A DNA stretch of 64,000 bases from positions 1,798,001 to 1,862,000 of the forward strand of contig NZ_JAFICD010000001.1 of the NCBI RefSeq assembly GCF_017833525.1, written 5' to 3'. Within the stretch, counting starts at the first letter, position 1, and each line of letters begins with the position of its first letter. Of the stretch, positions 1-64,000 are shown piece after piece. The notes beneath the pieces are model-generated. The model ran no database searches. It saw only the letters and a list, made by a program, of their open reading frames with translations, and was not told the DNA's origin. The DNA comes from Duganella sp. 1411. GTDB taxonomy: Bacteria > Pseudomonadota > Gammaproteobacteria > Burkholderiales > Burkholderiaceae_D. The position numbers were made by a program, and so were the translations under genes.

Positions 1-366
1 CCCCTCCACCACCTTGCCGTCGTGGCTGACCAAGATCAGATCCGATACGCGAATATGGCCGAAGTAGACGCCCGCCGGGTTGACCCAGAAGTGGTCCGGG
101 TATTCCGGATCGCGCGCGGTGATATGGCCGGCGCCGCCCATGTCGTAGCCATAGCGCGCGAACAGGCGGAAGGAAACCGCCAGCCTCTCCTTGCGGTACT
201 GTCGCTGGCCTTCGATGGTCGGCGGTGGCGGCGGTTCTGCGAAAATGATGCTGCCGTTGGCGTCACGCGGCGCGGCGTAGATCGCCGGACGGGGAAGGCT
301 CTTGCCAACCTGGCGCAGGTGGGGCCGCGACAACGGCGCCGAATAAAGCGGTGATGAGCTGCTCAT
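1..366 (-). CDS. Class II aldolase/adducin family protein, N-terminal 122 residues only (runs off window start)
   Basis: The frame is open from the ATG at 366 to the window edge. The visible part contains LAVSFRLFARYGYD and GGAGHITARDPE, followed by a Gly/His-rich segment typical of the class II aldolase/adducin N-terminus. Members are metal-dependent aldolases or decarboxylases acting on hydroxylated carbon skeletons; the metal-binding His cluster would lie outside the window. It is the last visible gene of the minus-strand operon that starts with the SsuC-like permease, 17 bases behind the hydroxyacid dehydrogenase. The substrate cannot be told; by context it may process the carbon skeleton left after a monooxygenase step (inference). 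Confidence 0.8.
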   Translation of the reverse strand, partial: MSSSSPLYSAPLSRPHLRQVGKSLPRPAIYAAPRDANGSIIFAEPPPPPTIEGQRQYRKERLAVSFRLFARYGYDMGGAGHITARDPEYPDHFWVNPAGVYFGHIRVSDLILVSHDGKVVEG

Positions 367-383
367 GATTGTTCCTTGTAAGT

Positions 384-1352
384 TCAGTAGCCGCGCGCGG
401 TGTCGACCACGTCGGTCAAAGGTTCGCCGCTGCGGAAGCGGTCCAGGTTCAGCACGAACTTGTCGATCAGCGCCGGCACGATCTGGTCGGTGCTGGGTGA
501 AATATGCGGCGACAGACGCACGCGCGGATGACCGTAGAACGCATGCCCGGCCGGTAGCGGCTCCGGATCGGTCACGTCCAACGTCGCCAACGCCACCTTG
601 CCTTCGTTGAGGGCATCGAGCAGCGCCTGGTGGTCGACCAGATTGCCGCGCGCGATATTAATCAAGTGCAGTCCTGGCTTGGCATGGGCCAGCGCGGCGC
701 GGCTGATCGCGTGGCGCGTTTCGGCGGTGGACGGCGCCGCCAGCACCAGATGATCGGAGCGCGCCAGCAGCTGATCGAGCGAATCGACCCGTTCGACGCC
801 AGCGATGCCGAAAGTAGCGTCGGAGCGGCGCAGCGCCACCACCTTGATGCCCAGTGCCAGCGCGCGCTGCGCCAGCGCCTGTCCGATCGAGCCAAAGCCG
901 TAAAGGCCAAGCGTCGTCCCTTGCACCAGGCCTAGCGACAGCCGGCGCCAGTCGCTGGCCTGCTCCAGCCAAATTTCCGGAATACGCTTGGCGGCCGTGA
1001 AGATCGCCGCCAGCACGTATTCGGCGATGGCCACGGAGGCGGTGCCGCGCGCCGACGTGACCACCGGCCCCTGGAACAGCCAGTGCGGGTAGTAGTCGAT
1101 GCCGACGGAAGCCAACTGCACCCAGCGCACCGCGTCCCAGCCTTCCGGCGCGGGCGTCTGCAACAGCGTCTGGCCTTTCGGGGCGGGCAGCGCGAACAGG
1201 ACATCGGCGCCGCGCGGCAGTTCCGTCAACGGGCCAGGCGGCACATCGCGCACGGCCAGGCCGGTACGTTCGGCCAGCAGCGCGTTCACCTCGGGGGCGA
1301 ACTGGCTGGCGACGATGATGTCGCTCTTGTTTAGGCTGGTGGATAAACTCAT
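384..1352 (-). CDS. D-2-hydroxyacid dehydrogenase (NAD(P)-dependent)
   Basis: A 322-residue protein with the D-isomer-specific 2-hydroxyacid dehydrogenase fold. The Rossmann motif GLYGFGSIGQAL lies near residue 150. The catalytic set is visible as Arg in NIARGNLVDH, Glu in TDPEPLP and His in LSPHIS. It should reversibly reduce a 2-keto acid to the D-2-hydroxy acid in the cytoplasm. It lies between the flavin monooxygenase (13-base gap) and the aldolase in one operon, so it probably handles an aldehyde or keto product of the pathway. It belongs to the GhrA-like branch and is a distant relative of the gene at 61538-62467. The exact substrate is unknown. Confidence 0.85.
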   Translation of the reverse strand: MSLSTSLNKSDIIVASQFAPEVNALLAERTGLAVRDVPPGPLTELPRGADVLFALPAPKGQTLLQTPAPEGWDAVRWVQLASVGIDYYPHWLFQGPVVTSARGTASVAIAEYVLAAIFTAAKRIPEIWLEQASDWRRLSLGLVQGTTLGLYGFGSIGQALAQRALALGIKVVALRRSDATFGIAGVERVDSLDQLLARSDHLVLAAPSTAETRHAISRAALAHAKPGLHLINIARGNLVDHQALLDALNEGKVALATLDVTDPEPLPAGHAFYGHPRVRLSPHISPSTDQIVPALIDKFVLNLDRFRSGEPLTDVVDTARGY

Positions 1353-1365
1353 CGACTGCTCCGTA

Positions 1366-2481
1366 TCAGGCGGCCAGGCGCGATGGCTGATCGGTTTGCC
1401 GCGCTTCGCGTTCGGCCACCGCCGCGCGCACCAGCGGAATCAGCTCGCGGCCGTACTGCAGCGCGTCCTGGATCGGGTCGAAACCCCGGATCAGGAAGGT
1501 GGTCACGCCCAGTTCCCAGTACTTGAGCAGCGCATCGCGCACCTGCTCCGGCGTGCCGACCAAGCCGGTCGAGTTGCCGGCGGCCTTGGTCAGCGCGGCG
1601 ATCCCGGTCCACAGGCGCTCATCGACCACCCTGCCCTGCGCCGCCGTGTCGAGCAGGCGCCGGGAGCCGGCGTTCTGCGGCTGCTGCGGGCGCTGGCTGA
1701 AGTGGACATTGCCCTTCACCCGTTCGGTGGCGGTGGCCAGGATGGCGTCGGCCTTGGCCCAGGCCTGTTCCTCGGTCGCCGCCAGCACGGGGCGCAGCGA
1801 CAGGCTGAATCGGATCTTGTCGGCGCGGCCATGCTTGGCGGCGGCCGCACGCACCCGGGCGATCGTCTCGGCCACCTGCGCCAGCGACTCGCCCCACAGC
1901 GCGTACACGTCCGCATGCTTGCCCGCCACGTCGATGGCCGCCTCCGACGACCCGCCGAAGTAGACCGGAATATGCTGGTTGTTCAGCGGGCGCACGCCGG
2001 CGTACTGGCCTTTGAAGCGGTAGATCGGGCCTTCGTGATCGAACGGGCCTTCCGAGGTCCAGGTTTTCCTGACCACGTCCAGGTATTCGTCGGTGCGCTG
2101 GTAGCGCTGGTCGTGATCGAGGAAGTCGCCGTCGCGCTGCTGTTCGGTGTCGTCGCCGCCGCTGATGACGTGGACCGCCAGACGGCCGTCGCTGAAGTGG
2201 TCCAGCGTGGCGAACTGGCGCGCCGCCAAGGTCGGCGACACGAAGCCAGGACGATGGGCCAGCAGGATGCCCAGCTTCTGCGTCTGCGATGCGATATAGG
2301 AGGCGACCTGGAAGCCGTCCACGGAGGCGCTGCTGTGGGCCACGAGCACGCGATCGAAACCGGCGTATTCGTGGGCGCGTGCGACAGCGCCAAGGAAGCT
2401 CTTGTTGACGACGGAGCCCTGGGGCAGCACGGTTTCGGAGACTTCCTGGGTGGCGCTAAAGCCGATGAATTCAATGCTCAT
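1366..2481 (-). CDS. LLM-class flavin-dependent monooxygenase, SsuD-like
   Basis: A 371-residue bacterial luciferase-like TIM-barrel protein using reduced flavin. The N-terminal MSIEFIGF and the segment FSDGRLAVHVISGG fit alkanesulfonate monooxygenase (SsuD) and relatives, which release sulfite from organosulfonates. The start at 2481 is chosen because its ATG overlaps the stop of the upstream gene by four bases (ATGA), indicating translational coupling; the reading frame extends further upstream but overlaps that gene. Operon partners are an SsuBC-like transporter and an SfnC-like flavoprotein. No flavin reductase gene is visible in the window. A role in organosulfur desulfonation is inferred from family and context. 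Confidence 0.85.
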   Translation of the reverse strand: MSIEFIGFSATQEVSETVLPQGSVVNKSFLGAVARAHEYAGFDRVLVAHSSASVDGFQVASYIASQTQKLGILLAHRPGFVSPTLAARQFATLDHFSDGRLAVHVISGGDDTEQQRDGDFLDHDQRYQRTDEYLDVVRKTWTSEGPFDHEGPIYRFKGQYAGVRPLNNQHIPVYFGGSSEAAIDVAGKHADVYALWGESLAQVAETIARVRAAAAKHGRADKIRFSLSLRPVLAATEEQAWAKADAILATATERVKGNVHFSQRPQQPQNAGSRRLLDTAAQGRVVDERLWTGIAALTKAAGNSTGLVGTPEQVRDALLKYWELGVTTFLIRGFDPIQDALQYGRELIPLVRAAVAEREARQTDQPSRLAA

Positions 2482-3716
2482 GATGCTTCCTTTGCAGTGA
2501 TGGATGAAATACCGGCCACGCCGGACGAAGGTTTTTTCCTGGCGGCGCGGGCGGCGAATGCCGCCTTGCCGCTGTTGACTAAAATGGTGTCGTTCTGCGG
2601 CGTGTGAATACGGCTGCACAGCACATCCCGATAGTGGCGCTGCAACGGATTGGCGCGCGACAGGCCGGGATTGCCGCTTAACTCAATCGCCTTTTCCACC
2701 ACCTGGATAGCCTGGTTCGTCACCAGGTATTTGATCCGGAAGCCGTCCGATGCCGGCACCGCGCCGTTGGCGGCGGCGTCGATCAGCACGCGGTTGGAAA
2801 ACAGCCAGGCATCCAACTGACCCAGCGCCTCCTGAAAGCGCGGCAGGGTCGAAAGCGGCGCGCCCAGGTTGGCCGGCACGCGCTCCTCGATCCAGCCGGC
2901 CAACCAATCGCGGGCCGAACGCGCCACGGCGTCGTAGATGGCCGACAGCAGCACCGACATCCACAACAGCAACGAGACGTCCAGCTCCGGCGCGGCGCCG
3001 GCCGGCGCCACTTCCACCGCGTGATCGAGCGGCACCAGCACGTCGTCGAACACCACCTCATGGCTGCCGGTGGCGCGCATCCCCAGGTGATCCCAGTTTT
3101 CGATGACGGTGATGCCCGGGGTATCGCGACGCACCAGCCAGCTGCCGACCAGCGGCTCCGGATCGTCGCTGCGGGCCCATACACCCAGCCAGGTCAAACG
3201 CGGTATGCCGGTCGAATAGATCTTGCGGCCGCTGATGCGCCAACCTTCCGGGGTGCGGCGCGCGGTGGTCGCCGGCAGGCCGCCGCGCGCGGGCGTACCC
3301 AGTTCCGGTTCCACGCGCAACGCGTTGATCAGGGCACCGTCGCGCAGGGTCTCTTCGACAACACGCTGCAGCAGGTGCGGCGGCCACTTCGACTGGCGGC
3401 CGGACGCATGGTGCAGGTATTGCATCGTCAGCACCAGCGCGGTGGACGGCTCGCCGCGCGCCACGGCGGCGACCACGCGGGTTGTCTGCGCCAGGTTGGC
3501 GCCAAGCCCGCCCAGCGCGCGCGGCACCGTCAGGCCGAGCAGTCCCAGTTCATGCAGGCGCTCGAAATTCTTGTGCGGGAAGCTGGCGTCGCGGTCGTGC
3601 TGTTCGGCGGTGGCGCCGAATTCGGCGCTCAGGCTATCGAGCAGCGCGGCGAATTCCGGACTGTCCAACTGATGGACCGTATCGGCGACTGGCAGGCGGA
3701 GGACGGAGGTAGGCAT
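2478..3716 (-). CDS. Acyl-CoA dehydrogenase-fold flavoprotein, SfnC/DszC-like monooxygenase
   Basis: A 412-residue protein with the acyl-CoA dehydrogenase architecture: helical N-domain, a middle beta domain (about residues 130-240, with WRISGRKIYSTG and WDHLGMRATGS) and a helical C-domain. The group containing SfnC and DszC uses reduced flavin as a monooxygenase rather than dehydrogenating CoA esters, and is induced by sulfur starvation. It lies 2 bases behind the SsuB-like ATPase and overlaps the next gene by 4 bases. Together with the adjacent SsuD-like enzyme it points to organosulfur assimilation. True acyl-CoA dehydrogenase activity is less likely but not excluded. Confidence 0.82.
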   Translation of the reverse strand: MPTSVLRLPVADTVHQLDSPEFAALLDSLSAEFGATAEQHDRDASFPHKNFERLHELGLLGLTVPRALGGLGANLAQTTRVVAAVARGEPSTALVLTMQYLHHASGRQSKWPPHLLQRVVEETLRDGALINALRVEPELGTPARGGLPATTARRTPEGWRISGRKIYSTGIPRLTWLGVWARSDDPEPLVGSWLVRRDTPGITVIENWDHLGMRATGSHEVVFDDVLVPLDHAVEVAPAGAAPELDVSLLLWMSVLLSAIYDAVARSARDWLAGWIEERVPANLGAPLSTLPRFQEALGQLDAWLFSNRVLIDAAANGAVPASDGFRIKYLVTNQAIQVVEKAIELSGNPGLSRANPLQRHYRDVLCSRIHTPQNDTILVNSGKAAFAARAARKKPSSGVAGISSITAKEAS

Positions 3717-3718
3717 GA

Positions 3719-4582
3719 TCAGATCGAGAAATTACTAAAGTTGAACGGGGTATGGACAGGTGCCGGCGCCTGGACTTCCGGCGCCGGCGGCGGCACGTCG
3801 GTTTCCACGCCCAGCAATTGCAGCAACTGGGCGCGAACCCTTTGGAACTCGGGCCGTTCGGCGCTGCGGGGGCGCGGCTGGGTGATCGCGATATCGGAAA
3901 CGATGCGGCCCTTCTCCAGCACCAGCACGCGGTCGGCCAGCAGCACCGCCTCGTCGACATCGTGGGTCACCAGCAGCACGGATGGCCGGTGCTGGCGCCA
4001 CAGCGTCAGGATCAGCTGGTGCATGCGGATGCGGGTCAGCGCGTCCAGCGCGGCGAAGGGCTCGTCGAGCAGCAGCAGTTGTGGTTCGCGCACCAGCGCC
4101 CGCGCCAGTGCCACGCGTTGCGCCTCGCCGCCGGACAGCGTCGCCGGCCACGCGTTCTCGCGGTGCTCCAGTCCCACCTCGGCCAGCGCCCGGCGCGCGC
4201 GCTCGCGCGGTTGCTCGATCTTCAATCCCAGCGTGACGTTGCGCCAGGCGCGCTTCCACGGCATCAGGCGCGGCTCCTGGAACACCGCGGCGCGGGCTTG
4301 CGGCACCTCCAACGTGCCGGAAGTGATGCGATCCAGCCCGGCCAGCGCGCGCAGCAGCGTGGTCTTGCCGGAACCGCTGCGGCCCAGCAGCGCGACGAAT
4401 TCGCCGGCGCGGATATCCAGGTTAAGCTGGTCGAGAATGAGGTTCGGGCCGAAACGTTTGCTCAACAGGCGCGCCTGCACTGGAGCGCGCGGTGGCACCG
4501 GCGCTTCCGGACGGAAGCCGGCGACGCCGTCGTTGCGCGCAGTGAGGCCAACGCCGGGCAGATCGAGTTGAATGGTTCGCAT
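3719..4582 (-). CDS. ABC transporter ATP-binding protein, SsuB/TauB-like
   Basis: A 287-residue ATPase. Walker A is LLGRSGSGKTTLLR (about residue 68), the signature motif is LSGGEAQRVALARAL and Walker B is LLLLDEPFAALD. It belongs to the nitrate/sulfonate/taurine family and would power import through the permease encoded just upstream (2-base gap). The N-terminus is about 35 residues longer than a minimal SsuB, and there is a proline-rich tail with several PAP/PAPEVQAP-type turns. The substrate is not readable from the ATPase. The binding protein for this system is probably the SsuA-like protein at 11258-12238, since none lies within the operon. Confidence 0.9.
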   Translation of the reverse strand: MRTIQLDLPGVGLTARNDGVAGFRPEAPVPPRAPVQARLLSKRFGPNLILDQLNLDIRAGEFVALLGRSGSGKTTLLRALAGLDRITSGTLEVPQARAAVFQEPRLMPWKRAWRNVTLGLKIEQPRERARRALAEVGLEHRENAWPATLSGGEAQRVALARALVREPQLLLLDEPFAALDALTRIRMHQLILTLWRQHRPSVLLVTHDVDEAVLLADRVLVLEKGRIVSDIAITQPRPRSAERPEFQRVRAQLLQLLGVETDVPPPAPEVQAPAPVHTPFNFSNFSI

Positions 4583-4584
4583 AC

Positions 4585-5424
4585 TCAGTCCTTGATGAAA
4601 GTCGGACGCCAGGCCAGCGCATAGTGTTCGATGGCGCGCACCAGCAGGTCGGTGGCGAGGCCCAGCAGGCTGTAGACCAGCAGGCAGACGACGATGACGT
4701 CGGTGCGCATGAAGTCGCGGGCATTGTTAATCAGGTAGCCCAGGCCCGCAGTGGCGTTGATCTGCTCCACCGCCACCAGCGACAACCAGCTCACGCCCAG
4801 CGAATAGCGCAGGCCGACCAGGAAGGATGGCAAGGCGCCGGGCAGGATCACGTGCACGATCAGCTGCGGATAGCTCAAGCCGAACAACCGCGCCGCCTCG
4901 ACCAGTTTGGAATCGATGCCGCGAATACCGCTGTACAGCGTCAGGTACATCGGGAAGGTGGTGGCGAACGCGATCAAGGCGATCTTGGTGAATTCGCCGA
5001 TGCCGAACCACAGGATGAACAACGGCACCAGCCCGAGGAAAGGCAAGGTACGCGCCATCTGCATGGTCGAATCGACCGCCACCTCGCCCTGGCGCGACAG
5101 GCCGGCGATCAGCGCCAGCGCGGTGCCCAGCGTGAGCGACACCGACAGGCCGGTGAGAACGCGGTGTAGCGACACCCACACGTTGCTGCCCATTTCACCG
5201 GATACGATCAGCTCTCCCAGCGTGACGAAGATCTGCGACGGCGCCGCCAGCACGCGCTCTGGCAGCACGCCGGCGCGCGAGGCCAACTCCCACAGCGCGA
5301 GCAGCACCAGCGGGCTGGCGGCGCGCCGCAACACGGAGAGGAAAACGGAAGGCTTGGCTGGAGCGGGTGCGGTGCCGGCGGCCGGTACCGTGACACCGCT
5401 ATAGGCAGGAGTAGAAACCGACAT
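4585..5424 (-). CDS. ABC transporter permease, SsuC-like
   Basis: A 279-residue inner-membrane protein with about six hydrophobic segments and a hydrophilic N-terminal leader of about 25 residues. The EAA loop that contacts the ATPase is visible as EAARLFGLSYPQ near residue 180. It belongs to the BPD_transp_1 family of nitrate/sulfonate/taurine permeases. It is the first gene of the operon running down to the aldolase at the window edge. The 129 bases upstream carry a copy of the 54-base repeated element (5494-5547), so LysR control is likely. Substrate specificity is inferred from neighbours only. Confidence 0.9.
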   Translation of the reverse strand: MSVSTPAYSGVTVPAAGTAPAPAKPSVFLSVLRRAASPLVLLALWELASRAGVLPERVLAAPSQIFVTLGELIVSGEMGSNVWVSLHRVLTGLSVSLTLGTALALIAGLSRQGEVAVDSTMQMARTLPFLGLVPLFILWFGIGEFTKIALIAFATTFPMYLTLYSGIRGIDSKLVEAARLFGLSYPQLIVHVILPGALPSFLVGLRYSLGVSWLSLVAVEQINATAGLGYLINNARDFMRTDVIVVCLLVYSLLGLATDLLVRAIEHYALAWRPTFIKD

Positions 5425-5493
5425 GTCTTTGCTTCCCTATGCTGAAGATTCGAAGGCTTCGAGAGCCGTTGAAATCTAGTATAGGTAGCAAAT

Positions 5494-5547
5494 GATTATG
5501 TCAAAACTAATTGTTTCGACTATTGATATATGATTTTCAGGAATAAT
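5494..5547. promoter_or_regulatory. 54-base upstream element, copy A (likely LysR-regulator operator/promoter of the ssuC-like operon)
   Basis: An AT-rich block in otherwise GC-rich DNA. It matches 11108-11161 at about 38-40 of 54 positions without gaps. Shared blocks include ATTATGT, AAACTAATTGTTT (5504-5516, itself an AAAC-N5-GTTT inverted repeat), ATATGA and GAATAAT. Both copies have the same orientation relative to a minus-strand gene, with the core 80 bases (here) and 60 bases (copy B) from the start codon. Binding by the LysR protein encoded next door is inference. Confidence 0.65.
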
Positions 5548-5553
5548 TAAGGG

Positions 5554-6480
5554 CTAGCGCGCGGCCACCTTCGGCACCGCCTTCAGCGGCGCCTCGGCGA
5601 ATGCCTGCTCCACCGCCTGCGCGAAGAAATCGATCGCATGCCGCACCGGCCCTGGCTGCAAAGGCTGCACCAGCCAGATCTCCAGCACGGGCTTGAAGTC
5701 GACCACGTTGACGATGTCTAGTTGCGCGCGGTGGCGGCTGCGCTCCAGGATGGGAAGCGGCATCAGCCCCAGTCCCAGGCCGCTAGCGGCCAGCCCCAGT
5801 TGCAGGTCGGCGCCGAAGGTCTCGAGATTGATCTTGAACGACAGCCCCTGCTCCATCAGCGCGCGCGCCAGCCCGGCGCGGAAGCCGCAGCCGTCCGGAT
5901 TGAGCACCCAGCCGGTGCCGAAGATATCGCGCAGCTTGTAGGCGCGCTTGGGCATGGCGCCCTTCTGCGCGACGACAACCAGCTCGATGCGCCCCAGCGT
6001 ACGCCCGCGCAGCCCTTCCGGCAGCACTTTCGTGGCCGGGAACAACGCCACCGCCGCGTCGATCTCCGCGTTGGCGACGCGCTCGACCAACTGCGATCCC
6101 CAGCCCGACGTCACCTCGGTGTGCAAACCGTCGAAGGCGCGGTTCAGATTTTGCAGCGTATCGAGCAGCACCACGTCGCCGATGGTTTGGATGACGCCGA
6201 TGCGGAACACGCCGCGCGGGGCTTGGTCCACCTGCACCAGGTCGCGCAGGCGGTCCACTTCCTGCAGCACCCTGCCGCACTGCTCGAACACCTGCTTGCC
6301 CATCAAGCTGGGTTTGGGCGGCTTGACGCTGCGGTCGAGCAGTTCCACGCCAAGCTCCTGCTCCAGGTTCTGAACGCGGCGGGTGATCGCCGACTGGGTC
6401 AAGCCCAGCGTCTCGGCGGCGGCGCTGACCGACTGGCTGCGCACCACCGCAACGAACGCACTGATGTCATCTATTTTCAT
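5554..6480 (-). CDS. LysR family transcriptional regulator
   Basis: A 308-residue LysR-type regulator. The winged HTH occupies residues 1-60 (FVAVVRSQSVSAAAETLGLTQSAITRRVQNLE). The effector-binding domain of two Rossmann-like lobes follows from about residue 90. It is encoded 50 bases behind the TonB receptor gene on the same strand and just upstream of the ssuC-like operon. It is therefore the obvious regulator of both operons, and the 54-base element found upstream of each is its probable target. The ligand is unknown; CysB/Cbl relatives sense sulfur compounds, but this protein is not clearly CysB. Confidence 0.9.
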   Translation of the reverse strand: MKIDDISAFVAVVRSQSVSAAAETLGLTQSAITRRVQNLEQELGVELLDRSVKPPKPSLMGKQVFEQCGRVLQEVDRLRDLVQVDQAPRGVFRIGVIQTIGDVVLLDTLQNLNRAFDGLHTEVTSGWGSQLVERVANAEIDAAVALFPATKVLPEGLRGRTLGRIELVVVAQKGAMPKRAYKLRDIFGTGWVLNPDGCGFRAGLARALMEQGLSFKINLETFGADLQLGLAASGLGLGLMPLPILERSRHRAQLDIVNVVDFKPVLEIWLVQPLQPGPVRHAIDFFAQAVEQAFAEAPLKAVPKVAAR

Positions 6481-6530
6481 GTAAGTATCGCGTTAAGCCA
6501 TGCAAAAACAGACGTCATATTACCCCCTTA

Positions 6531-8918
6531 TCAGAACTTGTAGTTCGCCCTCACATAGTAATAACCGCCGTTGAACGGTATCTGCGCGGCCGCCGTATCG
6601 TACTGATACACGCCCAGGTAACGACTGGTGGCCGGCACCTTGGTCGGATACACGTCGAACAGATTGGTCGCCCCGGCGGCCAGTTGCAGTTTTTTCGTCA
6701 CGGCGTAACGCACTTCCAGATCGGTCAGCGTTTTCGGCTTGTTCTCTATGTGGTTGAAGACCGTCGTCGAGTAGATATTCGGCCCGGAATAGAAAGTCGC
6801 CTCTGTCGCGGTCTTGCCGTATCGGGCCGCGTGCAGGCTCACGCTCCAGTCGTCCAGCGTCCAGACGCCGCCGACTATCAGCTTGTTCTTCGGCGTTGCA
6901 GTCGTCAGGTAGCCTACCTGCTGGGCATTGAGCAGCGTCTGTCCATTGCCGTCATTGGCCACCTTGGTCACCTTGCTGGTGTTGATGTTGGCGCTGAAGT
7001 CCCAGTCGATCCGTCCCAGGGCGCCCAGGTTGCTGGGATAACCCGCGACAAAATCCAGCCCCTGCGTGCGGGTGTCGACGCCGTTGGCGTAATAGCTGGC
7101 GCTCACCGACGACAGCCCGCTCGGCAGGCTGATGCCGGCCGCCGTCAGCGCATCGATCGCCGCCTGGCCAGTGTAGGTGCCGCCCTGGACGATACGGTCG
7201 CGGATCAGGATGCGGTAGGCGTCCACCGTGATGTGCAGATTGTCGATCGGCTCGGCGACAAGACCCAGATTGAAGCTGCGCGACTTCTCGGGACGCAGCG
7301 CCAGCGCGCCCAGTTTGCGGGCCGCGTCCGAATTGACGGCCAACTGGCCGCCGGCGGTGGTGGGCGACACCGCCAGGCTGGTGTAGTTTTCCTGCGCCAG
7401 CGACGGCGCGCGGAAGCCGGTGCTGGCCGTCGCGCGCAACGCGAAACGCGGATTGAACTCATAGCGAGTCGATACCTTGGCGTTGCGTGTGCTGCCCGCG
7501 TCGCTGTAATGCTCATAGCGGCCGGCCAGTTCGGCCTCCCACTGGTTCGTCAGCTTGGTCGAAAAATCGGCATAGGCGGCGCCGATATTACGCGAGTGTT
7601 TGCCGGCGCTGATGGGCGACAAACCGGGCAAAGCTTGCGATCCGCTGCCGAAATAGGACGCCTCGTCACCCGCCCCCACTTCATAGGTCTCCCGGCGGAA
7701 CTCCGCGCCCAGCGCGACGCTCAGCGAGGAAGGCAGAGCACCGGTGTCGAACCCGCGCGCCACGTCCGCATTGACGCTTTGCTGACTATTCTTGTACTGC
7801 GCCAGATGGAAGCTGGTCGGCGTGGCGCCGGTGGCCGCATACAAATCGGTGTTGGCCGAATCGACCATGTTGATCTTGACGTTGTCGATGCCGTAGCTGG
7901 CGCTCAGGTCCCAGCGCCATCCCGCCAGGTCCGTGCCCCTGATGCCGGCGGTCAGCGCGGCATCGGTCTCGTTGCTGGTTTCGACGGGACTAAAACCGCC
8001 CGGATGCACCTGCGGCAGCTTCGATGGCAGCCGATAGTTCTGATAGCTGCCGCCGGTGCGATGCGCCGCCGTCGCGAATGCGTACAGCTCGACATCCTTG
8101 TCGACCGCGATGCCGGCATTGGCGCCGAACGATTCGCGCCGCACTTGCGGATCGCCCAGCGTGCGGTTGACGTAGGTGCCGGTGCGTTCATCGGCGCCGC
8201 TGCGCATGCTGTGCTCATGGCGGCGGTATTCCGTACTCAGATGCAGGAAGCCATCCCCGCCCAGCGGCAGGCCCACATCGGCCGCGCCACCCAGCGTAAA
8301 GCCGTCGTGCTTATAGTATTCACCGGTGGTCGCGGTCAGGCTGCCTCCCTGGCTGGATGATTTAAGTATGACGTTGATCACGCCGGCGATGGCGTCCGAG
8401 CCGTATTGCGCCGCGGCGCCGTCGCGCAGCACCTCGATATGATCGACGGCGCTCACTGGTATCAGGTCGATATCGACCGGCGTCGCGCCCTGCTGCGATC
8501 CCGCATCTGCCGTGATGTTGGCCGAGGTGTGACGGCGCTTGCCGTTCACCAATAGCAGTACATGGTTGGGGCTAAGCCCGCGCAGCGTCAAGGCGCTGGT
8601 CAGGTTGGCGGCGTCGCCGGTTTGCGCCAGCCGGTTTATCGACGGCAGCAGCTTGACCAGCGCGTCACGCAGGTCGGTCTGGCCGGTACGCTGCAAATCC
8701 TTTGCGCTGATCACATCGATGGGGCTAAGGCTCTCTCCGGCCGAACGCTGGATGTCGCGGGTGCCGGTGACGACGACATCTTGCACCGCAACGGCGGCCA
8801 GCGCCGCCACCTCGGGTTCGGCATCAGCAGCGATGGCTGGCGCAACGGCTGCGTACAACAACGAGATGGCCAGTGCGGCGGGACGAAGGCGTGGTCGGAT
8901 CGATGATGGTTGATTCAT
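6531..8918 (-). CDS. TonB-dependent outer-membrane receptor
   Basis: A 795-residue receptor. The signal peptide is about residues 1-31 (cut near AIAADAE). A TonB box-like VQDVVVTGTR is near residue 45, followed by a plug domain with INRLAQTGDAAN and VEVLRDGAAAQYGSDAIAG-type segments. A 22-strand barrel follows, ending in the aromatic terminus YYVRANYKF. It imports a scarce solute across the outer membrane using TonB energy. It lies 26 bases behind the exported RidA gene in an operon with an exported amine oxidase and the LysR gene. The substrate is probably a compound acted on in the periplasm by that oxidase, rather than an iron siderophore (inference). Confidence 0.92.
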   Translation of the reverse strand: MNQPSSIRPRLRPAALAISLLYAAVAPAIAADAEPEVAALAAVAVQDVVVTGTRDIQRSAGESLSPIDVISAKDLQRTGQTDLRDALVKLLPSINRLAQTGDAANLTSALTLRGLSPNHVLLLVNGKRRHTSANITADAGSQQGATPVDIDLIPVSAVDHIEVLRDGAAAQYGSDAIAGVINVILKSSSQGGSLTATTGEYYKHDGFTLGGAADVGLPLGGDGFLHLSTEYRRHEHSMRSGADERTGTYVNRTLGDPQVRRESFGANAGIAVDKDVELYAFATAAHRTGGSYQNYRLPSKLPQVHPGGFSPVETSNETDAALTAGIRGTDLAGWRWDLSASYGIDNVKINMVDSANTDLYAATGATPTSFHLAQYKNSQQSVNADVARGFDTGALPSSLSVALGAEFRRETYEVGAGDEASYFGSGSQALPGLSPISAGKHSRNIGAAYADFSTKLTNQWEAELAGRYEHYSDAGSTRNAKVSTRYEFNPRFALRATASTGFRAPSLAQENYTSLAVSPTTAGGQLAVNSDAARKLGALALRPEKSRSFNLGLVAEPIDNLHITVDAYRILIRDRIVQGGTYTGQAAIDALTAAGISLPSGLSSVSASYYANGVDTRTQGLDFVAGYPSNLGALGRIDWDFSANINTSKVTKVANDGNGQTLLNAQQVGYLTTATPKNKLIVGGVWTLDDWSVSLHAARYGKTATEATFYSGPNIYSTTVFNHIENKPKTLTDLEVRYAVTKKLQLAAGATNLFDVYPTKVPATSRYLGVYQYDTAAAQIPFNGGYYYVRANYKF

Positions 8919-8944
8919 GCGGTTCAGCTCCTGAATAAAAAAAG

Positions 8945-9445
8945 TTATGGCTTGACGCGGGCGGCGACCAGGTCGATCTCCACCAGAGCGCCCGGCAGCG
9001 GCAGCGCGGCGACCTGCAATGCGGTGCGGGCCGGCTTGGCCGGCTGCGCGGCGGTGCCGAAGAACTGGCCGAAGGCGGTATTGAGGCCATTGAAATCGAG
9101 TTTGTTATCGAGTTTCGGATCGCCCACCAGGAACACTCGCAGCGACACAACGTCGCCGAAGTTCAGGCCTTCCGCCGCCAGTGCGGCCTGCAAGCGGCGC
9201 AGTACCGACGTTGTCTGCGTCTCCGTGCTGCCATAGGCCGCCGGCGTGCCTTTGGGCGCGGCGGCATCGGCGACTTCCGGCAACACGCCGCTGAAGTAGA
9301 TGGTCTCCGCGTTGGCCGGGACCGTGACGGCGACCGAGATCGGGAAGCTGGAGTTGGGGATGGGCGTGCGTTTGATCTGCTGCGCGCTGGCGGCGGCGGT
9401 GGTGAGCAGGAGGCTGGCGACGAGTAGTTTGGATGTGGTTTTCAT
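8945..9445 (-). CDS. RidA/YjgF family protein with signal peptide (exported enamine/imine deaminase)
   Basis: A 166-residue protein made of a Sec-type signal peptide (residues 1-21, MKTTSKLLVASLLL then AAASAQ) and a RidA-like trimer-forming domain. The end of the domain shows ALQVAALPLPGALVEIDLVAA, containing the conserved Arg/Glu region of the family. RidA proteins hydrolyse reactive enamines and imines released by PLP or flavin enzymes. Most are cytoplasmic; the leader here places this one in the periplasm. It lies 23 bases downstream of a Tat-exported FAD amine oxidase, whose direct product would be an imine. The pairing is mechanistically sensible. Confidence 0.88.
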   Translation of the reverse strand: MKTTSKLLVASLLLTTAAASAQQIKRTPIPNSSFPISVAVTVPANAETIYFSGVLPEVADAAAPKGTPAAYGSTETQTTSVLRRLQAALAAEGLNFGDVVSLRVFLVGDPKLDNKLDFNGLNTAFGQFFGTAAQPAKPARTALQVAALPLPGALVEIDLVAARVKP

Positions 9446-9468
9446 GGTGTTCTCTCAAGTGAATGAAA

Positions 9469-11058
9469 TCAGGCCGCGCGTTTTACCGCGGCATCGCCGG
9501 CGGCGACGCGGTCGGCAATGGCGGCGACGGCATGGTGGGCCGACAACGCCGCCCCCTCCTGCCATGCGCCGATCTGGCTCAGGTACTCGCCGGCGAAATA
9601 GACGCGTCCATCCGGCTGGTTGAGCAGCGTGTATTCCCTCTCCGCCGGCGTGGCCCAGTGCACCCAGGAGCCAAGGCTGTACGGCACCTTGTGCCAGGCC
9701 ACGCTGACGGGACGCTGCAATTCGGCGCCGCGCCCCGGATGCACGCGGTCGATGACGCCGCGTGACGACGCGAATTGCGCGGCCAGCGGTTTGGCGGCGA
9801 AATCGCGGGCCGCCTGGCCGATGTTGTAGCAGCCAACCAGCACACCGCTGGTCTTGTGAAAACCGCCGCTGGGATACCAGATCAACGCCGTCTCGTGTTT
9901 GACGATCGAGATGCCGCCATAGATATGCGTGTCCGTCTCCCAGAAGCGGCGCGACTGCCAGGCGATTTTGCTGGCGGTGTCGTAATGGACGCCGGAAATC
10001 GCCGCCTTCACCTCAGGCGAAAAATTGGTGTCGACCAGCGCCAGCACCGGCAACGGGAAAGTCGTGATCGCGAAATCCGCCGACAGCACCTGCTCCTTGC
10101 CGCTGGCGCGGTCGCGTACCGTCACATCGACGCCATTCGGCTGATTGCGGATCGCCTTGACCTCGGTGTTGAGGCGCACCACATCCTTCAGTCGCTGGTG
10201 GAAGGCGTGCGGAATGCGGTCCATGCCGCCGACCGGCTGCAGCATCGTCGGCTGGAAGATCAGCAGTTCATCGAAGATCAGCGACGTCCACAGATCGGGA
10301 TCGAGCAGGGCTTCCAGCGACAGCGGCTCGTGCCGCTCGCCGACCTGCTCGGCCGAACCGGGAAAGACCTTGTAGCCGGATCGCTCGGTGCCTTTGAATT
10401 CGGCCTGCGGCGTCAGGTCGCCGTACACCTTGAGGAAGTCGACCAGCCTGGCGCGGTCGTCGGCGCTCAGCTCCTGATCCAGCGCGCCGCGATGGACCGA
10501 CTTTGCCAGCAGTTCGGAGATGTGGCCGCGTGCGTCGTTGATGGCGCGCCGCAGCTGCACCGGTTGGCCGCCCTTGGCCGGATCGGGCAGGAAGTAGGCG
10601 CTGCGGCTGGTGTTGACCTCTGCTTCCAGCTCCACGCCGAACTCGCGGCAGTATCCGAGGATGGCCCGGTGATGGCTGGGCAAACGCGCCGGCCCGGCGT
10701 TGAAGTAGTGATCCGGCTCGAAGTCGGCGGTCTGCGTGGTGCCGTCGTTCAGCTCGATGCGGGTGCCGTTGCGGATGGTCCAGTTACGGCCGCCGACGCG
10801 GTCCCTCGCCTCGACCACCTGCACTTCATAACCCGCCTTGCGCAACTCGTAGGCGGACACCAACCCGGCGATGCCGGCGCCCAGCACCAGCACGCGCAAG
10901 CCTTTACCGGAGCCGGGCGCCAGCCGGGGCACGGCGGTCTGGCCGGCGACCGCGATCGCCGGCGCGCCCAATCCCAACGTCGTCATCGCCGCCGTGGCGG
11001 CGGCATAGCCGCTGGTCGCGGCAAGCCGCATGAGGAAGGTCCGACGCGACACTGTCAT
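9469..11058 (-). CDS. Tat-exported flavin-dependent amine / L-amino-acid oxidase
   Basis: A 529-residue flavoprotein of the amine oxidase family. A twin-arginine leader with SRRTFLMR at residues 4-11 and a hydrophobic stretch to about residue 40 predicts folded export to the periplasm. The FAD dinucleotide motif LVLGAGIAGLVSAYELR starts at about residue 57, followed by ARDRVGGR. A C-terminal FAD motif lies around RVYFAGEYLSQIGAW. It should oxidise an amine or amino acid to an imine, giving H2O2. It heads the operon with exported RidA, the TonB receptor and LysR, and carries element copy B upstream. The exact substrate is unknown. Confidence 0.88.
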   Translation of the reverse strand: MTVSRRTFLMRLAATSGYAAATAAMTTLGLGAPAIAVAGQTAVPRLAPGSGKGLRVLVLGAGIAGLVSAYELRKAGYEVQVVEARDRVGGRNWTIRNGTRIELNDGTTQTADFEPDHYFNAGPARLPSHHRAILGYCREFGVELEAEVNTSRSAYFLPDPAKGGQPVQLRRAINDARGHISELLAKSVHRGALDQELSADDRARLVDFLKVYGDLTPQAEFKGTERSGYKVFPGSAEQVGERHEPLSLEALLDPDLWTSLIFDELLIFQPTMLQPVGGMDRIPHAFHQRLKDVVRLNTEVKAIRNQPNGVDVTVRDRASGKEQVLSADFAITTFPLPVLALVDTNFSPEVKAAISGVHYDTASKIAWQSRRFWETDTHIYGGISIVKHETALIWYPSGGFHKTSGVLVGCYNIGQAARDFAAKPLAAQFASSRGVIDRVHPGRGAELQRPVSVAWHKVPYSLGSWVHWATPAEREYTLLNQPDGRVYFAGEYLSQIGAWQEGAALSAHHAVAAIADRVAAGDAAVKRAA

Positions 11059-11107
11059 AAATTAGCTCCACAAATTGGTTAAGTCGGAGCGATCTTATGA
11101 CGCGGAT

Positions 11108-11161
11108 AATTATGTAGAAACTAATTGTTTATCATATTCAAATATGAATTTTGAGAATAAT
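11108..11161. promoter_or_regulatory. 54-base upstream element, copy B (operator/promoter of the amine-oxidase operon)
   Basis: Second copy of the element at 5494-5547, with core AAACTAATTGTTT at 11118-11130. It lies between the oxidase start (11058, minus) and the divergent SsuA-like gene (11258, plus), so it could control both directions. Identity to copy A is about 38-40 of 54 bases while flanking DNA is unrelated. Confidence 0.65.
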
Positions 11162-11257
11162 GTATTTACATGGACGATATCCGCTGGCGCTATATCCAAA
11201 CGCGAAACCATTCGTTCCGGCGCCATCGGCACGCATCCTACAATCGGAGGATAACCA

Positions 11258-12238
11258 ATGACAGGAGCCTCCATGTCCATGCCCCGCCGCCGTGCCGTGC
11301 TGTCCCTTCTTGCGCTGACGTCCTTGCTGCCGCTGGCCTCCTCGCCGGCGCTCGCGCAAAAACCCTCGACGCTGCGCATCGGCTATCAGAAGTCGTCCAC
11401 CCTGCTGACCATCCTCAAGGTGCGTGGCCAGTTGGAGCAGGACCTGGGGCCGCTGGGCGTCAAGGTCAGTTGGCATGAATTCTCCAGCGGCCTGCCGCTG
11501 CTGGAGGCGCTCAACGTCGGCGGCGTCGATATCAGCGCCGACGTGGCGGACACGGTGCCCGTATTCGCGCAGGCGGCCGGCGCACAGTTGACGTACTTTG
11601 CGCAGGAGGCGCCATCGCCGTCGGCGCAAGCGATCGTGGTGCGGGCCGACGCCCCGTATGCCACGGTGGCGGATTTAAAGGGAAAGAAGATCGCGCTGAC
11701 CAAGGCGGCCGGCAGCCATTACCTGCTGATCGCGGCGCTCGACAAGGCCGGCTTGCGCTTCAAGGACATCGAACCGGCTTATCTGACGCCGGCCGATGGC
11801 CGCGCCGCGTTCGAGCGGGGCAGCGTCGCCGCCTGGGTGACCTGGGACCCGTACCTGGCAGGCGTGCAGCGCCAGTCGCCGGTGAAGATTCTGGCGGACG
11901 GCCGCAACATCGCCGACTATCAGCGCTACTATCTGGCGGCCAGCAGCTATGCCGAAGCGCGTTCGGATGTATTGGCGGTGGTTTTTGAGGCCTTGCGCAA
12001 GACGGGCAAGTGGGTCAAGCAGTCGCCGAAGGAGGCTTCCGAGCTGCTGGCGCCGGCGTGGGGCTTGGATGCGAAGACGGTGGAATTGGCCAATAGCCGC
12101 CGCAGTTACGACGTGCGGCTGGTGCTCAAGGATGCGCTGGGCGAGCAGCAGCGCATCGCCGATGCTTTTTATGGCGAGGGCCTGCTGCCGCGCAAGCTCG
12201 ATGCCACGGCTGTGCCGCTGTGGCGCGGCGCGCGGTGA
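11258..12238 (+). CDS. Aliphatic sulfonate-type ABC transporter substrate-binding protein, SsuA-like
   Basis: A 326-residue periplasmic binding protein of the NMT1/SsuA family. The signal peptide is about residues 1-33 (PRRRAVLSLLALTSLL to SSPALAQ). The mature start LRIGYQKSSTLLTILK and the motif ADVADTVPVFAQAAGAQLTYFAQE are characteristic of SsuA-type proteins, as is the central FERGSVAAWVTWDPYLA. The start at 11258 is supported by GGAGG about 8 bases upstream; ATGs at 11273 and 11279 are alternatives. It is divergent from the amine oxidase operon and is the likely partner of the SsuBC-like transporter at 3719-5424, although not adjacent to it. Confidence 0.9.
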   Translation: MTGASMSMPRRRAVLSLLALTSLLPLASSPALAQKPSTLRIGYQKSSTLLTILKVRGQLEQDLGPLGVKVSWHEFSSGLPLLEALNVGGVDISADVADTVPVFAQAAGAQLTYFAQEAPSPSAQAIVVRADAPYATVADLKGKKIALTKAAGSHYLLIAALDKAGLRFKDIEPAYLTPADGRAAFERGSVAAWVTWDPYLAGVQRQSPVKILADGRNIADYQRYYLAASSYAEARSDVLAVVFEALRKTGKWVKQSPKEASELLAPAWGLDAKTVELANSRRSYDVRLVLKDALGEQQRIADAFYGEGLLPRKLDATAVPLWRGAR

Positions 12239-12293
12239 CATGTGGAGACGGCACGCGATGACACGTGGAGACGGCACGCGATGACACGTGGAG
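12236..12293. repeat. 23-base tandem repeat, about 2.5 copies
   Basis: Units begin TGACATGTGGAGACGGCAC (12236) and TGACACGTGGAGACGGCAC (12259), followed by a partial third unit at 12282. The period is 23 bases with one difference between the full units. The first unit contains the stop codon of the SsuA-like gene, and the array abuts the palindromic repeat at 12295. Confidence 0.8.
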
Positions 12294-12294
12294 G

Positions 12295-12392
12295 CACGTA
12301 GGGCGGATTAGGCGGGACGCCGTAATCGGCCATGCATGCGCAACCAGCGGAGCATACATGGCCGATTACGCTTCGCTAATCCGCCCTACGTG
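12295..12392. repeat. Dispersed palindromic repeat, paired copies forming a large inverted repeat (locus 1)
   Basis: The left arm 12295-12334 begins CACGTAGGGCGGATTAG and ends CGTAATCGGCCATG. The right arm 12357-12392 is its near reverse complement, with a 22-base loop. Related copies occur at 24799-24838 and 39830-39940. All three loci lie between convergent genes. It may act as a bidirectional transcription stop or be a REP/MITE-like element; no transposase is nearby. The right arm overlaps the last bases of the gene at 12386-13174. Confidence 0.85.
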
Positions 12393-13174
12393 ATTACCGG
12401 GTAAGCCGCCGCCCCGGCTTCGGCTTCGATAGCAAGAATCCGGGCGTAATCGGTATCGTCGCGGTATTCGAAGGCGCTAATGCTCAGCACATCCATCAAG
12501 CCGCGCAGCCGCGAGGTGGGCCTCAGCAAAGCGTCGCGCATCCGCAAAACCAGTTCTTCCTCCACGCCACCACCGGCAATCAACGGCAATCCAGGCGAGG
12601 ACACCGAATACCCCAGCACCTTCAATCCCTTCACCGCCTCCGGATCTTCCCGCGCCAGATACCCCCACGTGACGCAATCCACCGCCGCGATGTCGGCCGC
12701 TCCTTCGCGCACCATGCGCACACTGGCCGCATGGCTTCCCGAGACGACCACCTTGCTGAAAAACCGCCCGCCGCGCGCAAGCGGTGCCACCGCATGGCGC
12801 AGCACATTCATGCCGCTATTGGAATGCAAATCATTGACCGCCGCGACCAGTCCCATCGCATCCGCCAGCACGTCGACATCGGCCCCATCGCGCACCACGA
12901 ACACGCTCGAATAGTCGCTGCCGGAACACCCGGCAAAATCGTAGCAAGGCGTGGCAACCAGCGTCACCTCGCCGCGCAGCCGGGTCATATAGGGATAGCC
13001 GCAGGTCTGGCTAAGCAGCAGGTCGCGCCGCCGCCAGAACAGCGGCAAGTCCGCGGGCGCTTCCAGCGCGACCACTTGTCCGGCTTCCTCCGCCAGCGTG
13101 ACCAACAACGCCTCATACGCCCGCCCGAGCCGCGCGGAGACGTTGTACATGGGCAGGGCGGCTATCCAGGTCAT
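12386..13174 (-). CDS. PhnD-like phosphate/phosphonate-type binding protein without signal peptide
   Basis: A 262-residue protein of the PhnD-like periplasmic-binding-protein superfamily. It shows SQTCGYPYMTRL, NDLHSNSGMNVLRHA, GSHAASVRMVREGAADIAA and VDCVTWGYL. The start at 13174 (MTWIAALPMYN) is preferred; the frame opens at 13210, but that would overlap the desaturase gene. From this start there is no signal peptide, which is unusual for a binding protein and suggests a cytoplasmic ligand binder or enzyme-like role. No ABC permease or ATPase is adjacent. It is the last gene behind a TonB receptor and a fatty acid desaturase. Its last codons and stop are supplied by the palindromic repeat. 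Confidence 0.75.
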   Translation of the reverse strand: MTWIAALPMYNVSARLGRAYEALLVTLAEEAGQVVALEAPADLPLFWRRRDLLLSQTCGYPYMTRLRGEVTLVATPCYDFAGCSGSDYSSVFVVRDGADVDVLADAMGLVAAVNDLHSNSGMNVLRHAVAPLARGGRFFSKVVVSGSHAASVRMVREGAADIAAVDCVTWGYLAREDPEAVKGLKVLGYSVSSPGLPLIAGGGVEEELVLRMRDALLRPTSRLRGLMDVLSISAFEYRDDTDYARILAIEAEAGAAAYPVIT

Positions 13175-13178
13175 GTGA

Positions 13179-14141
13179 CTAATCCGGCATGTGAGGGTGA
13201 ACCGGCGCATCGATCGCGCCGAAACCGAAACGGCGCATCAACCGTCCGTATCCCTGGACATGAAAGCCGCCACTGCGCGTATTGTAGGCCAGTCGCCGCG
13301 CCTTGTAGACGCGCGGCAGCAGATACCACGGCAGCGAAGGCAGGTCGTGATGGACCAGATGCAGATTATTATTGAGGAACAGCACCCGCCAAACAAAGCC
13401 GGCTTCATTGAGCACGATGCGCTGCTTGTGATCGGCCGCCGGACGATGCTCGTAGTACGAGCGCACCATCGCCAGCGATTGGGCCGGATACGAGATCACC
13501 AGCAGATAATAAATCGGCTCCACGCCGAACGCCGACCGCACCCACCACAACAGCGCCCCCAGCATGGCGATGTGGGTCAGCCACATCGGCACATTGCGCC
13601 AGTCGCCACGCAGCGGCTCGCGCACCGCCTCGGCCCAGGCGCCGGTGACGGCGAGCGCCGGCCCGACCAGCATACGGCCCCAGAGGGTCTTGTTAAACCA
13701 GTGCAGCGCCCTCACCGCCTTGCCCATGTCCGCCCAGCGCGCGGGCGAGACGTAATTGCTCTCGGTGTCCAGCGCCGGCATCGTCAAATGGAAGTCATTG
13801 TGGTGACGCAGATGGCTGTCCCGGTACAAACCATACGGATACCAGACCGCCAGCGGCAGATAGCCGAACAAGCGGTTCACCGCCGGCCAGCGGGTGGGAT
13901 GGCCGTGTATCAGCTCATGCTGCAGCGACATGTACCACGCGCACCACCAAATCATCAGCAGCGTGGCGCCCAACGCGCCGATCTCGCGCCAATACGCAAG
14001 CGTCAGCAGCCAGCCGCCGTGGATGACGGCGATCAGCAACCAAGTCGGCCACTCACCCAACCACAGCAGGCGGCCACGCTCGGCGGCCACCTCGCCACGC
14101 TGCCGCGCATCGATATAGTCGGAGGGCCGCTGCTTCAACAT
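13179..14141 (-). CDS. Fatty acid desaturase family membrane protein
   Basis: A 320-residue membrane-bound di-iron protein. Three histidine boxes are visible: QHELIHGH (residues 74-81), HLRHHNDFH (110-118) and NNNLHLVHH (about 253-261). Hydrophobic segments flank the boxes, as expected for an integral membrane desaturase or hydroxylase. The start codon at 14141 shares one base with the stop of the TonB receptor gene (TGATG), so the two are translationally coupled. Whether it acts on a membrane lipid or on a small molecule imported by the receptor cannot be told. Its tight coupling to a receptor favours a small-molecule role (inference). Confidence 0.85.
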   Translation of the reverse strand: MLKQRPSDYIDARQRGEVAAERGRLLWLGEWPTWLLIAVIHGGWLLTLAYWREIGALGATLLMIWWCAWYMSLQHELIHGHPTRWPAVNRLFGYLPLAVWYPYGLYRDSHLRHHNDFHLTMPALDTESNYVSPARWADMGKAVRALHWFNKTLWGRMLVGPALAVTGAWAEAVREPLRGDWRNVPMWLTHIAMLGALLWWVRSAFGVEPIYYLLVISYPAQSLAMVRSYYEHRPAADHKQRIVLNEAGFVWRVLFLNNNLHLVHHDLPSLPWYLLPRVYKARRLAYNTRSGGFHVQGYGRLMRRFGFGAIDAPVHPHMPD

Positions 14142-16429
14142 CAGAATCTCGCTTTAACGCGCAGGCCCACGGTACGGGGACGCGCCATGTACACCAGATT
14201 GCCCGGCTGGATGGCGATGGTGTTCGGTACGACATCGCTAACCTTGGCGCCGTTGGTCAGGTTGGTGCCGAACAGGCCAACCTCGTACGCGCCGGTCTTG
14301 TACGTCACCGTGGCGTTGACGGTGTTCGACGACGGAATGCGCGCATACCCACCCTGCTCCGGCGCGAAGTTGGTGTAGGCGTCACCCCGGTACGCATAGC
14401 TGGCGGCGATACCCACTTCGTCCGTGCCGCGCACCGGGATGCTGTAGCTGGCGGTGGCGGTGGCCGACAAGCGCGGCGCATAGGGCACACGGCTGCCTTC
14501 CGGGATGTTCTGCGCCGCGATGCCGGTGACAACAGTGCGGGTGGCGTAGGCGTGGTTGTAGGCAGCGCTGACACCGACCGACGCGCGCCGCGTCAATTTG
14601 AAGGCGGTTTCCAGCTCCAGCCCTTCGCTGCGGATCTTGCCGGCGTTTTGGGTGAAGTAATACGTGCATGGCAGGCGGTTGAAGACCTGTACGTCCTTCC
14701 ATTCGATCACATAGGCGCTGGCGTTGAAGGTCATGCGGTGGTCGAGCAGTGTGTTCTTCGATCCGACTTCGTAGTTCCACAAGCTGTCCGGCGCAAGGGT
14801 GGTCGGCGCGTTGATGCCGCAGAAGTTGAAAGGCACCGGCTGGTTATTGCCGCCATAGCGGAAGCCCTTGCCCGCCGATGCGTACAGGTTGTGGTCCGGA
14901 TCGAGCCGGTAGGCGGCGACAAAGCGCGGATTGGCGCCCTTCGACGTGGCGCTGCTGTCGCTGACGGTGGGCTGTCCGACCGGCGCGGCCGGCGTGGCGC
15001 CGACCAGATTACCGAACAAGCCGCTAAAACGCAAATCGAAATCCTGCGTGCCCCGGAACAGCCGCACGCCGGCCGTTAGATCCAGCTTGTCCCAGACGGT
15101 GTACGTCGCTTCGGCGAACAATGCGGCCTGGCGCGACTTGATGTTCTGCGCCCCCGAAAAGAAATCGTCCGGATTGAAAGCCAGCTCGTTGGTCTGAGAG
15201 TTATAGCCCGGGAAGCCACGGGTCTCGGCGAAGCGCGCGTCGAAGCCGACGGTCGGCTCATCCTGCCGCGTGTTGCGCTTGCCCGACTCGAAAAAGGCAC
15301 CGGCGGTCCACTTCAACGGGCCTTCGCCCTTGGAGTTGACGCGCAATTCCTGCGCGAAGTCCTCGACCTTGTTACCGATCGTGTAAGCGGCCTGCATCAG
15401 CGGATTTTTTCCGCCAAAGATGAACGCGGTCGCCGGATACTGGGCCGACGTCACGTACAGCGTGTCGCGATGCAGGTAGGAGGTCGACGAAACCAGTTGC
15501 GCGCCACCCAGGTCGTAGTTGACGCCCACGTTATACAACTGCAATTTGTCGTTGCTGGTCTGCGGGATCAAGGCAAAGGTGGTGTAAGGCGCCAGATCGC
15601 CATAAGCGTCGTTGACGCCCGCCTTGACGTTGGAGGCGGTGACGCTGGCGTCGATCACCAGATCGCGCGAGGCCTTCAACCGCAACGCGGCCCGTCCCTG
15701 GTTAGTGGAGACGGCGTTGGTGATGGCGCCGTTGTACTGATTGCGGATGTAGCCCGAGTCGTTGCCGGTGTAGGCGGTCAAGCGCAGTCCCAACACGTCG
15801 TTTTTCAGCGGCAGGTTGACCATCCCGCGCAGATTGTGATTGGCGCCGCCGAATTTGGAAGTGCTGGAGCCGACCGCCTCCACCGACCCGAATACATCGT
15901 TCAGGTCCGGTTTCTGGGTGATCTGGCGCACCGCGCCCGCCATCGCACCGGCGCCGAACAAGGTTCCCTGCGGCCCTTGCAGCACTTCGATGCGCTCCAG
16001 GTCCAACACCTTGAGATCGGGATTGGAGGACTTCAGCGTCACCGGCATATCATCGACATACACCGCGACCAGCGACGCATCCTGCACCTCGGACGGGACG
16101 ATGCCCCGCACGACCAGCCCGCGCATGGTGATGTTGTTGATGCCCGGCCCCTGCTCCTGCACCGACATCGCCGGCACCAGGGCGGCGATGTCGGTCAGGT
16201 TACCGACCCCGTATCTGGTCAGATTGTCCGGTTTGAGCACCGTGATCGCCGCCGGCACCTGCTGGACATCGACCGCGCCGGCCGCTCGTGTCGCCGTGAC
16301 CCGCACTTTTTCGATCCGCTCGCCGTCGCCATCCGGCGCTATCTCTTGCGTCGCCACCTGCGCATGCGCCGCCGCCATCGCACCAAACGACAACGCCGCA
16401 GCGACCCGATACTCCCTCTTCCCCATCAT
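14141..16429 (-). CDS. TonB-dependent outer-membrane receptor
   Basis: A 762-residue receptor. The signal peptide is about residues 1-23 (ALSFGAMAAAHAQ). A TonB box-like IEKVRVTATR is near residue 40. The plug contains LVPAMSVQEQGPGINNITMRG and VLQGPQGTLFGAGAMAGAVR, and a beta-barrel ends in VGLRVKARF. It resembles the sphingomonad/FecA-like receptors that take up varied organic substrates as well as siderophores. It is the first gene of a three-gene operon with a desaturase and a PhnD-like protein. No regulator or ferric-uptake box was recognised upstream; the 170 bases before it are AT-richer and contain a repeated TAGAAGAAAA. Confidence 0.9.
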   Translation of the reverse strand: MMGKREYRVAAALSFGAMAAAHAQVATQEIAPDGDGERIEKVRVTATRAAGAVDVQQVPAAITVLKPDNLTRYGVGNLTDIAALVPAMSVQEQGPGINNITMRGLVVRGIVPSEVQDASLVAVYVDDMPVTLKSSNPDLKVLDLERIEVLQGPQGTLFGAGAMAGAVRQITQKPDLNDVFGSVEAVGSSTSKFGGANHNLRGMVNLPLKNDVLGLRLTAYTGNDSGYIRNQYNGAITNAVSTNQGRAALRLKASRDLVIDASVTASNVKAGVNDAYGDLAPYTTFALIPQTSNDKLQLYNVGVNYDLGGAQLVSSTSYLHRDTLYVTSAQYPATAFIFGGKNPLMQAAYTIGNKVEDFAQELRVNSKGEGPLKWTAGAFFESGKRNTRQDEPTVGFDARFAETRGFPGYNSQTNELAFNPDDFFSGAQNIKSRQAALFAEATYTVWDKLDLTAGVRLFRGTQDFDLRFSGLFGNLVGATPAAPVGQPTVSDSSATSKGANPRFVAAYRLDPDHNLYASAGKGFRYGGNNQPVPFNFCGINAPTTLAPDSLWNYEVGSKNTLLDHRMTFNASAYVIEWKDVQVFNRLPCTYYFTQNAGKIRSEGLELETAFKLTRRASVGVSAAYNHAYATRTVVTGIAAQNIPEGSRVPYAPRLSATATASYSIPVRGTDEVGIAASYAYRGDAYTNFAPEQGGYARIPSSNTVNATVTYKTGAYEVGLFGTNLTNGAKVSDVVPNTIAIQPGNLVYMARPRTVGLRVKARF

Positions 16430-16599
16430 TTTTCCTTATTAAGCGGCCTATACCATGAGAAAACAGTATATAGACCCGGAAAAGGCCGGGAAAGGAAGAT
16501 AAACGCGTTAGGTTAGAAGAAAATTAGAAGAAAAGTGGCTTAGCGCCAACGTGGTCCACCGTACAGCCGCGATGCGCGGACGGGGCCACAATAAGACCC

Positions 16600-16794
16600 A
16601 TGGATACTTCAAAAGCCCCCAAACATACGCCCGCCGCCCGCGCACTGCATCGTCAGATGATGGCTGTGCAGCGGACCATGTCCGCGCCGACGGTGGAGGA
16701 ATCGATGGTTGCGTCCCGATGGGCGATGGCTTGGTACTGCCTGGTGCAGCGCAAGCTGGAACAGCTCCAGCAAGCGCCAAGGTATCTGCATTAA
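16600..16794 (+). CDS. Small hypothetical protein (64 residues)
   Basis: A short basic protein starting MDTSKAPKHTPAARALHRQM and ending LVQRKLEQLQQAPRYLH. It has amphipathic helical character and no signal peptide or transmembrane segment. No family is recognised. The composition is plausible for a real protein and it fills an otherwise empty gap, converging on the Crp-type gene 23 bases away. The ribosome-binding site is weak. It could be spurious. Confidence 0.4.
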   Translation: MDTSKAPKHTPAARALHRQMMAVQRTMSAPTVEESMVASRWAMAWYCLVQRKLEQLQQAPRYLH

Positions 16795-16817
16795 GAGAGG
16801 TTTGAAGCGGTGAGGAC

Positions 16818-17576
16818 TCAGGCGGCGACGTAGCAACCGCCGGCGCGGCGTTCCATACCCGCGCGGTCCAGAACCGTGACGGTGCCGCGACGGTATTCGA
16901 TCAAGCCTTCTTCCTGCAGTTTGCCCGCCGAGCAGGTGATGCTTTCGCGGCGCACGCCCAGCATATTGGCGATCATCTCCTGCGTCACTTTCAATTCGTT
17001 GGAGGTGGAGCGGTCCAGGCGTTCCAGCAGCCAGCGGCACAGGCGCTGCTCGATGCTGCCGTGGCGGACGCCGGCCACCGTTTGCGCCAACTGGGCGAAC
17101 AGCGCGCTGGTATGGCGCATCAGTTGCTGCGCCAGGGCGCCACCGCTGAAGAAGGCTTCGCGCAGCACGGCCGATTTGATGCGGTAGCCGTAGCCGGCGC
17201 TCTGCACCACCGCCGAGCAGTTTGCGCGTTCGGTTTCGTACATCGACACGCCAACTACGCCTTCGCGTCCGACCACCGCGATCTCGGTCGCGCCGCCGTC
17301 CTCGGTCACGTACTGCAGCGAGACGATGGCGTTGGTTGGGAAGAAGGCGTATTCCATTTTGTCGCCGAAGTCGAACAGGTGTTTACCGGCGGTCAGCGGC
17401 ACCAGCTCCAGGTGGTTGAACAGGCTAACCAGCTCCTCACGCGACAGGGCCCGCAGCAGTTCGTTCTGCTGGGCGCCGATGATGCTGATGGCCGGCGACG
17501 CGGCGGCGGCCTGGCTGACTGACTGCATCGCGATCACTGCGTTGGCGGAGACGGTGGTGTGAGTAGCTTGTTGCAT
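16818..17576 (-). CDS. Crp/Fnr family transcriptional regulator
   Basis: A 252-residue regulator with a cyclic-nucleotide-binding-like beta-roll (about residues 45-160; GDKMEYAFFPTNAIVSLQYV) and a C-terminal Crp-type HTH (about 175-235; VTQEMIANMLGVRRESITCSAGKLQEEGLIEY). No Fnr-type N-terminal cysteine cluster is seen, so it is not an oxygen sensor of the Fnr kind. The N-terminal 35 residues are a low-complexity Ala/Val/Ser leader. This subgroup, common in Oxalobacteraceae and Burkholderiales, has unknown ligands. The upstream region 17577-17762 has repeated TAGGA/TCCTA blocks that might be its own targets. Confidence 0.9.
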   Translation of the reverse strand: MQQATHTTVSANAVIAMQSVSQAAAASPAISIIGAQQNELLRALSREELVSLFNHLELVPLTAGKHLFDFGDKMEYAFFPTNAIVSLQYVTEDGGATEIAVVGREGVVGVSMYETERANCSAVVQSAGYGYRIKSAVLREAFFSGGALAQQLMRHTSALFAQLAQTVAGVRHGSIEQRLCRWLLERLDRSTSNELKVTQEMIANMLGVRRESITCSAGKLQEEGLIEYRRGTVTVLDRAGMERRAGGCYVAA

Positions 17577-17683
17577 GGCGAGCCTCTTATAGTGTGTTTT
17601 ATTCCGATGGTCGTTGCCGACCTGATGGATACACTATATCCCCGCTATGTGCGCTAGCTCATAGGAGCGCGTAGGAGGCATAT

Positions 17684-17722
17684 GTAGGCTGGGAACATAG
17701 CACTTTGTCATCCCAGTCCTAC
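17684..17722. promoter_or_regulatory. Imperfect inverted repeat upstream of the Crp-type gene
   Basis: GTAGGCTGGGA (17684-17694) is followed after 16 bases by TCCCAGTCCTAC (17711-17722), complementary except for one inserted base. Further TAGGA copies (near 17663 and 17672) and a TCCTA near 17740 flank it. It lies between the pobA stop and the Crp-type start. It may be an operator cluster or a hairpin at the end of the pobA transcript, which also runs leftward. Confidence 0.45.
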
Positions 17723-17762
17723 GCAATGTCTCTTGTATTCCTACGTCGCGCCCAGTGGATTG

Positions 17763-19955
<2,193 letters not shown>

Positions 19956-19959
<4 letters not shown>

Positions 19960-20729
19960 AGCAAGGCGTTCAGCTCCACCTGCATCTTGATCAGCGCCGG
20001 CAGGCAGCGCTCCACCATTTGATCGAGCGGCATGCGGGCCGCGTGGACGCTGATGTTCATCGCCGCCACCACCTCGCCGCGAAAATTCTTCAGCGGGACG
20101 GCCATCGTGCGCAGCCCCAGCTCCAGCTCCTGGTCCACCAGCGCGTACCCCTGGGCCCGGGCGCGCGCGATCTCCAGCGCCAGACGCTCCTTGCTGACGA
20201 TCGTATGCTCGGTGATCTGCTCCAGCCGCACACGGGCCAGAAAACTCTCCAGTTGATCCGGCGGCAGGCTGGCCAGCAGCATGCGGCCATTCGCCGTGCA
20301 CCACGCGGGCACCCGCGTCCCCGGCTGCAGCGTCGCCGATACCAGCTGGCCGGCGCTGACGGCGGCCACGCACACCAGTTGGTCGTGATCGAGCACACCG
20401 GCCGATGCCGCCTCCCCCACCGAATACGCGAGCCGGTACAACAGCGGCTGCGCCAGACGCGGAAGCCGCGCCGAATGCAGATAGGATTGGCCGAGCCGCA
20501 GCACCATCGGCGTCAACGAAAACAGCTTGTTCTCGTGCCGCATATAGCCCAGATGCGTGAGCGTGATCAGGTAGCGGCGCGCCGCCGCCCGCGTCAGGCC
20601 GGTGCGCTCGGCCACCTCGGCGATACTCAGGCGGCTGCGCTCCTGGTCGAACGCTTCGATCACTTGCAGGCCTTTTTCGAGGCCGGCGATCATATCTCGC
20701 TTGGCGGGAGGGTCGATTCCAGTGCTCAT
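19956..20729 (-). CDS. IclR family transcriptional regulator, divergent from pcaH (PcaR/PobR-like)
   Basis: A 257-residue IclR protein. The winged HTH occupies about residues 10-75 (LSIAEVAERTGLTRAAARRYLITLTHLGYM) and the ligand-binding domain the rest, ending LPALIKMQVELNALL. The AARRYL segment is typical of the PcaR/PobR/CatR subgroup that senses aromatic-acid intermediates. The start at 20729 (MSTGIDPPAKRD) fits the family length; the frame opens at 20852 but would cover the divergent promoter. It probably controls pcaHGB-CD through the palindrome at 20762-20776 and is a paralogue of pcaR at 38960. Confidence 0.9.
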
Positions 20730-20757
20730 GATGTAGAAAAACGGGGAATTTGGGCGA

Positions 20758-20780
20758 TATGCGCACAAATTGTGCGTATA
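20758..20780. promoter_or_regulatory. Palindromic operator candidate between the iclR-type gene and pcaH
   Basis: CGCACAA-A-TTGTGCG (20762-20776) is a perfect inverted repeat around one central base. It extends to 11-base arms (20758-20780) with one mismatch. It lies in the divergent promoter region 29 bases from the iclR-type start. IclR proteins bind such palindromes; the match to this regulator is inferred from position. Confidence 0.6.
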
Positions 20781-20875
20781 GCGAATATAGCACGCGGCGG
20801 ACGGCTTGTGATGGCGCGTCCGCTTTCGTACCATCGACAGCACTACAACCAAGGCACAACCTCAGGAGACCAGCA

Positions 20876-21568
20876 GTGAAATTCGATGCTATCGCGCCCG
20901 GCGTCTATCCGGAGCTGATTTATCCATCCTACAAATCCACCCTCAAACGCGGCCCCGAGCAACCGGCGCTGCGCATCGTCGCGCCGGTGCCGGCGACGCA
21001 AAATATCGCGCCGTCGCCGCGCATCCTGCTGCCGAACGATATGGACCTGACCGCGCAGGGCGAGTCGGAACCGCTGGGCGAGAAAATCGTCGTCACCGGC
21101 CGCGTCGTCGACGAAGACGGCAAACCGGTGCGCAACTCGCTGCTGGAAGTCTGGCAGTGCAACGCGGCCGGCCGCTATCGCCACAAGCGCGACCAGCACA
21201 ACGCGCCGCTCGACCCCAACTTCAACGGCTGGGGCAAGATGATGACCGACGACGACGGCCGCTATCGCTTCGTCACCATCAAACCGGGCCCGTACCCATG
21301 GGGAAATCACGACAAGGCATGGCGCCCGGCCCACATCCACTTCTCGCTGTTCGGGAACGTCTACGCGCAGCGGTTGGTCACGCAGATGTACTTCCCCAGC
21401 GACCCGCTGTTCGACTACGACCCGATCTTCCAGAGCATTCCGGACCTGGCCGCGCGACAGCGTTTGATTTCCCGCTTCAGCCTTGAGCACACGGTCGGCG
21501 ACCAGATGCTGGGCTATGAATTCGACATCGTGCTGCGCGGCCGCAACGCCACCCCAACCGGCATCTGA
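20876..21568 (+). CDS. pcaH: Protocatechuate 3,4-dioxygenase beta subunit
   Basis: A 230-residue subunit carrying the non-haem Fe(III) of the intradiol ring-cleaving enzyme that converts protocatechuate to 3-carboxy-cis,cis-muconate. All four iron ligands are visible: Tyr101 (GRYRHK), Tyr140 (PGPYPW), His153 and His155 (RPAHIHFS). Their spacings (39, 13, 2) equal those of the well-studied Pseudomonas enzyme. The start is a GTG at 20876 with AGGAGA 7 bases upstream; no nearer ATG fits. First gene of pcaH-pcaG-pcaB-pcaCD and divergent from an IclR regulator. Confidence 0.95.
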   Translation: MKFDAIAPGVYPELIYPSYKSTLKRGPEQPALRIVAPVPATQNIAPSPRILLPNDMDLTAQGESEPLGEKIVVTGRVVDEDGKPVRNSLLEVWQCNAAGRYRHKRDQHNAPLDPNFNGWGKMMTDDDGRYRFVTIKPGPYPWGNHDKAWRPAHIHFSLFGNVYAQRLVTQMYFPSDPLFDYDPIFQSIPDLAARQRLISRFSLEHTVGDQMLGYEFDIVLRGRNATPTGI

Positions 21569-21579
21569 GAGGAACCGAC

Positions 21580-22101
21580 ATGACCAATTCCGCAAAACCG
21601 ATCACCACCTCGCAGACCATCGGCCCGTTCTCGCACGAGGCGTGGCAGTGGGCGGTGGACCTTAGCGACGCCGCCGCACCGGCCAACGGCATCACCATCA
21701 GCGGCACCATCCACGACGGCGACGGCTTGCCGATCAACGACGCCCAGATCGAAGCCTGGCAGCCCGCCGCCGCCGAAGCCGAAGCGTCGCAAGCGCTCGC
21801 CGGCTTCCGCCGCGTGCCTAGCGGCGACCAGGGCGAGTTCACGCTGCGCCTGTCCGCCAGCGCGCAACCTCCGGGCCAGCCGTTCGCTTACATCACCGTG
21901 TTCGCGCGCGGCCTGGTCAAACACCAGTTCACCGCCGTTTTCCTGGAAGACGACGCGGGACTGGCCGAATCGGCGATACTTGAGCAAATCCCGGCGGCGC
22001 GCCGCCCCACCCTGATCGCGGCCAAAACCGCCGATGGCCAGTACAGCTGGAACATCCACCTGCAGGGCGCGCGCGAAACCGCCTTCTTCGACTATGTTTG
22101 A
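21580..22101 (+). CDS. pcaG: Protocatechuate 3,4-dioxygenase alpha subunit
   Basis: A 173-residue partner of PcaH with the same beta-sandwich fold but without iron ligands; it shapes the substrate pocket. TTSQTIGPFSHEAW at the N-terminus and PFAYITVFARGLVKHQFTAVFLED are typical of PcaG. It is slightly shorter than many PcaG (about 190-200 residues), mainly through shortened loops. AGAGGAA precedes the ATG, 11 bases after pcaH. The two subunits form the cytoplasmic (alpha-beta-Fe)n holoenzyme. Confidence 0.95.
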   Translation: MTNSAKPITTSQTIGPFSHEAWQWAVDLSDAAAPANGITISGTIHDGDGLPINDAQIEAWQPAAAEAEASQALAGFRRVPSGDQGEFTLRLSASAQPPGQPFAYITVFARGLVKHQFTAVFLEDDAGLAESAILEQIPAARRPTLIAAKTADGQYSWNIHLQGARETAFFDYV

Positions 22102-22119
22102 ACCAGAAATGGAGCAACA

Positions 22120-23499
22120 GTGAGTGTATCGATTTTCGACAGCTTCCTGACCACCAGCGACATGATCGCCGTGTTTGACGACGCGGCCATCGTGCAGGCG
22201 ATGTTCCGCTTCGAGGAGGCGCTGGCGCAGGCGCAGGCCGATGAGGGCATGATGGAGCAATCGGCCGCGCGCGCCATCGCCGGCGTGTGCAACGCCCAGC
22301 TGTATGACATCCCCGCCATCATCAGCGCCGGCCGCCGCGCCGGCAGCCTGGCCATCCCGCTGGTCAAGGAGCTGACCAAGACCGTGGCGCTGTACGACGC
22401 CGAAGCCGCCGGCAAGGTGCACTGGGGCGGCACCAGCCAGGACGTGATCGACACGGCGATGGTGCTGGCCACGCGCGACGCGCTGCAACTGCTGGACGAC
22501 GGCCTGCACGACCTGACCGGTCACCTGCTGGAACTGGCGGAACGCCATCTGGCCACGCCGGTGCTGGCACGCACCTTGATGCAACCGGCGCAGGTGACCA
22601 GCTTCGGCTTCAAGCTCACCGGCTGGCTGGCGCCCCTCGTACGCGCGCGCCTGCGCCTGCGCGAGGGCGCGTCGCGCGCGCTGCAGCTGCAATTGGGCGG
22701 CGCCGTCGGCACGCTGGCGGTGATGGGAGAGCAAGGCCCGGCGGTCGCCGGCCGGGTCGCCGCCGCGCTCAAGCTCAAAGTGGCCGACGCGGCGTGGCAC
22801 ACGCAGCGCGACGAGTGGGTGCGTCTGGGCCTGGAAGTGGCGGTGCTGTCCGGAAGCCTGGGCAAGCTGGCCACGGACCTCAGCCTGATGGCGCAAGGCG
22901 AGATCGCCGAATTGGCCGAGCCCTCCGGCAATGGGCGCGGGGGATCGTCGGCCATGCCGCACAAGCGCAATCCGGTATCGGCGATGATCGCGCTGGCCGC
23001 CGCCACCAGAACGCCGCAGCACGCGGCCGCGCTATTGGCCAGCATGGGCCAGCAGCATGAGCGGGGCCTGGGTAACTGGCAGGCCGAACTCGCCGAGTGG
23101 CCCGGCCTGTTCCTGAGCGCCCATGGCGCGCTGCAGGCGCTCAACGACGCCTTCGCCGGTCTGCGGATCGACAGCGCGCGCATGCTGCGCAATATCGACG
23201 CGCTGCAAGGACTGGTGTTCGCCGAGGCGGCATCGGCCTACCTGGCCGCCGCCATCGGCAAGCAGGCGGCGCACACGCTGCTGGAGAAGATGACGGGCGA
23301 GGCGCTCGCCAGCGATCGCCACCTGGCGGATGTACTCGAAGAAGCGGTGCGGCGGGACGACACGCTGCGCGCCCACGTCGACACGGCCCATCTGCGTTCG
23401 CTGTTCGATCCGGTCGCCGCCACCGCGCCCGCCCACCGGCTTGCGCAACAACAGCTGCAAAGCCTGCGCGGCGATATCGCCTCGCTCAACCAAAAGTGA
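22120..23499 (+). CDS. pcaB: 3-carboxy-cis,cis-muconate cycloisomerase
   Basis: A 459-residue member of the fumarase/aspartase superfamily that cyclises 3-carboxymuconate to 4-carboxymuconolactone. The superfamily signature GSSAMPHKRNPV with its catalytic loop lies near residue 285. The helical core and the C-terminal domain, with its charged helices, match PcaB. The start is a GTG at 22120 preceded by GGAG at good spacing, 18 bases after pcaG. It acts between PcaHG and the PcaC-PcaD fusion encoded next. Confidence 0.94.
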   Translation: MSVSIFDSFLTTSDMIAVFDDAAIVQAMFRFEEALAQAQADEGMMEQSAARAIAGVCNAQLYDIPAIISAGRRAGSLAIPLVKELTKTVALYDAEAAGKVHWGGTSQDVIDTAMVLATRDALQLLDDGLHDLTGHLLELAERHLATPVLARTLMQPAQVTSFGFKLTGWLAPLVRARLRLREGASRALQLQLGGAVGTLAVMGEQGPAVAGRVAAALKLKVADAAWHTQRDEWVRLGLEVAVLSGSLGKLATDLSLMAQGEIAELAEPSGNGRGGSSAMPHKRNPVSAMIALAAATRTPQHAAALLASMGQQHERGLGNWQAELAEWPGLFLSAHGALQALNDAFAGLRIDSARMLRNIDALQGLVFAEAASAYLAAAIGKQAAHTLLEKMTGEALASDRHLADVLEEAVRRDDTLRAHVDTAHLRSLFDPVAATAPAHRLAQQQLQSLRGDIASLNQK

Positions 23500-23506
23500 A
23501 GACACC

Positions 23507-24772
23507 ATGAGCTACGATCCCATCGACCACGACTTCGAACGTGGCCTCGGCAACCGCCGCGCCATCCTCGGCGACGCGTGGGTGGAGCGTTCCCTCGGCA
23601 ACGCCAACAATTTCAACGCCGATTTCCAGAACCTGATCACGCGCTTCGCGTGGAACGAGATCTGGGGCCGCCCGGGCCTGGAGCAGAAAACCCGGCGTGC
23701 CATCGTCCTCTCCATCACCATCGCGCTGGGCCGCTGGGAGGAATTCGACCTGCACGTGCGCGCCGCGCTGCTGGGCGACGAAGCAAATCGCCTGACGCCG
23801 GATGAACTAAAAGAAGTATTGATCCAGTCGGCCATCTACGCCGGCGTGCCGGCGGCGAACACCGCCTTCACGCACGCGCTGGCGATCCTGCGCGAAGTCG
23901 GCCCGCAGATCGGCTACGAGCTGGAACCGGCGGCTCCCGCCGATGCCAGCCACCCCGGCGTGGGCCGCGAAAGCCGTGGCGAAAAATCCCGTCCGTCGCT
24001 GCACTACACGGTGCGCGAGCCGCGCAACGGCAAGGCGCCGCGCCACACCGTGGTGCTGAGCCACGCCATCGGCTGCGACCTGACCATGTGGGACGGGCTG
24101 GCGAATCAACTTGCGGAGGACAGCCGCGTGATCGCCTACGACCATCGGGGCCATGGCGCCTCGGAGTCGCCGCCGGGCGCGTACACCATGGCCGATCTGG
24201 CGGACGACGCGGCGGCGCTGCTGCGCGAGCTCGATACCGGACCGGTGGTGTGGGTGGGCTTGTCGATGGGCGGCATGGTCGGCCAGGAGCTGGCGCTGCG
24301 CCATCCGGCGCTGGTGCGCGCGCTGGTGCTGGCCAACACCACGTCCGGCTATCCGCAAGCGGCGCGCGAGGCTTGGGAGCAGCGTATCGCCACGGTGCGC
24401 GAGGGCGGCATCGAAGCGATAGCGGATGCGGTCATGGGCCGCTACTTCCATGAAGGGTTCAGGGCTGATCACGCGGCGACGGTGGCGCGCTTCCGGCGCC
24501 GGGTGGTGTCGACCGACCCGGTAGGCTACACTGGCTGCTGCAACGCCGTCGGCACGGTCGATACGACGGCGCGACTGAGAGGGATACAAGCGCCGACGCT
24601 GGTGATCGCGGGGGAGCTGGATCAGGGAACGCCGATCGAGATGTCGCAAACGCTGGTGGATGGTATAGCCGGAGCAAGGCTGGAGGTGCTACAACAAGCG
24701 TCGCACCTGAGCTATGTCGAGCAGCCGCAGGGCTTTAGCAAGGCGGTGCGGTCGTTCATCGCGGAGCTATGA
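23507..24772 (+). CDS. pcaCD: Bifunctional 4-carboxymuconolactone decarboxylase (N) / 3-oxoadipate enol-lactonase (C) fusion
   Basis: A 421-residue fusion. Residues 1-130 are a carboxymuconolactone decarboxylase domain (ITRFAWNEIWGRPGLEQKTR, then GRWEEFDLHVRAAL). A linker of about 30 residues rich in Gly/Ser/Pro follows. Residues 160-421 are an alpha/beta hydrolase with nucleophile Ser253 in GLSMGG and a C-terminal His in SHLSYVEQP. It would carry out two consecutive steps, 4-carboxymuconolactone to 3-oxoadipate enol-lactone to 3-oxoadipate. The domain order is decarboxylase then lactonase, the reverse of the actinobacterial PcaL fusions as I recall them. Last gene of the pca operon. Confidence 0.93.
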   Translation: MSYDPIDHDFERGLGNRRAILGDAWVERSLGNANNFNADFQNLITRFAWNEIWGRPGLEQKTRRAIVLSITIALGRWEEFDLHVRAALLGDEANRLTPDELKEVLIQSAIYAGVPAANTAFTHALAILREVGPQIGYELEPAAPADASHPGVGRESRGEKSRPSLHYTVREPRNGKAPRHTVVLSHAIGCDLTMWDGLANQLAEDSRVIAYDHRGHGASESPPGAYTMADLADDAAALLRELDTGPVVWVGLSMGGMVGQELALRHPALVRALVLANTTSGYPQAAREAWEQRIATVREGGIEAIADAVMGRYFHEGFRADHAATVARFRRRVVSTDPVGYTGCCNAVGTVDTTARLRGIQAPTLVIAGELDQGTPIEMSQTLVDGIAGARLEVLQQASHLSYVEQPQGFSKAVRSFIAEL

Positions 24773-24798
24773 TCGCCATGGGCCGCCGATGAATCACA

Positions 24799-24838
24799 CA
24801 TGGCGGATTACGGCGTTCCGCCTAATCCGCCCTACGTG
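24799..24838. repeat. Dispersed palindromic repeat, single copy (locus 2)
   Basis: The 40-base element runs from CATGGCGGATTACGGCG to CTAATCCGCCCTACGTG. It is internally palindromic (GGCGGATTA against TAATCCGCC). It is the same family as the loci at 12295 and 39830 and again lies between convergent genes (pcaCD and a porin). Confidence 0.85.
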
Positions 24839-24860
24839 CCTCACGTATTCAATACCCTCC

Positions 24861-25883
24861 CTAAAAGCGGTGGTGTATCCCTACGCCGTAGAAGTTGATC
24901 GACGTCGCGGCCTTGCGTTGTGAGGCGTCCGCGTACAGGAACGTCCGCGTGGACAGGTTGTATTCGTAACCCACCCCTATCTGCTTGGTCGGCACGGCGC
25001 CATCGGGCGTCTTGCGGCCATAGCCGGCGAGCAGCGTTCCGGGACCGATATCCAGATTCGCCCCCACCACCCACGCCTTCGTAACGGAATTGACGGCCAC
25101 CGTATGATCCTGGTCCTGGCTTTGATAAGAAGCCATCAACTTCAGATCGCGCCGTGGCTGCACGGAAGCGGCCACCGACCACAAACGGGTCTCGGCGGCA
25201 TTGCGCTCGGACGCCAGCATCGCACCGAACATCCCCGCCTTGTACACCAGCGTCGCCGAATACGGATTGCTCGTCAACGGCGCGTTGGCCGCGTATTGCG
25301 GAGCCGCCGCCGTGCCACGTCCGATCAAGGCGGGGTTGCCGTTGGCCTCCTTGGTGGCGACGGTGACATTGAGCTGCAATCCCGCCACCTGCGGCGAATT
25401 GTAAAACACCGCATTGGAGAAACGGTTGGCCGACGAACCGGCCGGATCGAGCGGCTGGCTGTTATAACCCGCCACCATCAAGTCGGTTTCAAAACCGGCG
25501 GTGCTGGGCGTACCGCGAAACGGCTCGAACGCCACATTCGAGTCCTGATAGGCGGTCAACCCGCGCCCGACCCGCAGCGTGCCGAAATCGCCCTGAAGAC
25601 CCACGCGGCTCTGGCCCTGGAACAGCGGCCGCGATACCCCCTCAACCGTGCCGACGTCCGGATCGTAGCGGATCTCCAGCTGGAACAAGGCCTTCAGGCC
25701 ATTACCCAGATCCTCGACGCCCTTGAAACCGAGCCGGTTGTTATCGCGCCTGCCCTCGGTGAGCGCGCCGCCGGTCTTCTTCGACACACCGAGATCGATG
25801 TTGCCATACACCGTCACCGCCGACTGGGCTTGCGCCGCGCCGCCCGTTGCCAGCATCGCCAGCGCTAAAAACGATTTCTTCAT
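24861..25883 (-). CDS. Gram-negative porin (betaproteobacterial trimeric type)
   Basis: A 340-residue outer-membrane porin. The signal peptide is residues 1-19 (MKKSFLALAMLATGG to AQA). The mature start SAVTVYGNIDLGVSKKTGG and the motif NRLGFKGVEDLGNGLKALFQLE are diagnostic of the Burkholderiales porin family. A 16-strand barrel ends in the aromatic terminus GVGIHHRF. Its ATG overlaps the dctA stop by 4 bases, so it is translated with the dicarboxylate symporter. It probably supplies dicarboxylates to it across the outer membrane (inference). Confidence 0.93.
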   Translation of the reverse strand: MKKSFLALAMLATGGAAQAQSAVTVYGNIDLGVSKKTGGALTEGRRDNNRLGFKGVEDLGNGLKALFQLEIRYDPDVGTVEGVSRPLFQGQSRVGLQGDFGTLRVGRGLTAYQDSNVAFEPFRGTPSTAGFETDLMVAGYNSQPLDPAGSSANRFSNAVFYNSPQVAGLQLNVTVATKEANGNPALIGRGTAAAPQYAANAPLTSNPYSATLVYKAGMFGAMLASERNAAETRLWSVAASVQPRRDLKLMASYQSQDQDHTVAVNSVTKAWVVGANLDIGPGTLLAGYGRKTPDGAVPTKQIGVGYEYNLSTRTFLYADASQRKAATSINFYGVGIHHRF

Positions 25884-27145
25884 GCTTTACCCTTCCCGTT
25901 TAAAACCAGGTGCGCCTGCTCGCGATCGATATCCTTCTCCCACACCGCCACCACCACCGTGGCCACGCAGTTGCCCATTAAATTGCCTGCGGCGCGCGCG
26001 ATGCCAATGAACCAGTCCACCGACAGCACCAGCACCAGGCCCACCACCGGAATCGTCGGCATGGCCGTCAGCGTGGCCGCCAGAATCACGATGGCCGAAC
26101 CGGGCACGCCGTGCGCGCCCTTGGAGGTGATCAGCGCGATCGCCAGGATGGACAGCAGGTCGCCAATCGCCAGCGGCGTGTTGGTGGCTTGCGCGATGAA
26201 GACGGCGGCCAGCGTCAGGTAGATCGAGAACGCATCCAGATTGAACGAATAACCTGTGGGGATCACCAGCCCCACGGTGGAATCCTTGATGCCCATGTAC
26301 CTCAGTTTGCGCATCACCTGCGGCAGCACGCTGTCCGACGACGCGGTCCCCAGCACGATCAGCAGCTCCTCGCGCAGGTAGCCGACCAGTTTGAAGATGT
26401 TGAACCCGGCCGCCCGCAGAATCGCGCCGAGAATGACAAACACGAACACGATCACCGCGCCATAGAACAGCAACACCAGCATCGCCAGCTGCTTGAGCGA
26501 GCCGATACCGTATTTACCGACCGTGAATGCGATCGCGCCAAACACGCCCAGCGGCGCCAGCTTGATGATGAACGACATGCACTTGAAGAACGCGGTGGCC
26601 AGGCTGTCGATCAGCGTTGCCACCGGCTGCGCCTTATCGCCGATCAGCGACAGCGCGCAGCCGAATATCACCGAGAACAGCAACACCTGCAACACGTCGC
26701 CCGACGTGAAGGCGCTGACCACGGTGGTGGGAATCAGCTTGAGCATGAATTCGGCCAGGCCGGTCTTGCGCACCGCGTTGGCGTTGTCGACGTAGCCGCT
26801 CAACGAACTCGCATCGAGCGTGGACGCGTCGATGTTCATGCCCGCTCCCGGGTGGAACACGTACGCCAGCACGATACCGAGCAACAGCGCGATCGTCGTG
26901 ACGACTTCAAAATAGATCAGGGCCTTCAAGCCCACCCGTCCCACCTTGCGCAGTTCCCCGGCACCGTGGATGCCCTGCACCACGACGCAGAACACGATCA
27001 TCGGAACGATCATCTTGATCAATTTGATGAAGCCATCGCCCAGCGGCTTGAGACTGAGGCCGATGTCCGGGTATAACACCGCCAGCAATATGCCAGCGCA
27101 CATCGCCACAACGATCTGGCCAAACAGTGATTTGAAAAACCGCAT
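25880..27145 (-). CDS. dctA: C4-dicarboxylate:cation symporter (DctA type)
   Basis: A 421-residue inner-membrane DAACS-family transporter. It starts FFKSLFGQIVVAMCAGILLA, carries the VPMIVFCVV segment, and has the substrate-binding region TASSDSVLPQVMRK and LVIPTGYSFNLDAFSIYLTL. It imports succinate, fumarate or malate with protons or sodium. GGAGGG lies 7 bases before the start. It is co-transcribed with the porin and divergent from an RpiR-type regulator. An aromatic dicarboxylate or 3-oxoadipate substrate is conceivable given the pca context, but sequence alone favours DctA. Confidence 0.92.
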   Translation of the reverse strand: MRFFKSLFGQIVVAMCAGILLAVLYPDIGLSLKPLGDGFIKLIKMIVPMIVFCVVVQGIHGAGELRKVGRVGLKALIYFEVVTTIALLLGIVLAYVFHPGAGMNIDASTLDASSLSGYVDNANAVRKTGLAEFMLKLIPTTVVSAFTSGDVLQVLLFSVIFGCALSLIGDKAQPVATLIDSLATAFFKCMSFIIKLAPLGVFGAIAFTVGKYGIGSLKQLAMLVLLFYGAVIVFVFVILGAILRAAGFNIFKLVGYLREELLIVLGTASSDSVLPQVMRKLRYMGIKDSTVGLVIPTGYSFNLDAFSIYLTLAAVFIAQATNTPLAIGDLLSILAIALITSKGAHGVPGSAIVILAATLTAMPTIPVVGLVLVLSVDWFIGIARAAGNLMGNCVATVVVAVWEKDIDREQAHLVLNGKGKA

Positions 27146-27247
27146 TACTGATCCCTCCCTGGTTATCCGACGCGCACAAAACTACATTTGGTTTCTTTTT
27201 TTGAGGCTAAGCCATTCACGATAATATTTTTTCACCGCTCAATTCAT

Positions 27248-27263
27248 TGAAAATGCTTTTTCA
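27248..27263. promoter_or_regulatory. TGAAAA/TTTTCA palindrome, candidate RpiR-type operator
   Basis: TGAAAATGCTTTTTCA is a 16-base inverted repeat with one mismatched pair, located in the divergent region between dctA and the RpiR-type gene. A further TTTTTTCA half-site lies about 20 bases to the left (near 27226). RpiR-family operators often contain TGAAA/TTTCA-like half-sites; assignment is by position. Confidence 0.45.
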
Positions 27264-27404
27264 TGCAGCGTCAACATTTTCCTGTCCCTTGCATCGAAAT
27301 AGACGGCGAGTAGTCGCATTCCGCCGACAACCGCAAACGCCGCGGCGGTGTATATTGGCGCTGCGGTGGATGATCCTTACGCGCTTTTCCCTGGAATGCG
27401 ATCA

Positions 27405-28271
27405 ATGACAAAAAAAACTCCTTTCACAGACAGCCTCTCGACCAGCATCAAGCAGCATATGGACCAGTTGCCGCAGGCGGAAAAACGCCTCGCCAATGTC
27501 ATACTGGAGTCACCCGGCCAACTGGCCAGCTACTCGGCTTCGGAGGTGACCCGCATGGCGGGCGTGTCCAACGCGACGATGACGCGCCTGGTCCATCGGC
27601 TGGGGTATGAGAATTACGACCAGATGCGCCGGCTGGCGCGCGAGGGCAAGGACTGGGGCTCGCCTCTGTATCTGATGGATCGCCGGGAATCCGACGAGGG
27701 CGGGAAGGATGCCGCCGGTCCGTTCGACCGGCATATTTCGGCCAGCGTGCAAAACATCCACCGCACTTTCGCGGGCATGTCGCCGGAGCGGGTGGGCGAA
27801 GTCGGCACCGCGATCGCCAAGGCGCGCCAGGTGCGCGTGTTCGGCCAACGAAACAACTATTTTTTCGCCGCGTATCTGCGCTGGCAGTTCATCCAGTTTC
27901 GCAGCAACGTATATCTACTTCCGGTATCAGGAGAGACGATGGCGGAGTATCTGGTGGGTTTGCAGCCGAACGATATTTTCATCGTGTTCGGCCTGCGCCG
28001 GCGCACGCCGGGATTGGCGCCTTTGATCGCGGCGGTGGGCCGCGCCGGCGTGAAGACTTTGCTGATCACCGATTCATCGAATCACAGCGACCTCGGCGCC
28101 GACTGGGTGCTGAAGTGCGATACGGCCAGCGCCACCCCGCTGGACAACCATGCGGCGGTGATGGCGCTGTGCCACGTGCTGGCGTCGCAACTGATCGACA
28201 AGACCGGCCAGGCCGGCCGCCAGCGCCTGGTCAAGATCGAGGAACTGCACGCACAGCTCAACGAGCTGTGA
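27405..28271 (+). CDS. MurR/RpiR family transcriptional regulator
   Basis: A 288-residue regulator with an N-terminal HTH_6 domain (about residues 1-75; ASEVTRMAGVSNATMTRLVHRLGYENYDQMRR) and a C-terminal SIS domain (about 120-270; ARQVRVFGQRNNYFFAAYL and DIFIVFGLRRRTPG). SIS domains of this family usually bind phosphosugars. Here the divergent target is a dicarboxylate symporter-porin operon, so another acid ligand is likely. The ATG at 27405 is preferred; 27396 and 27348 are in-frame alternatives with weaker ribosome-binding sites. It converges on the binding-protein gene, 6 bases from its stop. Confidence 0.9.
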   Translation: MTKKTPFTDSLSTSIKQHMDQLPQAEKRLANVILESPGQLASYSASEVTRMAGVSNATMTRLVHRLGYENYDQMRRLAREGKDWGSPLYLMDRRESDEGGKDAAGPFDRHISASVQNIHRTFAGMSPERVGEVGTAIAKARQVRVFGQRNNYFFAAYLRWQFIQFRSNVYLLPVSGETMAEYLVGLQPNDIFIVFGLRRRTPGLAPLIAAVGRAGVKTLLITDSSNHSDLGADWVLKCDTASATPLDNHAAVMALCHVLASQLIDKTGQAGRQRLVKIEELHAQLNEL

Positions 28272-28277
28272 ACCTGG

Positions 28278-29462
28278 TCAGACGCCCGGATCGCGCACCT
28301 TCTCTACCTTGTCGAACTCCACGTTGAAGAACGAGCCGCCCGTGGCCTCGGCCTTGCGGATATAAACCGTCTGCACGATGTCGCGCGTGCCGGCATCGAT
28401 GCTGACGGGACCGCGCACGCTGGTCCACGCCATGCCCTTCATCGCCGCCAGCAGCTTGTCGCCGTTGCTGTCGCCGGCCGTCTGCTTGAGCGCCTCGTAC
28501 AGCAGATGCATGCCGTCGTACGCGCCAACCGAATGGAAGTTGGGCCGCATTCCCTTGTTCGCCTTGCCGAACGCCTCGACATACGCCTTGTTCTCCGCCG
28601 ATGGATGCGCGGCCGAATAATGATGGCTGCTGACGACACCAGCGGCGGCGGGCCCGATGCTCGCCATCAGATCGTCGTCGAGCACATCGCCGGTGCAGAT
28701 CAGACGAATGCCCGCCGCCGCCAAGCCACGGTCGGTGAACTGCTTGAGCACCGCCGCCCCCTCGCCCGATGGAACGAACACGAACAGGGCATCCGGCTTC
28801 AAGTCCTTGACCTTGGCCAGGAAAGGCGCGTAGTCCGGATTGCGCAACGGCGAACGCAGGCTCTCCACCACTTTGCCGCCGCCTTCGTTGAAGTCCTTGA
28901 CGAACACCTTTTCCGCATCCAGGCCCGGCCCGTAGTCGCTCACCAGGGTCACCACGGTCTTCATCTTGTTTTTGGCGGCCCATTGCGCCATCGGCGCGGT
29001 CACCTGCGCCAGCGTGAATCCGGTACGCACGATATACGGCGAGCGTTGCGGAATCACCGACGTCGCGGCGGCCATCACGATCATCGGCACCTTGGCCTGC
29101 GTAGCCACCGGCGCGGCGGCGAAGGCCAGCGGCGTCAGGCCGAAGCCGGCCAGCACCTGCACCTTGTCGCGCGAGACCAGTTCCTGCGCCAGCCGCTTGG
29201 TGACATCCGGCGACACCCCGCCATCGTCCTTGAGGATGATTTCGACCTGGCGGCCGGCGACGGTGGCGCCGTTCTGCTGCATGAACAGCTTGACCGCCGC
29301 CTCGATCTGGCGGCCGGTGGAGGCGAACGGCCCGGACATCGGCACGATCAAGCCCACCTTCAGCGGTTCCGCGGCGGCGGCGATGGCCGGCAGCACGCCG
29401 GCCGACAGCGCGGCGGCGCCCAACAGGATGTGACGGCGATGCGTATTGATAAACTCTGGCAT
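28278..29462 (-). CDS. Branched-chain-type ABC transporter substrate-binding protein, van-linked
   Basis: A 394-residue periplasmic binding protein of the Peripla_BP_6 (LivK/HAA) family. The leader (residues 1-31) ends AAAAEP, and the domain begins LKVGLIVPMSGPFASTGRQIE. It lies 19 bases behind vanB, so it belongs to the vanillate operon and probably binds vanillate or a related aromatic acid. It is clearly paralogous to the protein at 41258-42442 along its whole length (shared KRLAQELV, AGFGLTP and the GPxSIDAxTRDIVQTVYxRK end). No permease genes are adjacent; LivHMGF at 32783-36141 is the likely shared translocator. Confidence 0.9.
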   Translation of the reverse strand: MPEFINTHRRHILLGAAALSAGVLPAIAAAAEPLKVGLIVPMSGPFASTGRQIEAAVKLFMQQNGATVAGRQVEIILKDDGGVSPDVTKRLAQELVSRDKVQVLAGFGLTPLAFAAAPVATQAKVPMIVMAAATSVIPQRSPYIVRTGFTLAQVTAPMAQWAAKNKMKTVVTLVSDYGPGLDAEKVFVKDFNEGGGKVVESLRSPLRNPDYAPFLAKVKDLKPDALFVFVPSGEGAAVLKQFTDRGLAAAGIRLICTGDVLDDDLMASIGPAAAGVVSSHHYSAAHPSAENKAYVEAFGKANKGMRPNFHSVGAYDGMHLLYEALKQTAGDSNGDKLLAAMKGMAWTSVRGPVSIDAGTRDIVQTVYIRKAEATGGSFFNVEFDKVEKVRDPGV

Positions 29463-29481
29463 GGTGTCTCCTTCTTCTTTT

Positions 29482-30444
29482 TTATAGGTCCAGCAGCAGG
29501 GTCGCGCTTTTGGATCGGGAACAGCAAGGGGTGAACTGGTCGTTGGCCGCCTGTTCTTCTTCGGTCAAATACAGATCGCGGTGATCCGGCACGCCTTCGA
29601 GCACGCGCGTCAGGCAGGTGCCGCACACGCCCTGCTCGCAGGAAGCCGCCACGAACACGCCGGCGTCGCGCAACACTTGCATCACGGTGACGCCGGCGGG
29701 AACAGTGTAACTCGCGCCGCTCGATGCCAGCTTGACTTCGAAGGCCTGGTCGCCGCCGGTGTCGACGGCGGCCGCGCCGAAATACTCCAGATGCAGCTGG
29801 GCCTCGGGCCAGTTTTGCGCGGCGGCCGTCGCTTTCACATGGTCGATGAAGCCGCCCGGCCCGCAAAAGTAGATATGCGTGTCCCGATCCAGGCCGGCCA
29901 GCAGCGCCGCCAGATCGAGCTTTTGTTCCGGCGCGCCGCTATCGTAGTGGAAGTGGGCCTGCGCCGCGAATGGCGAGTTGGCGATGCGCTCACGGAAGGC
30001 GGTGCGCTCCGGCGAACGCGCGCAGTAGTGCAGCTCGAAAGGCGCGCCCTGCGCCGACAGCGCTTCCGCCATCGCCAGGATCGGCGTCACGCCGATGCCG
30101 CCGGCCAGCAGCAGGCTGCGTTTGGCCTCCACCAGCGGGAAGTGGTTTTTCGGCGCGCTGATGGTCAGCGTGGCGCCCGAGTGGATGTTTTCATGCATGC
30201 CCTGCGAACCGCCGCGCGACGCGGGATCGCGCAGCACCCCGATCAGATAGCGGTGCGTTTCGTGCGGCGGATTGCACAGCGAGTACTGGCGCACCAGCCC
30301 CGGCCCCACGTGCACATCGATATGGGAACCGGCGCTGAAAGCCGGCAGCGGCGAGCCGTCCGCGCTGACCAGCTCATAACTGCAGATATCCTCCGCCTCG
30401 CTGGCGCGGCGCTCGACCCGGACCTTCAGCAGATCGGCGCTCAT
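29482..30444 (-). CDS. vanB: Vanillate O-demethylase oxidoreductase (PDR/VanB family)
   Basis: A 320-residue reductase with an FMN/FAD-binding domain (about 1-105, RQYSLCNPP), an NAD-binding domain (about 110-220, LLAGGIGVTPILAMAEAL) and a C-terminal plant-type [2Fe-2S] domain (SCEQGVCGTCLTRV and a distal Cys). It passes electrons from NADH to VanA. The start at 30444 overlaps the vanA stop by 4 bases (ATGA); the frame continues upstream only inside vanA. It is part of the vanA-vanB-binding protein operon. Confidence 0.93.
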   Translation of the reverse strand: MSADLLKVRVERRASEAEDICSYELVSADGSPLPAFSAGSHIDVHVGPGLVRQYSLCNPPHETHRYLIGVLRDPASRGGSQGMHENIHSGATLTISAPKNHFPLVEAKRSLLLAGGIGVTPILAMAEALSAQGAPFELHYCARSPERTAFRERIANSPFAAQAHFHYDSGAPEQKLDLAALLAGLDRDTHIYFCGPGGFIDHVKATAAAQNWPEAQLHLEYFGAAAVDTGGDQAFEVKLASSGASYTVPAGVTVMQVLRDAGVFVAASCEQGVCGTCLTRVLEGVPDHRDLYLTEEEQAANDQFTPCCSRSKSATLLLDL

Positions 30445-31493
30445 GCCTGCGGCTCCGGCGTCTTTTGCTTGCTCTCCTTTTCCATCCACTGATCCAGCAG
30501 ACGGCGCGACTGCACGCCGCCGGCGTCGATATTCAACATCAGCAGCTTGCGGTCGGGATGGCGCAGGATGTTCTGCTGCTGCAGCTCCAGCATCTGCTGG
30601 TCCTCGGCGAAGATCTTGCCCTGCCCTTCGCGGATGGTCGCCGTCAGTTCCTTGTCTTCCGGTTTGAAATTGCGCGCCATGCCCCAGAAGTACCAGTGCG
30701 ACGTTTCCGTCTCCGGCGTGATGAAGTCGACCACGATGCTCGACGCCTTGAACTTCGGATCGGCGTCGTAACCGCCCTTGCCCGCGTGCGCCACGCCCAC
30801 TTCGATCATCACGTGGCTCGGCGGGGAGAAGCGGCAGATCTGCCAGCGGTCCACCGGCACGTCGTCCGCCAGGCCGTTGCCGCGCAGGGCCGCGCGCCAG
30901 AACGGCGGCGCCATGATGTTCTCCATATAGCGGCTGGTGATGACTTCCTCGCCCTCGACGCGGGTGGTGACCGGGGCCTCGTCGATCTCCTTCTGGCCGA
31001 TGCTCGACGCGTGCACATAGGTCTCGTGCGTCAGGTCCATCAGGTTGTCGATCATCAGGCGGTATTCGCAGTGGATGTGATACATGCCGCCGCCGTAAGC
31101 CCATTCCGGGTTGTCGGCCCATTCCAGATGGTGGATCAGCGCCGGATCGGCCAGTTCCTTGTCGCCGGTCCAGACCCAGATGAAGCCATAGCGCTCCTCG
31201 ACCGGATAGCTGCGGATGCAGGGGAAGCCGCGCACGCGCTGGCCGGGCATGCTGACCACCTTGCCGTCGCAGCCCATCTCCAGGCCGTGGTAGCCGCAGA
31301 CCAGCTGCCCCTCGCGCACGAAGCCGAGCGACAGCGGCGCGCCGCGATGCGGACAGAAATCCTCGACCGCCGCCACTTTGCCCTCCGCGCCGCGATAGAA
31401 AACGATCTTTTCGCCGCAAATCTGGCGGCCCAGCGGTTTGCCATCGATCTCGTCGGGCGTGCAAGCCACATACCAGGTGTTTTTTGGATACAT
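30441..31493 (-). CDS. vanA: Vanillate O-demethylase oxygenase subunit (Rieske non-haem iron)
   Basis: A 350-residue oxygenase that removes the methyl group of vanillate as formaldehyde, giving protocatechuate. The Rieske [2Fe-2S] site is Cys47-His49 (FCPHRG) and Cys66-His69 (VCGYHG). The mononuclear iron site is visible in DLTHETYVHAS, with two His, and an upstream Asp. AAGGAG precedes the ATG. First gene of the van operon and divergent from a MarR-type regulator, with an inverted repeat between them. The related Rieske demethylase for syringate is a less likely alternative. Confidence 0.92.
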   Translation of the reverse strand: MYPKNTWYVACTPDEIDGKPLGRQICGEKIVFYRGAEGKVAAVEDFCPHRGAPLSLGFVREGQLVCGYHGLEMGCDGKVVSMPGQRVRGFPCIRSYPVEERYGFIWVWTGDKELADPALIHHLEWADNPEWAYGGGMYHIHCEYRLMIDNLMDLTHETYVHASSIGQKEIDEAPVTTRVEGEEVITSRYMENIMAPPFWRAALRGNGLADDVPVDRWQICRFSPPSHVMIEVGVAHAGKGGYDADPKFKASSIVVDFITPETETSHWYFWGMARNFKPEDKELTATIREGQGKIFAEDQQMLELQQQNILRHPDRKLLMLNIDAGGVQSRRLLDQWMEKESKQKTPEPQA

Positions 31494-31520
31494 CTTGTCT
31501 CCTTATAGGTTTTCAGCTTA

Positions 31521-31540
31521 ACATTCAGTGTACTGAATGT
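31521..31540. promoter_or_regulatory. 9-2-9 palindrome between vanA and the MarR-type gene (operator candidate)
   Basis: ACATTCAGT-GT-ACTGAATGT is a perfect inverted repeat with 9-base arms and a 2-base centre. It lies 28 bases upstream of the vanA start and within the divergent region, where a MarR dimer would repress. It has the size expected of a MarR site. Confidence 0.7.
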
Positions 31541-31624
31541 CGTAAAGTATAGACCGGAAAACGCGGAAGTAAACACCCAGGCCCAACTCTTTTTTTATTG
31601 CGCCGCACCAGCAGAGAATACGCC

Positions 31625-32128
31625 ATGCCAGAAACCGAAAGCACGCTCACCAATTTATATGAACATCCGGGCCACCTGCTGCGCCGCGCGCAGCAGATAT
31701 CGGTATCGATTTTCTACGACGAGATGGGCGGCGAGCTGACGCCGGTGCAGTACGCGATGCTGCGCAACCTGGCCGGCAATCCCGGCATCGACCAGGTCTC
31801 GCTGTCGTCCATCAGCGGCATCGACACCTCGACCGGCGCCACCGTTTGCGCGCGGCTGGAGGAAAAGGGTCTGCTCGAGCGCAAGGTGATTCCCACCAAC
31901 CGCCGCCAGCGCGCGCTGACCATCACCCGGGCCGGCCAGCAGCTGCTGGACGATATGATCCCCGGCGCGCAGCGGCTGCGGCGCCGCCTTCTGGCGCCGC
32001 TGACCGGCGAGGAGCAGCTCAAATTCATGGAGCTGCTGACCAAGCTGGTACAGGAAAACAACGAGCAAAGCCGCGCGCCGTTGACGCCCATCGCCGCCAC
32101 GCCGCCCTCGGCACGCGAGGCGCGCTAG
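31625..32128 (+). CDS. MarR family transcriptional regulator, divergent from vanA
   Basis: A 167-residue winged-helix regulator (QISVSIFYDEMGGELTPVQYAMLRNLA, then VSLSSISGIDTSTGATVCARLEEKGLLER). MarR proteins usually repress and release DNA on binding a phenolic ligand, so vanillate-responsive control of vanAB is likely. The start at 31625 (MPETES) is chosen for length; 31598 is in frame. Known VanR proteins are often GntR type, so this is an alternative regulator class for the same job (from memory). Confidence 0.9.
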   Translation: MPETESTLTNLYEHPGHLLRRAQQISVSIFYDEMGGELTPVQYAMLRNLAGNPGIDQVSLSSISGIDTSTGATVCARLEEKGLLERKVIPTNRRQRALTITRAGQQLLDDMIPGAQRLRRRLLAPLTGEEQLKFMELLTKLVQENNEQSRAPLTPIAATPPSAREAR

Positions 32129-32275
32129 CAGCGCGGCAAACGATTCATGCCCCGCGCTCCAGTGTGTTGTATCTTGCTATCCCGCCGCACTTCCTCCTAC
32201 CAAGCGCACATCCGTTGCGCTAACATGGACTGTACCGGGACACCGGAAAACAATCCAAAAAATACAGGAGACGAC

Positions 32276-32737
32276 ATGAAATCATCACCACTCATCCCTT
32301 CGTTGGCCGCCCTCATGTTGGCGGCCGCGCTGCCGGCGTTCGCGCAGAACGCGTCCAAGGCGGACGTGATCGCGCTGGTCGACAAGGCGGTCGCGAACAT
32401 CGAAAAAAAAGGCGCCGAGGAAGCCTGCAAGGACTTCGCCGATCCCAAGGGAGGGTACATACAGGGCGAGTTGTATGTCTTCGTCCAGGACGAGAAGATG
32501 AAGATGACCTGCCACTCCGCCAATCCCAGGATGAACGGCAAGGACATGTCGGAACTGAAGGACGCCAACGGCAAACGCTTCACCAAGGAGATGCTCGATG
32601 TCGCCATGTCGAACAAACCGGGCTGGGTCGATTACACCTGGGTCAATCCGGTGACCAAGGCGCTGGAGCCGAAGACCTCCTACATACGCCTGGCGGCCGG
32701 CAAATACACGGTCGGCGTGGGCATCTACAAAAAATAA
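32276..32737 (+). CDS. Exported single Cache-domain protein
   Basis: A 153-residue secreted protein. The signal peptide is residues 1-22 (SLAALMLAAALPAFAQ). A small Cache-like sensing domain follows, with AVANIEKKGAEEACKDFADPKGGYIQGELYVFVQD and a C-terminal KPGWVDYTWVNPVTK segment typical of sCache_2. Stand-alone periplasmic Cache proteins may bind small acids and interact with chemoreceptors or kinases; none is adjacent. CAGGAG lies 7 bases before the start. It converges with livF, and a terminator hairpin lies between them. Confidence 0.85.
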   Translation: MKSSPLIPSLAALMLAAALPAFAQNASKADVIALVDKAVANIEKKGAEEACKDFADPKGGYIQGELYVFVQDEKMKMTCHSANPRMNGKDMSELKDANGKRFTKEMLDVAMSNKPGWVDYTWVNPVTKALEPKTSYIRLAAGKYTVGVGIYKK

Positions 32738-32741
32738 GAAT

Positions 32742-32770
32742 TAAAAAAGGCGCGCCGCGATGGCGCGCCT
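32742..32770 (-). terminator. Rho-independent terminator of the pcaIJF-livHMGF transcript
   Basis: A perfect 9-base stem AGGCGCGCC/GGCGCGCCT (32748-32756 and 32762-32770) with a 5-base loop. Read on the minus strand it is followed by six T residues (32747-32742). It lies 12 bases beyond the livF stop. Confidence 0.85.
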
Positions 32771-32782
32771 GCAAAACGTCAA

Positions 32783-33484
32783 TCAGGCCACCGACACCAG
32801 CCGATCGAGCTTGTCGCCATCGGCCAGCAGGCTGGCGCTATCCGAGTCGTGTACGATGCGGCCGCGATCGAGCACGATGGCGCGCTTGGTCAGCGACAGC
32901 GCCAGCCGCGCATGCTGCTCCACCACGATCACCGACATGCCCTCCTCCTCCACCAGCTTGCGGATCACGCGCACCAGCTCCTGCACAATGATCGGCGCCA
33001 GTCCTTCCATCGGCTCGTCCAGCAGCAGGATGCGCGGATTGGTCATCAGCGCGCGCGCGATGGCCACCATCTGCTGCTCGCCGCCGGACAACTGGTTGCC
33101 CATGTTGGCGCGGCGCTCATACAGGCGCGGGAAGATTTGATACACCTTCTGCAGGTTCCACGCGCCGGGACGGGCGACCACCGTCAAATGCTCCTCCACC
33201 GTCAGCGACGGGAACATATGCCGCTCCTGCGGCACCCAGCCCAGGCCCGAGCGCGATCGCTTGTGCGTGGGCATGCGCGCGATGTCGCCGCCGTCCCAGC
33301 GTATGCCGCCGCCGTGCAGGCGCGTCAATCCCATCAGCGTCACCAGCAGGCTGGTTTTGCCGACACCGTTGCGGCCCAACAGCGCCAGGCTGTCGCCTTC
33401 ATTCATCGTAAACGACACGTCTTCCAGCACGATGGACTCGCCGTAGCCGGCGGTGACTTTATCGAGCGCCAGTAACTCACGCAT
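32783..33484 (-). CDS. livF: Branched-chain-type ABC transporter ATP-binding protein LivF
   Basis: A 233-residue ATPase with Walker A LLGRNGVGKTSLL (about residue 36), signature LSGGEQQMVAIARAL and Walker B ILLLDEPMEGLAP. The sequence QLSGGEQQMVAIA and the length are characteristic of LivF. It overlaps livG by 8 bases and is the last gene before the terminator. In this context the Liv-type system probably imports aromatic acids or 3-oxoadipate rather than leucine, as it is encoded behind pcaIJF. Confidence 0.92.
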   Translation of the reverse strand: MRELLALDKVTAGYGESIVLEDVSFTMNEGDSLALLGRNGVGKTSLLVTLMGLTRLHGGGIRWDGGDIARMPTHKRSRSGLGWVPQERHMFPSLTVEEHLTVVARPGAWNLQKVYQIFPRLYERRANMGNQLSGGEQQMVAIARALMTNPRILLLDEPMEGLAPIIVQELVRVIRKLVEEEGMSVIVVEQHARLALSLTKRAIVLDRGRIVHDSDSASLLADGDKLDRLVSVA

Positions 33485-34235
33485 GTTCGGCCTCCCCCAG
33501 ATACACTTCCTTCACTCGCGGGTCCGCCGCGATCTCCTCCGGCGTTCCCTCTGTCAGCACCTTGCCGCCCACCATGACGGTGATGCGGTCGGCGAAGCGG
33601 AACACCAGGCCCATATCGTGTTCGATAAACAGCACCGTCACGTCGCGCGGCAGCTGCGCCAGCACTTCGAACAGCTCCTTGCTCTCGGCCGACGGGATGC
33701 CGGCCGCCGGCTCGTCCAGCAGCAGGATGCGCGGCTTGGTCGCCAGCGCCAGCGCGATCTCCACCAGCCGCTGCTTACCGTACGCCATGCTGCGGGTGAT
33801 GCTGTTGGCCTGGTCGGTCAGCTTCAAGGTCGCCAGCAGCTCCATCGCCTCGTCGATGACCTCGGGGTGGTTGGCCACCGTCTTGTACCAGACCGACTGC
33901 AGGCCGCGCCGCTCGCTGATGGCCAGCGCCACCGATTCCAGCACCGTCATCCCGGCGAACAGGGTGTTGAGCTGGAAGGTGCGCGTCATGCCGCGATGTA
34001 CCCGCTCGTGTTGCGGCAGATTGGTGATGTCCTCGCCGCCCAGATAGACCTTGCCGCTGCTGGGCAAGAAGCCGCCCGTCAGCAGATTGATGAAGGTGGT
34101 TTTTCCGGCGCCGTTAGGGCCGATCAGCGCGTGGCGCGCGCCGGGCTCGAAGGTCAGCGTGACGTCGCTGTTGGCGATGAATCCGCCCCAGCGCTTGCTC
34201 AGGCCCTCGGTGCGCAGTGTGATGTCCTGGCTCAT
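33477..34235 (-). CDS. livG: Branched-chain-type ABC transporter ATP-binding protein LivG
   Basis: A 252-residue ATPase with Walker A LIGPNGAGKTTFINLL (about residue 40). The variant signature MAYGKQRLVEIALAL replaces LSGGQ, as is usual in LivG, and Walker B is ILLLDEPAAGIPSAE. The C-terminal BCA_ABC_TP_C-like tail PRVKEVYLGE is present. It overlaps livM by 4 bases. It forms a heterodimeric ATPase with LivF. Confidence 0.92.
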   Translation of the reverse strand: MSQDITLRTEGLSKRWGGFIANSDVTLTFEPGARHALIGPNGAGKTTFINLLTGGFLPSSGKVYLGGEDITNLPQHERVHRGMTRTFQLNTLFAGMTVLESVALAISERRGLQSVWYKTVANHPEVIDEAMELLATLKLTDQANSITRSMAYGKQRLVEIALALATKPRILLLDEPAAGIPSAESKELFEVLAQLPRDVTVLFIEHDMGLVFRFADRITVMVGGKVLTEGTPEEIAADPRVKEVYLGEAEHA

Positions 34236-35278
34236 GCCTGCTCCTTACGGGATGGTTTGAAACGCTGTGCGAGCTTTTCCAGTCCGCCCAGGATGCCGCC
34301 GCGCGCGAACAGCACGATCAGCACCAGCAGCAGGCCGATATAGAACTGCCAGTAGGCCGGATTAAGGCCGGCGATATAGTCCTGCGCCACCATGAACACG
34401 GCGGCGCCGATCAACGCGCCGTACAGCCGCCCGGTCCCGCCCAGCACCAGCATGATCAACAGCTCCGCCGAGCGCGGAAAGCCCAGCGCGTCGAGGCCGA
34501 CGAACTGCGTGGTCTGCGCCAGCAGCGCGCCGGCCACGCCGGCGATGGCGGCGGCGGCGGTGAAGATGGCGATCAGGCGGCGATTGACGTTGACGCCCAG
34601 CGACGGCATGCGGCGCACGCCCTCGCGGATGCCGATCAGGCTCAGACCGAACGGCGACTTGACCACGCGGCGCAGCGCCACGAACAGGATGAACAGCACC
34701 GCAAAGCTGTACCAGAAAGCGACGGTGCCATTCAGGTCGAACTCGAAGACGCCGAACACCTTACCGACCATCATGCCGGACAGGCCATCGACGCCGCCGG
34801 TGATGAAGGATGCCTTGTTGGCCGCTTCGTGCAGCATCAGGCAGATGCCCATGGTGACCATCAAGCGGGTCAAATCCTGGCCGCGCACCACCAGGAAGGA
34901 GGTAATGAAGCCGAACAGGCCCGCCACCACCGCGCCGGCCAGCAGGCCGCTCAACGGCTCGCCCCAACCATGCACCGCCAGCAGGCCGGCGGTGTAGGCG
35001 CCCAGCCCGAAGAAGGCTGCGTGCCCCAGCGAGACGATGCCGGCGTAACCGAGGATCAGATCCAGCGACAGCGCGAACAGGCCCATGATCATGATCTGGC
35101 TGATCAGCACCAGATAACCGGGGAAGAAGAAATACGCGGCCACCGGCATCAGCCAGAAGACAATCTCCAACGGCTTCCAGCGGTCGTTCGGCAAATTCAG
35201 TTGGCGTTGCTGTAGTGGCGTCATGACGGGCTTTGCGACGGGAGCGGGTTTAACTGCGGTTTCGGTGAAGGCGTTCAT
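34232..35278 (-). CDS. livM: Branched-chain-type ABC transporter permease LivM
   Basis: A 348-residue inner-membrane protein with about nine hydrophobic segments. The LivM motif LDLILGYAGIVSLGHAAFFGLGAY lies near residues 75-98, and GIREGVRRMPSLGVNV is the cytoplasmic coupling region. An N-terminal cytoplasmic extension of about 35 residues is Pro/Lys-rich. It overlaps livH by 4 bases and pairs with LivH as the translocation pore. Confidence 0.92.
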   Translation of the reverse strand: MNAFTETAVKPAPVAKPVMTPLQQRQLNLPNDRWKPLEIVFWLMPVAAYFFFPGYLVLISQIMIMGLFALSLDLILGYAGIVSLGHAAFFGLGAYTAGLLAVHGWGEPLSGLLAGAVVAGLFGFITSFLVVRGQDLTRLMVTMGICLMLHEAANKASFITGGVDGLSGMMVGKVFGVFEFDLNGTVAFWYSFAVLFILFVALRRVVKSPFGLSLIGIREGVRRMPSLGVNVNRRLIAIFTAAAAIAGVAGALLAQTTQFVGLDALGFPRSAELLIMLVLGGTGRLYGALIGAAVFMVAQDYIAGLNPAYWQFYIGLLLVLIVLFARGGILGGLEKLAQRFKPSRKEQA

Positions 35279-36141
35279 GCTTTCCTCCGCACCAGGCCAG
35301 CCGGGAAGACGATCAGCAGCACCACCATCAACGCGTAGATGACGAAGGCGCCCACTTCAGGCACATAGTATTTGCCGGCGACGTCGAACACGCCCAGTAT
35401 CAGGGCGGCCAGCAAAGGCCCCTTGATGGTGCCGGCGCCGCCCACCGCCACCACCAGCAGGAAGTAGACCATGTATTTGATCGGGAAGGTGGGGTCGAGG
35501 CCCAGCACGTCGATGCCAAGGCCGCCGCCCAGGCCGGCCAGGCCGGAGCCCAGCGCGAAGGTCAGGCTGAACACCAGGCTGACGTTGATGCCGAGGCCCG
35601 CCGACGCGGTCTGATTGTCGACCGAGGCGCGGATCTGCGCGCCGAAGCGGGTGCGTTCGATCAGCAGGCCAAGCGCGATGGTGATCAGCACCACGACGCC
35701 GATCAGGAACAGCCGGTAGGCGCCGACGTCGAGGCCGAGCAGCGACACCTGCCCGCGCAGCCAGTCCGGCAGCGTGACCGGCTGCTGCGTCGGTCCGAAA
35801 AAGTAGGTGGCGGCGGCGACCGACATGAAGGTCAGGCCGATGGAGAACAGCACCTGATCGAGGTGGCTGGCCTTGTACAGGCGGCGATACAGCAAGCGCT
35901 CCAGCACCAGCCCCACCACGGCGGACGCGATGAACGCCAACGGCAGCGATGCCAGGAACGGCACGCCAAGGCGCGACAGCACCGTCACGCTGACATACCC
36001 GCCCAGCATCGCGAACGCGCCGTGGGCGAGGTTGATAAAGTTCATCATCCCCATCGTGACCGACAGGCCGACGCTGATGAGGAAAAGGAGGCTGCCATAG
36101 GCGATGCCGTCAAACAGCACGCCGGCCATATTCGCTAGCAT
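35275..36141 (-). CDS. livH: Branched-chain-type ABC transporter permease LivH
   Basis: A 288-residue inner-membrane permease. MMNFINLAHGAFAMLGGYVSV near residue 35 and the motif IRASVDNQTASAGLGINV near residue 180 are typical of LivH. It starts 98 bases after the end of pcaF on the same strand. No terminator is seen in the gap, so it is likely transcribed with pcaIJF. First gene of livHMGF; the matching binding proteins are encoded elsewhere in the window (28278 and 41258). Confidence 0.92.
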   Translation of the reverse strand: MLANMAGVLFDGIAYGSLLFLISVGLSVTMGMMNFINLAHGAFAMLGGYVSVTVLSRLGVPFLASLPLAFIASAVVGLVLERLLYRRLYKASHLDQVLFSIGLTFMSVAAATYFFGPTQQPVTLPDWLRGQVSLLGLDVGAYRLFLIGVVVLITIALGLLIERTRFGAQIRASVDNQTASAGLGINVSLVFSLTFALGSGLAGLGGGLGIDVLGLDPTFPIKYMVYFLLVVAVGGAGTIKGPLLAALILGVFDVAGKYYVPEVGAFVIYALMVVLLIVFPAGLVRRKA

Positions 36142-36238
36142 GGCCGCCTCCGTCGATACGCAAGACGCTCGTTGGCGCCGTTTTTTTGCTTGTTCATTTT
36201 GTCTCCTGCACTATTAACCTCGTTGAATCACACCAGCG

Positions 36239-37441
36239 CTACACCCTTTCGATCACCATCGCGATGCCCTGCCCCACGCCGATGCACATGGTGCACAGCG
36301 CGTAACGTCCGCCGGCGCGCTGCAGCTGATAGGTGGCGGTGGTGACCAGGCGCGCGCCACTCATGCCCAGCGGATGACCCAGCGCGATCGCGCCGCCGTT
36401 GGGATTCACGCGCGGATCGTCGGCGCTCAAGCCAAGTTCGCGCAGCACGGCCAGGCCCTGCGCTGCGAAGGCTTCGTTCAATTCGATCAGGTCCATCTGC
36501 TCCAGCGTCAGGCCGGTCTGGCGCAGCAGCTTTTGCACCGCCGGCACCGGGCCGATGCCCATCACGCGCGGTGCCACGCCGGCGGTGGCCATGCCGACGA
36601 TGCGCGCCAGCGGCTTGAGGCCGTGTTTTTTCACGGCGTCGCCGCTGGCGATCAACAGCGCGCAGGCGCCGTCGTTGATGCCCGACGCATTGCCTGCCGT
36701 GACGCTGCCGTCCGGGTGCACCACGCCTTTGAGCTTGGCCAGCGCCTCCAGCGTCGTCGCGCGCGGATGCTCATCCTGCGCGAAGACGACCGGATCGCCT
36801 TTTTTCTGCGGAATCGAAACCGGCACGATCTCGCGCGTGAAGATGCCTTCTGCGATCGCGGCGGCGGCCCGCTGCTGGCTCGCCAGCGCGAACGCATCCT
36901 GGTCCGCGCGGTTGATGCCGAAGTCTTGCGCGACGTTTTCCGCCGTCTCCGGCATCGTATCGACGCCATAGGCTTCCTTCATCTTCTTGTTGACGAAGCG
37001 CCAGCCCATCGTCGTATCCTGCAGCGAGGCGCTGCGCGAGAAGGCCGAATCGGCCTTGCCCATGACGAACGGCGCGCGCGTCATGGATTCGACGCCACCG
37101 GCGATCATCAGGCAGGCGTCGCCGGCCTGGATCGCGCGCGCCGCCGTGCCGACGGCATCCATGCCGGAGCCGCAAAGCCGGTTGATGGTGGTACCGGGCA
37201 CCTGCTCCGGCAGCCCCGCCAGCAACGCCGACATGCGCGCGACGTTGCGGTTATCCTCGCCGGCCTGGTTGGCGCAGCCATAAATCACGTCGTCCACCTG
37301 ATCCCACTGCACGCCGGGATTACGATTCATCAGTTCGCGCAGCGGCACCGCGCCCAGGTCGTCCGCGCGCACGTCCTTCAGCGCGCCGCCGTAGCGGCCG
37401 ATCGGGGTGCGGATCGCGTCGCAGATATAAGCTTCGTTCAT
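36239..37441 (-). CDS. pcaF: 3-oxoadipyl-CoA thiolase
   Basis: A 400-residue thiolase that cleaves 3-oxoadipyl-CoA to succinyl-CoA and acetyl-CoA, the last step of the pathway. The acyl-enzyme Cys is in [19 protein letters not shown] near residue 90. The conserved His lies in [17 protein letters not shown], and the second catalytic Cys in the C-terminal [10 protein letters not shown]. The start [19 protein letters not shown] matches PcaF closely. It lies 12 bases behind pcaJ. Confidence 0.95.
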
Positions 37442-37453
37442 ATTCCGTTCCTC

Positions 37454-38125
37454 TTAAATTCTGTTGATGGCGACGGCCGGCGGCAGCAATTTTGTGCCGG
37501 TGGCCGCCTGCAGTTCTTCAAACGTCAGCCCGGGCGCCATTTCGCGCACCGCCAGGCCGTCCGGCGTCACATCCAGCACGGCCATATCGGTGTAGATGCG
37601 GTTGACGCAGGCGACGCCGGTCAGCGGATAGGTGCACTGGCCGACGATTTTGCTCTCGCCGGTCTTGGTCAGATGATCCATCATCACGAACACCTGCTTG
37701 GCGCCGATCGCCAGATCCATCGCGCCGCCCACCGCCGGTATCGCGTCCGGCGCGCCGGTGTGCCAGTTTGCCAGATCGCCGCGCTCGGACACCTGGAAAG
37801 CGCCCAGCACGCACACGTCCAGATGGCCGCCGCGCATCATCGCGAACGAATCGCCATGGTGGAAATACGCGCCGCCGGTCAGCAAGGTGACCGGCTGCTT
37901 GCCGGCGTTGATCAAATCTTCGTCCTCCTCGCCCGGCGCGGGCGCGGGGCCCATGCCCAGCAGGCCGTTTTCGCTGTGCAGGAACACCTCGCGCTCGGCC
38001 GGCAGGTAATTGGCGACCTTGGTCGGCAAGCCGATGCCCAGGTTGACGTAGGCGCCCTCGGGGATGTCCTGCGCCACGCGGGCCGCGATCTGGTCGCGGC
38101 TATATCGATTGGTCACGTTACTCAC
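37454..38125 (-). CDS. pcaJ: 3-oxoadipate CoA-transferase subunit B
   Basis: A 223-residue beta subunit of the succinyl-CoA:3-oxoadipate CoA-transferase. The catalytic Glu is in the SENGLLGMGPAP motif near residue 51, and VNLGIGLPTKVANYLP near residue 27 is typical. It overlaps pcaI by 4 bases. Scot-type subunits for acetoacetate are similar, but the pcaF neighbour fixes the role. Confidence 0.94.
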   Translation of the reverse strand: MSNVTNRYSRDQIAARVAQDIPEGAYVNLGIGLPTKVANYLPAEREVFLHSENGLLGMGPAPAPGEEDEDLINAGKQPVTLLTGGAYFHHGDSFAMMRGGHLDVCVLGAFQVSERGDLANWHTGAPDAIPAVGGAMDLAIGAKQVFVMMDHLTKTGESKIVGQCTYPLTGVACVNRIYTDMAVLDVTPDGLAVREMAPGLTFEELQAATGTKLLPPAVAINRI

Positions 38126-38787
38126 GCCGCCTCCTGCACCACGCGTTGAACGAAGATGCCCGGCGTGACGATCACTTCCGGATCGAGTTCGCCCAGCGGC
38201 ACCACCTTGCGCACCTGCGCGATCGCCACTTTGGCAGCCATCGCCATGATCGGGCCGAAATTGCGCGCGGTTTTGCGGTACACCAGATTACCCCAACGGT
38301 CGCCCTGCAGCGCCTTGATCAGCGCGAAGTCGGCGTGGATCGGCGACTCCAGCACGTAGTGGCGGCCGTCGATCAGGCGCGTCTCCTTGCCTTCTGCCAG
38401 CAGCGTGCCGTAGCCGGTCGGCGTGAAGAAGCCGCCGATGCCGGCGCCGGCGGCGCGGATGCGCTCCGCCAGATTGCCCTGCGGGGTCAGTTCCAGCTCG
38501 ATCTCCCCGGCGCGGTACAGCGCGTCGAAATGCTGGGAGTCGGCCTGGCGCGGGAACGAGCAGATGATCTTGCGTACCCGCTTGGCCTTGAGCAGCGCGG
38601 CCAGCCCGGTTTCGCCGTTGCCGGCGTTGTTGTTGACGATGGTGAGCTCGCGCGCGCCCTGCGCGATCAGCGCGTCGATCAGCGCCGAGGGCATGCCCGC
38701 GTTACCGAAGCCGCCGATCATGACGGTCGCGCCGTCATGAATGTCGGCCACCGCGCGCTCCAGTGATTCAAAAGTTTTATCGATCAT
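38122..38787 (-). CDS. pcaI: 3-oxoadipate CoA-transferase subunit A
   Basis: A 221-residue alpha subunit. The CoA-transferase glycine motif GATVMIGGFGNAGMPSALIDAL lies near residues 19-40, followed by VNNNAGNGETGLAALL. It activates 3-oxoadipate with CoA from succinyl-CoA. First gene of the pcaIJF-liv unit and divergent from pcaR. The PcaR box at 38849-38882 lies 62 bases upstream. Confidence 0.94.
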   Translation of the reverse strand: MIDKTFESLERAVADIHDGATVMIGGFGNAGMPSALIDALIAQGARELTIVNNNAGNGETGLAALLKAKRVRKIICSFPRQADSQHFDALYRAGEIELELTPQGNLAERIRAAGAGIGGFFTPTGYGTLLAEGKETRLIDGRHYVLESPIHADFALIKALQGDRWGNLVYRKTARNFGPIMAMAAKVAIAQVRKVVPLGELDPEVIVTPGIFVQRVVQEAA

Positions 38788-38848
38788 GTCTATGCCTTGA
38801 TGATTCGTCGCCTGCCGGTCGTTTTAGTTATCGTGCCTCGCCTGTCTT

Positions 38849-38882
38849 GTGCGATAATCGAACTAATGATTGATTACCGCAC
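38849..38882. promoter_or_regulatory. PcaR box in the pcaI/pcaR divergent region
   Basis: GTGCGATAATCGAAC starts the site and the complementary half GATTACCGCAC ends it, giving an 11-base inverted repeat with one mismatch and a 12-base spacer. The first 15 bases match the P. putida PcaR box (GTTCGATAATCGCAC, as I recall it) in reverse complement with one difference. A sister site is at 41080-41113 (26 of 34 bases identical). Confidence 0.8.
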
Positions 38883-38959
38883 AGCCAGTGTAGAACTTGC
38901 GCCTGCCGTGGTCAAGAAAAACCGCCAATTAAATCCACCATCTGCATTAAAATCACGCC

Positions 38960-39802
38960 ATGTCAAAAGCCACTCCCCCCGAATCCAGCGCCGCCGCCGA
39001 AGCGGACGACGAGCGCGAGCCCACCATCGCCGAGCAAATCGACGCGATGACCGACCCCAGTTTCATGACCTCCCTGGCGCGCGGACTGGCGGTGGTGCAG
39101 GCTTTCAGCGATTCGCGCAAGCCGCAAACCATCGCCAACATCAGCCAGAAAACCGGCATTCCGCGCGCCGCCGTGCGGCGCTGCCTGCACACGCTGCGCG
39201 AGCTGGGTTATGTGGACGCGGAGCTGAATAACTTCTCGCTGCGCCCCAAGGTGCTCACGCTCGGCTACTCCTACCTGTCGTCGACGCCGCTGACGGTGTC
39301 GGCCCAGCCATACCTGAACGACATCAGCCGAACGCTCAACGAATCGAGTTCGATGGCGGTGCTGGAGGACGGCGAAGTGCTGTACGTGGCGCGCGCGTCC
39401 ACCGCGCGGGTGATGTCGGTGGCGCTCAACACGGGTAGTCGGCTGCCGGCCTATTGCACCTCGCTGGGCCGTGTGATGCTGGCGCACCTGCCGCCGGATG
39501 AACTGGAGCGGTACCTCGCCAAAACCAAGCTGCGCGCGATGACGGAGAACACGGTGACCAATCCCAAGCGCCTGCGCGAGATCCTGGCCGACGTGCGCCG
39601 CGACGGTTATGCCATCAACGACGAGGAACTGGAGCTGGGCCTGCGTTCGATCGCGGTGCCGGTGCGCGGCGCGTCGGGCCAGGTGCTGGCGGCGCTGAAC
39701 GTGGGCGCGCAGGCGGCACGCGTCAGCGTCAAGCAGCTGGAGAAGGAGTTCTTGCCGGTGCTGGTGCGCGGTGCGCAGGAATTGGCGATTCTGCTGCCGT
39801 GA
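38960..39802 (+). CDS. pcaR: IclR family regulator PcaR of the beta-ketoadipate pathway
   Basis: A 280-residue IclR protein. An acidic N-terminal extension (residues 1-30) is followed by FMTSLARGLAVVQAFSD and a winged HTH (ANISQKTGIPRAAVRRCLHTLRELGYV), which is close to the PcaR/PcaU type. The ligand domain includes SSMAVLEDGEVLYVARAST. It is divergent from pcaIJF with a PcaR box between. It probably uses 3-oxoadipate as inducer, like Pseudomonas PcaR, and also controls the porin and binding protein at 39962-42442 through a second box. Confidence 0.92.
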   Translation: MSKATPPESSAAAEADDEREPTIAEQIDAMTDPSFMTSLARGLAVVQAFSDSRKPQTIANISQKTGIPRAAVRRCLHTLRELGYVDAELNNFSLRPKVLTLGYSYLSSTPLTVSAQPYLNDISRTLNESSSMAVLEDGEVLYVARASTARVMSVALNTGSRLPAYCTSLGRVMLAHLPPDELERYLAKTKLRAMTENTVTNPKRLREILADVRRDGYAINDEELELGLRSIAVPVRGASGQVLAALNVGAQAARVSVKQLEKEFLPVLVRGAQELAILLP

Positions 39803-39829
39803 TTTAGCGGGGGCCGGCGGCGGCGCCGG

Positions 39830-39940
39830 CATGGCGGATTACGCTGCGCTAATCCGCCCTACGTGTCTCCCCGATTAACCGCGACTTGCGCCTTCCACGG
39901 TTCCACGTAGGGCGGATTAGGCGGCACGCCGTAATCCGCC
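39830..39940. repeat. Dispersed palindromic repeat, two copies in inverted orientation (locus 3)
   Basis: Copy one is 39830-39865 (CATGGCGGATTACGCTGC to CCCTACGTG). Copy two is 39904-39940 (CACGTAGGGCGGATTAGGC to CCGCCACG), reverse-oriented after a 38-base spacer. It lies between the convergent pcaR and porin genes. It belongs to the same family as 12295-12392 and 24799-24838. Confidence 0.85.
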
Positions 39941-39961
39941 ACGAGCCGCCAACACCGCCCT

Positions 39962-41053
39962 TTAGAAGCTGTGACGCAAACCAGCCATCACACCGTTCTG
40001 GGTTTTGCCCACGCCGACGGTGCCGCCGGCATCCAGCGCGACGGCCGACAGGCCGCTGTTCTTCATGCGGCCGATACCGCCGTAGACCGCCGTACGCTTG
40101 GAGAAGTAATAGGTCAGCCGCGCCACCAGCAAGGTGACGTCCGCGCTGCTGTTCTTCACGTCACGCTTGGCGACCTGCGTATCGAGCGTGGTCAATGGCG
40201 TGACCGGATAGCTCAAACCCAGGAAGTACAAATCCGATTCCGTCAGGCCGGTGGCCGCGCGCGTGGTGCGATCGACCACGCCGGCGCCGATCTTGCCCTC
40301 GCCGACCTTGAAGTAGCCGTTGACGGTGATGCGCTTGTCGCTGTTGTCGCTGCTCGTCAGGCCGCCGGCCGCGCCGGTGTTCCCGTACATGATGTCATAG
40401 GACGCGTTCAAACCATAAGCCGGAACCTCGTAGCCGAACAAGCCGGTGACCTGGCGGCAGGCCTTGGAATTGCCGGCCACTTCGCCGGCGCAGCCGGTGG
40501 CGGCCGGCCCGCCGGCGGCCGACGAGTCGCGCCCGGTGCTGTAGGTGGCGCCGACGACGAAGTTATTGAAGTTACCCAGGTAGCTGATGGAGTTGTCGCT
40601 GCGCGCGTTCGGCAGATACGGGTCGATACTGCCGATCGCGAACAGGTTCGGGCCCATCACGTCCGCCTTCTGGGTGGCGATGTAGGTCATATTAATCTGG
40701 CGTCCCACCGACACGGTGCCGAAAGCGCCCTTCAAACCCACCGACGCCTGGCGGCCGAACAGACGGTTGCCCTGCTGGCTGGTGCCGGTGTCCATCGCCA
40801 GGCCGGCTTCCAGCGTGAAGACCGCCTGCAGTCCGTTGCCCAGGTCCTCGACGCCGCGGAAGCCGATGCGCGACGGGAAGGAACCCGTCAACGACGGCAC
40901 CTTGGTCACGGAATCGCCGGCGGCGTTGACATTGGTGACGTGGACAAGGCCGGTGTCGAGCAGGCCATACACGGTCACGTTGCTTTGCGCCATCGCTGCG
41001 GATGCGCCCATGCCAGCCATCAGCGCCACGGCGCAACGGATACTGTTTTTCAT
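39962..41053 (-). CDS. Gram-negative porin under PcaR-box control
   Basis: A 363-residue betaproteobacterial porin. The signal peptide is residues 1-22 (AVALMAGMGASAAMAQ). The mature start SNVTVYGLLDTGLVHVTN and the motif SRIGFRGVEDLGNGLQAVFTLE are diagnostic, and it ends in MAGLRHSF. A GCAGEVAGNSKAC loop holds a likely disulfide pair. A PcaR box lies 27 bases upstream of the start, so it is probably the outer-membrane entry for aromatic acids or 3-oxoadipate. Confidence 0.93.
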   Translation of the reverse strand: MKNSIRCAVALMAGMGASAAMAQSNVTVYGLLDTGLVHVTNVNAAGDSVTKVPSLTGSFPSRIGFRGVEDLGNGLQAVFTLEAGLAMDTGTSQQGNRLFGRQASVGLKGAFGTVSVGRQINMTYIATQKADVMGPNLFAIGSIDPYLPNARSDNSISYLGNFNNFVVGATYSTGRDSSAAGGPAATGCAGEVAGNSKACRQVTGLFGYEVPAYGLNASYDIMYGNTGAAGGLTSSDNSDKRITVNGYFKVGEGKIGAGVVDRTTRAATGLTESDLYFLGLSYPVTPLTTLDTQVAKRDVKNSSADVTLLVARLTYYFSKRTAVYGGIGRMKNSGLSAVALDAGGTVGVGKTQNGVMAGLRHSF

Positions 41054-41079
41054 TACTGTCTCCTGTTATTTTATTGGAT

Positions 41080-41113
41080 GTGCGATTATCGAACAATAGG
41101 TTGTTAATCGCAC
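41080..41113. promoter_or_regulatory. PcaR box between the porin and the Liv-type binding protein
   Basis: GTGCGATTATCGAAC followed by TTGTTAATCGCAC. The first 15 bases are the exact reverse complement of the P. putida PcaR box as I recall it. The outer GTGCGATTA/TAATCGCAC arms form a 9-base perfect inverted repeat. It lies in the divergent region and could control both genes. Confidence 0.85.
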
Positions 41114-41257
41114 ATAAATTCGATACTATGATTGTCGAGGGGTGTTGTCAAGAAACAGAGCGGGCCCGTGAATCAACAATGCGACAACAAAGCGTCTGCC
41201 GCGTGTCGCTTTTGATAGTCCCTCATAGACAAAAACAGAACCGAACAGGAGACCGGC

Positions 41258-42442
41258 ATGACCATGAAAAAATTTGTAAATATTGCGACACTTGCGACAC
41301 TCGCCGCCCTTGCCGTGACTATCGCCCCGCTGGCGCGGGCCCAGGACACGATCAAAGTCGGCGTCATCGCCGCGTTCTCCGGCCCCTTCGCCGACTACGG
41401 CAAGCAGATGGAAGGCGGCATCAAGGCCTACATGGCGCAGAACGGCGCCACGGTGGCGGGCAAAAAGATCGAGATCATCGTCAAGGATACTACCGGACCT
41501 TCGCCGGAAATAGCCAAGCGCCTGGCGCAGGAGTTGGTTATACGCGACAAGGTCGACTTCCTGGCCGGCTTCGGCCTTACTCCGGAGGCGCTGGCGGTGG
41601 CGCCAATCGCCGAACAGGCCAAGAAGCCGATGATCATCATGAACGCGGCCACCTCCATCATCACCACCAAGTCCAACTACATCGCGCGCTTCTCCATGAC
41701 GCTGCCGCAGGTCTCCGCGCCGATGGCCACATGGGCGGTGAAGAACAACATCAAGAAGGTCGTCACCCTGGTGGCCGACTACGGCCCCGGCATCGATGCC
41801 GAGGCCGCGTTCAAGAATGAACTGGCCAAGGGCGGCGGCACGGTGACCGAATCGATCCGCGTCCCGCTGCGCAATCCGGAGTTCGCGCCCTACATCCAGC
41901 GCATCAAGGATGCCAAGCCGGACGCGGTGTTCATCTTCGTGCCGGCCGGCGAACAAAGCATCGCCTTCATGAAGGGCTACCGCGAGCGCGGCCTGGCCGA
42001 AGCGGGCATCAAGGTCATCGCCACCGGCGACCTGACCGACGACCACGTGCTGCCGGCGATGGGCGACGCCACGCTGGGTGTGATCACCACCTTCCACTAT
42101 TCGGCGGCGCACAAGTCGCCGGAGAACGCGGCGTTCCTGAAAAGCTTCGCGGCGGCCAACCCGAATGGCGGGCGGCCCAATTTCATGGCCGTGGCGGCGT
42201 ATGACGGCATGGCCGCGATCTACGAAGTGGTCCGCAAGCTGAATGGCAAGATCGATGGCGACAAGGCGATGGAGATCCTCAAGACCATCAAGTTCAATAG
42301 CCCGCGCGGCCCGATCGCGATCGACCCGCAAACCCGCGACATCGTGCAGACGGTGTATGTGCGCAAGGTGGAGAAGATCGGCAATGAAGTCTACAACGTC
42401 GAATTCGACCAATTCGCCAATCAGAAAGACCCGGGCAAATAA
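41258..42442 (+). CDS. Branched-chain-type ABC transporter substrate-binding protein, pca-linked
   Basis: A 394-residue Peripla_BP_6 protein. The signal peptide is about residues 1-29 (ATLAALAVTIAPLARAQ). The mature start DTIKVGVIAAFSGPFADYGKQ is followed by the AGFGLTPEALAVAPIAEQ segment. GGAG lies 8 bases before the ATG at 41258, with another ATG two codons in. It is a full-length paralogue of the van-linked protein at 28278-29462. With a PcaR box upstream and LivHMGF in the pcaIJF operon, it is the probable receptor for protocatechuate, 4-hydroxybenzoate or 3-oxoadipate. Confidence 0.92.
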   Translation: MTMKKFVNIATLATLAALAVTIAPLARAQDTIKVGVIAAFSGPFADYGKQMEGGIKAYMAQNGATVAGKKIEIIVKDTTGPSPEIAKRLAQELVIRDKVDFLAGFGLTPEALAVAPIAEQAKKPMIIMNAATSIITTKSNYIARFSMTLPQVSAPMATWAVKNNIKKVVTLVADYGPGIDAEAAFKNELAKGGGTVTESIRVPLRNPEFAPYIQRIKDAKPDAVFIFVPAGEQSIAFMKGYRERGLAEAGIKVIATGDLTDDHVLPAMGDATLGVITTFHYSAAHKSPENAAFLKSFAAANPNGGRPNFMAVAAYDGMAAIYEVVRKLNGKIDGDKAMEILKTIKFNSPRGPIAIDPQTRDIVQTVYVRKVEKIGNEVYNVEFDQFANQKDPGK

Positions 42443-42448
42443 GCCGGT

Positions 42449-43357
42449 TCAGATGCTGGCCGGTGGCGGCATCGCCGCCAGCATCACCGCGGCCAGCATG
42501 GCGCCGGCCAGCAGCACGGACTCGATTTGCAGCAGGCCGGTGATACGCGTCATGGCGCCCGTCCGGCCCACCGCGGCGTCTGGAAAGCCGATAAACTTAT
42601 TGTAGCCACCCACCGCGACGGCCAGCGCCACCAGCAGCAGCTTGACCGCCAGCGTGGTCTCGTAGGCGCCCGTTCCCACTTGCGCCCACGTGCCGAATAC
42701 TCGCCACGCGTTGTAAGCGCCACTGGCCGCGATGCCCACCAGCGCGAAGGTCGCCGCATCGGACAGTAGCTCCAGATAGCGCGCCGGCGCGCCCGACCTC
42801 TCGGCGGCCAACGGCAACACCAGCCAGCCGGCCACCGCCACCGCCCCCACCCACCCGCAGATCAGCAGCAGATGCAGCCACTCGACCCACACGCCGCTGC
42901 TGAACAAGCCGTGTTCCGCCGCATGGCTGTTGGCCGCGCGGCTGAAGGCGAAGCCGCCCAACAGCACCAGCGCGATCCAATCGCGCCCCGGCAGCCGTCG
43001 ACCCATCCAATGGAGCGCCGCGACCGACAGCAGGCAGATGCCGCCAGCCGCGCCGATAAGGCCGTAGGTGCTACGCGACAGCAGCATCGAGAACGCCTCG
43101 CCGGCCTCGCCCAGCGGCACGTCGGCCATCGCGGCGGCGGCGGCCCACAAGGCGGCGCAACCGGCCAGCAATGCCGCCAGCGCGGCCGCCGGCATCGACG
43201 TTTCCAGCGCCGCACGCGCCCTCGGCGCCCATGCCCGTTCGCCGGCCTGGTCGTCACCCCGCAGCCAGCGGCGGGCCAATAACGCCGCCAGCATCCACGC
43301 CAGGCACAGATTGAGAAGCAGCCCGCTGGCCGCCTGCAAAGTCGCCGTGGCAGTCAA
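42449..43357 (-). CDS. copD: CopD family copper resistance membrane protein
   Basis: A 302-residue inner-membrane protein with about eight hydrophobic segments. The conserved SRAANSHAAEHG and WVEWLHLLLICGWVGAVAV region (about residues 140-175) carries the CopD His and Trp residues, and the tail FRxxxx-type end is ETTLAVKLLLVALAVAVGGYNKF. CopD proteins bring copper into the cytoplasm, receiving it from CopC. Encoded 1 base after copC. The stop is 6 bases from that of the convergent binding-protein gene. Confidence 0.88.
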   Translation of the reverse strand: MTATATLQAASGLLLNLCLAWMLAALLARRWLRGDDQAGERAWAPRARAALETSMPAAALAALLAGCAALWAAAAAMADVPLGEAGEAFSMLLSRSTYGLIGAAGGICLLSVAALHWMGRRLPGRDWIALVLLGGFAFSRAANSHAAEHGLFSSGVWVEWLHLLLICGWVGAVAVAGWLVLPLAAERSGAPARYLELLSDAATFALVGIAASGAYNAWRVFGTWAQVGTGAYETTLAVKLLLVALAVAVGGYNKFIGFPDAAVGRTGAMTRITGLLQIESVLLAGAMLAAVMLAAMPPPASI

Positions 43358-43358
43358 C

Positions 43359-43730
43359 TCACTTCACCGAAAAATTGTACTGGCCATTGCGGCGATGGCC
43401 GTCCGGCCCCACCGCCACCCAGCGCACGATGTAGCCGCCGGATTTAAGCGCCGGCAGATCGAGCTTCAACAGGCGCTTGTTGGTCGCGTCCACCGCCGCC
43501 TTGCCGATATCCGGAACCGCCTTGCCCGTCGCATCCTGCAGAACGATGGAGCTGAACGCCGGCTCCACCTCTTCATTGAAGGTCAGCGCGATCGCGGCGG
43601 GCGCCTTGTCCAGTTGCGCGTTGGCGGCCGGCTCCGACACCTGGATCGTGGCGTGTGCCATGGCCAGCGGGCTTGCCAGCGTCGCGGCGCCCAGGACGAC
43701 GCTCAAAACCAGCGATTGTAGTCGTTGCAT
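43359..43730 (-). CDS. copC: CopC family periplasmic copper chaperone
   Basis: A 123-residue protein. The signal peptide is residues 1-25 (LSVVLGAATLASPLAMA), giving a mature N-terminal His (HATIQVSEPA) that can bind Cu(II) through the amino terminus. A second His lies in GPDGHRRNGQYNFSVK near the C-terminus. It is a small beta-barrel binding copper with high affinity. It lacks a Met-rich Cu(I) site, so it looks like the common Cu(II)-only class (inference). It forms a two-gene operon with copD. Confidence 0.9.
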   Translation of the reverse strand: MQRLQSLVLSVVLGAATLASPLAMAHATIQVSEPAANAQLDKAPAAIALTFNEEVEPAFSSIVLQDATGKAVPDIGKAAVDATNKRLLKLDLPALKSGGYIVRWVAVGPDGHRRNGQYNFSVK

Positions 43731-43834
43731 GATGATTCCTTTTCAATGAAAGACAGATTGATATGACGTTCACTTTACAAGCTTCCCCTATAGGAAGGTC
43801 AAGCTTTTTCCGGTCCCGGAATCACACTTGACAG

Positions 43835-43860
43835 GAATGCGAAAAAACGCCGTCGCATTC
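43835..43860. promoter_or_regulatory. Inverted repeat in the copC/GNAT divergent region
   Basis: GAATGCGA (43835-43842) and TCGCATTC (43853-43860) are perfect 8-base arms with a 10-base A-rich spacer, directly after a TTGACA at 43828-43833. It may be an operator for either divergent gene. No regulator for copCD is adjacent. Confidence 0.4.
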
Positions 43861-43995
43861 GGTAGTTTGTGCCGAAACACGGTCCCGCCCCGCGACATCC
43901 TAGCGTTCTTCCATCGGTGCTGGCGCGGCCCGCGCGGGGTGGGTTAGCATGGCTGCTCGCCGCCCCCGATCAGCGGCACGTGAAAAGGAGTTACC

Positions 43996-44856
43996 GTGAC
44001 AGACCACCAATCCGCGACGGCAGCAAGCTACCGCCGCATCACCGACAACGACGCCGAGGCGGCGCATCGGCTGTCGCTATCGGTGCGCTGGCCGCACCGG
44101 CTGGACGACTGGCGCTTCATGCTGCGCCTTGGCGCCGGCTTCGTCGCCGAGGACGACGAAGGCATCGTCGGCACCGCCATGTGCTGGAGCCATGGCACCG
44201 AATTCGCCTCGCTCGGCATGGTCATCGTCGACGCCGCACGCCAGGGCCAGGGCATCGGCCGCAAGCTGATGTCGATGGTGATGAATGAGCTGGGCAACCG
44301 CAACGTGCTGCTGCACGCGACCGAGGCCGGCAAGCCCCTCTACGAAAAAATGGGATTCAGGCAGACCGGCGAAATCCACCAGCACCAGGGCACGGTGTTC
44401 AAGTCGCCGCTGATGCCGCTGCAACCGGGCGAACGCATACGCCCGCTGGGCTCGCGCGACGGCGCCCGCCTGGCCGCGCTTGGCGCGCGCGCCGCCGGCA
44501 TGCCGCGCAATACCGTGCTAGCGGCGATGCAGGACGTCGCCGAAACCGTCGTCATCGACCGCTACGACGAGGTGATCGGCTGCGCCATGCTGCGCCGCTT
44601 CGGCCACGGCTACGCGATCGGCCCGGTGATCGCGCCCGACATCGACCGCGCCAAGGCTTTGATCAGCCATTGGACCGGCACCTACGGCGGCGCCTTCCTG
44701 CGCATCGACGTCACCGGCTGGAGCGGCCTGAGTCCGTGGCTGAACGAACTCGGTCTGGTGCAGGTCGACAGCGTGGTGGCGATGGTACGCGGCGAGGCGC
44801 CGCTGTCCGACGCCGGCGTGCGCCAATTCGCCGTCATCAGCCAGGCGCTCGCCTGA
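43996..44856 (+). CDS. GNAT family N-acetyltransferase (two-lobed)
   Basis: A 286-residue protein. An N-terminal GNAT domain (about residues 12-135) has the acetyl-CoA motif VDAARQGQGIGRKLMSMVM near residue 78. A second acetyltransferase-like lobe (about 150-270) contains GCAMLRRFGHGYAIGPVIAPD, as in the Acetyltransf_18 group. AAGGAG precedes the start. It is the first gene of the cluster encoding an aminotransferase, AsnC regulator, semialdehyde dehydrogenase, deacylase and cupin. It may acetylate an amino-acid substrate that the deacylase later frees, though the cluster direction is uncertain. Confidence 0.87.
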   Translation: MTDHQSATAASYRRITDNDAEAAHRLSLSVRWPHRLDDWRFMLRLGAGFVAEDDEGIVGTAMCWSHGTEFASLGMVIVDAARQGQGIGRKLMSMVMNELGNRNVLLHATEAGKPLYEKMGFRQTGEIHQHQGTVFKSPLMPLQPGERIRPLGSRDGARLAALGARAAGMPRNTVLAAMQDVAETVVIDRYDEVIGCAMLRRFGHGYAIGPVIAPDIDRAKALISHWTGTYGGAFLRIDVTGWSGLSPWLNELGLVQVDSVVAMVRGEAPLSDAGVRQFAVISQALA

Positions 44857-44990
44857 ACGACGGCGGCGCGGCAGAAAATGCTGCGCCATCAAAAAATACG
44901 CAATGAACGCTTGCCCGGCGGGCCGGTTCCGCAAGCACCCGCCGGCACAACGGTCCTAACATGGAGCCATACCACCACATGGATTTCATC

Positions 44991-46370
44991 ATGACCGACA
45001 CCTCCCTGGCGGACCTGGACCGCCAACACCTGATACACCCCGTCTCCAACTTCCGCGCCCACGAAAGGCGCGGACCGACCATCCTGGCCTCCGGCCACGG
45101 CGCGTGGCTGCGCGACGACCAGGGACGCGAACTGCTCGATGCCTTCTCCGGACTGTGGTGCGTCAACACCGGCTACGGACAGGAGAGCATCGTCGCGGCG
45201 GCGACGGAACAGATGCGCCGCCTGCCCTACGCCACCGGCTACTTCAGCTTTTCATCGGAACCGGCCATCGAACTGGCGGCGCGGCTGGTCGAACTGGCGC
45301 CGGCCTCGCTGCGGCACGTGTATTTCACCATGGGCGGCTCGGACGCGGTCGACGCCGCGCTGCGCTATATCGGCTACTACAACAACTCCAGGGGGCAGCC
45401 GCAACGCGACCAGTTCATCTCGCTGCAACGCGGCTACCACGGCTCGTCCTCGGTCGGCGCGGGCCTCACGGCGCTGCCCGTGTTCCACCGCCACTTCAAT
45501 CTGCCGCAGCCGAACCAGCATTACCTGCCGTCGCCGTACGCCTATCGCAGCCCGGTCGGCGCCGATCCGCAGGCGCTGATCGCGGCCTCGGTGGCCGACC
45601 TGCGCTCCAAGGTCGCCGAACTTGGCGCCGACCGGGTGGCCGCCTTCTTCTGCGAGCCGATACAGGGGTCGGGCGGCGTGGTGGTGCCGCCCAAGGGCTG
45701 GCTCAAGGCAATGGCCGACGCCTGCCGCAAGCTTGGCATCCTGTTCGTCGTCGACGAGGTGATCACCGGCTTTGGCCGCACCGGCCCCTTGTTCGCCTGC
45801 GCGGCGGAGGACGTGGAACCGGACATGATGACCGTGGCCAAAGGACTGACCGCCGGCTACGCGCCGATGGGCGCGCTGATGATGTCGGACGCGATCTACC
45901 AATCCATCGCCGACGGCGCCGGCCCGGACATCGCGGTCGGCCACGGCCAGACCTACTCCGCCCACCCGGTCAGCGCCGCCATCGGCCTGGAGGTGCTGCG
46001 CCTGTACCACGAGGGCGGTCTGCTGGCCAACGGCGTGGCGCAAACCCCGCTTTTCGAGCGCGGCCTGCGCGCCCTGCTCGACCATCCGCTGGTGGGCGAC
46101 GCCCGCGGCCGCGGGCTGCTCGGCGCGCTGGAGCTGGTGGCCGACAAAGGCAGCAAGCGCCAGTTCGATCCGGCGCTGCGCCTGCACGAACGGATCACGG
46201 CCGCCGCCTATGAAAACCGGCTGATCTTCCGCGCCTTCGGCGACAACATCCTCGGCTTCGCTCCGGCGCTGTGCTACACCGCCGACGAATTCGCGATCAT
46301 GTTCGAACGGCTTAAAAACACGCTGGACCAGGTGCTTGAACAGCCGGACGTGCGCCGGGCGATGGCCTGA
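44991..46370 (+). CDS. Class III PLP-dependent aminotransferase (aspartate aminotransferase family, DoeD-like)
   Basis: A 459-residue class III aminotransferase. The region GSDAVDAALRYIGYYNNS binds the PLP phosphate. FVVDEVITGFGRTGPLFACAA near residue 255 contains the PLP-pyridine Asp, and the Schiff-base Lys is in MTVAKGLTAGYAPMGA near residue 285. It should move the terminal amine of an omega-amino acid or diamino acid to pyruvate or 2-oxoglutarate, giving a semialdehyde for the dehydrogenase at 47095. The start at 44991 has GGA 7 bases upstream; ATGs at 44961 and 44979 are alternatives. The substrate may be diaminobutyrate, GABA or beta-alanine. Confidence 0.9.
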   Translation: MTDTSLADLDRQHLIHPVSNFRAHERRGPTILASGHGAWLRDDQGRELLDAFSGLWCVNTGYGQESIVAAATEQMRRLPYATGYFSFSSEPAIELAARLVELAPASLRHVYFTMGGSDAVDAALRYIGYYNNSRGQPQRDQFISLQRGYHGSSSVGAGLTALPVFHRHFNLPQPNQHYLPSPYAYRSPVGADPQALIAASVADLRSKVAELGADRVAAFFCEPIQGSGGVVVPPKGWLKAMADACRKLGILFVVDEVITGFGRTGPLFACAAEDVEPDMMTVAKGLTAGYAPMGALMMSDAIYQSIADGAGPDIAVGHGQTYSAHPVSAAIGLEVLRLYHEGGLLANGVAQTPLFERGLRALLDHPLVGDARGRGLLGALELVADKGSKRQFDPALRLHERITAAAYENRLIFRAFGDNILGFAPALCYTADEFAIMFERLKNTLDQVLEQPDVRRAMA

Positions 46371-46454
46371 AGCCGGCCGCTGTTCCCTCTAAAACCATCA
46401 TGCTACAATCAGGCCGGCAACCACCCCAAGGCTGCCAGCCGAACAAGGGAGATC

Positions 46455-46952
46455 ATGTTAGAAGGCGCGTTTAAACTGGATCGCATCGACATCCGCATCC
46501 TGTCCCACCTGCAGCAGAGTGGCCGGATTGCCAACGTTGATCTGGCCGATGCCGTGGGCCTGTCGCCCAGCCCTTGCCTGATCCGCGTCAAGCGGCTGGA
46601 AAAAGCCGGCTATGTCACCGGCTACGGCGCCCACATCGAACTGGAAAAAATCGGCAACGTGCAGCTGGTGTTCACCCAGGTCACGCTGTCGGACCACCGC
46701 CGCGAGGACTTCACCAAGTTCGAGGCGGCCGTGCGCAAGATCGACGAAGTGGTCGAGTGCCACCTGGTCAGCGGCGGTTTCGACTACCTGCTCAAGTTCG
46801 TCACCACCGGCGTGGTGCACTACCAGACCATCATCGAAGGGCTGCTCGACCAGCATATCGGCATCGAGAAATACTTCAGCTACATCGTCATCAAGTCGCC
46901 GTTCACCAAGGGATACTACCCAGTCGATAAGCTGTTCACGCAGAACTCCTGA
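46455..46952 (+). CDS. Lrp/AsnC family transcriptional regulator (DoeX-like by context)
   Basis: A 165-residue regulator with an N-terminal HTH (RIDIRILSHLQQSGRIANVDLADAVGLSPSPCLIRVKRLEKAG) and a C-terminal RAM/AsnC ligand-binding domain (about 75-150; KIDEVVECHLVSGGFDYLLKFV). The end LPFTKGYYPVDKLF-type tail is longer than in Lrp. It sits inside the amino-acid cluster between aminotransferase and dehydrogenase, as DoeX does in ectoine-degradation loci. Local control of the cluster by an amino-acid ligand is likely. Confidence 0.92.
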   Translation: MLEGAFKLDRIDIRILSHLQQSGRIANVDLADAVGLSPSPCLIRVKRLEKAGYVTGYGAHIELEKIGNVQLVFTQVTLSDHRREDFTKFEAAVRKIDEVVECHLVSGGFDYLLKFVTTGVVHYQTIIEGLLDQHIGIEKYFSYIVIKSPFTKGYYPVDKLFTQNS

Positions 46953-47094
46953 CCTCCCGCAAGCGGCGCGGCATATTCTGCCGCCGCCGCGCGATATTCG
47001 CAATTTCCCCCGCTTCGCCCGGCCCTCAACGGTCCCCTCCTCTTGCGCTGCGCCGCTACCATGGTCCTCAGTCCACCACACCGAGTGCATATCC

Positions 47095-48590
<1,496 letters not shown>

Positions 48591-48594
<4 letters not shown>

Positions 48595-49550
48595 CCATGG
48601 AAACCTACCCGATCGAAATCGAATTCCCCGACCTCGCGCCTTACGCCGAGGGCAACACCGGCATCCCGTATGTGTACACCTACGACAGCGGTGCACCGGG
48701 CCCGCACACGATGATCAACGCCCTCACCCACGGCAACGAGGTATCCGGGGCGATCGCCGTCAAGGCGCTGCTCGACGCCGGCGTGCGGCCACGGCGCGGC
48801 CGCCTGACGCTATCGTTCGCCAACATCGACGCCTATCTCAGCTTCGATCCGAAGCGGCCCGACGCCTCGCGCTTCGTCGACCAGGACTTCAACCGGGTGT
48901 GGATGCCGGCCACGCTGGACGACATGACGCTCGACTCGTCCGAACTGCGGCGCGCGCGCGCCATGCGGCCGCTGCTCGACAAGGTCGATTTCCTGCTCGA
49001 CCTGCACTCGATGCACGAGCGCAGCGCGCCGCTGACGGTCAGCGGACCGCTGCAAAAAGGCATAGCCATGGCCAGACAGCTCGGCGTGCCGGAACATATC
49101 ATCAGCGACGAAGGCCATCCCGAAGGCCGCCGCATGCGCGACTACGGCCAGTTCGGCGATCCGTCCAAGCCGCACACCGCGCTGCTGGTCGAAAGCGGCC
49201 AGCATTGGGAAGCCGCCGGGGTCGAGGTGGCGCGCAACTGCTGCGCGCGATTCCTGCTCTTGTGCGGCAACGTCGACGCCGGCGACATCCCGGCCGGCTG
49301 GCTCAAGCCGCACCCGCCGTCGCAGAAGGTGATCCGCGTGACCGAACCGGTGGTCGCCAGCGGCACCGATTTCCGCTTCGCCGGCGAGTACACCGGCCTG
49401 GAGACCTTTGCCGACGCCGGCACCGTCATCGGCTGGGACGGCGACACGCCGGTGCGCACCCCCTATCCGAACTGCGTGCTGGTGATGCCGTCGCTGCGCC
49501 AGCTGCGCGCCGGCGTCACTGTGGTGCGCCTCGGCCAACTGCTCGACTAA
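48591..49550 (+). CDS. Succinylglutamate desuccinylase/aspartoacylase family deacylase (DoeB-like)
   Basis: A 319-residue zinc-dependent amidohydrolase of the M14-related AstE/AspA family. Zinc ligands are visible as His47 and Glu50 (NALTHGNEVSG) and His140 (FLLDLHSMHE). The catalytic Glu is probably in LLVESGQHWE. It removes an N-acyl group from an amino acid. The ATG overlaps the dehydrogenase stop by 4 bases, so the two are coupled. Members near aminotransferase-ALDH-AsnC sets include DoeB (N-acetyl-diaminobutyrate deacetylase). Confidence 0.88.
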
Positions 49551-49583
49551 TTGACTCGCCCCCCCAAACCAGGAGCTCACACC

Positions 49584-49955
49584 ATGCAAAGCAATCCCGT
49601 TATCCGCTTCAGCGACATCACACCGGAAACCACCTCGCAACATCCCAACGAGGCCAATCGCATCAAGGGCAACCCACTGCGCATCGCCCGCGAATACTTC
49701 GCCAACGACACGCACGGCGTGCGCGCCGGCACCTGGGAGGCCGGTGAAGGGGTCTACCGCATCGCTCTCGGCGCCGACAAGCACGAGCTGTTTCACCTGT
49801 TGACGGGGCGCGTGATCATTTCGGAGCCGGACGGCGGCAATCCGCGCCAGTTCGTCGCCGGCGACAGCGGCGTCATTCCGCCGGGATTCGCGGGCATTTT
49901 CGAGATCGTCGAAGCGGCCAGCAAATTCTGGGTCGTCACCGAGCTGCGAAACTGA
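49584..49955 (+). CDS. Cupin domain protein (DUF861/Cupin_3 type)
   Basis: A 123-residue single-domain cupin with RAGTWEAGEGVYRIAL, HELFHLLTGRVIIS and GDSGVIPPGFAGIFEIVE, the Cupin_3 pattern also found in EutQ-like and ureidoglycine-related proteins. It is a beta-barrel, probably metal-binding, and its role is unknown. AGGAG lies 8 bases before the ATG at 49584; an upstream in-frame ATG at 49551 is less likely. Last gene of the amino-acid cluster, 33 bases behind the deacylase. Confidence 0.87.
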   Translation: MQSNPVIRFSDITPETTSQHPNEANRIKGNPLRIAREYFANDTHGVRAGTWEAGEGVYRIALGADKHELFHLLTGRVIISEPDGGNPRQFVAGDSGVIPPGFAGIFEIVEAASKFWVVTELRN

Positions 49956-50052
49956 GCGTCACGACGCCGCGTCAAGAAAATATTGACATGGCCGACGCCG
50001 CAGCGCTTACAATAAGAGATCTTTTCACGACCATCCCGCATCGCGTCCCGAC

Positions 50053-50463
50053 ATGAAGAAGGTGCTCCTGACTTTTCTGATGTTTGTGCTTCCGTGGCAG
50101 GCGATGGCCGCCGCGGAACGCGATCTCGCGCACATGTTCGGCGACGGTATCGGCCGCCATATCGCGGTGGTGGCCACGCATATGGCGGAACACGCCGCCC
50201 ATGTGCCGCATCATCACGACGATAACGGGCACCATGACGATGAGGGCGCCGACGACGGCGCGGGCATCCACCAGGACGACTCCGGCAAATCCGTCCAGCA
50301 TCTGGCCGATTACGACCAGGGCTGCGGCATGAACCTGCTGTTCCCCGCGGCGGCGCGGCTGCCCGACTCGCAGCTTCCGCGCGCCGCGCCACTGTTCGAG
50401 CCGGACGTCCACGCCGGCAGAACCACCCTGCCCCTGCTCCGTCCTCCGCGCGCGCCCGCCTGA
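50053..50463 (+). CDS. czcI: CzcI-like periplasmic metal-responsive protein
   Basis: A 136-residue small exported protein. The signal peptide is residues 1-20 (LLTFLMFVLPWQAMAAA). A His/Asp-rich stretch (HVPHHHDDNGHHDDEG, about residues 54-69) is suited to binding Zn, Co or Cd. A later KSVQHLADYDQGCGM and a Pro/Arg tail match the CzcI pattern. It precedes czcCBA on the same strand by 90 bases, as in Cupriavidus czc loci where CzcI modulates expression. No czcRS-type sensor or czcD is in the window. Confidence 0.7.
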   Translation: MKKVLLTFLMFVLPWQAMAAAERDLAHMFGDGIGRHIAVVATHMAEHAAHVPHHHDDNGHHDDEGADDGAGIHQDDSGKSVQHLADYDQGCGMNLLFPAAARLPDSQLPRAAPLFEPDVHAGRTTLPLLRPPRAPA

Positions 50464-50553
50464 CCAGCGGGCCGTATCGTCACGCCCGGCCATTTTAATG
50501 GCCGGCCGCGGCACCGCCGTAGCGCATACCGTTCAATCACGCCGAGGCTTTTC

Positions 50554-51834
50554 ATGCACAACATTCCCACGCGCCCGCGCGGCCGGCCCCTGGCCGCCCC
50601 GCGCCCCTGCCATCAGGCGATTCTGTCCCTCGCATTGCTGGCGGCGGTCCCCGGCGGGCATGCCGAAACACCGTCTTTCAGCGCGCTGCTGCGGCAAGCC
50701 CTGACCGATGCGCCGCGCCTGCTGGAGCAGGCGGCCAACGTGCGCGCCGCCGAGGCGGACGCCGATCAGGCCCGCGCATGGAACAATCCCACGCTGAGCG
50801 CGACGGCGGAAAACATCGGCGCGCCGCTCTCGGGAGGCGTCAGCCAGCGCCAGGACACTTACACGCTTACCCAGGTATTTGAAATCGGCGGCAAGCGCGC
50901 CGCGCGCATCGACGCGGAGCGCAGCAAGTCCGCGGCCGCCGCGGTGCATGACCGCCAGGCCCGCATCGTCTACGCCAACGAACTGGCGATCGCCTACGCC
51001 ACGGCGGAGGCGATGCAAGCGCGCAAGGCGGTCGCCGACGCCGACCTCGCGCGGGCCTTTGACGACCTGCGCGCGGTGCGGGCGCTGGTCGACGCCGGCC
51101 GGGAAGCCGGCCTGCGGCTGGCGCAGGCCCGCGCCGGCGCCGCCGCCGCGGAAGCGGCGGTGCAATCGGCGGACGCGGACGCCCGCGGCGCGCTGGAGCA
51201 GTTGTCGGCGCTGGCCGGCGCGGCGCAACCGTTGGTCCGCATCGACCACACGCTGCTGTCGGCGGCCGCGCCCCCGCGCCCGGCCGCCGGCTGGAGCGAG
51301 GACCAGGCGCCGGCGCTGGCCGGCGCGGCGGCGGAACGGGACGTCGTCGCGGCACAGGCGAAGCTGGAGGAAAAACGCTGGATACCGGATATCGGCGTGA
51401 GCGTCGGCGTGCGCAAATTCGGCTGGACCGGCGAGACCGCCAAAACCATCGGCCTGAGCGCGAACATCCCGCTGTTCGACAACAACCAAAGCGGCATCGC
51501 CGCCGCGAGGGAAAGGGCCGGCGCCGCCGCCATGCGCGTGCAGGCGGCGCGTCTGGAAGCGCTTGCCATGCGCCGCTCGGCCATCGCGTCGGTGCAGGCC
51601 TCGGAGCGCCGTCTGGGCGCGGCCGAACAGGGCGAGAGCGCCGCCGTTGAAGCCTACCGGCTGGGCCGCATCGGCTACGAAGCCGGCAAAAACCCGCTGA
51701 TGGAGTTGCTGGGCATACGCCGCGCGCTGTCCGAAGCGCAGGCACTTACGATCGACGCCCGGCTCGCCCGCGTGCGCGCCATCGCCAACCTTTCCACGGC
51801 CGAAGGCCGCATCGCATTTGGAGAAACACCATGA
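50554..51834 (+). CDS. czcC: Heavy-metal RND efflux outer-membrane factor CzcC
   Basis: A 426-residue TolC-family protein. The signal peptide is about residues 1-38. Two outer-membrane-factor repeats rich in Ala/Glu helices follow, with YTLTQVFEIGGKRAARIDAERSK near residue 108 typical of CzcC/CnrC. It forms the outer-membrane channel of the tripartite pump. The stop overlaps czcB by 4 bases. Confidence 0.92.
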   Translation: MHNIPTRPRGRPLAAPRPCHQAILSLALLAAVPGGHAETPSFSALLRQALTDAPRLLEQAANVRAAEADADQARAWNNPTLSATAENIGAPLSGGVSQRQDTYTLTQVFEIGGKRAARIDAERSKSAAAAVHDRQARIVYANELAIAYATAEAMQARKAVADADLARAFDDLRAVRALVDAGREAGLRLAQARAGAAAAEAAVQSADADARGALEQLSALAGAAQPLVRIDHTLLSAAAPPRPAAGWSEDQAPALAGAAAERDVVAAQAKLEEKRWIPDIGVSVGVRKFGWTGETAKTIGLSANIPLFDNNQSGIAAARERAGAAAMRVQAARLEALAMRRSAIASVQASERRLGAAEQGESAAVEAYRLGRIGYEAGKNPLMELLGIRRALSEAQALTIDARLARVRAIANLSTAEGRIAFGETP

Positions 51835-53009
51835 TGGAACCTCGACGCCCGGCAATCGGCTGGCCCTGGGTAGCGGTATCGGCGGCCGTCGCCGCCGCGC
51901 TGGGCTTCGGCGCCGCCCGCTGGATCGCACCGGCAAGCCCCGCCGGCGCATCGGCGCCGACGGCGGCGCCGGCTCCGCGGGGCGGTGACGCGGACATCCC
52001 GCTCGCCATCAACATCCCGGCCGAATACCTGGCCGCCGCGAAGATCGAGGTCGAAGCGGTCGCTCGCGGCAGCCTGCGCGCGCAAATCCTTGCCGCCGGC
52101 ACGGTGACGGCGCCGCCCAACAGCGAGGCTGTCATCGTCGCGCGGGCGGCCGGCAATATATCGCGCATCAACCGCCAATTGGGCGACAAGGTCCGCGCCA
52201 ACGAAACGCTGGCCCTCGTGTCCAGCGAGGAGGCGGCATCGATGGCGGCGGCGCGGCGCGTCGCCGACACCAGGGAGGAACTGGCGCGCAAGGGCCTCGC
52301 CCGCGAATCGGCCCTGTTCGAACAGGGCGTGACGCCGCGCCAGGACATGGAGGCGGCACGGGCGGCCCTGGACGCGGCGCAAGCCGAAGCCCAGCGCGCC
52401 CGCTCGGTCGCGCAGGCCGCGCATGTATCCGCCGACGGAAAATCGGTGGCGGTGGTCAGTCCCATCGCCGGCACCATCACCGTCCAGACGGCGACGCTGG
52501 GCGGCTACGCGCAGCCGCAGACCGAATTGTTCCGCGTCTCCGGCGCCGGCCCGGTGCAGGTCGAGGCGGCGGTGCCGGCGTCCGACATCGCCCGCGTGGC
52601 GATCGGCGACCAGGCCACCATCACCGCCGCCAACGGCGAGGCCGTCGCCGCCACCGTTCGTTCGATCACGCCCACCGTCAACGGCGGCGCCCATGCCGCC
52701 ACCGTGGTGCTGTCGCCCGCCGCCGGGGCACCCGGCCTGATCGTGGGCGCCGGGGTCCGGGCGCGCCTGCACGTCAGGGACGACACCGGCGGCCTGGTGG
52801 TGCCGGAGGACGCGGTGCAAAATATCGACGGCCGCGACGTGCTGTTCGTGCGCACCGGGGACGGCTTCCAGGCGCGCGCGGTGCTGGTCGGCCAACGCGG
52901 CGGCGGCATGGCCCAGATCACCTCCGGCGTAAGGGCCGGCGAGCGGATCGCCACCCGCAACGCCTTCCTGGTCAAGGCGGACATGATCAAGAGCGCCAAG
53001 GACGAATGA
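51831..53009 (+). CDS. czcB: Heavy-metal RND efflux periplasmic adaptor CzcB
   Basis: A 392-residue membrane-fusion protein. An N-terminal anchor (residues 12-35) is followed by a lipoyl-like barrel (NISRINRQLGDKVRANETLALVSS), a helical hairpin and beta-barrel domains (AAVPASDIARVAIGDQATIT). It lacks the His-rich C-terminal metal domain of Cupriavidus CzcB, consistent with the shorter length. It bridges CzcA and CzcC; both flanking overlaps are 4 bases. Confidence 0.92.
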   Translation: MMEPRRPAIGWPWVAVSAAVAAALGFGAARWIAPASPAGASAPTAAPAPRGGDADIPLAINIPAEYLAAAKIEVEAVARGSLRAQILAAGTVTAPPNSEAVIVARAAGNISRINRQLGDKVRANETLALVSSEEAASMAAARRVADTREELARKGLARESALFEQGVTPRQDMEAARAALDAAQAEAQRARSVAQAAHVSADGKSVAVVSPIAGTITVQTATLGGYAQPQTELFRVSGAGPVQVEAAVPASDIARVAIGDQATITAANGEAVAATVRSITPTVNGGAHAATVVLSPAAGAPGLIVGAGVRARLHVRDDTGGLVVPEDAVQNIDGRDVLFVRTGDGFQARAVLVGQRGGGMAQITSGVRAGERIATRNAFLVKADMIKSAKDE

Positions 53010-56000
53010 TGATGGATTCCATACTCACAGGTTCGGTGCGCGCGCGCTGGCTGATCCTCTTCCTCACCGTCGTGGTCGCGGCCATCGGCGCCTGGCAGCT
53101 CAATCTTCTGCCGATCGACGTCACGCCCGACATCACCAACAAGCAGGTGCAGATAAACACCGCGGCGCCGACGCTGGGCCCCATCGAGGTCGAAAAGCGC
53201 GTCACCTTTCCGATCGAGACCGCGCTGGCGGGCCTGAACGGCGTCGAAAGCGTGCGCTCGTTCTCCCGCAACGGCTTCAGCCAGGTCACCGCCGTGTTCA
53301 AGGAGAGCGCGGACCTGTATTTCATGCGGCAGCAGGTGGCCGAGCGCCTGGCGCGCGCCGGCGCCGAGCTGCCGGCCGGTGTCGCGCCGCAAATGGGGCC
53401 CGTCTCCACCGGCCTCGGGGAAGTGTTCCACTACAGCGTGGAATACGCGCATCCCAACGGCGAAGGCGCCGCCGCGGCCGACGGCAAGCCTGGCTGGCAG
53501 GCCGACGGCAGCTTCCTGACCGCGCAGGGAGAACGGCTCGCCGACGACGTCGCCCGCCTCGCCTACCTGCGCACCGTGCAGGACTGGATCATCCGGCCGC
53601 AGTTGCGCGCCACGCCCGGCGTCGCCGACGTCGACTCGCTGGGCGGCTACGTCAAACAATACGTCGTCGCGCCGGATTCGGCGCGGATGGCGGCGCACGG
53701 GGTGTCCTATACCGAGCTGGCGCAGGCGCTGGAGGACGCCAACGTCTCGGCCGGCGCCAACTACATCCGGCGTTCCGGCGAATCGTATCTGGTGCGCGCC
53801 GACGGCCGCATACGCACGCTCGACCAGATCGCCGAGGCGGTGGTGGCCACGCGCCAGGGGGTGCCGGTCACGGTGGCGCAGCTGGCCCAGGTCGCCATCG
53901 GCGGCGAGTTGCGCAGCGGCGCGGCCAGCCGCGACGGCAACGAGACCGTGGTCGGCAGCGCGCTGATGCTGGTCGGCGCCAACAGCCGCACCGTCGCCCG
54001 CGCCGTCGGCGACAGGCTGGAGGCGGTCTCGAAGACGCTCCCCGAAGGCATCGTCGCGGTGCCGACGCTGGACCGCTCGCAACTGGTGGAGGCGACCATC
54101 TCCACCGTCGCCAGGAACCTGGCCGAGGGCGCGCTGCTGGTCATCGCCATCTTGTTTTTCCTGCTCGGGAACTGGCGCGCGGCGCTGATCGCCGCGCTGG
54201 TGATCCCGCTGTCGCTGCTGATGAGCGCCATCGGCATGAACGCGTTCGGCATCTCCGGCAATCTGATGAGCCTTGGCGCGCTCGATTTCGGCCTGATCAT
54301 CGACGGCGCCGTCATCATCGTCGAAAACACGCTGCGCCGCCTGGGCCGGCGCCAGCATCGCCAAGGCCGCCCGCTCACGCTCCACGAGCGGCTGGAAGAA
54401 GTGGTCGGGTCGTCGCGCGAGATGCTCAAGCCAACCATCTATGGCCAGTTGGTCATCTTCCTGGTGTTCCTGCCTTGCCTGGCCTTCCAGGGCGTCGAGG
54501 GCAAGATGTTCTCGCCGATGGTCATCACGCTGATGCTGGCGCTGGGTTCGGCCTTCGTGCTGTCGCTGACGTTCGTGCCGGCGCTGATCGCGGTGATGAT
54601 GAAGGAGCCGGTGGCCGAGGGCGAGGTGCGCGCGGTGGCCATGGCGAAGCGGCGCTACGAACCGTGGCTGCGTCGGTCGGTCGCCCGTCCCCTGCCCTTC
54701 ATCGGCGCCGGCGTCGGCGTGCTGGCGGCGGCGCTGGTCGCCTTTTCCCTCGTCGGGCGCGAATTCATGCCGACCCTCGACGAGCAAAACCTGAACCTGT
54801 CGTCGGTGCGCATTCCATCGACCTCGATCGAGCAATCGGCCGCGCTGGATCTGCCGCTGGAACGGGCCGTCATGACGCTGCCGGAAGTGAAGACGGTCTA
54901 CTCCAAAGCCGGCACCGCCAGCCTGGCCGCCGACCCGATGCCACCCAACGCGTCGGACAACTACATCATCCTCAAGCCGAAGGACGAGTGGCCGGCCGGC
55001 CTGACGACCAAGGAGCAGGTGATCGAGCGCATACGGGCCAGGACCGCCCACCTGGTCGGCAACAACTTCGACGTCACGCAACCGATCGAAATGCGCTTCA
55101 ATGAGCTGATCGGCGGCGTGCGCAGCGACGTCGCGGTCAAGGTCTACGGCGACGACCTGGATCAACTGGCCGCCAGCGCCCGCGACATCGCGGCGGTGCT
55201 GCGCAGGATCCCGGGCGCCGCCGACGTCCGGGTGGCGCAGACCGAGGGCTTCCCGACCTTCGACATCGTCTTCGACCGCGCCGCCATCGCGCGCCACGGC
55301 CTGACCGTCAAGGAGGTGGCCGACACCGCGTCGGCCGCGCTGGCGGGCCGCCCGGCCGGGCAGAGCTTCGAGGGCGACCGCCGCTTCGACATCGTCGTTC
55401 GCCTGCCCGCGCGGTTGCGCGACAATCTCGACGAGCTGGGCGCGCTGCCGGTGATGCTGCCGGCCGACGGCGCGCGGCCGCGCGCCTCGGTGCCGCTGCG
55501 CCAGCTGGCCGACTTCCGCTTCACGCGGGGGCTCAACGAGATCAGCCGCGACAACGGCAAGCGCCGCGTCTATGTGGAGGCGAACGTCGTCGGACGCGAC
55601 CTGGGCGGCTATGTCGACGAGGCGCAGGCCAGGATGGCGCGGGAGGTCAAGCTGCCCGCCGGCCACTGGATCGAATGGGGTGGGCAATTCCAGAACCTGC
55701 GCGCCGCCACCGGGCGCCTGGCGATCATCGTGCCGATCTGCTTCGTGCTGATCGCCGCCGCCTTGTACATGGCGATCGGCAACGCGATGTTGACCGCCAC
55801 GGTGCTGACGGCGGTTCCGCTGGCGCTGGCCGGAGGCGTATTCGCGCTGGCGCTGCGTGGCATACCGTTTTCAATCTCGGCGTCGGTGGGCTTCATCGCC
55901 GTTTCCGGTGTGGCCGTTCTGAACGGATTGGTGCTGATCTCCGCCATCAACAGACGCATCGCCGACGGCGCCGACGCCGCCGCCGCGGTGGTCGACGGCG

Positions 56001-56209
56001 CGATGGAGCGCCTGCGCCCGGTGATGATGACGGCATTGGTGGCATCGCTGGGATTCGTGCCGATGGCCGTGGCCACCGGCACCGGCGCCGAGGTGCAAAA
56101 GCCGCTGGCGACGGTGGTGATCGGGGGATTGGTCACGTCGACCGTTCTGACGCTGTTCGTGCTGCCGGCGATCAGCGCCATGGTGTTGCGGCGCCGCGCA
56201 TCGCCTTAA
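53006..56209 (+). CDS. czcA: Heavy-metal RND efflux pump CzcA
   Basis: A 1067-residue HME-RND transporter with 12 predicted transmembrane helices and two large periplasmic loops. The proton/metal relay motif DFGLIIDGAVIIVEN has Asp427, Asp433 and Glu440 with the same spacing as the essential acidic residues of Cupriavidus CzcA. It exports Co, Zn or Cd from periplasm or cytoplasm using the proton gradient. Which metal cannot be decided from the motif alone; Ni/Co (CnrA/NccA) is possible. It converges with the next gene, coding ends overlapping by 4 bases. Confidence 0.94.
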   Translation: MMMDSILTGSVRARWLILFLTVVVAAIGAWQLNLLPIDVTPDITNKQVQINTAAPTLGPIEVEKRVTFPIETALAGLNGVESVRSFSRNGFSQVTAVFKESADLYFMRQQVAERLARAGAELPAGVAPQMGPVSTGLGEVFHYSVEYAHPNGEGAAAADGKPGWQADGSFLTAQGERLADDVARLAYLRTVQDWIIRPQLRATPGVADVDSLGGYVKQYVVAPDSARMAAHGVSYTELAQALEDANVSAGANYIRRSGESYLVRADGRIRTLDQIAEAVVATRQGVPVTVAQLAQVAIGGELRSGAASRDGNETVVGSALMLVGANSRTVARAVGDRLEAVSKTLPEGIVAVPTLDRSQLVEATISTVARNLAEGALLVIAILFFLLGNWRAALIAALVIPLSLLMSAIGMNAFGISGNLMSLGALDFGLIIDGAVIIVENTLRRLGRRQHRQGRPLTLHERLEEVVGSSREMLKPTIYGQLVIFLVFLPCLAFQGVEGKMFSPMVITLMLALGSAFVLSLTFVPALIAVMMKEPVAEGEVRAVAMAKRRYEPWLRRSVARPLPFIGAGVGVLAAALVAFSLVGREFMPTLDEQNLNLSSVRIPSTSIEQSAALDLPLERAVMTLPEVKTVYSKAGTASLAADPMPPNASDNYIILKPKDEWPAGLTTKEQVIERIRARTAHLVGNNFDVTQPIEMRFNELIGGVRSDVAVKVYGDDLDQLAASARDIAAVLRRIPGAADVRVAQTEGFPTFDIVFDRAAIARHGLTVKEVADTASAALAGRPAGQSFEGDRRFDIVVRLPARLRDNLDELGALPVMLPADGARPRASVPLRQLADFRFTRGLNEISRDNGKRRVYVEANVVGRDLGGYVDEAQARMAREVKLPAGHWIEWGGQFQNLRAATGRLAIIVPICFVLIAAALYMAIGNAMLTATVLTAVPLALAGGVFALALRGIPFSISASVGFIAVSGVAVLNGLVLISAINRRIADGADAAAAVVDGAMERLRPVMMTALVASLGFVPMAVATGTGAEVQKPLATVVIGGLVTSTVLTLFVLPAISAMVLRRRASP

Positions 56210-57426
56210 AAGTACCGCACCCAAGCCTGCTTCGAGCTTCGCTTGAAGTTGGCGAAGGCCTTGCAGGGGACATACAGTACCGGCATCAGCGCCAAAGCGA
56301 CCACCCACACCGGCCAGAGCGCGTCGACGCCGAAGCGCGCGCCGTGGTTGGCGCCGAACACCGCGACCAGCGCCTTCTGCATATACAGCAGCAACAGCAG
56401 ATGGAACAGGTAGTAGAACATCGGGGCGCCGCCGAAAGTGGCGAAGGCGCGGGTCAAACGATTGTCGTACGGCTCCAACCACGCCAGCACCAGCATTCCG
56501 GTCCCTATTGTCATCAGCACGAAGTCCAGCGACGGCGGATATTTGGTGAAGTTCAGGAAGGACATCAAAGTCCGGACCGCCGTTTCACCCTGTACCCATG
56601 GCAGTTCCTCGCCATAGATGTTCAATCCGCGCAGCACGAGCAACAGCAGCAGCGCGCCGCCGCCGATCATGCGCAGCAGCCGGCGGCGGCGTTCCGGCGC
56701 CATCGCCCGCGCGTACAGCGGCCCGGCCGCATAGCCCAGCAGGATCACGCCGATCCACGGCAGCAGCGGATAGGTGACCTTGACCTTGACCGCGCCGTCG
56801 GCGACCAGGAAGCCGCGATGCAGCAACAGGGTCCAGGCGTCATAGGCGACGCTGCCGGGTTCAAAGCTGATCCAGGTCAGCGCGTTGTGGCCGGCCACGA
56901 TCAGCGCCCCGGCCGCGCCGAGCAACTTGAGCGGCAGCTTGTGCGCCAGCGCCAGGAAAATCATCGCCAGGCCGATCACCCAGATCACCTGCAGATACAT
57001 CACCGGCGGCGGGAACGTGCCGACCCAGGCGAAATTGACCACCACCAGTTCCAGCGCCACCAGCAGCAAGCCGCGCTTGACCAGGAAGCCGGTCGCATCG
57101 CGCGGGCCCGCGGCCGGGTGCGCGTACAGCCAGGCCGACAGGCCAGTCAGGAACACGAACATCGGCGCGCAAAAATGCGCCGCCGTGCGGGTGAAGAACA
57201 GGTCCGGCGGCATGCTGTCGACCGCCATCGGATCGCTGATCGGCACGTGCAGGTAGATCGCCTCGCGCACGTGATCGAACAGCATGATCAACATCACCAG
57301 GCCGCGCAACACGTCGATCACGGCGATGCGCGACCTCACCGATTGGGCGGCCGCGTCCAGGGCGGCCGAGGGCACCGGCTTGACGCGGTCCGTCATACCG
57401 GGGTTGAGGGTGCTGGTGTGGTCCAT
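56206..57426 (-). CDS. DUF1624 / heparan-alpha-glucosaminide N-acetyltransferase-like membrane protein
   Basis: A 406-residue multi-spanning membrane protein with about ten hydrophobic segments. VIDVLRGLVMLIMLFDHVREAIYL near residue 38 is the family signature with its catalytic-type His. Members transfer acyl groups across a membrane to sugars, but bacterial roles are unknown. The start at 57426 (MDHTSTLNPG) is chosen because the longer frame to 57609 lacks family sequence. It is divergent from the binding-protein gene at 57713 and unrelated to czc by function. Confidence 0.85.
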   Translation of the reverse strand: MDHTSTLNPGMTDRVKPVPSAALDAAAQSVRSRIAVIDVLRGLVMLIMLFDHVREAIYLHVPISDPMAVDSMPPDLFFTRTAAHFCAPMFVFLTGLSAWLYAHPAAGPRDATGFLVKRGLLLVALELVVVNFAWVGTFPPPVMYLQVIWVIGLAMIFLALAHKLPLKLLGAAGALIVAGHNALTWISFEPGSVAYDAWTLLLHRGFLVADGAVKVKVTYPLLPWIGVILLGYAAGPLYARAMAPERRRRLLRMIGGGALLLLLVLRGLNIYGEELPWVQGETAVRTLMSFLNFTKYPPSLDFVLMTIGTGMLVLAWLEPYDNRLTRAFATFGGAPMFYYLFHLLLLLYMQKALVAVFGANHGARFGVDALWPVWVVALALMPVLYVPCKAFANFKRSSKQAWVRYF

Positions 57427-57712
57427 GGATAGGTTCTCGGTAGGGTTGAAAAGATGTCCCGCGGCCGCCGGCGCCGCGCGGCCATCACAATATTGTACGG
57501 AGCGGGTGCGGATTTTTCTGCTTTGTTGTCCGCTTCCGGTGACGTTTAAACACCGAAATGGGCCCCGCGGCGGCATTTTCCACGGCCGGCAATCTATGCT
57601 GATCCACACGGCGAAAACCGCCGGTTGTGCGCCGGCGGCCGCGCGAAACGCGACAATCGAGCGGCGTTATTGTGATGTAATGATATCCATGACTAAGTAC
57701 AAAGGCGCATCG

Positions 57713-59278
57713 ATGAAATCAACGCTTCTTCCGCCGCGTGACCAGGTCGACACGCTGTCCCGGCGCGACATGCTGCGCCGTCTTGCCGCCGGCGGCGCGC
57801 TGCTGTCGGCGCCCGGGCTTGCGGCGGCGGCGCCGGCACCGCGCAAAGGCGGCCAACTGACGATCGCCACCCAGTCCAGCTCCACCGCCGACACGCTCGA
57901 TCCGGCGCGCGGCGCGCTGTCGACCGACTACCTGCGCGCGCACATGTTCTTCAGCGGCCTGACCACGCTCGACGCCCACCTGGCGCCGCAGATGGCACTG
58001 GCCGAGGAAATGGCCACCGACGACGCGATCACGTGGACCGTCCGTCTGCGCAAGGGCGTCGTCTTCCATGACGGCAAAGCGCTGACCGCCGCCGACGTGG
58101 TCTACTCGCTCAAGCGCCACGGCGACGCGGCCATCGGCTCGAAGGTGCGCGGCCTGGCGCAACAGTTCGCGTCGGTGCGCGCGGTCGGTCCGCTGGTGGT
58201 GGAGATCACGCTGACCGGCGCCAATGCCGACTTGCCGGTGATCCTGGCGACGTCGCACTTCGTGATCATCCGGGACGGCACCACCAGCTTCAACACCGCC
58301 AACGGCACCGGCGCCTTCCGCTGCAAGGAGTTCACGCCGGGCGTGCGCACCATCGGCGTGCGCAACGAAAATTACTGGAGGCCGGGCCTGCCCCACCTCG
58401 ACGAAGTGGCGCTGTTCGGCATACCGGACGAATCGGCGCGCATCAACGCGCTGCTGTCGGGCGACGTCGATTGGGTCAACGAAGTCAATCCGCGTTCGAC
58501 CAAGCGTATCAGCGGCGAACCTGGCTTCGTGGTCTTGGAAAGCCAGTCCGGCTTGTACACCGACCTGGTGATCCGCCAGAACCTCGGCTTTGGCCGGCAT
58601 CCCGATTTCACGCTCGGCATGAAGTACCTGATCGACCGTGAACAGATGAAGCGCGCCGCCTTCCGCGGCTACGCCGTCATCGGCAACGATCAGCCGCTGG
58701 CGCCGAGCAACCGCTTCCACTTCGCCGGCCTGCCCCAGCGCCCCTATGATCCGGACCGCGCCCGCTACCACCTGGCGCGCGCCGGCGCGGTGGGCCAGAC
58801 CTTGCCGCTGGTCGCCTCGGTGGCCGCCGCCGGTTCGGTCGACATGGCGATGCTGATGCAGCAGTCGGCCATCAAGGCGGGCCTGAAACTGGCGGTCAAA
58901 CGCATCTCCGCGGACGGCTACTGGTCCAACCATTGGATGAAGTCACCGATGGGCTTCGGGAACATCAACCCGCGTCCGAGCGCCGACATGCTGTTCACGC
59001 AGTTTTTCAAGTCGGACGCGCCGTGGAACGAATCGGGATGGCGGAACGAACAATTCGACCAGTTGCTACTGCTGGCGCGCGCCGAAACCGACGAGGACAA
59101 ACGCAAACAGTTTTATGCCGATATGCAGGTGCTGGTGCACCAGAAGTGCGGCATCGGCATCCCGCTGTTCATCAACAATCTGGAGGCGTTCAGCAGCAAG
59201 GTGGGGGGCGCCGCCTCGCATCCGCTGGGGTCCTTCATGGGCTACACCTGCGCCGAGCAGGTCTGGCTGGAGGCATGA
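57713..59278 (+). CDS. ABC transporter substrate-binding protein, family 5 (peptide/nickel type), Tat-type leader
   Basis: A 521-residue SBP_bac_5 protein. The leader contains SRRDMLRRLAAGGALLSAPG (about residues 16-35), a plausible twin-arginine signal. The mature start is GGQLTIATQSSSTADTLDPARG, and DAITWTVRLRKGVVFHDGKALTAADVVYSLKRH is the family signature. The start at 57713 has AAAGG 8 bases upstream; 57689 and 57680 are in-frame alternatives. No family-5 permeases are adjacent. Instead it overlaps a HupE-type gene by 4 bases, so a metal-chelate substrate is possible. Confidence 0.87.
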   Translation: MKSTLLPPRDQVDTLSRRDMLRRLAAGGALLSAPGLAAAAPAPRKGGQLTIATQSSSTADTLDPARGALSTDYLRAHMFFSGLTTLDAHLAPQMALAEEMATDDAITWTVRLRKGVVFHDGKALTAADVVYSLKRHGDAAIGSKVRGLAQQFASVRAVGPLVVEITLTGANADLPVILATSHFVIIRDGTTSFNTANGTGAFRCKEFTPGVRTIGVRNENYWRPGLPHLDEVALFGIPDESARINALLSGDVDWVNEVNPRSTKRISGEPGFVVLESQSGLYTDLVIRQNLGFGRHPDFTLGMKYLIDREQMKRAAFRGYAVIGNDQPLAPSNRFHFAGLPQRPYDPDRARYHLARAGAVGQTLPLVASVAAAGSVDMAMLMQQSAIKAGLKLAVKRISADGYWSNHWMKSPMGFGNINPRPSADMLFTQFFKSDAPWNESGWRNEQFDQLLLLARAETDEDKRKQFYADMQVLVHQKCGIGIPLFINNLEAFSSKVGGAASHPLGSFMGYTCAEQVWLEA

Positions 59279-59967
59279 GCGTGAACCGGAATCTGGCACG
59301 CGCGCTGCTGCTTGCGGCGCTGGTGACGGCCGTCGGCGACGGCATGGCGCACGGCGTCGCCGACGACGACAAGGCCTACTTCGAACAAAGCAGCGGCGTG
59401 CATCTGCTGCCGTTTATCTATCTGGGCGCCAAGCACATGGTCACCGGCTATGACCATCTGCTGTTCCTGGTGGGCGTGATCTTCTTCCTGTACCGCCTCA
59501 GGGATGTCGGCGCGTACGTGACGCTGTTCGCGGTCGGCCACAGTGTGACGCTGCTGTCGGGGGTACTGAGCGGGACGCACGTCAATCCCTACCTGGTCGA
59601 CACCATCATCGGTTTCTCGGTGCTCTACAAGGCGCTCGACAACATGGGCGCGCTGGAAAGGGTCCTGGGCTTCCAACCCAACACCAAGGCGGCCGTTCTG
59701 ATCTTCGGTCTGTTCCACGGCTTCGGGCTGGCGAGCAAGCTGCAGGAACTGGCGCTGTCGAAGGATGGCCTGGTGCCCAATATCCTGGCTTTCAATGTCG
59801 GCGTCGAGATCGGCCAGATGCTCGCGCTCGGCGCCATTCTGATCGCGATGGGCTTCTGGCGGCGCGGCGCGGCCTTCAGGAGGCAGTCCTTCGCCGCCAA
59901 TACCGCGTTGATGGTCGCGGGCCTGGTACTGATGGGATATCAACTAGCCGGTTATGCAACCACATGA
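59275..59967 (+). CDS. HupE/UreJ family metal-related membrane protein
   Basis: A 230-residue membrane protein with a signal-like N-terminus (ARALLLAALVTAVGDGMAHG) and about six hydrophobic segments. The motif GYDHLLFLVGVIFFLYRLRDVG, followed by TLFAVGHSVTLLSG, is characteristic of HupE/UreJ-like proteins, some of which carry Ni or Co. It overlaps the preceding binding-protein gene and the following anchor gene by 4 bases each, implying a tightly linked three-gene unit. The metal is unknown. Confidence 0.87.
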   Translation: MSVNRNLARALLLAALVTAVGDGMAHGVADDDKAYFEQSSGVHLLPFIYLGAKHMVTGYDHLLFLVGVIFFLYRLRDVGAYVTLFAVGHSVTLLSGVLSGTHVNPYLVDTIIGFSVLYKALDNMGALERVLGFQPNTKAAVLIFGLFHGFGLASKLQELALSKDGLVPNILAFNVGVEIGQMLALGAILIAMGFWRRGAAFRRQSFAANTALMVAGLVLMGYQLAGYATT

Positions 59968-60572
59968 ACGAGGAAACCACCATGCGTCAAAACCACCAGA
60001 CCGACCCATTGCCGACGCTGACCCAATTGGGCAAGGCCACCGCCGTCGCCATCGGCGCCGCCGCGCTGATACTGGCGGTGGCGGTGCTGCCGGCGGAATT
60101 CGGCATCGACCCGCTGGGTGCCGGCAGGCTGCTGGGACTGGCAAAACTCAATGGTGGCGCGGCCAAGGCCGCCGGAACGGCGCCGCCGGCGGGCGTCGGT
60201 CCGGCCTCCCCCGCCGCCTCGCAGGTGACGCGCAGCGCGCTTCCCATGCGCTCCGACGAAATGCGGGTGACACTGGAGCCGGGCCAGGGAGCGGAAGTCA
60301 AAGCCCTGATGCGCAAGGGCGAATATTTTGTCTTCAGCTGGAGCACCGACGGCGCGCCGGTCAAGGCGGACATGCACGGCGAACCGGAAAACGCCAAGCC
60401 GAACGAATTCACGACGTACTGGAAGGAGCCGCGCCAGACCGGCGCCCAGGGCGGCTTCACCGCCGGCTTCGACGGCATCCATGGCTGGTTCTGGCGCAAC
60501 AAGGGAGAGCGCGCGGTCACCATCACCGTCAAGGTGACCGGCTTCCATCAGAAGTTGTACCGGCCCTCCTGA
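59964..60572 (+). CDS. Transmembrane anchor protein (HupE-linked, unknown function)
   Basis: A 202-residue protein with one transmembrane segment near residues 25-48 (GKATAVAIGAAALILAVAVLPAEFG, split here in description) and a periplasmic domain ending MHGEPENAKPNEFTTYWKE and GWFWRNKGERAVTI. It is found next to HupE-type genes in this bacterial group, as a membrane-anchored, possibly metal-related, beta-sandwich protein. Function is not known. A perfect hairpin follows the stop. Confidence 0.75.
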   Translation: MNEETTMRQNHQTDPLPTLTQLGKATAVAIGAAALILAVAVLPAEFGIDPLGAGRLLGLAKLNGGAAKAAGTAPPAGVGPASPAASQVTRSALPMRSDEMRVTLEPGQGAEVKALMRKGEYFVFSWSTDGAPVKADMHGEPENAKPNEFTTYWKEPRQTGAQGGFTAGFDGIHGWFWRNKGERAVTITVKVTGFHQKLYRPS

Positions 60573-60577
60573 CAAGA

Positions 60578-60604
60578 CGAAGCGGCGCCCGACGCGCCGC
60601 TTCG
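60578..60604. terminator. Bidirectional terminator-like hairpin between convergent genes
   Basis: An 11-base perfect stem, CGAAGCGGCGC (60578-60588) with GCGCCGCTTCG (60594-60604), around a CCGAC loop. It lies between convergent genes ending at 60572 and 60612. There is no T-tract on either side, so it may rely on stem stability. Confidence 0.6.
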
Positions 60605-60611
60605 AAGGCCG

Positions 60612-61283
60612 TTACAAGCCGACCAGGCCGGCCAGGCCGCCGATCTCGCTGATTTCCTGGTAGTTGTAGAACGGCGTGCCCGGCTCGTGGCCGCGATTGA
60701 CGAAGGCCTTGTCCTTGATGCCGATGTCGTTGGCCGACATCAGGTCGTAGCGCATCGACGACGACACGTGCAGGAAGTCTTCCGGCTTCGCGTCCAGCTG
60801 ACCGATCATGTACTCGAACGCCGTCAGGCGCGGCTTGTAGGCCTTGGCCTGCTGCGCGCTGTAGACGCGATGGAACGGCACGCCCAGGTTCTTCACGTTG
60901 TGCACCAGCTGTGCGTCCATGGCGTTCGACAGGATCACCAGCGGGATCTTGTCGGCGATCCTGGCCAGGCCCTCGGTCACGTCGGGGTGCGGGCCCCAGG
61001 TGGGAACGGCGGCGTAGATCTCGGCCACGTCGGACTCCCGGAACGGCACCTTCCAGCGGTTGGCCGTGCGCAGCAGCGCGTTGTAGACCACCTCGTAGTA
61101 TGGTTTCCAGTCGCCCAGCACTTCGTCGTAACGGAAGGCCGAGAAATCCTTGCAGAACCGCTCCATGTCGTCGGCGCCGATACGGTCGGCGAACAACTTG
61201 CGCGCCATCGGTGACATCTGGAAGTAGATCAAGGTGCCGTAGCAATCGAAGCTGATGTATTTCGGTCTGAAGATGATGCCCAT
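60612..61283 (-). CDS. Haloacid dehalogenase type II (HAD superfamily)
   Basis: A 223-residue HAD hydrolase. Motif I YISFDCYGTLIYF (nucleophile Asp near residue 11), motif II VILSNAMDAQ near residue 115, a Lys in AKAYKPRLTAFEYM near 150 and motif III Ser/Asp near VSSSMRYDLMSA fit type II haloacid dehalogenases. They hydrolyse L-2-haloacids or related substrates. The start at 61283 (MGIIFRPKYISFD) sits close to motif I as expected. The substrate is not determined; the neighbouring GhrA-type enzyme handles 2-keto acids, so a hydroxy-acid context is possible. Confidence 0.88.
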   Translation of the reverse strand: MGIIFRPKYISFDCYGTLIYFQMSPMARKLFADRIGADDMERFCKDFSAFRYDEVLGDWKPYYEVVYNALLRTANRWKVPFRESDVAEIYAAVPTWGPHPDVTEGLARIADKIPLVILSNAMDAQLVHNVKNLGVPFHRVYSAQQAKAYKPRLTAFEYMIGQLDAKPEDFLHVSSSMRYDLMSANDIGIKDKAFVNRGHEPGTPFYNYQEISEIGGLAGLVGL

Positions 61284-61496
61284 GGTTGCCCTTTCGTTGA
61301 TGATGGTCTGATATCGCGACGGATCCATGATATCCAACCTGGCGCCGTCAGAGGTGCCGACTATGCCCCCGCCGGCGCGGCAAAACGGCTTTTATGGGCG
61401 CCGAATCAGCACGATTTGCCGCGCCGCGGCTGCGACAACCGCAGCTAATACCGCCGGCGCCCTTTATACTGTAGGCACCATAACGCAGGTTTCGCG

Positions 61497-61512
61497 GGGC
61501 CGCATGCGGCCC
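61497..61512. promoter_or_regulatory. 16-base perfect palindrome upstream of the ghrA-like gene
   Basis: GGGCCGCATGCGGCCC is self-complementary, lies 26 bases before the start codon, and is in a GC-rich leader. It may be an operator or mRNA hairpin. A GC-only palindrome of this length can occur by chance in GC-rich DNA. Confidence 0.35.
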
Positions 61513-61537
61513 GTGACCCACCAACGAGAGCATAGTC

Positions 61538-62467
61538 ATGAGTGTATTGTACCGATCGGACGCGGCCCGCACACAGGTATGGGCGCGCTTTTTCGCCGCG
61601 TACGCGCCGGAAATCGACTTCCGCACATGGCCCGACAATACCGGTGATTTGAACGATGTCGAGTATCTCGTCTCCTGGCATGCCGGCGCCGAGTTCCTGG
61701 CGTCGTTGCCGAACCTGAAGGTGCTCTTCGCATCCGGCGCCGGCATCGATCATATCGATTTCGACGCCGTGCCGGCAAACGTGACGGTCGTGCGCATGGT
61801 CGAACCGGGCATCGTCAACGGCATGATCGAATACACGACGATGTCGGTGCTGGCCTTGCACCGCAATCTGCTCGACTACGCCGACATGCAGTCGCGTGCC
61901 CAATGGCGGCCCATCCCGGTGATACCGGCGTCGGCGCGCACGGTCGGCGTGATGGGATTGGGCGTGCTGGGGCAGGCGGTGCTGGAACGGCTCGGCGTCT
62001 TCGGCTTTCGCCGCGCGGGCTGGAACCGCTCGCGCAAAACGCTGCCGGGCGTGGAGTGCTTCGCGGGCGACGAGTCGCTGCCGCGGTTTTTGGCGCAATG
62101 CGACGTGCTGGTTTGCCTGCTGCCGTTGACCGACGCCACACGCGGCATCCTCGGCGCAAGGCTGATGTCCCTGCTGCCGCGCGGGGCCGCGCTGGTCAAC
62201 GTCGCGCGCGGCGCGCACCTGGACCATGACGCGCTGTTGTCGGCGCTGGACTCCGGTCATTTATCGCGTGCCATCCTCGACGTGACGGACCCGGAGCCGC
62301 TACCGGACGATCACGCGCTGTGGCGCCATCGGCGCGTGCTGATCACGCCCCACATCGCCAGCATGACTCAGCCGGATACGGCGGCCCCGGTGCTGCTGGC
62401 CAACCTGCGCCGCCACATGTCGGGACAACCGCTGCACGACGTCGTCGACCGCCGGCGGGGATACTAG
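61538..62467 (+). CDS. ghrA: Glyoxylate/hydroxypyruvate reductase A-type D-2-hydroxyacid dehydrogenase
   Basis: A 309-residue NAD(P)H-dependent reductase. The Rossmann motif VGVMGLGVLGQAVLERL lies near residue 130. Catalytic residues are Arg in NVARGAHLD, Glu in TDPEPLPDD and His in ITPHIASMT. It matches GhrA in length and in the C-terminal VVDRRRGY. It reduces glyoxylate and hydroxypyruvate. Monocistronic as far as visible, divergent from the HAD hydrolase. A hairpin lies after the stop. Confidence 0.9.
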   Translation: MSVLYRSDAARTQVWARFFAAYAPEIDFRTWPDNTGDLNDVEYLVSWHAGAEFLASLPNLKVLFASGAGIDHIDFDAVPANVTVVRMVEPGIVNGMIEYTTMSVLALHRNLLDYADMQSRAQWRPIPVIPASARTVGVMGLGVLGQAVLERLGVFGFRRAGWNRSRKTLPGVECFAGDESLPRFLAQCDVLVCLLPLTDATRGILGARLMSLLPRGAALVNVARGAHLDHDALLSALDSGHLSRAILDVTDPEPLPDDHALWRHRRVLITPHIASMTQPDTAAPVLLANLRRHMSGQPLHDVVDRRRGY

Positions 62468-62508
62468 TCTTTCGGCCAGGCTGGCCGCTTGGTCGAAGAC
62501 CCCGGGAC

Positions 62509-62535
62509 GGGTCGGCGGGCCTGGCCCGCCAACCC
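62509..62535. terminator. GC-rich hairpin between the convergent ghrA-like and exported-protein genes
   Basis: The inner stem GGCGGGC/GCCCGCC (62514-62520 and 62524-62530) around CTG extends by GGGT/ACCC past one mismatch. It lies 42 bases after the ghrA-like stop and 28 before the facing stop. A short A-tract (AAAAA) follows on the plus strand, so it favours neither direction strongly. Confidence 0.5.
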
Positions 62536-62562
62536 GACTGGGAAAAACGTCTGCGACGGGCC

Positions 62563-62943
62563 TTATTTGATGTCGAAAGTCGTGCTCACGCGCGTCTTCT
62601 TGTCCGCCATCGTCAGCAGCGCCAGAACCTTGCCGACTTTGGCGACGCCGGGCGCCTTCGCTTCCAGCTTGTTGCCACCGGCCGGCTTGAGCGCGAACTC
62701 CTTGCGGCCAGCCTCCGTCACCAAGGTAACCTTGCCCGTCACCTCGGCGCTTGGCATGTCATCGCCGTCGTCCTGCAAATACAATTCGACCTGATCGCCC
62801 TTCACCACCAGCTCGAGCCAGGTTTCGCCGACGGCCTGCACGATGCCCCCGTGGTTCGCCACCGGCGCCCCGTGCGCGAAGGCGTGGCCGCTGGTCAGCG
62901 CGGCCGCCGCCAGCGTCACCGCTCCAAGAATTTTTTTCATCAT
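62563..62943 (-). CDS. Small exported His-containing protein, unknown function
   Basis: A 126-residue periplasmic protein. The signal peptide is residues 1-22 (ILGAVTLAAAALTSGHAFA). The mature start is HGAPVANHGGIVQAVGETWLELV, with two His that could bind metal, and the rest is a small beta-rich domain. GGAGG lies 5 bases before the ATG at 62943 (62940 is also possible). It lies behind a DUF4198 gene and a TonB receptor, and relatives occur near metal-uptake genes. No experimentally known family is recognised. Confidence 0.75.
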   Translation of the reverse strand: MMKKILGAVTLAAAALTSGHAFAHGAPVANHGGIVQAVGETWLELVVKGDQVELYLQDDGDDMPSAEVTGKVTLVTEAGRKEFALKPAGGNKLEAKAPGVAKVGKVLALLTMADKKTRVSTTFDIK

Positions 62944-62956
62944 CCCGTCCTCCAGT

Positions 62957-63715
62957 TCATTCAGGTTTATGCGCGAGCACGAACGACAACGTGGCCAAAT
63001 GCTCGCTGCTGTCAAACTTGGCCGGCTGCTCGGACGGCCCGCGATAAATCGCGGCGATCACATTCAGGCCCTGATTCCGCACCTTGATGGTGACGGTACC
63101 ATCAGCGCCGGACAGCACCGGCTCCGCGTCGGGATCGTTGACCATGTCTTGCAACACCTGTGCTCCGGCCACCGGCTTGCCGTTGAACAGCACGCGAAGC
63201 TTGATCGGCGCTCCCAGCGTCGCCGGCAGCGCCGCCTCCACCGGAACGACCTGCAGGATCTGATTCGGCAAGGGACCAAGTGGTTTGCTCAACGGCTTGC
63301 GCAGATGGACGGCGTACTTGTAGGTATGCTCGCTGATGATGTACTTCGGAATCTCGTCCTTGCCCTTCTTGTGGAAAACGCCATCGGGCGTCTTGGTCCA
63401 CGTGCCGTTGTCGAGCACCGCCGCGACGATCGCCGGCTGATTGTCGAGATTGACCAGCACCAGGCGCCCATCGGGCTGCAGCGACGTCTCCACCGGCTTG
63501 CCGTCGGCGTCATATCCTCCGACGCTGGTCACTTGCGGCAGCCGCTTTAACGAATCCAGGTCATCCGCCCCAATGCCGTACAGGAAGGCCAGCTGCGTGG
63601 CACGCTGCGCGAACCAGATACCATGCGCCTGTGCCGGCACCACGCCGGCAGCGCCGGCGAACAAAGCGATTGCGCAAACCGCGCAGGCCTTTTTTTTCAA
63701 TGTCATCATGTCCAT
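62957..63715 (-). CDS. DUF4198 family periplasmic protein
   Basis: A 252-residue exported protein. The signal peptide is residues 1-28 (ACAVCAIALFAGAAGVVPAQA), the mature start HGIWFAQRATQLAFLYG carries an N-terminal His, and the DUF4198 region follows with a carboxypeptidase-regulatory-like beta-sandwich (PIKLRVLFNGKPVAGAQVL). DUF4198 proteins are linked to metal (nickel or cobalt) uptake through TonB receptors. The ATG at 63715 is preceded by AGAGGAG, ruling against later ATGs at 63709 and 63706. It lies between the receptor and the small exported protein. Confidence 0.85.
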   Translation of the reverse strand: MDMMTLKKKACAVCAIALFAGAAGVVPAQAHGIWFAQRATQLAFLYGIGADDLDSLKRLPQVTSVGGYDADGKPVETSLQPDGRLVLVNLDNQPAIVAAVLDNGTWTKTPDGVFHKKGKDEIPKYIISEHTYKYAVHLRKPLSKPLGPLPNQILQVVPVEAALPATLGAPIKLRVLFNGKPVAGAQVLQDMVNDPDAEPVLSGADGTVTIKVRNQGLNVIAAIYRGPSEQPAKFDSSEHLATLSFVLAHKPE

Positions 63716-63726
63716 GATGCTCCTCT

Positions 63727-64000
63727 TCAGAATTTGTAGTGCAGATTCAAGGTCGCGGTGCGGTCGGTGCCCGGCGACACCCACAGCTGGCTGTACGAAC
63801 TGGCGTAATACTGTTTGTCGAACAGGTTGTCGACATTCAGCGAGATGCGCAGCTTCTTGGTCGGCGACCAGGAGGAGATCAGCTTGGCCGTGGTGTAGGC
63901 CGGCAGCTTGAAATTGCTGGAGACAGCCACGTCGCCCAGGCGTTCGCCCACATAATTGACACCGCCGCCGATGGTCGCCATGCCGCCGGCGACAGCGAAT
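63727..64000 (-). CDS. TonB-dependent receptor, C-terminal 90 residues only (runs off window end)
   Basis: The frame is open from the window edge to the stop at 63727. It shows barrel strands with GGGVNYVGERLG and RISLNVDNLFDKQYYASSY, typical of siderophore/FecA-FhuA-type receptors, and ends in ATLNLHYKF with the C-terminal aromatic. It is followed at 12 bases by the DUF4198 gene, so the receptor probably imports a metal chelate. Substrate and plug domain are outside the window. Confidence 0.88.
   Translation of the reverse strand, partial: FAVAGGMATIGGGVNYVGERLGDVAVSSNFKLPAYTTAKLISSWSPTKKLRISLNVDNLFDKQYYASSYSQLWVSPGTDRTATLNLHYKF

Follow-up and report, generated by a model that had tools for sequence, protein, structure and literature searches.

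The closest described counterpart of the locus analyzed here is the PcaR regulon of Pseudomonas putida, in which an IclR-family regulator, PcaR, controls pcaIJ through an operator printed as GTTCGATAATCGCAC in the accessible text of PMC12455658. The present locus resembles that regulon in its IclR-family PcaR, in its operator and in the predicted control of pcaIJ. Among the operators of IclR-family regulators, tandem palindromes with 18-22 nt between their centres have been reported in 94 orthologous groups, and LivKHMGF-type transporter genes co-occur in IclR regulogs (Suvorova and Gelfand 2021, accessible text of PMC8222616). Bidirectional promoters that share a -10 have also been described, with starts that are most often 18 bp apart, distances of 10 and 23 bp being common as well (Warman et al. 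2026, accessible text of PMC12825309); according to the abstract of that paper, nothing is known about how such promoters are controlled. Furthermore, one of the periplasmic proteins that bind benzoate derivatives in R. palustris, RPA0985 (the protein of structure 4evs), is strongly stabilised by 4-hydroxybenzoate (available portion of PMC3223731).

In the window, i.e., the whole stretch of 64,000 nucleotides of Duganella sp. 1411 DNA that was analyzed, we consider it likely from sequence comparisons that pcaIJF-livHMGF and a divergent porin/binding-protein pair form a single regulon, linked by a PcaR tandem operator that is present in two copies.

Gene content and the two 34-base sites

The genes follow the order livF-livG-livM-livH-pcaF-pcaJ-pcaI (minus strand), pcaR (plus strand), porin (minus strand) and binding protein (plus strand). 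A previous reading of the sequence alone had already placed pcaIJF-livHMGF, a PcaR-family regulator, a porin and a binding protein at these positions, and profile matches confirmed the placement. The genes and the two predicted operators are as follows.

32783..33484, minus strand: livF-type ATPase (profile match)
33477..34235, minus strand: livG-type ATPase (profile match)
34232..35278, minus strand: livM-type permease (profile match)
35275..36141, minus strand: livH-type permease (profile match)
36239..37441, minus strand: pcaF (TIGR02430)
37454..38125, minus strand: pcaJ (TIGR02428)
38122..38787, minus strand: pcaI (TIGR02429)
38849..38882, minus strand: predicted PcaR operator 1 (pcaI/pcaR), oriented toward pcaI, with two 15-bp palindromes whose starts are 19 bp apart
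38960..39802, plus strand: pcaR, IclR-family regulator (TIGR02431; best PDB match 8eju)
39962..41053, minus strand: porin (Porin_4, profile match)
41080..41113, minus strand: predicted PcaR operator 2 (porin/binding protein), oriented toward the porin gene, with the tandem layout of operator 1
41258..42442, plus strand: periplasmic binding protein (Peripla_BP_6), HAAT-type, of the benzoate-derivative binder type (profile and structure matches)

The sites read GTGCGATAATCGAACTAATGATTGATTACCGCAC (38849-38882) and GTGCGATTATCGAACAATAGGTTGTTAATCGCAC (41080-41113). The sequence-only reading had counted 26 of the 34 bases as identical, and a comparison by eye gave the same number. It had also recognized the exact P. 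putida 15-mer in the second site and a version with one difference in the first; GTTCGATAATCGCAC is indeed found at 41080-41094 on the minus strand, at the end of the second site, and the first site ends in GTTCGATTATCGCAC (38849-38863, minus strand), which differs from it at 1 position. The inverted architecture that had been noted is seen at both sites, with GTGCGRT...ATCGCAC ends. In each site the 15-mers start 19 nt apart, as expected for two IclR-type palindromes with centres 18-22 nt apart, and the second palindrome is imperfect. The PcaR of Burkholderia xenovorans is called LysR-type in the accessible text of PMC3572157, where the site GTTCGCTAAACGAAT is given; this site looks like an IclR-type PcaR palindrome.

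PcaR scored 326.7 bits against TIGR02431, above the curated cut-off of 284.75, and its best solved relative is 8eju (Transcription regulatory protein, Pca regulon). In an alignment, four of the five residues by which P. putida PcaR is said to contact succinate are retained (Y151, T177, S240 and N257), and S259 is replaced by G. The same genome has three further PcaR/PcaU/PobR-family matches, one of which lies in the window (19959-20729). This second regulator (306 bits, 42% identical to PcaR) is divergent to a pcaH-like gene, and the gap between the two contains a different near-perfect palindrome, TATGCGCACAAATTGTGCGTATA (20758-20780); the upper and lower pathways therefore seem to have separate IclR switches. 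Just upstream of the third PcaR-family gene of the genome there is an inverted pair, TGCGCTAATCGC / GCGATTAGCGCA (L022, ~1425-1460), which is unlike the PcaR box.

The binding protein has its best relative among named organisms in Duganella sp. CF517 (95%). Its predicted model has a mean pLDDT of 86.5, and structural alignment gave 56% identity to 4ey3/4eyg and 46% to 4evs (Z 50.9-52.4). These closest solved relatives were crystallised with 4-hydroxybenzoate (4evs, 4ey3) and vanillate (4eyg), and the protein thus resembles benzoate-derivative binders. The operon of a related genome (L088) runs in the order pcaIJF, pcaB-like, pcaD-like, pcaC-like and liv, the pcaB, pcaD and pcaC names being taken from reading the translations. 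Because of the nearest solved binders and this operon, our comparisons support protocatechuate-type acids as the presumed cargo of the module.

Other features were also noted in the window. A second porin gene and a gene for a DctA-like C4-dicarboxylate transporter (24861-27145) follow the upper pca genes, and beyond the liv genes lies the gene for another binding protein of this family, 54% identical to the first (28278-29462); the 34-base box is present at neither. The genes for PcaR and the porin converge, and between their ends (39832-39941) lies an inverted repeat pair, REP-like or a terminator, with 17-bp arms at 39849-39865 / 39904-39920 and 12-bp arms at the edges. There was no Rfam match at gathering scores for a structured RNA in 38700-41300.

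Occurrence of the box within the genome and across the family

The sequence-only reading had proposed a scan of the genome, and in the 7.63-Mb genome a degenerate 34-mer (at most 3 mismatches) matched only these two places; the reversed pattern gave 0 matches. The 34-mer was derived from the two sites themselves and the scan is partly circular, and therefore the weight rests on other genomes. The 15-mer GTTCGATWATCGCAC likewise has zero-mismatch matches only at these two places in this genome. A matrix was trained on the pcaI-pcaR region of each of 40 loci, site 1 of the window being part of the training set; with it, sites 1 and 2 scored 49.3 and 36.2, and the best non-overlapping place in the window scored -6.2 (20733). 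Among 145 genomes of the family (this one counted), 11 have the strict site, reversed controls gave 0, and 49 have a PcaR match at E <= 1e-60; such a match was found in all 11 genomes with the strict site. Based on the genome scans, the reversed controls and the matrix scores against Markov sequence, chance or a repeat artefact was rejected as the origin of the sites.

The 40 loci consisted of the window and the 39 best of 50 PcaR matches, with the 10 weakest omitted, and one extra stretch was fetched, a porin/binding-protein pair on its own contig. Within this training set, the box was found in 37 of the 40 pcaI-pcaR intergenic regions (34.9-58.6 bits), always reading toward pcaI, and the other three regions lacked it (L093, L104 and L106). 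The maximum score in 60 runs of 3 kb of random Markov sequence was 8.1. When 11 more pcaR loci were scored, 4 turned out to repeat training loci, and all 7 new ones (L249, L250, L254 and L256-L259) had the box, with scores of 26.9-58.2.

The matrix, trained on the pcaI-pcaR regions only, was then applied to the porin/binding-protein regions at a box threshold of 12 bits, with 80 named binding-protein loci kept of the 160 found. The box was present, always in one orientation, in all 35 loci in which a porin gene with more than 60% identity lies beside the binding-protein gene; these loci span several Oxalobacteraceae genera and are related by descent, so that neither this count nor those that follow represent independent events. 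Close binding-protein orthologues (at least 77%) without such a porin had the box in 9 of 19 cases, 8 of these 9 with no pcaR in the fetched locus; three of the 10 without the box immediately follow pcaR and share its direction. Among more distant orthologues, the box was found in 0 of 26. The sequence-only reading had extended the PcaR regulon to the porin and the binding protein, and this pattern, with the box in 35/35 loci with the porin and 9/19 without, supports the extension.

A PcaR orthologue was found in 10 of the 12 genomes tried that have a binding-protein gene without a linked porin. PcaR is present with the box-bearing L143, L165, L167, L179 and L182, and the genomes of the box-less L168, L171, L177, L189 and L192 do have PcaR as well (L192 is just below 77% and outside the 19); no PcaR match was found in the genomes of L170 (box present; MAG) and L191 (no box). 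In the genome taken to hold both L184 and L089, the box is found between pcaI and pcaR (51.7, L089) and not at the binding-protein gene (L184), and it is present neither at L180 nor in the pcaI-pcaR region of the genome that L180 is taken to share. The best orthologues from further PcaR genomes (L111-L124), several of which are the same genomes as loci in the 80-locus set, have the box in 7 of 14 cases, L121 scoring only 12.3, and there is no box in L125-L134, which are 10 binding-protein paralogues or more distant orthologues. In these sequence comparisons, the porin-linked form is regular and the detached form follows no simple rule.

Thirty porin loci were also scored, one of them without upstream sequence. 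Where the porin is linked to both pcaR and the binding protein, the box is present in all 13 cases (window included), with scores of 26.3-43.7, whereas 15 of the 16 unlinked porin paralogues score below -6. A porin in a related genome (L244), with no pcaR or binding protein in its locus, carries a weaker box (~1267-1300, score 24.5); by eye, TTGACG-17-TAGAAT is followed by the box after 6 nt, in the same promoter-operator order. In six Herbaspirillum-type genomes (L226 and L228-L232), the distance between the box and the porin start is 358-431 nt, and direct control of the porin is therefore less plain there.

Promoter geometry

A consensus scan of 38780-41270 (at least 9/12) detected exactly two sigma-70-like sites, those of pcaI and the porin (shuffles gave a mean of 0.5), and both stand just before an operator. 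The candidate promoter of the binding-protein gene, at 8/12, falls below this threshold.

38887..38915, minus strand: predicted pcaI promoter, TTGACC-17-TACACT; its -10 ends 4 nt before operator 1
41101..41129, plus strand: predicted binding-protein promoter, TTGTTA-17-TACTAT (8/12); the -35 falls within operator 2, and the -10 overlaps that of the porin promoter on the opposite strand
41123..41151, minus strand: predicted porin promoter, TTGACA-17-TAGTAT; its -10 ends 9 nt before operator 2

If transcription is assumed to start 7 nt after the -10, operator 1 spans ~ -2 to +32 of pcaI, and operator 2 spans ~ +4 to +37 of the porin gene. The predicted start sites of the porin gene (~41116) and the binding-protein gene (~41136) are 20 bp apart on opposite strands, and that of pcaI is at ~38880.

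In the porin direction, a promoter of at least 9/12 was found in all 35 distinct porin loci (shuffled flanks, 3.1%), and each has TTGACA with a -10 16-17 nt on. The binding-protein direction reached at least 8/12 in 24 of these 35 loci (shuffled, 12.0%), a count that is partly circular in that the -35 is part of the box. At 35 distinct loci scored in the pcaI direction, TTGAC occurred in 32 and at least 9/12 was reached in only 22 (shuffled, 1.6%). Box-bearing loci without the porin had TTGAC in 0 of 13 distinct cases, and 6 of the 13 kept a binding-protein promoter of at least 8. A promoter in the pcaR direction with its -35 in operator 1 was unsupported, with 3 of 35 loci reaching 8/12 compared with 8.5% of the shuffled sequences.

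We aligned the window with 24 porin/binding-protein intergenic regions in which the gap was at most 450 nt (L158 was left out). Identity to the window was 0.91 for the box, 0.93 for each palindrome and 0.77 for the 4-nt spacer; it was 0.98 for the shared -10, 1.00 for the porin -35, 0.51 for the spacer between these and 0.29 for the binding-protein leader. The symmetric -10, ATA[CA]TAT, was present in all 36 porin-linked rows, among which one place is repeated, and in none of the 16 unlinked rows (repeats included). At the sequence level, the arrangement is that of a bidirectional promoter, i.e., a symmetric -10 that is read on both strands and flanked by a -35 on either side, and the porin and binding-protein genes are predicted to be started from one such promoter with a common symmetric -10.

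Proposed regulation and comparison with known systems

The best reading of the locus is that of a putative module for the uptake of benzoate derivatives under the control of PcaR. The two palindromes of an operator would be occupied by two PcaR dimers (a tetramer). Without inducer, PcaR would obstruct the start regions of pcaI and the porin gene and mask the binding-protein -35. A dicarboxylate of the pathway (3-oxoadipate, known from Pseudomonas) would lift the repression, and the porin, binding protein, permeases, ATPases and lower-pathway enzymes would then be produced jointly, such that the uptake of 4-hydroxybenzoate/protocatechuate-type acids would rise with the capacity to burn them.

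A place just after the -10 is a typical repression position. The predicted operators are downstream of the -10 of pcaI and of the porin gene, and over the -35 of the binding-protein gene, which suggests repression. For one PcaR protein, a box over or after the -10 has been tied to repression (accessible text of PMC12455658), and a PcaR of a Ralstonia strain was inferred from fitness data to repress its pca operon (accessible text of PMC12543098). Because of this operator position and these two reports, repression of both divergent units without inducer appears most likely, although the PcaR of P. putida is capable of activation as well as repression. It is rather unlikely, in our judgement, that PcaR binds both sites mainly as an inducer-dependent activator, as at Pseudomonas pca promoters. 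The PcaR proteins of P. putida and P. stutzeri do switch between repression and activation with the operator position (PMC12455658, in part), and P. stutzeri fails to grow on 4-hydroxybenzoate when pcaR or pcaD is mutated (PMC2907835, in part), but here good -35/-10 pairs of pcaI and the porin gene precede the operator, a position that is linked to repression for one PcaR protein in the accessible text of PMC12455658. We also suggest, tentatively, that one IclR tandem operator might act as a switch on the bidirectional promoter and set the ratio of porin to binding protein. From its place on the -35 of one gene and on the first bases transcribed from the other, PcaR would keep both polymerase orientations off the common -10, and where the porin is absent the promoter would have become one-way.

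The remaining alternatives concern which genes and which proteins belong to the regulon. The box is kept without the porin at 9/19 close binding-protein orthologues and is far from the porin start in the six Herbaspirillum-type genomes, as it would be if only the binding-protein gene were a PcaR target and the porin a divergent bystander. However, the box lies over the predicted first transcribed bases of the porin gene, TTGACA is found at 35/35 porin loci while TTGAC is absent at 13/13 porin-less loci, and the box is present at 13/13 linked porins and missing at 15/16 unlinked paralogues; we regard the bystander role as improbable. Similarly, the three further family members matched in this genome raise the idea that another PcaR/PcaU/PobR-family paralogue binds these sites. 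Of their loci, the two examined (19959-20729 and C1:982748, not the contig 10 member) have no box (best scores -6.2 and -10.9) and have other palindromes nearby, whereas the box adjoins and co-occurs with this PcaR. Binding by a paralogue is therefore judged very unlikely.

In the literature on PcaR and porins, as far as accessible, no report of porin regulation by PcaR was found, apart from a porin-like gene listed in a pca operon of P. putida (accessible text of PMC5897751). Porin entry under PcaR is therefore not wholly unprecedented; the porin here, in contrast, is of the Porin_4 type and divergent. A review of aromatic regulation in Betaproteobacteria (PMC6449761) mentions PcaR once and porin never in its accessible text. 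In a word search, "porin" and "Oxalobacter" were absent from the main text of PMC8222616, the supplementary tables of which may predict this regulon. Those tables excepted, the accessible literature on PcaR, porin, Herbaspirillum IclR and RegPrecise yielded no report of a link between PcaR, porin and binding protein.

The two matching sites probably let one regulator control both the last steps of aromatic breakdown and entry through the porin and the binding protein. This predicts that the beta-ketoadipate metabolism of Oxalobacteraceae is coupled via one regulator to its own outer-membrane and periplasmic uptake. A likely ligand class can also be named for an ABC transporter that is otherwise called branched-chain amino acid or urea type. 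Furthermore, the intergenic region offers a compact, conserved and naturally varied bidirectional promoter for testing repressor control of both directions.

The P. putida PcaR operator reportedly lies on the -35 and -10, going by the title of a 1999 paper by Guo and Houghton, whereas the operator here is predicted to follow the -10 of pcaI and of the porin gene. Uptake also differs from that in P. putida in that it relies on a liv-type ABC system, served by a binding protein of its own. The centres of the palindromes, 19 nt apart, are spaced like those of IclR tandem operators (accessible text of PMC8222616). The binding protein has close structural relatives in the benzoate-derivative binding proteins of R. 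palustris (4ey3/4eyg/4eyk, 4evs); no PcaR link was found for these in the accessible text of PMC3223731, whereas here a predicted PcaR operator lies upstream. As in the promoters of PMC12825309 (accessible text), the -10 is symmetric and the predicted starts are ~20 bp apart on opposite strands; the difference from those promoters, as described there, is an IclR-type operator that lies to one side and overlaps both outputs. Regulator, operator and tandem arrangement all belong to known kinds, and the locus is an extension of a known circuit and not a new type of system, in which the freshest points would be the PcaR operator at a predicted bidirectional promoter and the one-way version of this promoter at porin-less loci.
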